From NCBI GenBank assembly GCA_038501195.1, contig JBBPUQ010000005.1:4216001-4280000 (forward strand): 64,000 nt of DNA, given 5' to 3'. Below, piece by piece: positions 1 to 64,000 of the stretch. Positions within the stretch are counted from its first letter, which is position 1. Each line of letters opens with the position of its first letter. The notes under the pieces were generated by a model. That model ran no database searches and had not been told where the DNA came from. It was given only the letters and a program-made list of their open reading frames with translations. Origin of the DNA: Nemania diffusa (Eukaryota > Ascomycota > Sordariomycetes > Xylariales > Xylariaceae). The position numbers and the translations under genes were made by a program.

Positions 1-3000
1 TGAGCCTCTAGGATGTAAACTCTATTGTCCCATCAAGGTTACCACCATTACTTGGCTTTCTACTGCTGAGGTACTCCTGAATAAGTTTCTATCACACTGA
101 TGATTCAGCTAGCAGGTCATGGAGTATTGAATTGGAGAGTCTCGACCAAGTTCCCAGATTTCCCACCTTGGGACTCAGAGGCTAGCTGAAAGTCTGACCG
201 GCAGACTGCATTTATTACACTGGCCAATGGCTCGCCTAATAGCGGTGTATTAGACATGGGTTCAATACATGCTGAACCCCCCTTCCCATGCACTCCAGGG
301 TGCTGTGCAGAAAAGATTCCATAAACCACCAAAATGTAATATGGGCTAATTGCGGACAATGATAAGCTTTCAAGGCAGGTTCCAAACCCTGCATGACGTT
401 GGGGTATGGCTTTGGGGCACTCCAAAATCGAGATGAGATAGGTTCGCATGTAGTGGGGGCGGAATGTACGGTGAGTCCGAAAAGTATTGAATTATTAAAA
501 TCCAAAATAAATACGTTTTCAGTACATGATTTTTCAATCAGCTTTCAGCCTGCCTACCTCTGCTTTAAGGTCAACTAATATTGTCTCGCAAATTATAAAG
601 TGTTGCATCCGCCAAAGGGATAAAATAATACACGACCGGTAAGGTGACTGTAGATCCAAAAGCATACCTAGCAAGACAAATCAGGCTTTAATACGTTCTA
701 GTCCTCCTAAAGTTGAACTCACTGGATGGTTATTACCGTATCAAAAACGTCTATTCCCGGGGTGAATAGAAGGCTGCTCTCTGGCTGCTATAGGGTCTGG
801 TCACTTTATTACCGGACATACGAGCTCGGATCAGCCCTCTGGAATATGCTATGGTCCATAGCCTTGTTAAAAAAACACTAGAGTGTTTTCTAATAATTTT
901 GTAGACCCCATTTTGGCTTCTAGTCCTCTTAAAGTCGAGTCCCTCGAAAGAGGATCCCTAAAACGTCCTTTTAACTATTATTCGATCCCATTTTATGCGA
1001 AGTCACATACACCACAGCCAACATCGACATTTCAGTGTATTAGTAAGCTCAGACGGGTGTCTCTCTATGTTTCGGTGGGCCTAAGATACTTGTATCCTCG
1101 TGGAATAGCTCCTAAGCACATCACCTAGCTAGGCAATGCTCTTATCAAACTATTACGTCTTATACGTAAATAAGAGCATAATGCTTGTTTGATTAAACCA
1201 CGCCAATATGTCTTTATATACATTGGAGTCAATCTTGTAAGTATAATGATATGTGTCTGATAAATAACGGAATTTTAACTATGTCTATTGCTGAGTCCAG
1301 AATCTAATGTTTAGCGTAGAGGAGTGTTACCTAAACGAATCGATCTCCTTAATTATACCAGCCGAATATAGTGTACCTAATCTAACACTCATGACCCCTC
1401 CTAAATGGATCCTCCTATCCTCGTCCCCTTACCCTTGACATGTTCGTACTACTAACATACATATTGACTTTGTTTACCTATGTGACGGAGGAAGCTTAGA
1501 TACTCCACCCACTAGAGTAAATTTGAGAAGTAAACGACTGCTCCTCGATTACCAGAGACGAGGCTGCCTTTTATTTCTACTTTACTTTCTTGGTTTGCTA
1601 TTCATACTGCACTACTACGGTGCCTGAGCACTTCATCTCTATTAGATTAGCAGTGATGAAAAAGATTTTGGCTCTACCAATTTTCTCAGTAGACCAGTAT
1701 TTCAACAAGCAGCACCGCGTCTACCTCGTCTCAGCGGAGTGAGTCGCCGGAAACCCCGTGTCAGCCATAGCCAGCCCGGAATCGCCGGCGGTGTATGGTC
1801 CGCCGTTTAACAAAGAGGGGTAAAGTATAACCCTATATCCTAGACTGTGTTTTTGCCGTTGGGATGGTTTTCGACCTATACATTGAGGCGATCATGATAG
1901 TTTCCTTGCTCTTGATCAGGGCATCATGGTGGCTATATCGCAATAGGAATGTATTACACGTGGAATATTCTTATAATGCTTGAAGAGCTTAGTATTACAT
2001 GTGCCTCGTACTCTTAGGGCAAGCGGCGCAGATACATATAATATTAGACCTATTCTAAGTTTCATCTTTAGTTTCAATGGCTACTAACCTTTTTTAATTG
2101 CTAGGTAGATCAACCCTCAAGAATTAGTATCTAGCCACGAGACTAAAACAGGTTTCAGCACCACGTCAGTCAACTGGCTAAAATACCTTCTGCAGTGAGA
2201 GAGAGAGAGGTCAATTTTAATTAGGAACCTGATTTTTCGGGGTATAAACTCAGAAATATCACCATTATCACAACATGACATACGAGGGGATCGTCTAGAG
2301 ACTTAGGTTTCCCTATTCGGCAATTAAGCTTGCTTTTAATCGATATCCTCCCACGTTTATATATATATAGGCTAGGTATTCGCGCAAGCAAGACTAAATA
2401 CCTATATGGTAGTGTGTCTAAACTACCTAACGAAGTTACCTAGTGAGTATATGATCGTCGCTGTCTATTAGATCTATGTACAGAACATCGAGATGACAAC
2501 GTACGCAGATTCGCTCACTTCGCTAGCATACGTAGAAATTACCAGCTTAGCTACCTACCTACACAGTACACCGGGCTACTAGCTACACATATCTATATTT
2601 CTTATGAGCAAGAAGTGGGAACAATTCGCAAGTTATATCTCACCAAAATGGTCAATGCCACTTCCTTGTGTAAATGCATCATCCCTAGGACAGGGCTGGC
2701 CAACTCTTTCCTCATTACGGGCGACAATGTGGCTTCCTTTCTATTACACATGCCGGAACGGAAGGATCTAGAGAACAATAAGAAGAAACAGCTACTCAGC
2801 ATGCCAATTTATTCGAAAGAATCATCTCGGTCTTGTCGAGATGTGTTTCCTCTTTATGCCACTAGTCTATTGAAGGCTTCTATTATTAACATCATCATTA
2901 TTTTCGTCGTCCTTCTCCTGACATTTCCTCTAACCCAAGAACCCCTAATTCTCCTATATCTCCTTATGCTTAACGTATAATTGAATTCTATCCCCTTTAT

Positions 3001-3250
3001 CTCTGGCTCTACCCTAATCCGGAGAGTTACTGGGTTCAAGAAAGCCTGCGAGTCGTGGATTCATTTGCCTCTCGAGCTTTTCTTCTTTCAATACTCTCTC
3101 CGCGCCGGCCCAATTTTCCCCTGTAGGGGGATCATTCCTCTTCTTTTTGTTCGCTTCCATCACAAATATTGTAAGGTTACGAATAAGCCAGGCATTGACC
3201 TCTTTTTATCAATACTATAATACGGGTCTGCTGGCGTGATAGCTGCAACT
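1..3250. other. Gene-free left flank
   Basis: No reading frame here has a recognisable domain, plausible codon use or matching splice signals. Composition is moderately AT-rich with GC-richer islands (for example about 1735-1800). One 22-bp motif occurs twice, at 699-720 and 921-942, and its copies differ only by transitions, which hints at an old repeat but is too short to classify. The last few hundred bases should include the promoter and 5' leader of the transporter gene starting at 3251. Confidence 0.6.
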
Positions 3251-6200
3251 ATGAATAACTCAACTACAGCTGGTCTCCGAACAAGCGGCTCTAACCCCTC
3301 ACTTAAGCCTATCAGTAATCGCACAGGGTCGACAAGATCCATGAGCTCTCATCTTGGGAGCCTTCGTCATGTCTTGCTGAGGTCAACTTCCCAGAGACTG
3401 CAGTCGATGGAGAAAGATGTACCCGTGCCACCAGTCCTTACTCGTAATAACCCGATCTTGATAGACAAGGGCGCCGCCCAGAACTCGGGACTGCAAAATT
3501 CGGGGTCGCAAACTCCTACACTCGTTGAGGAGACTGCACATTCAGTCGGACCGGCAGCTTTAGACCCGCCCGGTGTTGATACCGTAGATGCTGCCAAACA
3601 GGAGATATCACATTCTTCAGTTGACTATTATGGCCAGTTCCATAGCCAACACTCACCAGTTTCGAAGGTTCGCCCTGCAGTATACGACGATGAAGGTGGA
3701 AAATCAAACCCTCAAGATGAACATCTTTCTGCCAATCCAATGCTTTCAGGAGAGGTGCATCCAGTAGAGGTTCATTCTCGACATAATCATACCAATACTC
3801 CCAAAGTCCGCCCATTCATGGAATCACCATCTGAAGAAGCTCCCCAGCTATCCGAGGCACGTAGAACGGTAGAAGAAGTCCCTGCATCAAATCTAGCCCA
3901 TCAAACAAATATACACGACAACGACGACGAATCACGTAAAATGGCTGTGTATTGGGGTTTTCTTCCTAGATTTAGAGAGGGGCAGAGCCAGCCACACTTG
4001 GGAGGTCAACAGCAGGATAGGCAATCCACGCCATCCTCAAATGGAGAATCTTCTTATCCATCTCAAGTCAATTCCCAAAGGTCATTAAAAAGTGTTGAAC
4101 ACCCCGCTACTCCTGAATCAGGCCCTAAGCAGGAAAATCTCCGCCAAAGACATGAAACTGACAAGACGGACTTGGGAGCTACCAAGGTCGATAGCGAGAG
4201 CCAAAATGTCCCTGGCAGTGTCGAGGAAGGGAGTGGAAGGTCGATTGCTCCAGTTCCGCCCACGTCCCTCTCAAGTTCCGCTTCTGGCAGTCTAAATAAA
4301 GGACAGAAGGCACCCCCTCAGAATCTGAATACTCGTCGAACAGGTAGATGGCTTCGGGGACTGTTGGGATTTTCGGAAGTAGATGTCTCTCCGACACTAA
4401 CGAAACTACCAGAGAAAACCTCTCCTCCACAAGAGTCGTGCGACGACGCTGATTCTATAGCGTCAAAGGTAACTACCTTCTCGTGCGAAAACATGGTAGA
4501 TAGAAAAGCCATGGACAACGCTATGCAGAGCCTGGAGAACAATATGACAGAAGCTTTGTCCTTGGCTAATAAAGCCGGACAGCGACAATATGGGCACGTG
4601 GACGATGGTAATCTCCCATTAAAGTCTACTTCAGAAGACTCTACAAATACGCCGAGCATCGACGAGAGTATCCGACGCGACTCGAGCGAGTATGGAGGAG
4701 TAATGTTTGTTGGCCGTCTACCGAATGGTATTACTGGGGATATAGACAACGTGGATAATGGAGGGGAAGCCCTACCTCTCGGATCAGTAAAACGCCAAGG
4801 ACTCATCAAAGCTGTCAAACGGGATGGTAAGGTTACGAGACCCCATTTCCTGAAACGAATGCGCAAATCTCCTAGCAAGACTAAGAATAGCCGTCATACG
4901 GTTGATGATGGCTGTATCCTACCTATGCCCCCGCGAGAGCTCGCTGTTGAGTCGGATTGTGTCTTCGCGGGAGTGGGTGCAGAGGACCGAACAATTACCA
5001 CTAAATCTTGTTCAGGAGAGGTCCCCAACAGCAGAGAAGTCCGAACATATATCCAAAACTTCCACGAACCACCGATCTGTGCCCGGGATAGCTCAAAAAT
5101 CCCTTACGAGGAAGAGGAGTCTACATGTGATGATAGCGATCAAGGCCCAAGAAACAGGCTATCTGAAATCCGACTCCAAGATGTGAGTGTCTGCAGCTTA
5201 GACGGTGGCACTTCTGATGAAGTCATTGAATTTTCCACTCAACATAGTACGAGCGAGAAAAGATTTCTGGATTTTCTTAAAGTTCCGAGAGCCTCGGAGC
5301 GTGTCAAAGATGAAAAGCCTGCCAAAGACCCTAAAAAGCCCAGGAGAAAGCCAGTAACCCCCACGAAGCACACCCATGGACTGAGGAATGTCAGCCTTCG
5401 AAATAGATCCCATGTCAGTATCGGTTCAGGCCAACGTTTCAGCTTGACAAGATCCGCTAGGCGACAGCCTACCATCGCTCGCGACTAGTCCCCGGCTCGA
5501 AAGCGGTTTGTCGCTGCCGTTGCCTGTACCAGCACTGCACTAATCGGCGTGTTGATCGGTATCTATGCTGGTCTTGTTCCCTCGATCCAATACTACATTG
5601 CCGACTTCCATCATTACGCGATACTAGGGAACGTTGGTCTGTATCTCGGGATGGCATTGCCAAACTTTTTCTGCTGGCCGCTGCCTTTACTACACGGACG
5701 AAAGCCCTACATCGTGGGCGGCCTCTGCGTAGCAATGCCCTTGCTCTTCCCCCAAGCCCTTGCGATTGGTACTCGAAGATCTCCAAATACCTGCGTTTGG
5801 AGGGTGGCTTTACTGCTTCCGCGAGCCTTGATGGGGCTTGTCCTGGGATTTGCGAATATGAACTTTCATTCTGTACTCACGGATTTATTCGGAGCTTCAT
5901 TGATGAGCAAGAACCCACACCAAGAAGTAGTTGATGAATATGATGTTAGACGACATGGCGGCGGCCTCGGGGTTTGGCTTGGCATCTGGACCTGGTGCTT
6001 CATAGGATCTCTCGGCGTTGGCTTCGTCGTGGGGGCTGTGGTGATCGAATACCTGCAACCCTCCTGGGGTTTGTACATCAGCATTGTCATTCTCGCTGTT
6101 GTTCTTCTATTGAATGTCCTCTGCCCGGAGGTTCGAAGGTCCGCCTGGCGACGGTCCGTTGCCGAAGTTCGGATGGGTGAGACTATATCACGGCGATTAG

Positions 6201-7941
6201 CGCGAGGCGAGGTCATGATGCATCGAGTACAGACTGGTCCAAGGTGGTGGGGCCAAGAGGTGTATCATGGGGTTGCCCTATCTCTTGAGATGCTCCGGCA
6301 ACCTGGCTTTACCATTATGGCTGTGTATTCCGCCTGGATATATGCGCAGATCGTTCTGGTGATAGTGGTAAGTGCCTCACAAACCTACTAAGTCTAACAC
6401 TGTGTGACTAAAAGCAATAGCTCTTAGGATCACTCACCTCGAAATCATATCGTCTTCGCTCCCCCTACGTCGGCGCTGTCGTATCATCTGTGGCGATCGG
6501 CGCCCTTGCCGCCATCCCCTTCCAAAAGGCCAATCTCTTTTCTCGGGCTCGGAATATGAGCCCGAAGTCAAATACCATGACCTTCGACAGAAAGATTACT
6601 TGGAGCTCTCGCCTTGTCCGCCGTTCCATATTCACGTTAGTCCTTCCTATTGCTGGTATCATATACACTGTAGTCTCTACAGGGCCACCTGTCCATGTAT
6701 TCCTCCCTTCCTTGTTTGCTGCCCTGATTGGGTTTCTTTCCTGTCTGGCTATATCGGAATGCAATGGCATGATGATGGAAGCTTGGGACTGTTCAGACCT
6801 CCAGCCTGGCATGACTGGCCGCTCAACGTCATCAAAGGACAGCCACAAACGCACCAACTACTCATCGTTCCCCCGCGTCACTGCCGGCTGGAATTTCATT
6901 CAGGGCCTTGGGTTCATATTTGCGGCAGGCGCAACTGCTCTCGGAGGCTCGGTCACTCGCCAGTTGGGCCAGAGAGCAGCGACAGGTGTGGTTGCAGGCA
7001 TCTTATTCATTCTTACCCTCCTACTCCTGTGCACCCTTATTCGGTTCAAGAGGGTCCAGATCATTCCGGACTGCACATGTTCAGAGATGGACAGGTGGAA
7101 CAAAGAACGTCGGGTCAGCCTACACAACTGGGCTGCTGCAATGGCTGAAGCCAAGGAAAAAGGCACTCAGGAATTAAACCAAATCCCTGAAGATGATGTC
7201 GGCTAGAGGCCCGCCATCTTGGGCAACCCCGTGGACAGATACCGTCGCATCAACATCCTCGAGCTGGGCTCGCTAACACGTTGGACTGAGATCCGTAAGA
7301 GAAATAGCTTGATCGATGAAAATGCTCATTTGAACAGACAGGCGGTGGCTTTGGCCCGTGATGAGCTTCAGCACAGTGCCCGCCACAGCGCAGAAAAAGT
7401 GATGCACAAAGTCAGCAAAAGAAGCCTCCAAAGCAAATGCAGCCATGAGAGCAGCGAGGACGAGCTTCTCGGTGCTCCCAAAGGAGAGTCTCACTCAGCA
7501 AGCTTACCTGTAAGCCCCTCGATAAGCCCCTCACCGGATGTATTGGAATTTCGGTTCGGTCAGTCTCAGCGCGAGCATGCGAAGAGCCGCGATTTGTCCG
7601 AAGTAGGGGATGGCTCGACAGATGGGGACTATATGCGCAGAAGAAGTCGGTCCCAGAACTTTACCTCGCAAACGCAGGATAGCACCGATTTCGAGACACA
7701 GCCAAGGCGTGGCCAGCGTTCGAGTATAGATGATGCTGCGATCCTGATGGAGGCACCTCGCCAAGGCATTGCTGCAGTTACGAGTTCGAGTAGCCAGGCC
7801 GGAGAAAAGATAGTAGTTGATGGTGTGGACGAGGTTGACCACGCGGAGAGCGCCCATAAGCACGAAGGTCACGTTGAGTCTGCGGACCAAGAGTTTGAAG
7901 ACATAAACCTGGGTGATTCTGAGAAGAAAACTTCGTCTTGA
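3251..7941 (+). CDS. MFS-like polytopic transporter interrupted by two TAG codons at Trp positions
   Basis: Exons 3251-6367 and 6421-7941 are separated by a 53-nt GTAAGT...TAG intron. I take ATG 3251 because the frame upstream offers only a GTG. Read through both stops, the product is 1,545 residues. Residues 1-745 are low-complexity, Ser/Pro/Lys-rich and predicted cytosolic. About residues 752-1250 hold roughly twelve hydrophobic segments of an MFS-like carrier, including the LPLLHGRKPYIVGG stretch and a GGGLGVWLGIWTWCF stretch. A charged tail ends at Ser1545. In-frame TAG codons replace codon 746 (after IARD, before SPARKRF) and codon 1301 (after DDVG, before RPAILGN). From memory, both positions are Trp in homologues. 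No frameshift, TAA or TGA interrupts the frame, and 18 other Trp codons are intact. Known biology: A-to-I editing of UAG to UGG restores such genes in Sordariomycete fruiting bodies. A young pseudogene is the alternative. The transported substrate is unknown; polyamine-type MFS is my best guess. Confidence 0.85.
5486..5488 (+). other. In-frame TAG stop 1 at an expected Trp codon (codon 746)
   Basis: The codon reads TAG between GAC (Asp) and TCC (Ser). The frame continues without any other defect for the whole membrane domain. TGG to TAG is a single G-to-A change, and UAG to UGG is the classic product of fungal A-to-I editing (U at -1, G at +1). Hand folding places A5487 in the apical loop of an imperfect hairpin: 5460-5466 with 5509-5515 outside, 5476-5479 with 5502-5505 inside. 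It lies just before the first membrane segment, so unedited mRNA would encode only the soluble N-terminal region. Confidence 0.85.
7190..7220 (+). promoter_or_regulatory. Hairpin presenting TAG stop 2 (codon 1301) in a 5-nt loop
   Basis: TAG 7204-7206 lies between GGC (Gly) and AGG (Arg), in frame with the C-terminal tail. Pairing is direct: 7201-7203 (GGC) with 7209-7211 (GCC) leaves loop TAGAG; a C-C mismatch follows, then 7198-7199 with 7213-7214. Bases 7196-7197 are bulged, and 7190-7195 (AAGATG) pairs with 7215-7220 (CATCTT). A7205 is thus the second base of the loop. Hairpin loops with U before the target A are the favoured context of fungal A-to-I mRNA editing. The fold was done by hand; its energy was not computed. 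Confidence 0.7.
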
Positions 7942-10900
7942 GATGCGAAAGCAGCAAAGAATGTAGGGTTGAGTGTAGAACATCACGTAGACCTAGAATG
8001 ATATTACCTATAGTTCTCTCAAAGCATCTGATGCTTCTTCCTACGTGTATTGCGTTCATAGTCCGTTGTAGGGAGTATAGCTGCCCGCGGTCTTACATTC
8101 CTGAAGGATTGGCTCAATAAGGGGGTTTAGGTCAAGCATGCTTATCAAAAAACATACCGTCCTTTGAACATTTTCACCTAAGCACATTTCGATCTCAACA
8201 AGCTGTGTATTACTTTCTATTATAATACATCTTCTGCTGTGTAAACGAGTTCCTAGGAACTTGAAATTGACCTCACCTAGATTTGACTCGATTTGCTGGC
8301 TTAGCATCCATGAAGACAACGTAGATAGTTATTTCTATCGCATTTCCTAAAGGATATTATTCAATTCAAGTCTAGACAGTGTGCGTATCTATGTTTATGC
8401 GTATTCATGAGCACGATGCATCGTCTTTACCAACACTCTCGTCAACCTTGCTCGCGTAACAATTTCCCGAGATCCGGTTTACCTGGGCACGTCCTGTCTA
8501 CCGGAGCTACCTACCTACTCTAGGACGGCGACTAGGTTGAGGGGGATCGTTATATGTACGTATATGTATCGTACCTGGTGTAGAGGGTCCATGGCACTTA
8601 TCATCTATTTCCGTACCGGGATTTGGTTCGGCGATTGAACAGCGACATCGCTCGCTCATCGCCTTGGCTATTATTACATAGTGTGTTTTTTTTTTGCGGG
8701 ATATTAGCCCACAAATTTCCCCTGTTGATGAGATTTGGGAATGCCTACCTGGCTCGAGCTGCTACCTACATACACTACCTACTGTACCCTCGCCTTCAAC
8801 ACCATGGGTGCTCGAGACACCACGTTGTACCCTACAGGCATTCTACTACCTATCTGGTACAATATCCCGACGTTAGGTAAGCTTGGCAGGGACCGATTGC
8901 AGAATTCCCTACCTGGGTGATGCTGGGCGGTGAGATGATGAATCATGGAGCAGGAGAGATCGAAGGTGTATCAGCACTCGTCAGCAGAGCCGTCAATCAG
9001 GAGATGGGGATTAGTTAGCTTCGAACCTCCCAGGATACCCCCTTGACGTCATGCTCACGCCGTCGACCTTAGACGAGATGGGCTGCTGCGGGACGGACGG
9101 CAAAGATGGGCATGGGAAATGCCTGTAGGGTCTTTTCTGGGCGGCGGGGACGGGGTTCTAGAATGATATTGTGGGAAGACCTTCTTTTGGGGGGGGCCTG
9201 GGATGCGATTCCTGGTCTTGCTGGCCATGCGGCCGCGTCATTGTGGGATGATTATCAGATCCAAGGGAAAACCCTCGCTGATTCAGCAGGTAGCCCATAC
9301 TACGTATGTACACCTATCTTGGCCGATGGCTCATCCGCGCGTCCAAGCACTGGCCTGTCAACCGCGGGCGCGCGCGGGGGGGGGGGCGAGGGGAGGGGAG
9401 GGCCGGCAAATCGTCGTGATGGTTTAGGTAGTGTCGTAGCGTTGGTCATACATACAGGTAGGTAGGTATGCTGTAGATCAGCGCCTTCAGTCGATACGAT
9501 ACACTCATTCACTCACTACCTGCGCTAGAGACCACGAAGGATTACCGCCGCAGGCCTGCTCGATTACACCGCATAACAACGGCTGCGTTAATGTCGCTGC
9601 TATTGCCGGCGGCTAGGGCCAGGATCTCGTAGCGCACAAAGGTATGTATGTACCTATCTACTTGTATTTGACGACAGCGAGTCTCATCAGAAAAGGTCAA
9701 TCGATCGTAAATAGAGATCTACGGCGCTGCGGGACCCCTTAGCTCAAGTCCCAGGAGGCTGGCTGCCTGAGTTACCCATTCGGGTACGTGAGAATCGGAG
9801 ACGATCATCTGATGAGGAGACAAGGGGGTAAGGGGATTTTCTCTCTGTCTCTCTCTCGCTCCTCACTCTCACCATATTAGGTAGTCTAGGTATCTCCGTT
9901 TTAGCTCCTCACGCCCCCCTCACGCCCCCCCTATATTGTTTATTATTCCGTTTGGCAGGCAACGGCGGTCCATCTCGAGCGGCCTAGTGGCTCGCTAGCT
10001 CCAGAAATGGGGTTAATTTTCACGATTAGCGATGCCCAGGGGGAGGGGGGGGGCGAGGGGGATCATCTACGCTATCTACAACATTATACAGACTACCACC
10101 TCACCCCATTTGCCATGTAACGGCGGAGCGCTGGTCACATGTACAGTGTTACGGGGACAGAATAGCGTGGAATGTTCTTAACACGATTTGCCTTGCTCAT
10201 AACAAGATCTGCAGTCTTGTTGGTTTAGTTTGGTTTAGGGGGTGGGAGGGAAGGCGAGGAAAAACAGGTGATCTTGGAGTTGCGTGGGCGCTTCATAGCT
10301 CCAAACAACCTCGGCATATCTATCGTTTCAAGATCAAGCCCCGGCAGTATTATCGAGCTAGTTGCCCTTAGAACACGTTTTCAATATTCTAAAAACACGG
10401 CCTACACCGCATTACCGGGCCCCTGGTAACTACATACATACTTAGATACTCCCTAACTCTTGACACCTAGCGACTGTGATCTGCTTCGCTTATGAGTTGT
10501 TCCACCTTGCTCCGCCTTGCTTGTCACCAGAAAACTGTACGTGTATAATGATAGGTTAATAGGATAGGCATTTATACATGGGCGGCCATTTTGGCCTGAG
10601 GACCCTGGAATGGGTCAAATCTAGTGTATGGGTTGAGGGTCTCCCGCAATACCGGCGCATTATCCTCATGCACGGGACATTAGTGAGGCTATGCCTGCTA
10701 TCTCCCATCGACAGGTACGGCTTGCATTGTTGAAGTACAAGATAAATATGTGCTCATAGTTTGTTGTGCGGCCACGGCAGTGGGGTATACTGTCTAGCCA
10801 GAGCCATGTCATAAAGTGCTTTAAATGGGACAGATAGGCATCGTAGGAAGTCATCTCTTTGAAGGGCCGATACGGTCATATCCAAGTACATATGTTTAAG

Positions 10901-13900
10901 TGCCTTACCGGGATTCCCGTCGCTTCGCGTGTCGGCTTAGCGTATACTTCGGTAAAAAGCTAATAAGGCGAGAAAAAAGGAGTCATATATCTGTACAGTG
11001 CTATATTCCTGCACACCAGTGATAGGTAGGCGACGGCCTGGGCAGGATTGTCGCACAGGTTAGCCACGAGCCCGCCCAGATACAACCATGCACGAGATCG
11101 GAATCTGACATGAGGAATAGATCTTCCCTTGTCAGACGTTGACCGGGGGGAGGGATGGATGGAGGAGGGGGGGGTTTGATTGTGAAATCCTCGTGTCGTG
11201 ATTTGTAGTAGAGTCGCAATCACGGCCTTGATGATCAAATCTACGCGTAATATATGTCGTTCGGGTTTGTACTGGCTGCGATTAGCCGTGCTGCTGCTAT
11301 ACAACACCAAAGGGAGCGAACGATAGGAGGGGAGACGGAGGCAGAGACAGAGAGAGGAGCACGAGGCCGGAAGCGGTTGCCTATTAGGTAGAGATACAAC
11401 GTCCACCAACAACAGCACGGCCAGTCATACGGCAAAATCCAAGGCTGGGCAACGAGGAAGAGGGCAGGCCAGCCAGCCAGCGGCGGTGGTTCGCCCGGGG
11501 ACGCATGCAACACCACCTCCCACCATATGCAACCCTCGTTCGACCTCAAAATCCCGAGCGACGAAATTTGCAAGGCCTGAGTCATGTTCAATATTCACAA
11601 GAAGCAAATAATAATAATAATAATAATAAAATGAAACGAGTGATGAGCGCCCTGCTCGGTAACGTGACCTGTCAGCCTCTCTTAGCGCGCACAGCGCGCC
11701 GCCACGACGTATGGCGCACGTACGCTGCGCGTAGGTAGATGACCAGTTCCATTCATTATCTTGCCAATTCCTCGCGCGGTGGCACGACAGGTACGGCTGT
11801 GCACTGCATGACCCTTTTGCTCGCTTTCACCACCTAGCAGCTGGGGGTGGCCGCTCCTGATCATGCTCACGATCATGCTCAGAAGGCTCAGCATGCGTAG
11901 CCAAAATATGACAGGTAATAAAATAACCCCCCCATCCGTTAACCTAGTAGGGTTCCCTCCCGTTCAGCAGCCGCCGTTCGCCTAGGTAGGTTATACTGTT
12001 TCCCGAAAGGCCAGAGGAAAGGGGGTAGGGGGGGACGTGACGCGGGGAGAGCTGCGCGTAGGGTTTGCTGGGGTTTCTGCGTCGACTGAAAACGGCTACT
12101 GGAGAGAAGGGAGAAAAAACTTGATCTCGTCGTCGTCTTATTATGAACATTATGAACTTGCCGAACCCTCATACTTACACACTAACTATGTAGGTAGGTA
12201 CTCGGCGGCGGCGGCGGCGGCGTCGGGGCGCGCGTGGCCTCGTCTTCTAGAAGCGAGAGCGGCTAAGATTTAAGTGAGATCCTGCAATGCATCTAAGAGC
12301 TAGATGTTCCCGATCGCACTTTTGTCAAGGAACAGGCCTCGACGAGTTTCGCTGCTGGTGGCACGCCTGGTCGAGCCGAGGGCCAATGAGGAGGCGGCGA
12401 GAGAAACGTTTTCACATTCTGGCAAGCCTCTAGCCGGTTTGGGGGGTGCTCTGTGGCCATCGGAAAGCAGCCACAGCGTCGCATCTGGTGTTCCGGGAGG
12501 GTGACATGGCGATTTCCAACGCATCGCCAGGTAAGCTGACAAGGTGCGATGTGACGGGCTTGGAACGGCACATCTCGACGAGCCAAAGCGACCGGTAGGA
12601 TGGGCTCGCTTACATGCTAGTGGGCGGTGTCTCCCGGGTTTCAACAGTCGCCGAGGTTGGCGTCGACGAGGGTAGCTTGCCGGGGAACCAATGGATCCGA
12701 GCCACGGATATCAATGTTATGTATGTTGTAGTGGCCATGCAGATATCTACCTAGCACACATAATCTAACCCCCCCCGCCGCCGCCGACCCTCCGTACATA
12801 CCTGCTGCTGCTGCGTACATACATACATAGGTACATATTACTGCGTACGGCCAGGGAAAATGACCTGTCAAATCTTGGAGGAACCTGTGGAGTCAGTGTG
12901 AAGAAGCCGCTGTCAGTCAGGTTGACCGCAGCCGGACGACGCAACACGGAGGAGAGGGACGCACAGTATCACCAAGTCCCATGCATACATACATCCATAC
13001 AGCGTACTGGTAGGCTGGTAGGCTGGTAGGCCACTGTCACGGGTAATCATTCAACGTCAGCAATGGAACGCAACACCTAAGGCAAACCGGCTGCCTGCTG
13101 GAGATAATAACGTGCGGCATACCGTTCGGCCTTGTCGTCAATCAAGGGATGGTACTCTGTATGGTATGAATGGTATGGTATGCTTGGTACTGCAGTGATC
13201 AGCAACTGAATACACCCATACCTACAGGCCTACCTACAGAATCAACCCCGTCGCTCTGTCACAGGGCAAACCAATCCTCCTCTACTTACGAGATGCCTTC
13301 CGGTTTTAACAGTTTCTGCAAGTTACACCAACTTCCTGCAAATGGTACCTGAAGGGGGACCGGTTCGTCGTCTAGTTGCACTACGCTACGGTTTAAGATG
13401 CATGTCTCACAATGTTCCGGTCACGAACACTGAGGAAACAAGACATCTCGAGCTGGAGACGTTAGGGTGCGACATACACTAAACCGTCTAGGTCTGAGAG
13501 GCCATCCACATTACCTACTTTTTCGTATGTAAGTACCTATAGCAATAGCAAGGCAGGCATGGTATACAGCCAGCCAGCCAGCCCTAGACGATGCCGCGGG
13601 CGGGCGGGGATTTACGGGTTCGGGGAAGATATCTCGACATCCCACATCCCTTCAAGGACTTTGTTTTCTTCTCGCTGTGGGACTTCTTCACCGATGCGCT
13701 CACGTCAGAATCCGAACCAAGAAAAAAAATTACTCATCGAGTTATGACGACCGCGGTGGAGTAGCGAGGCAGTGTTCTGTACCTACACCTACACTACCTA
13801 CCTCGTACACATATACATAACATGCCTCTGTGCGCCCCAGGTAACAAGTCAGTGTCACCCCATCTACACACACCTGCTATCTATGGACGTGTTAGCAGTG

Positions 13901-14052
13901 GTAGGTAATGCAATGTGAGAGCAATCAATAATCTGATTGCCTGCCCATACCTAATCTGCCTGTATCTACGCTACACAGGTTATCTCCAGACAAGTCGATC
14001 GCTCAGGGCGTCGTCTTGTCGATATACAGTAGGTAGGTACCTAGCGTATCTA
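7942..14052. other. Gene-free region with microsatellites and G-runs
   Basis: I see no gene. The stretch is sprinkled with ACCTACCTAC/GTAGGTAGGT and CATA/TATG tetranucleotides. It has a (AAT)n run at 11606-11631, a (CGG)n run at 12203-12222, a tandem 10-bp unit about 13007-13031, and two G-rich tracts (9376-9403 and 10039-10061) able to form quadruplexes. The small open frames are scattered over all frames and have no family resemblance. Confidence 0.6.
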
Positions 14053-14164
14053 CAGCCTTCTGCCCGGTAAAATGTTAGCGGGAGTACTTTACTAAGGGAT
14101 CAACTACAGTTCAGAAGATTTCCCCTGTAAGTATATATACTGCAAAATTTGTATGTAAAAGTAC
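14053..14164 (+). repeat. Left terminal inverted repeat
   Basis: This 112-bp arm is the inverted counterpart of 17002-17113. It begins CAGCCTTCTGCCCGG directly after TA and includes a short GC-normal part that contrasts with the AT-rich interior starting at about 14165. The similarity fades after the shared GTAAAAGTAC. Confidence 0.9.
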
Positions 14165-14442
14165 TTAGTTAAAAAAAATCTTACAAATATAATTTTATAG
14201 CTTTGTAATCAGTAAATTAGTAAAATAGCTAATTATAAAAAAGTGCAAAAAAGTAGTAAAGTAGTTTTTTAACTTTTTTTTTTTTGATTTTTTATTTATA
14301 TTTTTAACTATTTTAAATTGCTAAGAAAATATTATTAAAACTTGAATTTTAAGCGATATAACTTTTAAAGTAGTACTAAAAATAGATCTATATAGCTATT
14401 TCAACTGTTTTATAATATTTTTATAGCTTTTTTTTATAAAAT

Positions 14443-14568
14443 ATTAACTGTTATATTTTATATTTATGCTTTAATTTATAAAGTATTAACTGCTATATTT
14501 TATACTTGAGCTTTAATTTATAGTGCTTTAACTGCTATATTTTTTTTTTGAGTTTTAATTTATAGCGT
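14443..14568 (+). repeat. Three-copy 42-bp tandem repeat inside the AT-rich element
   Basis: Units begin at 14443, 14485 and 14527. Each has the order TTAACTG, TATATTTT, GCTTTAATTTATA or a close variant. Copies differ by point changes and T-run length. The role is unknown; it could be remnant subterminal repeats of the transposon. Confidence 0.6.
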
Positions 14569-17001
14569 TTTAGCTATAATTACTGTTTTTTTTTTTATAA
14601 CTATTTATATAGCTTATTTTTAATTTTTAATAATAACTTTTTTAATTTTTTTTACTGCTTTTTTTTAAATTAGTAATTTAATTTTAACTACTAATTTAAT
14701 TATTTATTAATTTATAAAAGCTTGTATTTTAAGTTATATTTAACTGTTTAGTTTTTGATTTTTATGATTTAATTAAAATTTTTGAGCTATTAATTAATTT
14801 AAAGATTTTTATGTAAGTTTATACTTTTATATATAATCAAAAAGTCGAAATTAAAACTTTATAAAATATTACTAGTTAAATTTATAAAAAAATTGTACAA
14901 AAATAAAGCTTTATAATTTGTTAAGTTTAATAAACTTGTAATTATTTTATTATACTTTTAAAACAAGTTAAAAAGTTTATAATTAATATGTTTTATTATT
15001 AAATTTTAAAGCATTAATTTAATAATAACTGTAAAAATTATAAAATGTTTTAGTTTTTTATTTTTTTTTTAATTTTTAAACTTTAATTTTTTAATAATAA
15101 AGCTATTTATATAGCTATATATATTTTAAGTTATATTAAAAAAGTTTGTTAGTTTTAAATTAAATTTATTACTATTTATAAATAAAACTATTTTTGCTTT
15201 GTTTATAAAGCTTTAGTTAAATAGTTTAACAAAAAAAACTAGTTATAAATTAATTTTATTGTTTTTTTAAACAAGTGCTAAATTTATATAAAGTTTATAT
15301 AAAAAACTTAGATTATTTTTTATATTAACGAAAATTTTTACAACTATAATTTTATATATAAAAAGTTAATAAGTTAAATAATTTAAAAAATAATTTAAAA
15401 TAATATAAAAAAACTTTTTTATATTTAGTTTAAAAAATAAAAAGAAATTAATGTAAAAAAATATAATATAAAAATTATTTTTTTAGTTAATAAATTTGTT
15501 TATATAAAACTAAAACTAATATTTTAATAAAATAATGCTTTTTTTTATAAAGCAAAGTTAATTAAAAAAGCTATTACTAAATATAAAATTTAAACAATTA
15601 AATAGTTTGTTTATAGTTTTAATATTTTATTTATTAAAAATATATAGTTTTAAATAAAAAACTATTTATATAATAAATATAATTTTTAAAGCTTTAAAAA
15701 GCTTGAATTATATACTGCTATTAAAAAAGCTTAATAAATAATATTTAAAGATTATTTGAAAAAGCTAGCAGAAAAAATATTAAAAAAGCTATAAAAAATA
15801 ATTGTTTATTAAAAATTTTTTTTAAATCGATAAAATCGATAAAATCAAGCTTTTAAATTAATAAAATTATAAAACAACTTTTTAAATTGATAAAATTAAT
15901 AAAATTATAAAGCAACTTTTTAAATTAATAAAAACGGCTTTTTTTATTTATTTGATTTTATAGTAAGTTATTTTTTTAAAAAAAGTTAAAATATCGCTAA
16001 AAAACTAACTTTATATTATAATATATTTTTTATATAAAATAAATAGTATAAATATTTTTTAAACAACTTTAATTTAACTAACTTAATATTTTTTTAAAAG
16101 CAATATTTATATAGTTATTTTATTAATAAATAGTTTATTTTTTAATAGTAATAAAATTAATAAAAAAATAGTTTTTTATATAAAATTATATTATAAAAAG
16201 CTTAAAAAAAAATATATAAATTGTTTATTATAACTACTATATTTGCTTTTTTTATTAATTGTTTTAGTTTTTTAATTTGCTGCTAATATTTTATTATTAA
16301 TTATAGCTTTTTTATTAAAAAAGCTTTTATTTTAACTTTTTATTAAAAAAAAAATAACTTTTATAAGTGTTTTATAAATTTATAGCTATTATTTTAAACT
16401 TAATATTATATACTTTTTAAAAATAAATTATATAAATGTTGTTTTTTTTAAAAGTAATATTTAATAGTTTAAATATATTTATATAAAATTTTATTAGCTA
16501 AAAAAATAAAAAAAATTAAAGTTATATATAAATAAATAATACTATAAAAAACATAAAAAATATAATAAAATCTATTATAACTGTTATACTAAAGCTTTAT
16601 TAATATTGTTTTATTAATTAAAATATTGTTTTTTTATATAATTATTTTATAAAAATAATATAAAACATAATAAAATGTAACTAATAGCACAATATTAATA
16701 AATTAGTCGAAATAAATATAATAAATTTATTTTTAATAGTTTTAAACTTTTAAATAAACTAATTATAATGTTTAAAAATAATATAAAATTAAAAAATTGT
16801 AGTAATTAATGCAGTAATAAATACAAAATGTAGTAATAAATATAAATTCAAGCTATAAGTTGTAAATAAAATATAAGTTAAAAAAAAAAAAAGGTCAAAA
16901 AAATAAGTTGAAAATTAAAAGTATAAGTTATAAATATAAGCTGCAAAAAAAAAAAAGGGTTAGTAGCTAAAACAAAGAGTAAAATTAGATTTTTTAATCA
17001 G

Positions 17002-17113
17002 GTACTTTTACATATAAATTTTGCAGTATATATACTTACAAGAGAAATCTTCTGAACCGTAGTTGACCCTCTAGTAAAGTACTCCTGCTAACATTTTACC
17101 GGGCAGAAAGCTG
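17002..17113 (-). repeat. Right terminal inverted repeat
   Basis: The reverse complement of this arm aligns with 14053-14164 over 112 bases with no insertion or deletion. It ends CCGGGCAGAAAGCTG, followed by TA. All differences from the left arm are C/T or G/A. Confidence 0.9.
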
Positions 17114-20100
17114 TAGGTCTAATTTAGTCTCGCGAAACTATAGGTGACCGGCATTTGTGAGATCAGCGATCACCAGGTTCCGCTGTAGCAGAGCAGTGGA
17201 GAGCGAGCCAAACGGCTAGCCATGTTCATTACATGACGAATGCAACGTCCTCGAGACCAAAACAAAATCTGAACTGGTTAGAGAGGGCGGAGCTGTGGAT
17301 CGTATGTACGCCTACGTCCGTCGGTCGCCTTTTCGATATCGTACTTGCACTTACACGGTTTGGTTCGACCCAGCTATTGTTTTCTAGGTAGCATACATAC
17401 CTACCAGCTGCAGTGTATAAATATGCGTACATACTGCGTACTGCGCACATACATACGTACATACGATACGATATAGTATGGTACCCTATGCGTAGTGTGC
17501 TATACTTACATACATACACTACAGATACGCTGTGAAAGAGGACGAGATGGTGGTCAGATGCTAGTGAGGTATTTGTTAATCAGCGAGAGCCCCAGCGATC
17601 CGGGTGCCATTGCCACTAGAGCCACTGACTAGAGGAACCTAATAGATTGGGTATCCATCCCGCGGCAGCCGTATGAGATTTGAGATCACTCCGTTCTGTT
17701 GGGTCCGATGGGTGCTGACGCTAATCTCGATATTAGACCACACTAGGTACTCCGTACATATGGGACCGCCGCGCGAACTTATGCATATGCCATTAGGGTC
17801 TAATGGCCATGCTCTAGCAGGGGTTACGAGAGGGGGGGGGGGAGGAAGGGAAGGGGTCTTAGTGTAGATGTACAGTAGGGCATTCTGGTACTGTACAGTA
17901 AATGGCATGATCTGGGTTGCTGACTGACTGGACTGACGGCCAAAACCAGCCAACCAAACCCTGAACTTGAACCTGACCCTCGAGATGCAGCGAGACAGCG
18001 AAACAGCGAAGAGCCCGAGATCAGCCAACCCACCACCCCCCATCCATTCATCCACCCTGTTTGATAGCCAGGATACCCGACACTACTGTAGGCATGTAGG
18101 CATCTACGCAGTATGTATGTATGTATGTATGTAGTGTACCTACACCACACAACTACGCTGTACATACACTGCTACGGGATGACAGGGGGGCCTCGAAGGG
18201 AAACACCTAATTAAATCTTTCGGGTGCTGTCACTGTATTTTATCCCATCGGTACTGGGGTCAGGCACGCGCATGGCCAAGCGCAAACATGATGAACTCCG
18301 ATGCTGTGCGCCATGAATGCAAGTTTGGCAGCTCAAGCCTCCCCCATCTATCCCCATCCTTATTCCCCATCCACACGCCCGACCCCCATCTCAGAACTCG
18401 TGAAAGAGGAGGGGAGAAAGAAAAAACAAAGCCGTTTCTGTGAAAGGTGAGGTCGCCGGCCAATGTTTGACAATGGCCTGCCCTGTTACGGTGGACAGAG
18501 GAGATCTGGGCATGTATGTATGTATGTATGTATGATTGCCCGTGCTGGGACGCTATTTTACTATACGAGGCTGTGTCGTGGTGAGGGCCAATGCTGCTCT
18601 CCGAGTCACCAGGTGTACTGTATGTATGCGTAAAGGATTCGTCGGAGTAAGTAGGTATATGTCCATATGTAAGTATGTAGGAGGCATGTAGATAGGTACT
18701 GCGTACATCTGGGTACGTTTATCCTACCCCTGCTCACCACCACCCGAGACGCACAAGCAGCGCTGCGAGATGCGATATAGTGTATTGTAGCGCGTGACTA
18801 GATCTGGGGCCAAGCATCTCGCTTGTGATCGAAATATCGAATAGCTGGCTTATCCGCCAGAGAAACACGGCACCTAATTCGTCGGTTGCGGGGGAGGGAG
18901 CAGAGTTCCTAAATCGGATGTGTATCCGGGAGTCTGGGGCTCCATGTTCCGTACGATTTTTTATGATTTAATTTAGAAACATGAAGAGAGATATATTTAT
19001 ACCATGACACGCTCCGTATATGCGTAGACTCCTGATTTACAAGAACATACATAGAGGTCCGTTAGGCCAGACACGTTGCTCTTCCTCAGATACCAACCTT
19101 TTCTATCTCGTGGCATGTGAAGGCTGATCTTCTCTACAAACCGCCATCTTAGCTGTTTCAATACGGTAGCACTGCAATATTCACGTCAGGGTGCAAAGGA
19201 GATTAATCCTTGACCTGCCTGCGTGCCTGCCTGCCGCCTACCTGGCACGTATTTTCGTATTTACAGCAGATGGTTGCATAAGTATTTGGATGTGAGCATG
19301 CTGTCGATCCCAGAACCCTACAGACGCAAAACCTGTCAAAGCTACAAGCCTCATTGCTCGGCTAAGCGCCGTCTTCCACCTCAATTTCACCATCATTTCA
19401 ACTGCCTATATGTGTCTGATGCTTCATTTCTTTCCCTTGCGCCGGAAAATAATGCATAATTACTCAAGTCGAGTGTTGGAGGCACAATGGGGGACCGTAT
19501 TGTAAACTTTGCATGACGTGAGTTTGATGAGAAATGCATATATGTTATTACATCCTACATGATCAATCTCTAGCTACACGGCGTGGCATGGACGGCACGC
19601 GATACCTATGCTGCAGTATAGGCACTTTGCAGACATTGACTCTACGTGAGCTGGTGTGTCTGTACGCAGTATGTATGTATGTAGGCATGTCCGTCGTTGA
19701 TCTGGTATCCGAGCGCGACGCTGACGTGTGACATGACCCTGGTTAAAGGATATGCCCTCATTGCTGAAAACGAATCCGAGTGCCTCCCTCCTGATTAGGG
19801 ATTGCTGGATACGCCGGGGGTGAATATTCAAGGTAAATATGGTCAGATTCTATAGTCCTTAAGGTCTAGGTTGTCGCCACGTCGTAGCACTGGTCTGAAT
19901 TGTGAGACACGAGCAAGCCAATTCCTCTGTTTGGTAACATATTACGTGCTTGACGAGGGCTATGATGGGCTTGACAGAGAGTCTACTCTAACCATTGTTT
20001 GGTGTTTTACAAGTAGTGAACTTGTCTTCAGCTCGTGCTTGGGAGAAGGGTCCGTGTTCTATTCGACGGTATGAGGTTTCGGTTCTTCAGCTCGACCCTG

Positions 20101-23100
20101 GTCATTAAGACTCCAAGTCTCTCAGGGTTTCTATGTCTCGGTTCTACAACGTGGCACCCCACAGAATCGTGGCGGTATGATACATACTCTGTAGATGATG
20201 GCGCTTCACTAGACATGGCGCATGGACAAGGCATAGAGAAATTGCAAGCCTTGTACACCCAGGAGACCACACAGGTTTCTAATTAGGTACACTAGGCAAC
20301 TATACACTAGTAGGTAGATATTTCTGAACAAGGCAAGATCGCCTGCAGGTGCACAAGATTATTGATTGGATCTCTATTCAGCAGCGGAAGGGGGTTGGAT
20401 AGGTTTCCAGAATCGATGGGGAACATATTCCGGCCCAGCGTTGTGCATGGTGAAGAGATCACATCACACCATTGCACGTGAAAGTTTTGAATGTCGCTAA
20501 TAAACAAACCCCTGCCATGGCAAGTACATACCTGGCACTGTTGTAGTATGTCGGATGCAGCTTTCTGCTACTTTTGCCAGCAGTGTAGAGTAGGGTTGCT
20601 ATGTACTCAGCAGTGGGGGGAGAAGGGGAGCGGTCCGCCTTCGCCATGCAAAATATTTCCAGAATGCTACCTAGTTTTGTTTATCGTGAACCCGACTAAA
20701 TCGTACGACTCGTCCAACGTCATAGTGAGGTATTGCGCAGCACGCCAAGCCTGCCTAAATTTCCTTACCTTGTCGCAGACAAGGAGAGAATAGACACACC
20801 GCCATATGTAGTTTGGGCGGATGTTTTGCTAAAGGCGGAATCCCTTCAGACCAAGAGGTTGAGTTCGTTACGGGTATCACCAACACATGTTGAGGCACAC
20901 AACTGGTTACCTCTCGATGCTATCAGTGTCGAGAGATGCTCGAGTGTTATGTAGATTGTCTCCAGCTTCTACTCCTTGTCCTTAGCGATGTGCAGGCCAG
21001 GATGCTAGTAATATCAGAACCAAGGAGTCGCTTTCTATGGTTACACGTATCGAAGCTTTGGGATCGAACTCTCGCGGAGATAGGCTCGTTCTAACCGCCA
21101 CGGTCGGTCCTGTACCCGATCACTTACCAAGTGTAGTCACTGTGGTGTAATATGCCTAACACAAGCGGCTATATACTCTATTGGATTTCTAAACGCGTGT
21201 TAAGGGTGCTGAAAGGGCATGCATACCTACACAGTATCTAGCGCACTTACATAAGTACATATAGCTACGCAGTAGGTGGTGGCGTTGCAGAATGGCTGGG
21301 ACGGACATCGAGATGACAAGATTGTCTCCGCATCGGTAACATGGAAGGCTATAACGAAGGCGGAAAAGCTGGCGGGCTGGCAAGCCACGCGGGAATGGTG
21401 CGAGCTGGTGGTTGATGGCGGCCAACGGCTCTGCAAGCTCGATAGGCGTAATGAGATCTGATTGGCACTGTAACTCCAAAGACAAGACAGGCAAGCCGAA
21501 ACAGATGCCAGATCTCTGGAGATTTGAAGGAGATGAAGTCCCGAACTGTTCATGTCTACTTGGCCACTCCGGATTACCCAGCTGTCCCTGTCTGTCTGCG
21601 TCCTCCGGTGGAGAGGGTAAGTAAGTAGGCAATGTAGTGTACCTCATACAAGTAGGTAGTGTATCTACACATTAGGATACTGTGGTAGTGTTAGTGTAAG
21701 TAAGATGAACCCTGGCCACCAGCGAGCGGGAGGCTCGGGGCCATGCAAGATCTGGATGGCTTTTGAAGGGGTTCCGTCGACTGTCATCAACTACTTAACC
21801 TATACTAAGTATAGTGCAGTGTGGTGTATGTATACGTACATACTCGTAGGCAGACAAACTACCGTAGTCAAGCTGATACTGTAGCGTACATATCTACAGA
21901 ACACCTAGTACTAGACCAGCAGCGAGTGCATGAGTAGTACGGCTGGGACCTCGTGCGTCCTACGCACATACTGTAATTCCATGCTGATCGCTACCCAGGT
22001 AGCTCTATCGATCTGGTGATGTCGGCCAAACCGACGCCAAGCGGGTCGGCTCTTCAACCCAGGTCATGGTTCCTCTGGTTGGCTCTGGTCATCGAGAATC
22101 AGTAAGATTCGGGGGCTCCATGTACGCATAAGTATATGTATGTAGGTATGCACAGGCGTACGTACATACAATGCTGAGGTCCCTACGTCTCTACCCGTCG
22201 AGTATCGAATACACTATTTATATGATATGTGAAGGCTTCGCGGTCGCTTAAACCTGAAATAACAAACTGGTCGCACAGAGCACTAGGCAATGCGAATGCA
22301 AGATGCGGCGTACCGCTAAGTATATTGTGTGAATGATCTCCAAGGGCTGGCTAGAATATGTAGTAACGGGCAAGTTTTGACGAGTTCGCGGCCCACACCC
22401 CCTACACAGATATGTGTCACCCTGTCCCGTCAAGAGTATACGTACCCCCAAAGTACTCACTAGCCGCGATACGGTTACGATGCGGTAGGTATGCCTACAT
22501 GTAATATTCCAAGGGTTAGCTCATCTCCGGGGGGGAGTTTCTCTATCTGCAAACTCGAAGTAAAATAAAAATAAAATAAAATAAGAAAAGTACTTACGCT
22601 ATTTAAGGCTGCAGCTGATCGATCAGATGACAGCTCTCTATCTTCACTTCTCAAGACTCGACTATACTCTGCATGTACCTACAGCGTATCTATGTATGTG
22701 CTCCGTAGTGTTCTTGATTACGGCGGGTTATCCCGTGGCTGCATCCAATCACCATAGGGATAAATGAATCGATGGATAGTGGAGACTGGTAACGCTGGTT
22801 TGCAACGTTGCTACAGGTCGGTCACATTACTATTTATTCTGTAAGTACGCTGTCTACCACGCAGTCTGTACCTACCTACTTCATACGTGACTGATACTCT
22901 GCACCAGAAGCCCTATTAACTCGTAACGGACGACGACTACTGAACTGGGTAGGTAGTTTTATTGCTACCCTACCCAGCGACTGTACATCGCCCCAAGATT
23001 CTTCCTTCGCATTTCTGTGTGCCTTCGATCTTGTAGTCCTGCTTATCGCATGCAAGATACAGATGTTTGCAAAGTGCACTTAGCTATTTCTAGACAGATC

Positions 23101-26100
23101 TACAACTACGGCACTATCAGGCAGCCTCTTCGTATTATATACGCGCGGTGACAGATGGACCATACATCAAACCCTGCACCATATTCTAAGCATCTGGTGC
23201 TTACAGCCTCCTTAGTATACTTACTAGTATGACGATACGACTACCTACTTATATACACACTACCAGTACTATTGGAAGTAGACCAGTCACTCGGTCTGAC
23301 CAGATGCCCAGATGCATTAGATACCTATAATGTGCCTATACTACAAACACCATATCGTGTTGGTTACCGCTGCCACGCAAGACTCCGGGCACCAGTTGCT
23401 CCACGTACGTACTTGTAATTAATACAGAAATAATAAAGTTAGTGTAGCAGTCTACATATCTATGTACCTGTCTAGGCACATAAGGGTGTACAAGGTTAGG
23501 TAGTCAAAGACGATCTCATATGCTAACACTGCCCGTGAGATAGATCACCTCTAACTTTCCACGAGTTTGGGTGATCCAAAGTTGCCCTTTGCCAAGACCG
23601 CCTGACCTCCACGCTAAGTTACAGTAGGTACTATCGAATATATCGGGAATATTTTGTACATGGCAAACAGTCCATATATCATCAACTACCTGAAGCCACC
23701 AATCCAGCGCCTAGTACACTATAAGGTAGCACATGTCTAGCAGTAGTATATGTATACCTATGTGTGGCACTACTGTAGACCGGCACCTGTGGTTATCAGA
23801 GTTCCTTTCAAATTACTTAGAAACTCATTTACTATATAGCACGCATAGACACTGAAAAAAAATGTATTCTGTACGTACATATGTCTCTAAACAGCCATTA
23901 CCTAGGTAGCTAGGTATACGACCCCGTTCAGAAAAGATATGGTGTTTCTCCAGATCATCGGTATCCTATAAATGGGCTCTTATAGTCAATCTCCTTCAAT
24001 CATTTCAGTGTGACGATGATCACCAAAGGGTGTTGGGGTAGGGGGGTCCGGTAATGTTACCAACAATAAAGTGAGTTGCTTCTACATATTATGTACTGTA
24101 CAGAATACAGTGGCTGTATTCCAGTCGTCAATCTCTCTGGCAGGAAATCTCCGGCACTGTTTTACACTAGGGCCAGGCAGGCCACGCCAGGCGACGAGTC
24201 GGCGCTACTACTGGTGCATTCCTAGGTTCGACATACGCATGCTTGGATCAACCGCTTGTGCCCCCGGTCGTTTCTTTCCTGGCCTGATCCCCGTTTCCCC
24301 CCACCTACGCTACGAGACCTAGCTTATTATACGTCCCCCATGCGGGTATAGTTGCGGAACCATGTGCGTATTAGCTCACAGGGAGGGGCATTGCCAGGGC
24401 CCCTTGCTACCTGTGTATTGTAGCGTAGGTAAGGTCTTCTTTGACACAAGCTTGTACTGTACAATGCTAAGTACCTACATATAATAATTAATTACATGAT
24501 ACAGGTGGATGGGCGTGCAGGCAGGGTCTTACCTGTAAGTAGAAGAAGCAGACTGACTACTACTATTACATAGGTACCTACGCTACACCACCTACTGTAT
24601 CTACCACCTGGGACTACTGGAGCTGTTACCGGCACTGCCTATGCGTACAAGTAGACATCTCTATCTATATCATACAATAAGCCGTGCCATCGCACAAACG
24701 GCCTACCTACATGCCTACATACTACGTACATACACACATACATACATACATACATCATTCTACGACCTAGGAGGTAGCTTACACATTACATACATACATA
24801 CCTCCTACTCACTTACCTTAGACTACCTACCACACACAACTCCCTACAGCCTCCGTTCACGGTCACATTTCATCTTCTGTACGGCTTCTTTCTTTCGGCT
24901 CACTTTTTTTTATATGCACACAATCGTAATAGCGGTTTTCGTTTTCGTCATTTAGGCTCGGTCGGCGGCTTCAATCGTCTTTTCTCCTTTCTCAGGTCCT
25001 CTTACAGCGAGCAGCACAGCACCGTACAGAATATACATTCGAGCCCCCGCTCGCCAATCCTAGAAGTCCCAGGAAAAAAAGCGTGGTGGGCACGGAGCGA
25101 CTCAGCCCTACTAAAATCGAGATATTACCTCCGAGACTCGTCATCATACCATCCGACCTGTCGATTGTTCTTATTGCGAGACATGGTATCCTCTTGATCG
25201 TGTGAGCCGAACACACAAGCTAGCCTACTAGTTGTTTGAACTATCCAAGTCTAGAGGAGAAACAGTGTTCGGGGTTCGATCGCATCTGAGGCCCACACGC
25301 TCCTTCGCAATAGAGGTGAGATTCTGCTACTTATTACTTATTACCTAGCGCGTGCCTCTTGTCTGTCTATACCTACACATGTATAGGTATGGTCTATGCC
25401 ACATACCTACACATACATATACACACCTACATCACTTCTCCCCCTGGTGGTCATTGATCAAGCCGCTTCTCGTCCACATACGTGCCTGCGCATACGCTAT
25501 CGTACGGTACTAGTGTCAGACGCCAACTCTTCGTAGCGTCGACACGGTGCAGAAAAAAGAAAAAAGAAAAAAAAAAAGAGAGCGGAATAAAAAGAAGCTT
25601 AGCTCCTTTTCTCTCCCGGCACTCCTATTGCGACCCCTCCGTGGACTAATAAGCCGTCGTCCCCAAGCTTGCATCTGAACTTTTGGTCTAATCAAACTGG
25701 GCCCCAGGGAAAAAAAGAGTACAAGAGAAAGCAGTTTCGCCATCTTGACGCCACCACCGTTGTGCGCTGTTGACCTTTACCGGCTACTAGGCCGCACGTC
25801 AATCAAGCAAGCAATCCACGGAGCTCTCCTGTCCCAGGCACCTCTCCAGAAATTAGACTCAACTCTCCGACGACCCCAGTGCACCACCTCCTACTGACGG
25901 TCCAGACAAGGCGCCGAGCCGGGGAATCTAGCAGTGACGTATTTTTGGACACGCATTCATCTGTCCGATACCTCCCATCGTGCTAGCTGAGTCAGATGCA
26001 TCAGTGCTCCTAAACTTATACTGGCTGGGGGGTCATTCTGGCATCGCTATTTACTGTAGTCGCGCTATGGAAGCGGGTGGATCTGGCGCTAGGCAAAGGT

Positions 26101-26313
26101 TGGTGGTGGTTCTTGTCCAGAGTCCAGAGCTATTATATATGGTAGCAGGGGAGGAGAAGGGGCCGTCTCTATTTTATCGGACACCTGAGCTGACGAGTGG
26201 TGGTTGACCTTTTTCCCTATAGTGCTTTTCTCTCCGCCACAAGATCTGAACCTTACACACACGGTCATCCCGAACCACCACGCGCCAGACACTTTCATGA
26301 GGCACCACCCATC
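17114..26313. other. Gene-free region upstream of nsdD, including its likely promoter and leader
   Basis: No gene is recognisable in 9.2 kb. There are (GTAT)n runs at 18111-18132 and 18512-18534, a (CATA)n run at 24737-24755 and a G-rich tract at 17832-17856. The last 800 bases are pyrimidine- or purine-tract-rich, as in many fungal leaders. A pyrimidine tract ending CCTATAG at about 26221 resembles a 3' splice site, so a 5'-UTR intron just before the nsdD start is possible. Confidence 0.55.
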
Positions 26314-27622
26314 ATGGCTGCCGCGACGCTGCTGAACCCGGCTTCGGGATATCACCCTCACAGCCAGCCCTTCTCCTCCCCTTACCATCAACCGCCGCCT
26401 CCGCCAGCCACAACGAATATGATCTCACCTAATGACGGGAAGCGGCTGTCCAGCGATATTGATAATGGCCCACGCCAGTCGCTGCCGTCCATCTCAGAGG
26501 TCTTCTCGGCCGGGAAACCGAGCCACTATGCACCATCGACGCCGACCACGTTAGCTAGCTCTCAGAGTCTCCCTCCGCCCTTTGTGTCCGTCGGCCCGCC
26601 ACCACAACAGCGACCCGAGCCCGGTCCAGAGCCGCGGCCGCTACCCCCGCATGAGGAGAAATATTTTCCGTTTCCCTCGCGCCACGACTCTAATCCATCC
26701 CAGGTTGGGCCTCCGTCTTCGTACTCCTTTTCAGGGCATAGTGAGATGTCTAAGGCGCCGGAGCCCGCTCCAAGTAGCAGTCATTTAAATTCTCAGCCTC
26801 CGCCTTCCATACAGTACCCTCCTGGACAACTAGCCCTTAATGCAACTCCGGCTACAACTCGACACCATCCACCTCTTCCATCTTACGAGGCACATCGAGC
26901 GCCACCACCGCCACGCGCAGACGAGGACTACGGGATGCACCGAGCTCGGTACGATACCACTCTCAACCGGCACTTTGAAGCATGGGGATATGCGGACTGT
27001 CTGGGCAAGGTTAGTGATAGTTAAAAAATCTCAACGTCCATCGTTCGCTAACAGGTTGTCTAGATCGTTTGGAATGCCAATACCTTGCGCAATTTCGCTG
27101 AGTCGTACCTCAAGGTGGCTTCAGAACAGCATGGGGGTCAGCCCATTCCAGAGCGGCTTCCTTCGGAAAAGGAAGTCAGTGATCTCATCGACGTAACAAT
27201 CTGGCTAAAGAGCCAGCTAGAGAACGTCCGTGATATTGTACAGCACAGTCTAGCAGAAAAAGCCAGAGACAGCAGCCGGAATAGTGGTCCAAGCTACGAC
27301 GGGGACGATGATATCAGCATGTACGGCGACAATGTGAAGCCATCAACATACGGATTGGGAGAGGTGAAAAAGAGGCGAGGGGTGAGTAATTTGTTTTTAC
27401 GGCAGTGAAGGTGGTAGAAACTGATGAGATCATCTATAGCGCGCGGCGCCGCCAGGACGCTGTCATAGCTGCAATCGCATAGACACGCCTGAATGGAGAC
27501 GAGGACCAGACGGCGCCAGGACGTTGTGCAATGCGTGTGGTTTGCACTATGCTAAACTTGAACGGAAACGTCAAATGGAGCAACGATCCATCCGGCCAAA
27601 GGCTGTGGAGGAGAGACCCTGA
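26314..27622 (+). CDS. nsdD: NsdD/SUB-1-type GATA zinc-finger transcription factor
   Basis: Exons are 26314-27009, 27064-27381 and 27440-27622, with introns of 54 nt (GTTAGT...TAG) and 58 nt (GTGAGT...TAG). Phases agree at each junction, giving 398 residues. The N-terminal half is Pro/Ser/Gln-rich and includes an [12 protein letters not shown] stretch. Residues about 235-300 are a helical region. A single C-terminal GATA finger follows, C346-X2-C349-X18-C368-X2-C371, with the core [18 protein letters not shown], then a basic KLERKRQ tail. The [13 protein letters not shown] lead-in is typical of NsdD (Aspergillus) and SUB-1 (Neurospora). In the family this nuclear factor is needed for sexual fruiting-body development and represses asexual sporulation. 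ATG 26314 is the first plausible start; an in-frame extension to 26197 starts with GTG and is doubtful. The gene is isolated, with 18 kb on its left and 10 kb on its right lacking genes. Confidence 0.93.
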
Positions 27623-29161
27623 TTCTTTTTTGCTTTTGAGTCGGTCGTAATCTCCCCGCACCTGGCCTATTCGTCTATCGAGGCGATTTGAAGTTGGCAG
27701 GTCGTCTCTCTGCCACGAAACCCGATGCCGACATTTCGCCCCCTTCCAACCATCGATTTAGGGCACTCTCACTATTAACTACCATATATATATATAATAT
27801 TTACGCCAAAGCACCTCACTCGTTGACGGAGACTAGCTTTTTTGACATTTTTGGTTTCTGTTGTATATACCCACATGTGGGCAAAAGGGAATGGGCACGT
27901 TAGGTCAATGCATCAGTCGGCGCTTGGTTTTCTCTGGAGTTTCTGGTCATCCGTTACGTTACAGACAGGCATAAGGTCGGGCCGAGAAAGCGCATTGGCC
28001 ATTATTTTCCTCGCAGGGGGGGAGTGGAAGAGGGGGGTTTATTTGGGGGGAGGGAGGTTACCGTGAGCGTGAGGGTGCAGGCAGTCAAGCTGCTTTTTGC
28101 GTTCCCAATGCATGCATGAAGTTTCGCGGGTTGACAGACAGATCATTGCATGGCATAGATGGCGGGCGTTTCCCGTAAAAGAGCGATGGGCGGACCTTCT
28201 CTTTGAACTATGTATTCCAAAATGCATCTGCATCCATCTCACTTGCTAGATACAATATTCCCACTGCAAGATTATACCGCCTGGCGTAAGCCTCATAACA
28301 TATAGGTAGCTGTTCACATTTCGACGCTCTTCAGCCAGCTCGATATAATCTGTTACTCGTGACATTGACATGAGCAACCCCACTCCACTTCACCCCTCTA
28401 CTGCGTGTTGACTTATACGTACAGTACAGCTATTATTTCGCCACTTCGTTGGGACAGTGCACGTGAAGGTGTTCTGAGTAGGCGAAAAGGTAATTCAAGA
28501 CTAGTAATTAGATGACAATCTAAACTACCCCTCATCGAAAGGGATGACCAGAAAGCTATCTCAGGCCGAAGAATTCTCCATGCTTAGGGGCTCGGATAGC
28601 TCCGTGTCTCAGTCACAATTTTGGTTTGCTAAGGTTACTAGCGCCAAGATTTGAGCGCATCATGGCGATCGCAAAGGCACTTTACATTTGATAGCCAAGC
28701 TCCCACGAGTCAAGCCATCTATCTCTACAGGGTTTTCCCGATTTAAAAAACGAACGCAAACTAGAGGGGATGCAATGAACTCCGCCATATCCAGATACCG
28801 TTCACGACAACGGCAGCATTAACATTGGCACCAGGAGTGGTAGTGTGCAGATGGTGCGAGCGTGTCACAGCACCACGCGGGAAGCATGCCCCTTAGTGTA
28901 AGTAGGTAGTGTAGTGTAGTCTAGTTCCTATTAGATAGATGCCTACCTACTTCACAACTTACAGCCTACGACGTGAGCTGTCACATACATTGCGCGCGAC
29001 TTGGCGCCTGACACGAAGGGGGGAGGAGAATGGGTGCCAGGAGGAAACGCGGGCGCAGCGAAACAAAGTCGCCAGACCGGTCATGGAAAACGGCATCGGC
29101 TGCTTCTTTGGACCAGACAAAGACAAGGCCAGGCCCAACGGAGCCGAGACTCTCTCCCCCT

Positions 29162-29193
<32 letters not shown>

Positions 29194-32100
29194 AGTCCAT
29201 CTCATCCCCCACCCCGCCTGCCGGATCCTGTAAGTGTCGCCCGGTGGCTGACGCATGGGTGGGTTTCCCGTACGGACGTACACTCGTTGCCAGAAGCTGG
29301 CGGATTCTCGTCTCACGCCGCGACTTGATGCCGTGTCGCTCGAGCGAGCGGCACTCGCGTTACAGGACCGCATGCGTCAGTCAGTCAGTGCATCTCTGTG
29401 TGCGTATTGTGCTATCTACTACATGCGTGCCAGGCATATCGATTGCCTCGAATTAGTATCTCTATGCGCCCTAGCCAGCCGGAGAGCCTCGCGCGTTCAC
29501 ATGATCGAGGCCGAATGACGGAATGAGCATGACCAATATTGCTTTTCGACGAAGCGGCCCCTTGTGCGAGAAGGATGACGTATGGAGCGACTAAGAGGCT
29601 GAATGGGAGGCTTGAACTAAATGTGACACAGACACCACACACTTCCCTACTAAGCTTACCACTAACAAATACCTGCCTACCTACTTACGGTAAGGCTGTC
29701 TGGTATCATAGTTCTGTCATATTGACCGTCGTCTGTCCACAGGAGATCCCCGCTCGCTTCCGGCTCTACGGGTGAAAGGTGGGAAACATACCCGACAATG
29801 AAGAGGGCTGGGGGGCACGAAATCTACATACATACGTCGTCCCGTAGTATCTGTGCCGTGTCTTTTTTCTCACAGGCGAGATCGCTTGGGTCTTCGGGTG
29901 GCGTCTACAGAGAGGGCGCTGTGGATTGTGTGGTTTTTTATGACGCCGACCGAGAACCGGCGGTAGGCTGCATTGGCAATCTACGGACCGCTAGGCTAGA
30001 TTAACTAGCTGCCTGCTCTATACGTCCTTATTAATAACAATGCTATTATTCCGCCTTCCGCCTTGTTACGTGAGAGGCAAGGAGATGCAACGTAAACAGG
30101 CGGGCGGGCAGGCTGTAGGTATCTAGGTGGTTTGCCGTCGGCAGCAACAACGAGTTTCCTCTCTCTCTCAGCTCAGGTGCCCGCGGCAAATCAGAACGAC
30201 CGATCAAATTGCCGGGTCTGCATCTGCAGAGGAATCTTGCCTGGTTGGCCCCGATCTCAATCTACTACCTTGTGCGCGTGTGACATGATGTGTGAGTGTG
30301 CATGGGAGGGGGGAGGGAGAAAAAAACATCGTTATGGCTCTCTGTGCCTAGATATGTATTAGTGATGAGGAGGGCCTTGCTACTTAGGCACGCCTCACCC
30401 GATGGCGCACCAGCATGCATATCATCCATTACCCCTGGAGACATCCCGCTGGGAGGGAGGGGAGAGAGAACCAGCGATTCCAAGTGGACGAGGTGCGAGA
30501 GACCCTGCGCATCGAAGCGCCAGAAAAGCGCCCCCTCTCCCCCGGGGAATATGCGGCTCAAGGCCAACCAGTCAAGAGGACCTATCACCGCTGCCACATG
30601 GCAGGCCTGGCAATGCCGGATGATCATAGGCACGGTAAGGGTTTTAGCTGTAACCCTACATACGCGCAAGTAGGGACAGGTTTTTTTCTCTCGCGCCGCG
30701 GGGGGTGTGGTCCAGAGTTCTTCTTCTTTTTCTTTGCAAGGGAAGGAATTACGGGTAGTCGAGCCTGGGGTGCATTTGGCGCCATCTTGCATAGCAGAAA
30801 AACAAAAGAGAGTATTGTCGTGAGCCGTTGGTGTGCAACTCTATCTAGAGAGTGAATTGCTTCGTGACCCCCCGCCGTCCTATCGACATCAGATCATCCC
30901 AACATCAGATCGGCGCCAGAATACCATAGAAAAAGCAAAAAAAAAAAGGGCGAGGCATCAGATACTTGCAGGATTGTCTACACCGACACCCCCTCCCCCC
31001 TTCGAAGCGACAAGCCTAACTATGTATGGTTCCCGCTTTGCTTTGCTTTGTTCTGCCTAGAAGAGGCTTGCTTTCCTTCGCTCTACTCACTCTGCCTTGC
31101 TACTTGCTGTCTTTCCGTGAGACAGCCCGCGAATGAATGTGAGCCATGACCCCCCATCCACGCTCCCCCTCCTCCGTGCCACCTGTCATCACTCCCGCAG
31201 ATCCCCATCACACGGCTTTTCGAGACACGGGGGGGACTCACTTCCCCTTGCGGAGCATGCCTCCGGCAATCGAATCCTCTTCGTGCGATGTTCAATCGCA
31301 GGGAGACCCTGTTGCGGCTTAGAAAACGGACGGCCTGTGACTATGTGCTGCCATACGCCGTGGCATCTCGTGTAACCCGTTTGTCTTAACCCGCCTCTTC
31401 CCTCACTTTTTTTTAATTTTTTAGTAAGTAGTACTATATTCGTCTCGCCGAAATACGACGACGTTGCCTAGGGGCGGGTCCTGAAGATCCGGAGGCTCAA
31501 GGGGCGGAGGCGGTCTGGTGTTTCGAGATGATATAAGATTTTCCATCTACGCTGGCTAGCGGCTGCGTGCATCACGGGACAACAGTTCAGTCCGTAAACA
31601 GACTTGGCGAGTCTTCATCTTTACATTATTCCTTGGTATCTTCTATCTATATCCGCAGTAAGACAAACTCAACCGCTGTTCCGTCCGAGGTTTGCTTCGT
31701 GCCGGAATGCTTCCATGCCAGGACGCTAGACTGCCCGCTAGCTAGGTAGGTAATACGTAACGTACGCTATCGTGACGGTGACCCAGGCTAAGATAGAGAC
31801 AAAACCCGAAGCTTCGCTACGGCCTGCCAGCCATGTATGTCTCGAAGGGGGGGACGCCTCGCGTCCAGCTTCCGCGCCACGTACAAATCGATGCCATCGC
31901 CCGCAACGGGTAGCGGTTACCCACCTACCTCTCTACCGGCGCCGCCCTTCTTATTTTAATTATTGTCTCCTGTAAAATCTATGCCAGCCGGGCCTTTTGT
32001 CTCAACGTCGAATTTAAAGAGCCATGCTTTTCGAGACAAACTAAGGGAAGGGGGAGGAAGTGTACATGATAATTTTTCTTTTCTTTTTTGCGTCTAGCCT

Positions 32101-35100
32101 GGATGAATATTTTGCCGGCCACGTGGTGCCGTATTTCATGACACGTCCCATGGCGCAAAACCCGGCGGCGTGCACTGTTTGTTGGCTTCCTTCAGCCTCG
32201 TCGTCACGGCTAGAGATTGAATTGTCCCTCGGTTGCTTCCGAGTAAATCACCGAGGGGCGCACGCCTTCTCATGTATGTTTCTGTAATAGTGGCATGTGA
32301 GAGCCTGACTTGAAGTTTTTTTTCTCCTCCTCACCGTTGAGTTTCTCCCTAGGGTTATAGGTCACAGGTCACGAATCCATCTTAGCCGTTTTGCACCCGA
32401 GGCGGTCAGTGGAAAAGGGGGTCATGAGGGAGCTATTATCTGATAGCCTTCGTTTATCTACCTATAACACTACTACCTTGGCAGCTCGCCGTGGTCGCCG
32501 TTGTCATTTCCAAATTGTGGATAGAAAACCGCAGTGGTCTCAGATTTCATGACACCGGCGGCGCCAACGGCTGACCGAGGAAAGCAAACTGTGAGATTAG
32601 AGTTCGCGCCACATCTGCCATGGCGCGGCATGCTAGGTAATGGCGTGGATCTGAGAGGCTCGAGGAGCCTCGCATCGACGATCTCGTTCATCACTGCAAC
32701 AAAAAAAAAGAGATTTCCTGACCCCCATCTTTGTGTGTCTCCACTGTCACCCGCGGCTAGCCCTCAGCTAGACAGCCAGTTGACGATAACATGACCTGGG
32801 AAAACGTCATGCCGTCCTAAGAGTCCCCGAGGGGGTTTCATAATGCACGGAAACGGCGGCGTTTTATTGTAGACGAAGAGAAAGTTCAGGCTAATTTACT
32901 GGGGGTTTGAATTTTGAAAATTTTTTTTCTTCTTTGGTGTATATTATTAGGTAGCTATTTACAACCTGTATTCTGTGTCTTTCGCTAAAACATCCCATGT
33001 ATGGACTAGATGAAAGAGAGACTTAGGTATCCATAGGGATTGGATCTGCCCTTTTCTTGGCGGATATGCTCCATAGGAGCATCGTTCGAAATCTTGATGA
33101 TGCAGCGCTAACGCGTGGATGATCATCTGATCTGAGACGGGGATCATGATGCGTAACTGTGGCATCTGAATGGCTTAGATATGCAGGTCTCTACCAACAC
33201 TCGTAATAACAATATGGAACTTCTGCGTTTAGGTACCTATGCCAGGCTAATGTAGAGTTTGCATAGGGGTTCCATTACTTGCCTCTCGAGATAGCATTAG
33301 TACATACTCTGTCTAGTGGACAAGCAAAGAATTAGTTCTCCTACAATGACTGGATGTTCGGCCCTGGTCCTTATGCGACTGTTACCTCACTACTTGTTTG
33401 CCATACTTATTCCGCCCATATTAATAGTTGATATAGTTAAACGAACACATGGACTGGAAACTAAGCATGCCGTTCATCATAGCCGAAAGTAACGTAACTA
33501 GTTACTAGCCACCCGTCGTCGCAAATAGCTCTAGGGGGCTGTGCCGACGTCACGAGTACCTATAGCCGCAAGACGACAGCATTTCTCAACCCACCCCATG
33601 GCGTTGGGCTCACTAGTTCCATCTAGTTAAGAGCTTCCAGACGAACTAGACAACCAACTAACTAATCTGAGGACTATTACATTACATGGGCTAGCGTGGG
33701 CACTGTAGACTAAGGTCGATTAGCGGGGCGATTATCGAGATCTCAAACATCTTCACCGGTTAGTATAGCGCGCCCTTGCAGACCTGCCACGATGTTCCCA
33801 AGTACCTAGTGTCTATTGCGGTCCCGCGGGGCGCGATCTGTACCCGACCATTCCGGGTTGCGACCTAGACTGGGTTCATGACTCGTGCGCCGCTGGGGGC
33901 TGCTGTGGACGACGGACAACTCATGCCCCCTGATGGGGAGGAGGAGCAAACATGAGAGGGAATCCGCGGAAATGGCAGCAAGGCAAACAAGACGATATCT
34001 TCAATCCTACGAGGCCCACGGCGTACGATGCGTGATGGTTGCAATGTTGGACAAGCTAGACTCCAAGGGCTTCTCTTGGACTTGCCTACCTTGGCGGCCT
34101 TCGTATTCACGAACTCCTTATTTGATGAGATATTTTACGAACGACTTCCTGCTACATTACCATCGACAGTGGGGATTTGCATCTAGTATCATACTTTCGG
34201 GCGCTAACAACGCTAACGAGTGCATAATCCTACAGCATGCGGTATCTATTTCTATAGTCTCTGTTACGGTCACATTAGAGATGGATAGGTTATGCTGGAA
34301 TTAGAATCTACATCGGGGGGCTTAGTCTCTTTAACTATACTAAGTAGTTAGTTACCCATAGAGGCAGATCATATGGTAACCAAATAATTGCTGTGTTGCT
34401 CTCGTCGCGGTCAAGGGAGTGCAACAGAAATCCCACGGCGAAGCCTAGATAGACAATAGACTAATTCCATTAACTAACCACCAATACCATCATCCTCCGC
34501 CCATCTCACGCATAATTCATACCCGTCACACCCAGACGTCCTAAGACAGTGCCTATCCGTGTGCGAACGCTACACTGACAACCTCGTGCGCCGCCTTGCT
34601 GACTTTGTTTCATACAACTTACTATTCCACTCGTATGCTAATAATAATACCTATACGACTCCCCCGAGGAGCAAAGCCGAGGACGAGCCTAATAATACCC
34701 ATGGGAAAAGCAAATAGCTTCCTTTCCTAATACTGGATGGTTAAGCAGTTCACTGGACGATACTAGGCATGCCTAGGACCGCTCGTTAGCGCCTGAACCG
34801 CAGCGCCGGAACCGTTCCGGGCTCTCGACGCCCATCCCCATCCCGTTCCCAGATTTCGCGTGCTGTTTGTCTGGGCGGATGGGCTGGCAGCGCGAGCAGG
34901 TAGCATGCCTACTACGTAGGTGGGATCAGCTACGGGCAAAGTAGACGGTACATATCCCATATCTCTCTGCCCATCTGCAAGATCGATCATCCGTATGCAT
35001 CGCATCGGCATGTGTGTTAACCTGTGTCACCTACACTACCTAGGTACTCTCTGTATGCCTGTGTGTGTAGTGTGTGCGCGCGCGTGTGCCTTGTGTGTGA

Positions 35101-37597
35101 CCTTCCGATCTTGTCTAGGATTCCGGGACCGAGGCAACGGCTTTTTTGTGGTTTCTAGCTTCTTTTTTTACTCTCTCTCTCCTACAGTAGGCAGTACCCC
35201 TTCCTCCGTCCCCTCCCTTTTCATAATGTCTTGTCTTATGCGTATATATAACCTTGGAGGAGGAGGAGAGAAGTGTGGGAATTTGGAGAAATGTCTCATC
35301 TCGAAACTAGGTACCGCATGCACCGCGCGCTGCACTAGGGACGATAGGGTAGGGAAAGTTACAGGTATGCTAATGCGTGGCGTTTTTTTTCCCTGCCACG
35401 CCGGCTAGTGTAGGGGTCCTATGTCTGGACTGCTCAGGTCAGGTTCGTAGCACTCTACACCGGTCGACACTATATATCTAACCATCCCAAGGATTGAACT
35501 CACCGGTTCCGTGTTCGTGGTTCCGAGGCGAAGTAGCGTGGTGTAGTGTGCGTAGATCACTGCTCCCGCATGGCTAGTGGTCGCGGTACGAAGGTCGTTG
35601 GGTAAGTCTAGATTTTCGAGGGTATACTATCTCGATAGTGTATAGGCATGTGCATAGTGTAGTCCGGATAGGCAGGGCCAGGGGTGCGGATGACATCTCC
35701 CAGTAGATATATACCAATACTACCGCATCAGGTAACTGGCACACACACATGTATCCCGCAGGTAATGGTACCTACGGTACATGGTGGATGTAGTGTAGGT
35801 AGTACCACTATCCCGGGATGGGGCGCCGCACACGGGGAACGCTTGCGATCGATCGTGCTGGGGGGGTGGTGGTGGTGGTCTCCTGCGATGGCGCACCGTG
35901 TCCGTACGTTTTTCCCCCTAGGATCTCCCATCCAGCGAGATGCTATTATAGGCTCGCCGGCCCTCTGGTCCTTGGCTCTGGAGTCGGTGCCTGTCTGCCT
36001 GTGCCTGTCTGCCTGCCGCCTGCGCATCCCTGCATACCGCCAGCACGATGGGGATGTACTGTATTGGTCGACTACCGACCTAGCATGGTCCTGTGGCATA
36101 GGTACCTACAGCAGATAGTTCTTGATATTCCTATTTGGTGGTTCTTTTCGCGGAGTTGGCTTGTTATTCCTATTCGTCCTGTTACAGAACCCTACAACCT
36201 GGCACCTACGTACTTACCATAGCACAGCAGCTGGCCTCTATGATCATGAATTCTGATCCTACGAAATAGAGCAAGTACAGTGCTATTGTCTTGCTTTATT
36301 TAAGGGTTCCTTCAAAACCCACACTAGCCATATAGCCTAATATACTAGGCTACGTTACCAAGGATTATAATCCAATCGAGATTGGCGGTGGAAATCTATC
36401 TTGGAACCGATCTACATACTGTAGGGTCCTGGAATATCATATCTGGCTACGTACAGTGTACCGTTTGTAATATATCAACAGTAGATAGGTAGTATTCGTG
36501 GTATACTGCGTATGTACATTGTCAGGCACCATGGTACAGCGGCACGAGGCACTCTCGCTAAGAGCAAAAGTCCACCCAGGGCTCCCTGGATCAATCTCAT
36601 CTTGCAGTACGGCAGTTCAGCCGCCTAGGACGAAGAAGATGATAGATACCACCAGCGGCAGGCTGTCAAGATCTACCTGCATCATGTTCCACGCCTCGGC
36701 AGTCCCGCGATATCGCTGATGAATCAGCGATCAGAGTAGTATAGTCGGGTGGCTTTACGCCTTGCGCTTATGGTCCCCGAAAATGACAAACAGGCGTTCG
36801 TGCCCAACCCGAGCCTAAAGACGAGATATACTGTATAGACAGTATGCGTATCTATCTAATATCTATCTACATAGGTAGGTCTCAGCCTCATCGGATTCGA
36901 TGCGAGTATACCTAGTCACGGGGCGGCAGTCTAGCCCCAGCTTATTGAGCCTCGATTAAAATTAGGCGTAGATCGAAATCCGGGTTACTGGATCTGCTCA
37001 AAGTTGAATTTCGGGGAATGATCAATCGTATTTTTTTTTTGGTATTTTGTTTCTGGTTGGTGGGCTGGGATTACCATGCAAGATGAAGTAGTGCTTATTC
37101 CGGCTCGTACTAGCATGGTATAGGAGCGCCACAAACTTACAAGTAGATAGAAAAATAGGTCACTATCTTAGATTGTCTTGCGCGGCCTATACGTAAGATG
37201 GGATCCGATTAGGGCAGTCTACCGTAAACGTTCCCGAGGACACGGCACCGTACTATCTATCGGGTTAGGCGAAGCGAGGTGAATATTCTTAGTATAAGGC
37301 TTTCTGTTCTAGCGCATCTATAATGGTGTTTCATCTGCCACTAGGCAGTCGGTCTACTAAAGCATGTATTATACCAAAACTAATAACAAGCAGTGGGAAA
37401 AAATAGGCGGAAACCGCGGAAAGGCAGTACATTAGCGTATGCAAAAGGCCCCCCCAAAAATCGCGAGGTTTCTCCTATGTACCGCTGGGTCCCAGACTAG
37501 CAAAACGCCACGAGCAGGAAACGTTACGCGGTAACACCGCGTTTCTCGATCCGTCTATTCCTCGTATCTCACCCTCGTCGGATCCATTCAGGTCGCT
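27623..37597. other. Gene-free region right of nsdD
   Basis: No gene is recognisable over 10 kb on either strand. Notable content is a 31-base poly(C) tract at 29163-29193, a G-rich tract at about 28015-28059, dispersed ACCTAC/GTAGGT motifs, and short T- or A-runs. Long open frames near the poly(C) are proline or glycine homopolymer artefacts. Intron-rich small genes or non-coding RNAs cannot be excluded by eye. Confidence 0.55.
29163..29193 (+). repeat. 31-base poly(C) tract
   Basis: There are 31 consecutive C residues on the + strand. This is a homopolymer likely to vary in length between isolates and able to form an i-motif (C strand) or G-quadruplex (opposite strand). It lies 1.5 kb downstream of nsdD. 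Confidence 0.95.
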
Positions 37598-39967
37598 TTA
37601 GTTGATCTGGTCCGATGTCCGTTTGATACCATTGCTTCCGCAGCCTCCGCGGAACTGTCCGAGGAGTTTGCCGAGGTTGGGCACGTCAAGGCCCTTCCAG
37701 CCTCTGCCGTCCTGCTCGCGCTCTCCGATGTCAATGACGGCGCCTACTAGGCCTTTGGTGATCTCGTCATCGACAACGCTGTCGCGCTGATATGCCGGGT
37801 GCTTGGCCACGTAGTGCCGGATCCATTTCGCTGCTGTCCATAGCTCGCCGCTCGCGCGTTTGCGGATGAGATCCAGGTACGTGGAGAGCTCACAGCGCGT
37901 TTCCACGTCCATGTTCACCGAGTCGAGGTAGCTCTCCACGATGGGGATGAGACCGGGGAAGTCGTGCTCTTCCGACTTGGACCCGTTGATCACTTCGTCG
38001 ACTGTCATTAGCGCATATTCATCCTCCACCGGGCTGATAGGAGTAGCGGGCCGGCTGGTCACTGGCGAGTTCGCGTTTGATCCTACGGTGCTCCGGGGCG
38101 TGCGGTTGGGGAACGGGTTCTTTCGGAAGTAGAACTTCTTCTCTAGCACCGCGTCTCGTGCGTGCGCCGTCTCCATATTATCATCGACTTTGACGATGGG
38201 AATGTAGAAGTTCAAATCGAAGCTCAGGATGGCTCGCGTGATCAGTATCATAAAGACGGAAAACGCGGCATTCTCGAAATCCGTGATTTGAATTTCCATG
38301 GGTCGAAACTCGACGCGCCAACCAATATCCGACCCTGCCGGGGGAGGCTTAAATCGCATATGCTGCCAATTAGTACTTTGCAGATTCTCAAAATGATCAG
38401 TCTTGGTTAGGTCTAGCTCCTCTACGTCTTCGTTAAAGATCACGATAGGATCGCGGATGAACAAGTGTGCAAAGTGCGTAGCGAGTAGGTCGTCCATGCC
38501 CCCCTCGACAAGTTGTGCCTTTATGGATTCATCAACGACGAGATTAGGGTAGAAGTATTCAGGCCGAAGGCGTGGATCAGTACTGATATAAGTCGAGTTT
38601 GACGCATATCGAGATTTGGGAATTCGCCACCGGCTGTTTTTCAGGGGCTGGTGGTTGTCAGCTGGTAGAACTCACGAATCGTCGTGAAATCTTTACTCAC
38701 CTTTTCCCCAAGCTCTTCAGCAGTTCGGTCATCAACGGCTCGGCTGATCTGGTTCCAGCGGACGTCTGTATCTGCTAGAAAACCTTTATATATGGGAGTG
38801 GCGGCTGTTAAGGCTAACATAATGGGACCGAGTGGGCTAAGTTGATCATACATCTTTCTGCCCTCCGTGATGTTTTTCGCCTGTAACGTGATTTGCAGGC
38901 AACAACTTCCCATACCAAATGCCATGGCGTCCATGTGGATGAAGTTGTCCGGAGCCGCTCCATTTCTGACATCGTCATCCTCCGGCCAGTTATGAAGGTC
39001 ATAGTTGACCGTGGGGTCCTTCCAAGGATTTGGTGTTTTCTCATCATGGAAAACAGGGACATTCACCTCGACTTTCCTTCCTCGTCGGAGGCGAATATTA
39101 GCGGCTAGCGTGGGAAAGCGGATATGAGGGTTAGCAATCTCGTCGGGAACAAATTGGGACCGAAGCTTAGGTCCGGACGGGGGATAGTAAGGATCGGTAA
39201 ATACTCCCGGAACACCAAGGCGGGGGAAAGTTGTAAGTGTGATGGGGTATTCTTCACTTTTCATGTGTTCCTTGGCGATCTTTCTCCTGGGTTTTGTTCA
39301 GCTTATATCTCGTAAACACTCATGGTGAGTAAAATCTACCTCGTCTTCATATCAGACTCAACTTCTAACAGCTCTTTGAATCCGATCCCCCAAGGCTTTC
39401 CAGGGGTCGCCTCGAGCATGAATCTACCAAATTCGGGGTGAAATACCGGCAGGGGGTTTGAATTCTGGACCTTGACATCCTGGAGGTCAGGGACGCCTCC
39501 GCCCTTTGCCGACAGCTCTTCATCGGCCGCTAGTGCTGTCAATATGTCGGCTTGCCGAAGCGACAGCAGCACGCTCGGGGCGTCTTTGGAATATTGAACA
39601 ACGAGATATTCGACCTATCGGGGAGCGGGTCAGTTGTGAGTAAGGTCCAGGCCACGAGGAGAAATGGCGTCAAATCACCTCATCGCCCCAGAGCATGGCA
39701 TCGCTCTCCTTATGCTTTGCTTTATTCCATATTTCCAGCAATTGCTACGTCCCAAATTAGCCTCGTGGCTTAGCAGATGGCGGGCCGTTTAATGCCACAA
39801 TGGTACTGTACCTTGATACCCCATTCTCTGACTTTTTGCGCATGCTTCTGCGCATCTGACCAATCAAGGGCAGTGCCCACCGCTCTGTAAGGTGCGGTTA
39901 GCGAAGGTCTGGAACATGACAGAGGGTTTCTTGTCTTTTAAAACCGGCCAACATACAAGAGTCCCAT
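37598..39967 (-). CDS. gsh1: Glutamate-cysteine ligase (gamma-glutamylcysteine synthetase), catalytic subunit
   Basis: Coding order on the minus strand is 39957-39967, 39812-39884, 39679-39744, 39340-39614, 38701-39286 and 37598-38647, joining to 686 residues. The enzyme joins L-glutamate and L-cysteine using ATP, the first and rate-limiting step of glutathione synthesis in the cytosol. The MGLLAVGTALDWSDA start, a WGDEVEY motif near residue 50, MAFGMGSCCLQITLQA about 260-277, LATHFAHLFIRDP about 392-404 and GWRVEFRPMEIQ about 446-457 are hallmarks of eukaryotic GCS, and the length is normal. The first coding exon is only 11 nt (M-G-L-L split by the intron). An apparent stop after TTTSP near 38642 is intronic: GTGAGT at 38700 to CAG at 38648 removes it and restores GEK-PLKNSR. 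Confidence 0.95.
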
Positions 39968-41717
39968 CTTGAATTACTAGGTTACGGATGGGCAGCCAGG
40001 TATCTCGCAAGGAACGAAAGAAGTGGTACAGCCGGCGTTCACGGGAAGGGGCCGGTTCTGCTACTGCTATGTATATCCAAATGTGGGTTTCCTAAATAGG
40101 AAAATCGGATGGCAAAAGAGCGACTGCTTGTTGGTTGAGCAGAAGGCGACTAGGTGGTGAGTCGCCGAATGAGGGTGTCTTCAGCCAACCAGCGCAATTG
40201 TGATTACCAGATTGATGGTGCTCCGGCGGCTGTCCCCGTCCGATCTTGATGTACGATCGACGATCTACGGCGTACTTCGGGGTGTATATGGATAGAGCGA
40301 TAGAGGGCAGATAGAGGGAGAAAACCAGTATCGCCACCTTATAGCACCGACAGTCTTCAGAAGCGGCCAACGCCGGCTACGCTCGCTGTCTACCACCACG
40401 CCGCTTACCTGTGAAGGCTCTGAAAGCGCTCCAAGAGATCCTGACGCAAGATCACAGCCCCCCACGACGGTTTAGGGTCCCGTGGGCATCGCCGCGAATG
40501 AGAGTGGTTCGTCCGAGGCCCTGAAGGTGGGCGGGTTATGCAGTTGTATTAATGCAAGCACGCAATACGCCTCTGCTGCAACGCGATCTTGGGGGGAGTA
40601 TCCAAATATATGAGAACACCCACCGCTGGATTTCTCTCTAATAATAGTTGACTATAACAATAAGGTAATGACAAAAGTCTACCAAGCTCTGTACTGTAGT
40701 CTAGTCCCCTAGGGCACTGGATACTATTTTGATATTTTTGGCCGAGAAGAGTGGGGAAACGAGTAATGGGTGGTGTAAATGCACAGAAGAATGACTAGCA
40801 AGTCTAAGTTGAACTGAGTCTTGAGTAGGTGTTAAGGTCTGTAAGGAGGGATCAACTGTAAAAAGGGATGCGCCGTCGTGTTGCGCTAGGTACTACCTTT
40901 CTAATGAAGCGACGGTGCACTTGAAGATTAAGAGACTGAGTAACTGCGTGGTCTGACTTGGTTATTTTGCTTTATCAGCTTTTATGCGGAGGTTTTTTTT
41001 TCTTCGCCGGTGTCGTCCCGCAACTAGAGGAACGTTTGCTGCCTTGTTGCAGTGAGAACGGGGGACGCTAGGAGAGATTCAAGGGCCGTTGCCGGTAGCA
41101 TCCACATATCTTGGCTCTTGCTTAGAAATACACCTGCAGTTGTAGCCTATACTGTAGGTAGGTAGGTTAGGTATCCCCATCGACCATGACCGAGACTGCC
41201 GCCAAAGCTTGTATCTTGCACTACCTTCCTTCCTACTAGGCTCCTTGCGCATAGACCTACATGTGGGTAGATAGGCGCGATGGATTAGATAGAGAATCGC
41301 GGCTCGTTTCGGCAATTCGGGTTCCCTGTGGCGGTGCTTTTTCATTACTAGCCACATTTCCCTTTCCGTGTAAGGAAAGGCTACTTAAGATAGGCTCAAA
41401 CACTGACAAAGAAATACGTAAAGAATATTGGATTAGGTAGGTATACAAATATGTTATCTATCTCTCTGAGCACGATTTTTTCTTCCCCTGTTCTATTCGA
41501 AGCTAAGCTATATATCCTCCGATGAGACGCAGATGTTCACGTCAAAGATGATTTAAACATCAGTCTGGAAATCAAACACAAAAAGTCAGCAAGTCTTTGC
41601 CGTGTGAGTCGTGCGCTAAGACTCGCGTCCGGTAAAATTCCAATCTAAGAAGACAAAACGGTCTATTATCACAGCCACCTGAATAGTGCAGTGAAAGAGC
41701 ATCTATGGAGGTAGTCG
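39968..41717. other. Intergenic region between permease and glutamate-cysteine ligase
   Basis: Nothing gene-like is seen in 1.75 kb. It should contain the promoter of the glutamate-cysteine ligase (right-to-left transcription from 39967) and the 3' end of the permease transcript. Short TAGGTAGG runs occur near 41155 and 41430. Confidence 0.5.
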
Positions 41718-43772
41718 TTATGCGTCCTTCTGGGCTTTCTCATCCGCACCCGTAGAAGAGCCGTCTTTCGATGAAACAGGTGCACTTTCATCCGCATAGT
41801 CATGCCCCATGATGACATGGAATTTCTAGAATTGACATCATGGTAAGTGTCTGCATTCCAATTTGCATACTCGGGGTTACTTACGGGTCCTTCGAACGTC
41901 TTGCCATACAAGAACCAGTACGTCCCGATCAAAATTAGGAAGATCCCTATCACGGCTGTGACATAATCTACCCAAGTGGTTAGATTTGAAGCTTGGTATC
42001 TCATTAAGGGGGGGTCTTACTCATGTTTTTGCTCGTAGCAGGGAGCGAGGCAGGGAACGTGAAGAACTAAAAGTCGGGAATGAGTTCCTCATTCACGTTT
42101 GATACAGCGGTCTCTGGAGGCCAGACGGGACACTTACCACAGACGTGACGACCACAAAGATCGCTGACACCCAGTTGATAAACCAACCCCACTTACCGAG
42201 CGCAAAGGGTGTCTCTTCAGTCTGCCACTCCTTGAGAACGCCACGGCCACGGATGAGCAGCGCGATGACGGGGAACACGTACGAGACGTTGAGGAAGATG
42301 GTGCAGCTGGAGACGTAGGCGCCAAACGCGACCGAAGGGCCCAGGTACAGCAGCCCAAAGAGAGCGTTGAACACGAACGTAAGCATGATTGTTCGGACTG
42401 GCACATTCAGGCCCGGGGTGATGTGGGCAAAGCTAGTTGATAAGTCAGCTCCCGCTGAGGCACGGTTTGAACTTGGAGCGAGTACTTACTAGTTGGGATA
42501 AACGACGCCCTTGTCACGCGCCATGGAGTACAGCAATCTGCTCGTACTCGTTATGCACCCATTTGTGCCGTTCACAAAGCACACGGCGAGCGCGAGGGTT
42601 AATATCGTCGCGGCCGCGCGGCTGCCCGTCGCCTGGAGGATGAGCTCCGCAATCGGCATGTTCGTCGGCGTGCTCAACACCCTGGTAGGGTCTGTGATGC
42701 AGTATAGGATGACGAGGATGAAGGCAAGTCCGCTAGTCGCCCCGTTAGCGATGATATCAGATGGATCGCACGTCTGCGTATAACTCACGTTACTCCGCCC
42801 ACGCCCACAGCGTAAAGGATCGCGCGCGGGGCATCGATGGCTGGGGTCGGCATCTCCTCCGTCATGTGGAGCGCCGCGTCGAATCCGATGAGCGACAGCG
42901 CGGACTGCAGCAAGCCCAGGATCCAGGCCAGTCCGTCCGGCCAGCCCGTGCCGTTCTGGAAATCGGCGAAGACGAAGTGCGCATCGTTCTTGTCCGAAGT
43001 GGCGAGGAGCACGATGCTGATTACGATGACGGCGAGGACGGACCAGTACAAGGCCGCGTCGTTCCAGCGGCCAAGAATTCTGTTGCCCCAGATGTTCGCC
43101 CCTGTCGTGAAGGTGAGGATGGCTAGGAAAATCAGATATGTCGCCCATTGCTTAATTTGGTATGTTCCATTCGAGGCAAGGACAGCGGCCGCTTGTATGA
43201 ATTGTGCTGTGGCCATTATCAGTCAACGGACAAAAGAGGACTCCGTTCGGGTATCAGCCTCACCGCAAAAGAACCCTTCTGTTGTCACTAATGTGAGCCA
43301 GCCTGCAATATTGGTCCAGCCGACCCAAAAGCTCTACAAAGCAGCGATTAGTCCTCGGGCGAACCGGGCTTCGTTACGGTGACATTAAGGGGCCGCACCA
43401 TGGATTTCTTCCATTCTTGCGTACATAGCGCATATACGAAGTGATACTGTCCTCCCGCTGTCGGCCATATCGCGGCCATCTCACCAAGACTAGCTGCCAG
43501 TGCAAAATTGCACAGGACACAGAAGATGAAGCCATATAGGAACGATACGGATCCACCGGAGGGCAAGACAAGGCCGATGGAGCCAGCAAGTGCTATCCAG
43601 GTGCTAAACAGACAGTATCAGCATCAGAGTAAGGAATAGCCTCCTTGGCAGTGACGGGGACTCACTTTAGAATCGCGAATGTCAACGCGACCATAGTCAG
43701 CCGCGACAGGCGAGGCTGCAGACGGCCTTCTCCAGCGGTACCCGCTGTCGAGGATCTCCGTAGGGATGCCAT
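41718..43772 (-). CDS. APC-superfamily permease (amino acid/GABA/choline type)
   Basis: Nine exons on the minus strand: 43666-43772, 43399-43603, 43264-43333, 42789-43206, 42490-42732, 42138-42432, 42021-42066, 41885-41967 and 41718-41825. They give 524 residues with about twelve membrane segments. The frame is kept over all eight short introns (53-71 nt). Recognisable stretches are NTWIALAGSIGLVLPSGG in the first helix region, LGEMAAIWPTAGGQYHF, SFWVGWTNIAGW and GFDAALHMTEEMPTPA, which are typical of fungal GABA, choline and amino-acid permeases of the APC superfamily in the plasma membrane. The tail KAQKDA is hydrophilic. The exact substrate cannot be told. ATG 43772 gives a short N-terminus; an additional upstream exon is possible. 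The neighbouring nitrilase and Zn2Cys6 factor suggest a link to nitrogen use, which is inference. Confidence 0.9.
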
Positions 43773-45299
43773 GTTAGCCAAGTATGCTGTCGCGTCCGTA
43801 AGCGGGATGGATTGGACAACCGTTGTAGCCGGGTGCGAAAAGGGCTTCCCAGAAAAGGAATGCCCAACCTTTTAAACCGAAAATCCGCCAATAGGCCGTC
43901 TTATCTCCAATCACTCCAACGGGCGAATATCGTGTCTATGCAGCGCGTATCTACTCTATCTAGAACCTCACTCGATAGCTGATCTAAGATAGAGCATTGT
44001 CGTCGTCGTAGCAGTAGCACCTAGAAATGAAATTACATACCTAGTCTGACTAACCACCGGCAATGCCTATCCTGCTTCTTGGTGGTATCGCCCGGGTCTA
44101 ATGCACCGACCATGCGATGGAGCGGCAGAGCTGAACCGGGTTACGCCCCCCCAATGTTAGCGCGCAGACAGATAACGGTACCTAGATAGGTACCCCCTCT
44201 GTATCCGTTGATCCATGTCCGTTAGTTTCACCGCTTGTTCCAGTGGAAAGATAAGCCTGTGTGGTTTCATTATTCTACCACGCGTTCCCTCTCATTTCCC
44301 CGCTGTGACAATCTCCATACTTTGGAGATTCAACTTAAACCCTTCTAAGGGAGTCCACGCGAAGTAAGGGCGGAGGCGGGTACGACAAAAATGGCCTTTC
44401 TCGGCTCATAAGAGGGCGATGAAAGGGCACTACGGAGAACCTAAGGGATGTAAGGGAGCCGCGAATACGCACAAACAAAACAAAGGGCGGAGACAGGCTC
44501 GCACTCAGCGTATTGCCAATAGCCCGACGAGCCAGTTATCACCAGCTCCTGGTACGGCACTTGGTGCGGCACCTGGTGCGTGGCTGAGATCTATGGTTGT
44601 ATTTAGATAAAGTAACAGCGTTGGATTCAACTGCCTGCCTATTCTACACTGCCATTAAGGACGGAATGCGCTGTCGCCGGAGTAGCACAACAGATGAAAT
44701 GTGGGAATTGAGAATGGAACCACACCGGGGAAGGTCAAGTTTACATGAAAAAAACAATCCTCAAACCCCGGGCATGCAACGGTCCCGGTAACCAAAAATC
44801 CAAAACAGCTGGGAACCACGTGCGGAGGAGACGGGAGCGAGGGGGCTGCTGTTTGAGCTAAGATATAGATCTGGTCGGAATGGAAAGACTCTGCGATCGG
44901 GAGTCCCTCCTGGTTGCCATTTTAGGGACCTGAACTGAAGGCTGGACCAAATATTAGGGGCCAGCACCGCTCTTACAGAATCCAGGGACCCTACTAGACC
45001 GGGCGAGTACAATAATGATCAAGTAATACGAGGGTTGCGTGTTCTGCAATTGCGGGGATGCAAACAAATACATTCATTCAGTCTCGTTCATAAGCCGGGC
45101 AACTACTGTCACTGAATGGTCCAAGCAGTAGCATGCTGGGGCTGTCAATATGTGATCCCTCGTCAAAACCCCGCATCGAGGTACACCGAACACCGGTATA
45201 AAGTTGCAGGTATGAAACCCTCGACGCGAATTCTGGGGGTTGCATCTAACACAGTCCACCATCACTCCTACATCACAGTCTAGAGAGCACCCTCACAAA
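43773..45299. other. Divergent intergenic region between permease and nitrilase
   Basis: No gene is seen in 1.5 kb. The permease (-) and nitrilase (+) are transcribed away from each other, so this is a shared candidate promoter region. No binding site could be assigned with confidence. Confidence 0.5.
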
Positions 45300-46439
45300 A
45301 TGACTACGTTGGTTCGCGTCGGCGCTGTGCAAGCAGAGCCCGTGTGGCTTGACCTCGATGGAAGCGTTGATAAGACTATCTCACTCATCAAGAGTGCTAG
45401 TGCAGATGGAGTGCAAGTCCTTGGATTTCCAGAGGTCTGGATTCCAGGTTATCCATGGTGAGAGCCATCGATCATACGTTTGGTGCTCGTAGCTAACGCC
45501 GACTTGCCTCTCATCTAGGTCTATGTGGACATCGAGCGTCATTGAGAACACCCACATTATCCACGAGTACATGGCAAATTCTATGCCGCGTGATTCCGAT
45601 CAGATGCGACGCATCCAAGCCGCTGTTAAGGAAGCCGGAATGTTTGTTGTTCTTGGGTATAGCGAAAGGGACGGGGGAAGCCTATACATGGCACAATCAT
45701 TCATCTCACCCGAAGGGGAAATCGTTCATCATCGCCGCAAGATCAAGCCAACCCATGTAGAGCGCACGATTTGGGGAGAAGGACAGGCGGAGTCTCTAAA
45801 ATGCGTGGTCCCATCGCAGTTCGGCAAGATTGGAGCATTGAACTGCTGGGAGCACCTACAGCCCCTACTTCGATACTATGAGTACTCGCAAGGAGTACAA
45901 ATCCATGTGGCAAGGTAAGACTCCTTTTCGCCATTTTATTTCTAGTCTTTGACCAGGTAGATAGTTGGCCGGCAGAATTTGAGATGCCGGACCCTAAGAA
46001 GATTGCGTGGCTCTACCACGAGACCGGAGAAGCGAGCTACCGGGCTTCGCAATTCATGGCAATCGAAGGCCAGTGCTTCGTTTTGGTTGCATCCCAAATC
46101 CTCACAGAGAAGAACTTAGAGAAAAACAATCTCTCTGGTAACCCTGTTACAAAAACTGTAAGATCCTCTTCCCTGTTACCAGTAACATGGAGACTAAGAT
46201 TACACCGCCAATACTAGCCCGGAGGTGGTTTCTCTATGATATTCGGACCAGATGGAAAGCCATTATGCGAACCACTGGGCGATGGCAACGAGGGAATCCT
46301 CACCGCTGACGTCAACCTGCGTGACATTGACTACCCCAAGGCGTTTATCGACGTGGTAGGACATTATGCTCGGCCCGATTTGCTGAGCTTATTGGTGAAC
46401 CCGACGGTGGACAAGCATGTGACCGAGATGGCGAAATAG
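45300..46439 (+). CDS. Nitrilase (carbon-nitrogen hydrolase superfamily; aliphatic nitrilase or cyanide hydratase-like)
   Basis: Exons are 45300-45457, 45519-45914, 45965-46157 and 46218-46439, with introns of 61, 50 and 60 nt, giving 322 residues. The start is the ATG giving [16 protein letters not shown], the usual first strand of nitrilases. The Glu-Lys-Cys triad is visible: Glu45 in [12 protein letters not shown], Lys127 in [13 protein letters not shown], and Cys162 in [12 protein letters not shown], with normal spacing. Family members hydrolyse nitriles to acids and ammonia, or cyanide to formamide; sequence alone does not settle which. The protein has no targeting signal and is probably cytosolic. 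The length is somewhat short compared with cyanide hydratases. It is convergent with the Zn2Cys6 gene, 90 bp away. Confidence 0.94.
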
Positions 46440-46529
46440 ACTGATAGCGCCTCGCCAAAGGAAAGAAGGGGCTGTTGTGATAAGTGATGGCATAGGGCAT
46501 TGCCTAAATCCGAAGTAGGCTGTAGGTTC

Positions 46530-48242
46530 TTAGATGAACCAAGGTGAGGTTAGATTGAGATCAATGGTGTCCCACCACTTCAGACTACCAGTCCGGCCAG
46601 AGTCTGCTTGGAGGTCTTGTTGTTTCCAGAACGATTCGATGATATGTCTGAGAACAAATACGTTTCCAATATGTCTCTCCTCGTCCATACGATCAAGAGT
46701 TCGAAGAATGCTAATTCTCTGATCGTCGGTTTCGGTCTCGCAGCCAATGACGAAGAGTGGCCACGGGCTAGTACAGACTTCTAAGCTGCTCAGAACCTGC
46801 AAAGCTTGTTGTAGATAGGCTGTTTTAATGTCCTGGGAAGGCTCAGTGCTGCCAACTCTATGAAGATAGAGGAAGGTAGCGATCCGGTATAGCTCAGCCG
46901 TAGCCAATGTCCTAATACGGTCGTGCTGGGATAGATATTCCTCATGCCTTGGATCCAGTCGTTGGGTCAATAAAGCAAGCTTACTCTCCAATGCCTTATA
47001 CTCAATAGCCCTATTAGACTTTTCTTGATCAGGCGACGTCGTAGGATCCCCACATAACTCAATAGCGCGCCATCTATTGACGCGACTAATAATCTCCATA
47101 ACCTCGACAGAACACCCTAGGGAGCCAATGATCTGCTAAGTGGTTAGTTTAAAAAGCTTGCGGGGAATAGTTCACATCACTATACCATTGAAGTATCGAA
47201 ACGGGTGTCCCGTAAAAACCGGAGCGAAGCGGGGCCTTGAGGCCATTGGTTAAGCGGTTGGCTGAAACCACCGAGGACTTCATGGTATAAAAACCACGTG
47301 TAGAGAAAGCTGTAAGCTAGCTGACCACCGTGTTTTCTAGCTAGTTGGGAGAGAATCTTCTGAGCTCCATATAGATGTACACTCCAATTACCTTCAGTTT
47401 CGTCAAAAACCTTTGAACTGGCTGTTAGTTCAATTGTAGTAATACGCTTTAAGGTTGTATCTTACATTGTACACGCAGAGCATCATGGAGGTTGCTAGTT
47501 GTGTTTCCGTAGTACCAAATGACTCAGTGGATAATGAAGACGACAGTGATCTAATTGCTTCAGCCTTGTAGGAGAAGGCGTGCTCAGCCCCCCATAAATG
47601 GAATGCGGAAACAGCTAATATCGCATTCCGAAGACCGTGAGAAGCCTTACCGCCACTCGATAGTGCCATAGGGATAAGATCATCTCGGAATCCGTTGTTA
47701 ATATTGATGGTGGAGATCATCCGTGATAGTTTTTCGTGGTCTGCGAAATAAATTAGAGAGTTGAAGGGTCAGTGAGGGCGTTGCGAGGAGCCATACAATA
47801 ACTCAGAAGAACCGAGTCTCGTTCGTGGAATCTCGGGAGGATTGGGATACTCCTAGCCGGTCGCGGTTGGCAGCGAAAAAGTAACAGCTCGTTGAGCACC
47901 ATCAGCCCCTTGCCGCTGTGCATGAGGTCTTCATAGGTCATATTTAGGAACTGTTTCCCATAGTGCGCAGGGTTGTGAGGGCTATAATGCAGTGCTCGGT
48001 CTGGGATACGGCTTCCTCTGCGCCGGCCGTCCGGTTGATCCGGCCACGCGAGACGGATCCCATAGCCTAAACACTCTCTGCCGGTGCGAAGACAGTTATT
48101 ACAAGCCGGAAAGCCGCGATCACATCCTATCTTCCGCTCTTGAACACGCGACGGTGAGTGGGTCTATTCAGTCTCAAGGGAGAGAACATGCTGACTTACT
48201 CTTGCAAGTCCAACAGCCTTGTGTCCGTCTTACGGTTTCCAT
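46530..48242 (-). CDS. Zn2Cys6 transcription factor with fungal-specific regulatory domain
   Basis: Minus-strand exons are 48200-48242, 47797-48138, 47466-47740, 47186-47410 and 46530-47132, with introns of 53-61 nt, giving 495 residues. The N-terminal binuclear cluster is complete: C10-X2-C13-X6-C20-X6-C27-X2-C30-X6-C37 (GCWTCKKRKIGCDRGFPAC then NNC). It is split by the first intron between Lys14 and the next residue. The rest resembles the fungal-specific transcription factor domain (Fungal_trans_2 type): LLSYYHEKLSRMISTI, AILAVSAFHLWG, MMLCVYN and a C-terminal WPLFVIGCETETDDQR block. It is expected to be nuclear, binding CGG-type sites. The target is unknown; the nearby nitrilase and permease are candidates by position only. 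Confidence 0.9.
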
Positions 48243-50383
48243 GATTGTGTACAGTCAAGCGATGGCGTAAGCTTAGAACAGAGTCGATCGCCTCGAGCCT
48301 TGCATTCTTAGTAATGATTTGTATGATTTGAAGGGCGGCGCGAGGCTGAACAGAAGCCCCCACCGGTATGGACTGCACGAAGTATATTTCTTGGGCCGAT
48401 CGAATTTAGAGGGGCGTGCTAACACTAGATCTAACGAAGCAAAGACGAGGGTCTCAAGGTATTAGGGTCGCTGTCAACCAATTCTAGAAATTGCCATCGT
48501 GCGATTTCATGGCGACAGCATGTAGATTTATCGACCAGATAGGCTATGACAACAGCGCGTCTCTGCTTACCGTGGTCGGCCTCTGTTCTTGTCAAACTGA
48601 TGGAGAGAGGAACGATGATGCGAAGAGCATCGCTGAAGAAAAGAGGAGGTGTGCATTTCCGACGCGACCAATGAGACAAGGGAGCAAGCTAGGTGGCTTT
48701 TCTGATTTGCTGGCAAGGTTGCTAAAGACCAAATCCCGAGAGACCGCGCCCTAGACCATTCGCCCCTAACCCCAAAGACATGCGTTGCTGGTTGTTGGGA
48801 CGTGGGGTGGGTTGATTGCCGCTCCCCAGCACGGCTCATACGCCTAACCCTAACGTATACGGAATCCTACAAGTATATAGACGGACTGCTCTCTCTGGCA
48901 CAGTGCTGTGCACCCGCGCGAGACCAGGACATGGCGCGCTTATCTGTACGGAGTAGGCATGTACTCACCATACTTACCTACATACGCATTAGTATTCCGT
49001 ATGCGCACGCATAAGTAGGATCACAGATTATGGATCACGGGCCATGGGGACGTGCTGCATAGCCTACCCAGCTACAGTATAGCACCCGCTGTCTCCGCCA
49101 ACATGGGTAAATTCCCCAAGCGATGTCACAAGTCGGCCTATATCGTACGGTGGTAGCTCGTAGCTGGGGGTGGCTGCCTGGGTGGCTGCCTGGCTGCCTG
49201 TCTGGTTGGCTGCCAGCCCTTCTGCAGCGGACTTTGCGTCTGCTGACGACCGCCTGGGCGATGGTACCCCATGGCTTTCTGCGTCACACTCGGGCGAGTG
49301 TAACAGTTGAGGGTGGTGGCCAAGCAAACCCCTGTGTTCCATCACCTACTGAAGCAATAATCCCGATTCCACCACGAACGCCTGGGATGACATGGTACAG
49401 TGGTACCGTATCTCCGAGAAACGCCGGCCGGTGTCAGAATAGGGATTTGCCACCTGAAAAATCACTTCATGAAAACAGGCCACTGTTCTGGGAAGGGGAA
49501 CTACTGTACGTAGATCTAGAAGCTGAAGAAGCTGATAGAATGAATGTGGAAGGGTGCGGGTTAGATAGATAGATACTGTACGAACTGGTGAATGGGTGGT
49601 GCATGGGAACCTAACTGAGACATGTTCTGTCGACGCATACAGTAAGTAAGGCCAGGCCTATCAAGCACCCTGATAACACCTAACTCGGACTGGCATCAGG
49701 TTGTTCTAGGTTCTAGACAGTCAAGACTTTCCTACCTCTAGCCTACATAGGCATCAGCCTACCTAAGTGGTGTACGGGGACTGGTTCGCGCTAATAGTCG
49801 CTGTAAATACATGTAGGTGCCTAGCCGAGGTGTGATGTGATGAATCATATGCCCGGAAGTAGCGGCGATAACTCTGGCCTGCGAACTTTGTATCGTCTGC
49901 ATGTAGGTAAGCTTGCGGTCATCGGTTGTCTTAAACTCCGTGCTCCTACCTACCTACGCCTGGCTGCGTACAGCGTACCTGCTTAGGTACTTACTTTAGG
50001 TAGGTTAGGTACGCTTCTGTTCTGTACACGTGGAAGCCACAGCTTTAGTTAGGTGGCTCAGTGCTATACCTCCATACCTACTGCTACCTACATATGTCAT
50101 GATGGGGCTGGCCCCAGACTAATTTACCTAGCCTCGTGGAAGCTCAGGCCCACCCCTAAACGCATTTGGCAATGACCGAGGTTCGATTCACATGTGCCAG
50201 AGTAAACCACTTCGTCATTCCTTCAAAACTTGGGCTCCTCGATCCGAAAAGAATAACAGTATACAAAGCACCCGCCAATCCATTTTGTCGTCGCGAAGAC
50301 TACTTCCTTTGATTTGCCCGACTTATACTCAGCTACCTAGGCTATAGCTAGCATCTGTGCCTCCTACTGAATCTTACTGCAAA
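48243..50383. other. Intergenic region between Zn2Cys6 factor and SCP2 gene
   Basis: No gene is recognisable in 2.1 kb. It contains the divergent promoters of the Zn2Cys6 gene (-) and the SCP2 gene (+). It is rich in TGGCTGCCTGG-like and TACCTACC motifs. A two-unit CCTAACCCTAAC at about 48845 is too short to be a telomeric relic. Confidence 0.5.
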
Positions 50384-50895
50384 ATGGGTTTTGCCAATGG
50401 TGAGTTTCCGTCAAGAAATTCCCCAGTCCAACAACATGAACCGAACATTGACCTGAAGGCGACAGACAAGTTCCCTGCTTCGGCAGCATTCGACGTTATC
50501 AACAGCTCCTTGACCGCCAGCGAGGCCGACCGAAAAGATGCTATTAAGAAAGGCAGTGGGGTTTACGCTTTCACACTGAAGAATAAAGCTGGGGAGACAG
50601 AGAGTTGGCATATCGACCTCAAGGAGAAGGGTGCCGTGGGCACTGGCTTGGGAAACAAACCTAGTGGTGAGATGCTCTTTCGCTGCGCCGAAGATACTAT
50701 CTCATCTAAGCTAACGTAATACTATCCACAGTCACACTCTCACTTTCTGACGAGGACTTTGCCAAGCTCGTGGCCGGACAGGCCAATGCCCAGCGACTGT
50801 TCATGTCTGGAAAACTGAAGATCAAGGGCGATGTAATGAAGGCCACCAAGCTCGATCCTATCCTAAAGAAGGCCCAGACAAAGGCGAAGCTATAA
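50384..50895 (+). CDS. SCP2 sterol-carrier-domain protein with C-terminal AKL peroxisomal signal
   Basis: Exons are 50384-50399, 50466-50666 and 50732-50895, giving 126 residues. The start MGFANDKFPASAAFDVINSS appears only if the first intron (GTGAGT 50400 to CAG 50465) is removed, and this matches fungal SCP2 proteins. The full SCP2 fold is covered: GVYAFTLKNKAGETESWHID, VTLSLSDEDFAKLVAGQANA and RLFMSGKLKIKGDVMKATKL. The last three residues, AKL, form a type 1 peroxisomal targeting signal. Family members bind fatty acyl or sterol ligands in the peroxisome matrix and aid beta-oxidation (Pox18-like). Odd point: intron 1 is 66 nt, a multiple of three with no stop, so a retained-intron mRNA would encode 22 extra residues near the N-terminus. 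Confidence 0.94.
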
Positions 50896-52160
50896 ACCAG
50901 CTCAGTTCCGCTATTGGCGTTGCTGGGTAGAATTAGATAAAGTAAGGCTTGATTGGCAGTTTTTGATCAATCAATTGTATACTCTGTTTGTCTAGTCATA
51001 TCTTCTATATTTGATACCACATGTTTGTCTGTACACCGTGGCCGTTTACAGTCAATTTCCTATTGCCCATCCTGTGCCACGGGCGGGCTTGATGATCGTA
51101 ATGTAACCTTTGAAACTCGCATCGATCGGGTCTTCGTCATGTAGGTACCTGTACCTGATCTTGCTGCTGTCAGATTTATGCATAGCTATCCCTTTGCATC
51201 TCAAAGTATCACACAGTATCATAAAGCGACTTACATGAGCTTGTATCATCAAATATTTACGTTACGTGCTATCGATCTCTATTAGCCTAGGTAGACACTA
51301 GATAGTAGATCGCGATAGTATGATATAAAGAGTGTGTATGCATGTAGCGATGGTACAACACGGCCTCAAGTTGTAATGTAATTTGCGATTGGGCGGCTAA
51401 GTACCTGTTAGGTATGTACATTGATTCCGTCCATTACCTACAACCTATCAGGTCCTACCTACCTACCTCATTGTGTAGAGCTTAAGGCATTGGTGCTTAG
51501 CAGGTTGCTTAGGTAGTACAGGCGACTAGTCAGGTACCTATATAATGTACCTACCTATATGGCCACAATTGGAGACGTGTGCCCTTGTCTCTTTGTTTTG
51601 CAGCTTCCCCACGCGTGTGTTTAGTCCCTGGCCTCGAGTTGTGGTCCAAACCCCTGCTTACTGCCCCGCTGACATCTGACAGCCGCCGTCTAGTGGACCT
51701 TAACAGCTGCTCTCTGCTGCCCAAGCCAGGTTGAGTTGAGCCCATCAAGCTTTTTCCCTTCGAATGACGGCCCAAAAAAAACTACCCGTCAATCCATTTT
51801 CGAGGCCAACAAGCAAGCAACTTTTTAGCTCAGCTGTCCCGCGTCCATCAACACCTCTTTCTTATTCATCCCCGACGTTGGTAGGATATCCGTCAACCTC
51901 TACGTCTACCAGCTATCTGGCTATCCTTCTGTCTGAAGTGTGACTCAGGCACTCTTCTACGCTTCAACATCAAGTTGTTTCAATTCAATTCATCCCTCCC
52001 TTCCTTTCTCTACTCGATATACCCCCAACCCGCCCACGCCACACCAGCTACGCGCTCGATCGCTGCGCGTCCATCTGAGCGTTAGGCCGTCTCATTCTCC
52101 CTTCTCGTCTATAATCTGATCAATTTCCCTATCTACACGTCTACGCGCGTCTGGTGCACC
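50896..52160. other. Intergenic region and nucleoporin promoter
   Basis: No gene is seen in 1.26 kb. Dispersed TACCTACCTA motifs occur at 51460-51560. A pyrimidine-rich leader directly precedes ATG 52161, as is common for fungal housekeeping genes. Confidence 0.5.
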
Positions 52161-55100
52161 ATGAGTTTTAATAGCACCCCCTACAAGTCGCGCCCGCCTC
52201 CGGGCCAGCAGGGCTCGACACCCTTCCGTTCTAGCTCCACGAACAAATTCCGATCTTCTCTCGTACCTAGCAGCAGACCATCACCCGCCCGCCCTTCTAA
52301 CCCATCGACGAAGCTCGTCTCGACTTCGACCAGCAGCCGTGATCTGTTTCGCACATCCATATCCACTCCCCGCCGCCAGCGCACCGCTGAGTTTACCCCA
52401 GATCTCCCAGCTGAAGCTACCCGTCCACCTCCGAGCATGCGCAAATTTGCGCCTCGCAAGAGCGTATCTACTGGGATGGCTAATACTGCTTCTACCGACC
52501 CTTTCGAGATGAGGATACCCTCCCCAGATCCTAGTCTTACAGGTCAAGTTCTGGCCAAGGAGATACCAGATGACCCGAACCGCACAAGCTCCATTTACGC
52601 CGATCAGTTCCTCGCTCATAAATGCCCACCAAACTTCGACGAGATCCAGCGCCGGCAGTTCTTTTGCATTCTCGATCTGCGCAGACTTAAGTTTGCAGCC
52701 GATGAAATCTTCGCTAAGAAAGACTGGAAGTTAAATATTTTGAACTTCGCCAAGGAGTATGAGAAAAGTCGCGGCCTCATCATGCTGCGCTATGGCCTTT
52801 ACGAGTTTAAGAACGTGAAACCGTCTAACGAAGTGTTGAAGAAGTGGAGGTCGGCTCATGGTCTACCCCCAGATCCCGAGGAAGACCATAGCTTAAGTCG
52901 CTCGAATCGTCGAACACCTGGTCCTCCTGGAGCAACGAAGCGGAAGGCTGAGGAGGAACTACCTCCGAAAGATACCGCCTTGACGACGTCTACTGCCAAC
53001 CAAAACAAGCGTCGGAATCTCGCCCAGGAGGTTGATAATCCTATCCTCGCCGCTCCCGCACCATTCAAGAAGAGCAAGCGCAAGGCAGATGAAACAGAAG
53101 AGTTGACTGAGAATAAGCCGAGTAAGCAACAGAAATCTACCCCTTCAGCAGCAGCCTCTTTGTTTGAGAGCATTCTCAACAAACCATCAAACGGCGGTGG
53201 TTCCCCATCGAAGCAGACTTCTCAAACCCCGTCACTCTTCGGCGTTTCGAAGCCAAAGGACTCCCAGGATGCACAGTTTGCCACCAAGCCCAATCCATTC
53301 AAGTCAACAAGTAGTAGCTTGCTCTTCGGTGCTGCCAAGACGAACAACACTAGCACCCCTTCTGGATCAATCTTTTCAGGTCATCAGATTGGGTCAACAC
53401 CTACTGCGAATACTGGAAATATCTTTAGCTATTTATCGGAAAGCCCCAATAGTAGCGGGAACGAGAATGACAACGACGACGATGACCGTGACACCGACTC
53501 CGAGCCGGAGCAGGGCCCAAGCGCCGCTGCTAGCACCAATACAAACACTCCAGCCGTACAAACTGGATCCTCTCCCTTTGTTACGAGCAAGACAAGCAAT
53601 ACTTCTGATATATTCGGCAGCTTGTCAAGGCCTGCTAACCAGGCTGCAAAGGGTGGCTTATTTGGGCGCGTCCAAATGGGGGCTAACGGCCAGCCAATGC
53701 GGGCGAGTCCTGGTCTAGATGAAAAGCCAGACAGCTCAGCGACCCAGCCTTCAGCTGCTAAGGAACAGCGGGCAGAGACGCCGGCTAAACCACCGGGTGA
53801 TTATACCTTCAACCCAGCCACTACGCCCATATCTTTTGGGCAGCCAGCACTTGACGTGTCAAAATCATTTAGCACGACAGACACGGGACCTAGTGCAAAG
53901 TCTGGCATTTCTGAGCCTAAGAAAGCAGTTTCTATCTTTGGAGCCAGTAGTCAAACTAGTTCTGGGCCCAAACTAAGTGCTCCAGGTTTGTTTGGGGCTT
54001 CAAGTTCGACGAAGCCCCAATTATCGGAGAAACCCGTTTCCATATTCGCTCTACCTCCTTCTGCATCGCCCAGTATATTTGGTGCTGCTGCTACCGCGCC
54101 TGCAGCGAAGTTGCCACCAAAGGTTGATGAACAGACAAATGAAGCATCTTCAGCCGCGAAGAAACAAGCTGTCAGCATTTTTGATAAGCTAGCAACGAGT
54201 TTTTCGACTACATCTGACACTAAGTCACCCCCCAACAATGGGGAAGACAAGTCTGTTTCCAGTATACCTGTCACAAAAAGCCAGGCGCCAAGCATTTTCG
54301 ACAAGTCATTCATTGCAAAAAATGCGGCTCAAGCTAAGACCGTATCTGAAACTGCAAAGCCATCTACAGATCTCTTCAGTCGTAGCTCAAATCCGTTATT
54401 TGGTGCTGCGAAGGATAATCAGGCTGATACCGTAGATAATAAAACCGAGGCAGCAAATACCAAGGCTGATGCGGACACATCTTCTAGCAAAAAGCAAGCT
54501 CCAAGCATTTTCGATAAGTCGTTCATTGCAAATAATGCGGCTCAGGCGAAGGCTGTATCTGATACTTCTAAACCATCTACGGATCTCTTTAGTCGTAGCT
54601 CAAACCCATTGTTTGGGGCTCCGAAGGCCAATGGGACAACTTCCACTAATACCAAGTCTAATTTTGATCAAGGAGAGAAAAATGTCTCCTCGAACCTAAC
54701 TTCCACCAAGGGATCGCTGCAGACACCCAGTGATAACAGCAAAGAAATCGGCAGCTCTTCTCTAGGGCTCAAGGCTGCTACGCCCACTCCAGCAGCGGTG
54801 TCGATTTTTGGAACGCCAGCAAGCTCCAAACCAGCAGCACCCACACCATCGGTATTTGGAGAGAAGAAACAGGAGGAATCTACCAAACCCGCCTCAAGCA
54901 TTTTCAACAGCACCCCGGCGGCAAGTGGCTCGATATTCGGTTTGGCAGCCCAGCCAAATGCGAACACCAACAAACAAACGCCATCGATGATCTTTGGCGC
55001 CAATGCCACTCCTAGCTCAAGTATCTCCTTCGGTGCCTCAAGCTCTCAAGCAAATGGCCCAGGACCAAAGAAGCTAGGCTTCCAGTTTGGAAGCTCAACA

Positions 55101-56072
55101 CCTAGCGCAGGCGGCAGCTCTAGCTCCTTTACGTTTGGTCAGAGCTCATCGTCGGGCTCTGGCTTCACCTTCACTGCGGGTGGAGACAAGGAAGTGATAA
55201 AAAATCCATTTGCTGCATCGCAACCTAGCACGCAACCGTCAGCGCCCGTGTTTGGGGGTTCATCTACGACAACGCCCTCTTCTAGTTTTAACGTGAGTTT
55301 TGGCCAACAGCCGTCGTCTACTCCCAAGGCTGCACCGTCTTCTCAGAGTGGCGGGTTGTTCGGAAGCTCTACCAACACGAACGGGGCTCCGACCTTTAGC
55401 TTTACGCAGGCCTCGCCCGGCCAGAACTTGTCGGGTATCGGGTTCTCAAAGCCATCAGCACCGTTGAGCCCTTTCGGTCATCTACAAGCCAGCGAAGGAT
55501 CTACATTCGCCGGTAAGTTGCTCCCATGTCATAGATAAAAAGGAAAATCGACTAATTCACATACAGCTTCCCCATTTCCGGCGCCTTCTAGTATAGGAAC
55601 AACTCCGGTGAACGGGTCACCTGAGCCTCAATCTCCTCGTGAAGATGGAGAAGAGGCCCCACAAGAACAGATTAGGCTTACTGAGGGCGGCCCTGGCGAG
55701 GAAGACGAGACTCTTCTTCACGAAGTTCGTGCTAAGGCGATCAAATTTATCCCGGTTGACAAGAGAGGAGAGGACGATAAGCAGAAGTCACCGTGGGCTA
55801 CTCAAGGCGTTGGCCCTCTTCGCCTCCTCAAGAACAAATCGACTGGGGCGGTGCGGATCCTGCTACGGGCAGAGCCGAGAGGACATATTGCCCTGAACAA
55901 GACAATCCTCTCGGACGTAGAATACAAGGCGAAGGAGAAGACGGTCAACTTCGTGGCAGCCAGCGACGACGGATCGGGACTGGAGTCGTGGCTTTTGCAA
56001 GTGAAGAAACCAGAGCTCGCACTTGAATTGGCCCGCATGCTAGAAGCAAACAAGGGTGCCAACAAAAAGTAA
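52161..56072 (+). CDS. Nup2-like FG nucleoporin with C-terminal Ran-binding domain
   Basis: Exons are 52161-55512 and 55567-56072 with one 54-nt intron (GTAAGT...CAG), giving 1,285 residues. Residues 1-120 are Ser/Pro/Arg-rich. A conserved globular or helical part at about 150-235 includes QFLAHKCPPNFDEIQRRQF and WKLNILNFAKEYEKSRGL. A long Ser/Thr/Lys-rich middle follows with many FG-type motifs (SLFG, SIFG, LFGA, FGAS). About 1165-1280 is a RanBP1-like domain (TLLHEVRAKAIKF, VGPLRLLKNKSTGAVRIL, LARMLEANK). FG repeats plus a Ran-binding domain define Nup2/Nup50-type nucleoporins, which act at the nuclear basket in import-complex turnover. Two tandem copies of a 71-codon unit lie at residues about 708-850. 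The Nup2 assignment rather than another RanBD protein is likely but not proven. Confidence 0.9.
54282..54640 (+). repeat. Tandem 213-bp coding duplication in the nucleoporin
   Basis: The segment encoding QAPSIFDKSFIA...KPSTDLFSRSSNPLFGA occurs at about 54282-54415 and again 213 bp later. In the best 45 residues, 39 are identical. A more diverged partial copy (KKQAVSIFDKLA) precedes them at about 54160. The period is a multiple of three, so the FG region expanded without a frameshift. Confidence 0.85.
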
Positions 56073-57017
56073 GGGAAGAAAAGTGAGGGAAGGATTGTAG
56101 GTGATGCGTTCGGAACACTACGTGTTATGCGAAGAGTGTATGGCATATATGTGAGGAGGTGCCTGTGTCAGAGTTGCCGTTTTTGCGTCTATATTTGTAC
56201 CTCAGCATTTTGTTCAGCGGGAATATGGGCATCAGGAGGACCCCATGGTTTTTTTCTTTCTTTTTTGCATTCAAACCCGGGGTGCTGGTCGGACTCTGTC
56301 GTGGTGGAATACACCAAAAAATATCTCGGTTATCGTAGGTACAGTATGCATGAGATATGCTGCTCACTCGAGAGAAAGTGTAGCAGTGTGCATGTGGGTA
56401 CAATACGAGCACGTTCCAAAATCAGATTGCCTTAGGGATGTCTATAGTCAATACCTTAATGGTTGACTTATAATAATAAAGGCAACGTTGATTTACTACG
56501 AAGTAGGATTAAGTGAATCCAACAACATGTTCATTTTTGCTTTCTGTTACTAAACCTAGTTGCTATATTATCTGATTCTAGATAAACTATCTGGTCCGAC
56601 AGGAGAAAAGAGGTAGTCTATCTACCTGAAGCTACCCACCTGCGTAGGTAGTGAGAAGTCTATAGGCTGGTTGCACACCTAAGGCAGTGGTAGGTTTTCC
56701 CCCACCGCAAAATTTTCGTGGCCGCCGAAGCTTGTTAGCTGCCCAATGTTTGTCTGGTGCGCCCCCAATTAATCAAACGCGCTGTCTCACTGGATCAAAA
56801 TTAATTAACCAAGCACACCCTATTAGATAGGTGGGACAGCAACAAAGTATTTTTCATGACCATACAAAACTTGGGAAATTTCCGTCGGTCACTTCTTCCC
56901 CCCCTACGCCTACTGCTGCGCCTATCCTCTGCACCGGCGGCTCGTCATATTATTCCTACTACTACGTCTCCGACTCGTCGTGGTGTATACGCATATTCTA
57001 CGCGCACGCCTTTCAGG
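56073..57017. other. Intergenic region between nucleoporin and spermidine synthase
   Basis: No separate gene is seen. The stretch 56856-57017 is open and in frame with spermidine synthase from ATG 56856 and may encode an N-terminal extension of it. A CTTTCAG just before ATG 57018 could instead be the 3' end of a 5'-UTR intron. Confidence 0.55.
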
Positions 57018-58974
<1,957 letters not shown>

Positions 58975-60038
58975 AGAGCCCGCGGTGGGAATTAGGGTAC
59001 GGGGTTGGGGGGAGAGGGGGGACTGCTTGCTTGCCTCTGGTGGGATTAGATCTGATACTCGGATGTTCTGGGGGATCGAAAAGAAAAAACGCCGCGGTGT
59101 GCACGAGGTGCGGAAAGAGGGGGAAGAAAAAATATAGAGTCGAGACGGAGTCTAAATGACGATAGAAGGCTTCCTGGAAAAGAGGGGAAGGGATCATGAA
59201 TCGGAAGAACTCATGCCAGACTACGAGTTACAATTCCCTTATGTGACAGATGAGATATCACACGGGAAATGAAAACCCGAATAGACTAAAATCTCAAAAC
59301 TAAGGACTGCGAAATCGTGTATGTGAGACTTGTGTTGACTTATCAACTCTCTATAGTTCTTTAGATTCATTCCTAGAAAGGTGAGCAAGACATGCGCACA
59401 TAAATGTAATAATGCAAGAGCCCCTCACCTACACAAACTCTCAGCTGTCAATTGGATGCCTCTTTAGGCTCACAACGCGCAACGCGGTACTCGTAACTAA
59501 AAGGAATGACGGGATTGACCAGCATTTTAAATACCAACGATTTCATTCTTACGAGTCGTGATATTAGCACATACGTAAAGGAATTCATAAATCTCATCTC
59601 AACAATTTCTCTCGTATCATTGCTCCAACGTTAAGGACATAGTAACTAGGTAATTATAGATAAGATCGTAAAGTAGGCGTAAGCGTACTCCTAAAACAAG
59701 ACAATTTCATCCACCATTAATTCTTACTCTCGAACCTTCCCACCCCCGCATAAGATTATCCGAAAAATAAATCACGGGACCAATGACATAGAAAAGGAGA
59801 TAGCCGCTTGAAATTTATGTGGCATCATTCGTCGTTCGTCATCAAGTCGTAAGATATCATGCCGCCTCGTCTAATGCCGAACGCAAGGAGAAATTAAAGA
59901 GACGTGATACTATTGCACGGACCAAACAAAAAGGGAAAATGGAAAAGAAAAAAGAGAGTGAATCCAAGATCGTCGCCGTCTTTGAAACTCGCCCAGACAG
60001 GTTGAAAACTAAATCAAAAAAGGGAGCCGCCGAGTAAT
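58975..60038. other. Convergent intergenic region between spermidine synthase and the DUF3824-type gene
   Basis: This should hold the 3' ends of two convergent transcripts. I see no gene: the Lys-rich open frame 59819-60037 starts only at GTG and lies at the 3' edge of the opposite gene. Confidence 0.55.
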
Positions 60039-63000
60039 CTATCGCTCAACCGCATCCTGCAATATATGACCTAATGTACCAAGAAAACCCCGTTGTCCCT
60101 GGAGCAGCTCACTGACTGTCTGCGTGAGTCGCGCCACTCCGGGTTCGTCGCCTGATTGAAATGCTGCCCATGCACCACGCATGCTCAGATCCCCCGGGTG
60201 TTGTGGCCGATACTCGAATTCGCCGTGGCTTGAACGGGGGCGGCGTAAACTTCGATCTCGAGGATCTAAGGGTCTGCCCGAGGAATCAAACCGGTCGGGT
60301 AGGTCTACTACATTATCGTCGTCTGAAGAATTTACCGAAAAGCCGCGCGGCCTGGAGTCCCGGCGTTCCAAAGCCCGATGGCTGGAGGGAGGATCTGAAG
60401 ATGAACGCTTTCTTGAGTATGAGTCCCTCGGCTTCCTGTTATCTTGACGTTTCAGGGCATTCTCATCATTGACAATATCTGCAATTGTTTCGTTCTTCTC
60501 TTCACGGTGTCGTTGCAGAGTTTGCGAAGATTTCGGTGAAAGAACACCAAAATGTACTTTAGGAGTGGTTCGGTTTGGTTCAGTGATGGAGCTCCTAGAT
60601 GATGAGGCCGTCGCTAGCTGCCCAATTTCGCCCCTTACGCCATCTTCAATTTGTTAGTACATAACTTTAGATTAGTGCGGCCAAGTGTGATCAATGCGAA
60701 ATGGCAGCACATTCAAGGAGACGCACCCTGCTTAGTAGTTACGCTCCGAGAGGCATCGGGATGGGTTCGGCTGGCATCGATGTTTGGAACTTGACTCACG
60801 TTGTCTGGACCAGGGTGGTTACCCGGACCTCCTGGTGGGGGGAAATATGATCCCGTTGCCGGGGGCGGTCCTGGGGGCGGAGGGGGTAGGTTTGCATAGT
60901 CTTGAGGATTGTAAGGAGGATATGGCTGATTCAGGTTTGCAGTCGACTGGTTAGGATGATAAGTGAAGTCATCGGATACAATAGGTTGCTGAGGCGGGGG
61001 CGGGTAGCCTCCAGAGGCATGGGGAGGGGACGGAGGCGGCCCAGCTTCGACATCATAACCAGGGTAGTTAGGATTGGCAGCGACTGCGTCTTCGTGGCCT
61101 AGTCGATATTAGTTAATCCGACACTTCTTTTGAAAGGTGGTTATCCCCTACGTCGTCGCTCGCGATCTCGTGACCGACGGTCACGAGCCCTGTCACTCCT
61201 GTCTCGCGATCTAGACTGCCCTACGCTTCTATCTCTTGACCTCTCGCTTCGGTCTTTGCTCTTTTTGCGATCCGCATACTTCTTAATGCCTATAGCAGCA
61301 GCAGCAGTCCCCAGGCCAGCAGCCAGGACACTTCTACTCCGTTTCTTCGAAACCTCTCGGTCAGAGCTAGATGTCGATTGATGTCGGTGCTTGTGTCGAT
61401 GTCTCCTAGGTTCTTCAGAGGGCGAGTCGTAGGGCTCGAGGGGCTCGCTACCATACTCAACGTCAGGAACGCGAACCAGGCCTAATTCTCTATCAGCCGG
61501 GGGGTCTTGTGGGCGGTAGTTGCGGCCAAGAGACCTAGATCTAGATCGGCTCCTTGAAATACTGCGATCTCTATTGGAGTATTCGTCTTCAGATATCTCG
61601 CGACTCTCGCGGTCTTTCTTCTCCTTGTGACGCTCCCAGAGCTTAGTAGCAGCAGCGCCTGTCAAACCGGCCGCGGCAATTTCAGCCCCTATCCTGGTAG
61701 TTAGTACCGCGTATATGTAAAACTGGGGCTTGGAAACTTGCCTGTCCTTAAGCGGGATTTCGATCGCGATTTGCTACGAGACTTGGATCTGTAGTGGTGA
61801 ACCAAGCCAGCAACAGCGCTATAGGTAATAGTCAGCACTAGGGGAACATGGAATAAAGACATAAGACAGTGGAAGTGATTAGAAGGGTACAGTAGGCAAC
61901 GATGGGTATACTTACGCAGTTGCTGCGCCCACCTTAGCTACATTCGACTTGCTGCGACTGCGACTACGGCGGGAACTGCTTCGAGACAGAGAATACGCAT
62001 CCTCGGAATGAGTGCGTCGGTGGTGGCGGTGGCGATCGCGACCACGGTGCGCTTCTTCTCTCTCAATCTTGTTGCTTTGCATGTATTTCAGTCCGCCGGC
62101 GACGGCAAGAGCAGCAGCACCCTTCTCAACAGTTAGTCCAAACAATTTTGCTTGGCGATGGGGGTGGGGTAAGTTGGGCTTCTTACGATAGCTAGGCCGG
62201 TGGCAAGGCGACTGCGCGACTTGCTCCGACTACGATGGCGGTATCGGTCATCATACTCCTCGTCGTATTCATCATGTCTATCTTCGTAGGCACTCCTAGC
62301 TCGACGAATAACTTCGGTGCCAAGTGCGCCCAAGGCAGCGCCTGCGAGGACCTTTCGTCCCTTGTGTTCCTTCTCGCCATCTCTGCCCCGGCGACTACCA
62401 ACGAGAGCACCGAGACCAGCCCCAGCAAGTGCCCCCTCGGCAAGATGGCGCTTCTTATGATGGTCGGAGCTGGAGCTACGATCGCGCCGGATGACGGTCT
62501 TCTTGATGTAATAATCCTCATCGTATGACTCCCTCTCGTAGGGCCTCTCTTCATGCCGTCGGTAATAGTCTTCATCTCGTCTTGGCTCGCGATTTTCACG
62601 CAAGACAATGAACGCTGGATCGGAGCGTGGGATAATGACTGGTGCAGGGTGAGGTGCCTCGTTTATAATGACCTTCTGCTCGGGCATCTTTTGGCGCATG
62701 ACTATGGGTGCTGGGGGAGGATCTGGTGCCGAATAGTATTCGACCTCCCTCCGATAGCGCTCAACCTCGCCAGCGTCGTGGGGGTCCCTGTCTTCAACGT
62801 ATCGGCGTTCGATTCTGATGTCTCGGTCCTTATACTCGCGGGGTTCATCGTGATGGTGATGCTTGTCCTTATAAATATCCAGGCTCTTCTCTTTTACCTT
62901 GACGTCGCCGTCTGAGTCTTGGCGAACAACGCGCTTTTCGAGGCGCAGATCAGTCTCATGATCATCCCAGGGGCGCCTGCGTTCCCAGTAGTGTTCTCGG

Positions 63001-63443
63001 CTAGGCGAAACGACATCTCTCGTCTCCTCGACGACGCGAGTCCGGGAGCGCCGCTCGGGGATGTAATAGTCGCGGTCCCTTTCGACTTCGCGCTCGTACT
63101 CGACGGTTCTGAGGCGATCGCCGTCGCCACGCAGGGAATCAGAGCCGCGCGATGGCGGCTCAAAGGCAGAGCGCGGGCGATCGGGATAGATGGTCTTTTC
63201 GGTGCGACGATCGACCTCTATGACTTCGGGGGCGGCGCGACCGACATGAGAGTGGGAGTATCTCGAGCGCCGATCGTCATCCTCTTCATAGCGCTCAACT
63301 CGCTCCAGACGGGTGCTGGCCCCGCCGGAGCTTCCACCAACCTTGTAGGTAGAAACAGTCTTGAATTGACGCTCATCATCGTCAGATGCTGGGCTGCGTT
63401 CTCGAGTGTAGCGAATATCGCGCTCTCGATAGATTTGAGCCAT
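60039..63443 (-). CDS. Arg/Ser-rich DUF3824-type fungal protein with repeated Gly/Ala hydrophobic modules
   Basis: Minus-strand exons are 62187-63443, 61916-62121, 61742-61818, 61152-61688, 60727-61098 and 60039-60643, giving 1,017 residues. ATG 63443 (MAQIYRERDIRY) is chosen because the upstream in-frame start is GTG. Residues 1-330 are highly charged (Arg/Asp/Glu/Tyr). Six Gly/Ala-rich hydrophobic stretches follow, each trailed by Arg/Ser or basic runs: about 335-350, 365-380, 412-433, 488-494, 514-530 and 634-650. A proline-rich part (PPPPGPPPA) and a basic Ser-rich tail complete it. This layout matches fungal DUF3824-type proteins, whose function is unknown. Intron 3 (61689-61741) uses a GC donor (GCAAGT) with a perfect TACTAAC branch site; a GT donor cannot keep the frame. 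The last intron (60644-60726) could alternatively start at GTGAGT near 60796. Confidence 0.8.
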
Positions 63444-64000
63444 CTGGGGCGTATCACCACGCGCGGCACTGGTTGTACCAGGATATGCCTGGATATGGCT
63501 GGATGCGAATGCGCGGCGGTAACGACGTGACGTCACTTGGGAGTAATTACTTAGTTGAAGCAGCCGCCTAGATATGATGCTATAAACTATAAAAGTAGAA
63601 GTAGGCGGTTGCCGCTAGCAAAGTATAAAGTGCTATGCTGCTATGCTGATATATGGTTTACTGTGCCTGTCGCTGTGACGTTTAAATGAGGAGGAAAAAA
63701 AGTAGAATAGAGATGAGGGTTGGAAGGAGGAGCAGGAAAGTGGGAGGAGAGATGGGCTGACAGGCATGTTAGGAAGTAGGTATGGAGGTATAGGTATACT
63801 ACTGCGCACCTAACTTACCGGCAGCAAGAGGTCTCCATCTACATGTCTACTGGGCAGGTAGGTGCACGACGATGGGGCAGGTGGTGTATGCACATACATA
63901 GCGTCGCGCAGGACCTAGACAAGTCTGCTGCCAGTATCTGGTGGCAATACATAGAACCAGCAGCAGTTCCAGCTGTTTCTTACACCCAGGGCGTCGTCCA
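63444..64000. other. Upstream region of the DUF3824-type gene
   Basis: No gene is seen. It is the likely promoter and leader of the minus-strand gene starting at 63443, with purine-rich tracts around 63688-63755 and TAGGTA motifs near 63775. Confidence 0.5.

Follow-up and report, generated by a model that had tools for sequence, protein, structure and literature searches.

A transporter-like gene crossed by two in-frame TAG codons

The window, the whole 64,000-nt stretch of Nemania diffusa DNA analysed here, carries a two-exon gene with the following layout.

3251..5485, + strand: exon 1, N-terminal part; 745 codons without a hydrophobic segment; the ATG matches the H. argillaceum model
5486..5488, + strand: site 1, in-frame TAG at codon 746, in place of the conserved Trp of IARD-W-SPxRKRF; A at 5487
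5489..6367, + strand: first half of the transporter domain (MFS-like); 293 codons, 7 hydrophobic segments
6368..6420, + strand: intron of 53 nt, GTAAGT...AATAG, phase 0
6421..7203, + strand: remaining half of the domain, 261 codons with 5 hydrophobic segments
7204..7206, + strand: site 2, in-frame TAG at codon 1301, in place of the conserved Trp before RPxIxGNP; A at 7205
7207..7941, + strand: C-terminal tail; 244 codons, then TGA at 7939-7941; kept in stop-bearing relatives

The original prediction described a single frame from 3251 to 7941 over two exons, interrupted by TAG at codons 746 and 1301 only, free of TAA, TGA and frameshifts up to the terminal TGA and with 18 intact Trp codons; ORF reading and a codon count confirmed all of this. 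The open pieces comprise 745, 293, 261 and 244 codons, which places the stops at codons 746 and 1301, 555 codons apart. At both sites the UAG lies within an otherwise open CDS, as in PUK1-like genes. Per piece, the gene's own frame contains 0 stops, against 3 to 55 in the other five frames. For two random nonsense changes in this frame, both would be TGG-to-TAG in 0.1 to 0.7% of cases (transition weights 1 to 4). The genome holds one copy of the gene.

Relationship to AMD1

By sequence comparison, the gene has its very probable orthologue in F. graminearum AMD1 (FGRRES_10094), reported as an MFS gene needed for ascospore discharge, with its own UAG, at codon 211, 97.6% edited in perithecia (PMC5496914). 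FGRRES_10094 under its own name was not among the best 120 of 589 protein matches, and the two genes were compared through the F. pseudograminearum protein P0264; by this comparison the Nemania gene, present in one copy, agrees with the Fusarium member in family and domain layout. P0264 shares 73, 61 and 38% identity with the window in three pieces after site 1, contains IARDW at 610-613 and has Trp at both sites; its MFS_1 match (627-1029) lies near the 618-840 reported for Amd1 (PMC5496914). In the published description, AMD1 resembles the Nemania gene in having an in-frame UAG and an MFS domain behind a long head (1386 residues versus 1545 codons), but its UAG lies at codon 211 rather than at codons 746 and 1301 (PMC5496914). 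MFS_1 scored below the curated cut-off in both the window piece and P0264; neither of two full models of close relatives gave a Pfam hit at E 0.01, and a PDB search with one piece of the protein returned no match.

Site 1 in related fungi

Protein searches covered the best 120 of 1092 and the best 120 of 589 matches, and every count below refers to the models listed. Trees were built from rows with at least 380 core residues, leaving out 21 of 220 models, N. bipapillata among them. The original prediction expected Trp at both TAGs and proposed aligning homologues; the alignment found Trp at both positions.

At site 1, Trp is present in 164 of the 220 long models listed; 33 others begin downstream, 8 are unclear, and 15 point to a TAG deduced from the borders of annotated introns. 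In four of these 15 the protein runs to IARD-Y or ARD-Y before a jump (donor class, TA/GT), and in 11 it resumes directly after codon 746 (acceptor class, xAG, of which the final AG alone is visible). Such borders occur in Nemania, Xylaria, H. argillaceum, Fusarium, Dactylonectria and Trichoderma. A stop hidden by an annotated, probably false intron is a feature of relatives' models, as reported for 69 F. graminearum genes whose UAGs were concealed by wrongly annotated introns (PMC4817773). On a 200-row tree the site changed at least nine times, with the TAG-type state in 16 of 161 scored rows. In a first set, the motif with Trp occurred in 47 of 113 short models (the search pattern itself required Trp), and by eye no model reaching site 1 had any other residue. 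In N. bipapillata, a close relative, the codon is Trp, which counts against an editing interpretation.

These borders could also be taken at face value, with small, alternatively spliced in-frame introns removing the stops. One candidate at site 1 is:

5414..5488, + strand: in-frame 75-nt candidate intron GTCAGT...CTAG, matching the piece removed in relatives' models (RSH/SPxRK); no CTRAY branch motif

It terminates exactly at site 1, and its counterpart is used in relatives' gene models; at site 2, four of eight listed candidate introns contain a CTRAY motif, and editing and splicing are both reported for FgBUD14 (PMC11156358). However, the site 1 introns of different species' models are mutually incompatible (TAG as acceptor versus TA/GT as donor), and the peptide they take out is conserved wherever Trp is present. 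In-frame candidates of 40-200 nt number 7 at site 1, all lacking a CTRAY motif, and 16 at site 2, all with at most one of the three donor letters. We regard splicing as quite improbable.

Site 2 and the conserved tail

Thirty-eight relatives' models stop exactly at site 2 and 16 skip over the codon, the type of stop not being readable from protein models. The first figure comprises 37 models classed by script and P0223, assigned by hand to those ending at the site because a one-residue gap had placed it in the NA class; the counts exclude P0182, P0190, P0196 and P0204 (script class: skip/unclear), and P0196, a xylarialean row, has Asn at the site. On a xylarialean tree of 72 rows, 70 were scored; 54 of them lack Trp, including 11 that merely avoid the site, and the codon changed at least six times. 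In the Hypoxylon-Daldinia clade (22 rows, support 100/100) 21 rows are non-Trp, and in the Xylaria-Nemania clade (31 rows, support only 92/60) 28 are; in both, Trp is nested.

The claim that coding is preserved past both stops was borne out at the protein level by an open frame and a tail whose conservation is similar to that of the N-terminal part. Of 15 measurable stop-bearing relatives, 13 share more identity with the window in the tail than in the N-terminal region, and the remaining 2 share 3 to 5 points less. The two sites are unlike in spread and effect: a stop at site 1 would cost the whole transporter domain, one at site 2 the tail only.

Site 2 could be the normal protein end, with site 1 alone corrected and the tail either rarely used, through stop-loss editing, or a remnant. 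The 38 models from many species that finish exactly there are consistent with this, as are the 323 stop-loss events reported in F. graminearum (PMC4817773). The open, conserved tail argues against it, as do the motif after site 2, which is common to Hypocreales, and the Trp in nested species; we consider this reading improbable.

Recent breakage and decay would explain two stops in one reading frame. Yet both stops recur in other species, nothing else in the frame is damaged, coding past the stops is conserved, and no RIP signature was found at the gene. The recurrence and the conserved tail uphold the original prediction that random decay poorly accounts for two Trp-to-TAG stops with coding beyond them, and we find decay hardly credible.

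Candidate UAG-to-UGG editing

The locus has two TAGs with conserved open coding on either side, and relatives' models end, or carry false-looking introns, at the same codons. UAG-to-UGG editing accounts best for this pattern; decay, RIP and ordinary introns account for it poorly. Judged from sequence, the gene is quite likely a single-copy, probable AMD1 orthologue in which both UAGs would be read as Trp after A-to-I editing in fruiting bodies. Translational readthrough of UAG, through context or a suppressor tRNA and with the RNA unchanged, would likewise permit UAG at both codons but leaves the location of the stops at Trp codons unexplained; to our knowledge no UAG readthrough inserting Trp has been described, and we hold this to be exceedingly improbable.

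Under editing, the complex of Tad2, Tad3 and Ame1 described in F. graminearum would act on the transcript, presumably during the sexual stage, and by analogy the product may help the ascus to mature and to discharge its ascospores. For the F. graminearum gene, expression late in sexual development and a location at the ascus membrane are published besides the role in discharge. Without editing, translation would end at site 1 and yield the 745-residue head only, with no membrane segment, so that site 1 would serve as an on/off switch. If site 1 alone were edited, the product would be a complete transporter of about 12 hydrophobic segments lacking the conserved tail; editing of both sites would give the full-length protein of 1545 residues.

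On balance, we lean towards a broader view in which stop and Trp are interchangeable in AMD1 DNA because editing would equalise them. The IARDW codon would have become TAG repeatedly across Sordariomycetes; the second stop would be ancestral to Hypoxylaceae and Xylariaceae and kept by editing, with occasional returns to Trp, and would act as a developmental switch between tail-less and full-length forms. Against editing of the Nemania gene stands the statement of Teichert et al. that in Sordaria the edited genes of PUK1 type are seldom edited and individual sites need not be conserved (PMC5381528).

Known systems offer partial parallels. As in the Nemania gene, UAG is reported to lie within the CDS of PUK1 and 69 further PUK1-like genes of F. 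graminearum, where automated annotation masked it with incorrect introns (PMC4817773). PUK1 also has two stops, but in tandem rather than 555 codons apart, and editing of PUK1-like genes was seen, whereas that of the Nemania gene is predicted (PMC4817773). CHE1 in Fusarium is likewise described as keeping a premature stop among related species; these are closely related Fusarium species and the site is edited in hyphae, whereas the Nemania site 2 stop spans families (PMC11169179).

RNA context and putative editing machinery

Hairpin loops and preferred neighbours around the edited A are a tendency of PUK1-like genes, not a rule. Folding placed site 2 in one such structure:

7201..7211, + strand: predicted RNA hairpin GGCU-AGA-GGCC, with the site 2 A as first loop base (flanks of 15, 20 and 30 nt)

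With 50 nt of flank the same A is predicted to lie in a stem. Of the mRNA's 45 UAGs, counted over every frame, 20 fall in hairpin loops, so the loop at site 2 is weak evidence. The A at site 2 has five of six preferred neighbours (at least five occur at 39 of 1188 CDS As) and that at site 1 three of six. Site 1 is predicted in an interior loop with flanks of 20, 30 and 50 nt, and in a weak hairpin loop (-2.2 kcal/mol) only at 15 nt; its unfavourable neighbours and this structure count against editing there.

The genome encodes an Ame1-like DUF726 protein with the MV pair of Sordariomycetes; its paralogues carry SQ, RN and LD. The putative MV column was placed by its distance from GYxLG and sits one residue away from the published position. 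The deaminase family PF00383 gave 9 matches, 2 of them with one internal stop, Tad2 and Tad3 not being distinguished. Genes of the DNA methylase family to which RID belongs (PF00145) were examined as additional candidates; none of six matches contained an inner stop.

A 264-kb genome sample (the window and twenty 10-kb stretches) yielded, at the strictest coding score, in-frame interruptions by 7 TAG, 4 TAA and 2 TGA, a small and noisy set in which TAG was not clearly in excess, a point against editing; site 2 is one of the 7 TAGs, and site 1 is absent among the 25 listed interruptions. A high-scoring locus with two TAGs (L018) was dropped because it matched no Pfam family (best E 0.18) and, on inspection, resembles the antisense of another gene.

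Implications

Editing of AMD1 at codon 211 in F. graminearum was known; the pattern of TAGs and model ends at both codons in relatives is new. A-to-I mRNA editing has been called a common feature of the whole class (2024; PMC11087585). The present reading predicts it for Xylariales, where a full-text literature search found no report. A widely shared stop is a test case for why fungi retain editable stops, as neutral repair or as a useful switch, and species with stop or Trp can be compared at the same site, which makes the question testable. In addition, dozens of public gene models for this transporter appear to be truncated or incorrectly spliced.

A transporter frame interrupted by two TAG codons

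Re-translation of the transporter-like gene yielded the following elements, all on the plus strand:

3251: ATG opening a 745-codon piece (the head)
5486–5488: TAG (site 1), followed by 293 codons
6368–6420: intron, followed by 261 codons
7204–7206: TAG (site 2), followed by 244 codons (the tail)
7939–7941: closing TGA

Coordinates and codon numbers thus agree with the original prediction of two exons with TAG at codons 746 and 1301, as does its otherwise intact frame: there is no lesion besides the two TAGs, and the remaining frames carry 3 to 55 stops per piece. DNA and protein searches concur that the gene occurs once in the 55.6-Mb genome.

Decay fits poorly. The frame holds no further lesion, and if two nonsense changes struck at random, both would be TGG-to-TAG in 0.1 to 0.7% of cases, in line with the original argument that two Trp-to-TAG stops are hard to attribute to chance. 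RIP was rejected; judged against the usual RIP index thresholds, the dinucleotide ratios of the gene (TpA/ApT 0.69; (CpA+TpG)/(ApC+GpT) 1.26) run opposite to its signature. Counting against editing, the best-scoring in-frame interruptions across a 264-kb genome sample displayed no clear TAG excess (7 TAG, site 2 included, 4 TAA and 2 TGA).

Architecture and orthology

The four pieces delimited by both stops and the intron contain 0, 7, 5 and 0 hydrophobic segments in succession, indicating that a transporter with some 12 segments lies between two soluble parts, head and tail. Scanned separately against Pfam, the first piece after site 1 gave a weak MFS_1 match (E 1.3e-4, below the curated cut-off) and the three others no credible family; the full-length models from Hypoxylon argillaceum and from Nemania NC0429 matched nothing in Pfam at E 0.01. 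PF07690 is present in many homologues among the matches listed, and database labels read ‘polyamine transport protein’ or MFS.

Among the best 120 of 1092 protein matches, Nemania bipapillata (96%) and H. argillaceum (95%) rank first, followed by Xylaria and other Nemania. A tree of the domain between both stops places the gene beside H. argillaceum (99% identity), within Nemania and Xylaria, which marks its source as a member of Xylariaceae rather than of Fusarium. The H. argillaceum model, P0115, lies within the Nemania group and far from the remaining Hypoxylon models; its species name may be outdated or the strain misnamed.

Fusarium homologues include F. pseudograminearum P0264, with IARDW at 610–613 and MFS_1 at 627–1029, which is 73, 61 and 38% identical to the three pieces after site 1. 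F. graminearum Amd1 is reported to have 1386 residues, MFS at 618–840 and 11 helices; UAG at codon 211 is edited in 97.6% of perithecial transcripts, and AMD1 loss impairs ascospore discharge (PMC5496914). The single genomic copy and shared architecture make it very probable that this gene is the orthologue of AMD1, Amd1 being compared by published description and P0264 by sequence.

Trp and putative stops at both sites in relatives

The predicted Trp at both sites was checked in 220 long homologous models drawn from the matches listed. Site 1 carries Trp in 164; 33 models start downstream, 8 are unclear and 15 have an annotated intron border pointing to TAG:

Xylariales: H. argillaceum, three Nemania, Xylaria venustula
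Fusarium: F. kuroshium, F. sarcochroum, F. zealandicum, F. albosuccineum, F. fujikuroi, F. oxysporum (twice)
Others: Dactylonectria estremocensis, two Trichoderma

Four of the 15 show IARD-Y or ARD-Y before skipping ahead, which means that the codon starts TA and, given a GT donor, continues GT; the other 11 resume exactly after the codon, which, given an AG acceptor, therefore ends AG. These introns could be genuine, with the stop spliced out, as annotated; however, two mutually incompatible introns would then serve one purpose in different species, which counts against either being real. Annotation introns that dodge edited UAGs are described by Liu et al. (PMC4817773). On a 200-row tree, TAG, deduced in relatives from intron borders, occupies site 1 in 16 of 161 scored rows, the window included, with at least nine changes.

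At site 2, Trp is found in 145 of 220 models. In another 38 the protein model terminates immediately before this codon, 37 of them scored by script and P0223 by hand; 5 pick up exactly after it (acceptor xAG), 11 leap a short surrounding stretch, and the remaining models finish elsewhere or are ambiguous. P0196 (Xylariaceae FL0255), on a long branch, has Asn, neither Trp nor stop.

A xylarialean tree (72 rows, careful setting, LG+G4) showed non-Trp in 54 of the 70 rows scored at site 2, with at least six changes. The Hypoxylon–Daldinia clade (22 rows, support 100/100) is non-Trp in 21, with Hypoxylon FL0543 a nested Trp; the Xylaria–Nemania clade (31 rows, support 92/60) is non-Trp in 28, with three nested Trp (X. 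arbuscula F4678, Nemania NC0429, P0187). Models of Biscogniauxia, Camillea and Anthostomella likewise terminate here. Site 2 may represent a single old stop for all or separate old stops per family, the 72-row tree favoring neither. P0142, P0163, P0167, P0171 and P0175 (Biscogniauxia, Hypoxylon FL0890, Daldinia FL1419, Camillea) span only 780–790 residues and start near window codon 530–550, as if these species had additional stops in the N-terminal region.

Sixteen stop-bearing relatives have models that carry on past the site, and in all of them the tail aligns with that of the window; in 14 the alignment comes within 15 residues of the tail's end. For 15 relatives both head and tail could be measured: in 13 the tail has a higher identity to the window than the plainly translated head does, and in the other two it falls 3 to 5 points below. 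Head and tail thus evolve alike despite the intervening stop, in line with the original claim of preserved downstream coding at protein level. Among the matches listed, several Trichoderma models agree with tail residues 1–46 at 65 to 67%.

Editing as the best-fitting explanation

UAG-to-UGG editing in fruiting bodies fits best, because the stops lie at Trp codons, downstream coding is conserved, stop and Trp interchange repeatedly and the very probable orthologue AMD1 is published as edited. For N. diffusa, we infer the editing of this gene, its timing and the gene’s role. Counting against editing, single sites and PUK1-like genes, whose UAG is corrected by editing, are reported as rarely edited in Sordaria (PMC5381528). 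A full-text literature search, which may miss papers, found no report of editing in Xylariales.

RNA context was scored by F. graminearum neighbor preferences (PMC9600606). Site 2 has five of six preferred neighbors, and its A opens the loop of a predicted hairpin (GGCU-AGA-GGCC) at 15, 20 and 30 nt flank but lies in a predicted stem at 50 nt. This is weak support, since 20 of 45 UAGs in the same mRNA fall in predicted hairpin loops. Site 1 stays largely unpaired (0.78 with 30 nt flank) but falls within an interior loop when the flank is 20, 30 or 50 nt; its poor context (three of six preferred neighbors) argues against editing.

DUF726 gave five genomic matches, read as four genes. F. graminearum Ame1 requires MV500–501 for Tad3 binding. 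The Ame1-like L004 (G000:C4:1784610-1785668, minus strand) has MV at this column, which was placed from the distance to the GYxLG motif and is one residue off, where its three paralogues have SQ, RN and LD; it reads GYGLG where they keep the serine motif GYSLG. An Ame1-like gene is not a demonstration of editing.

Other genes in the window

52086–55538, plus: 1150-codon open frame, FG- and serine-rich, no Pfam family at E 0.01, nucleoporin-like in composition
46530–47135, minus: Fungal_trans_2 transcription factor fragment (Pfam)
42489–43151, minus: amino acid permease exon (Pfam)
37598–39297, minus: glutamate-cysteine ligase gene, two exonic frames (PF03074)
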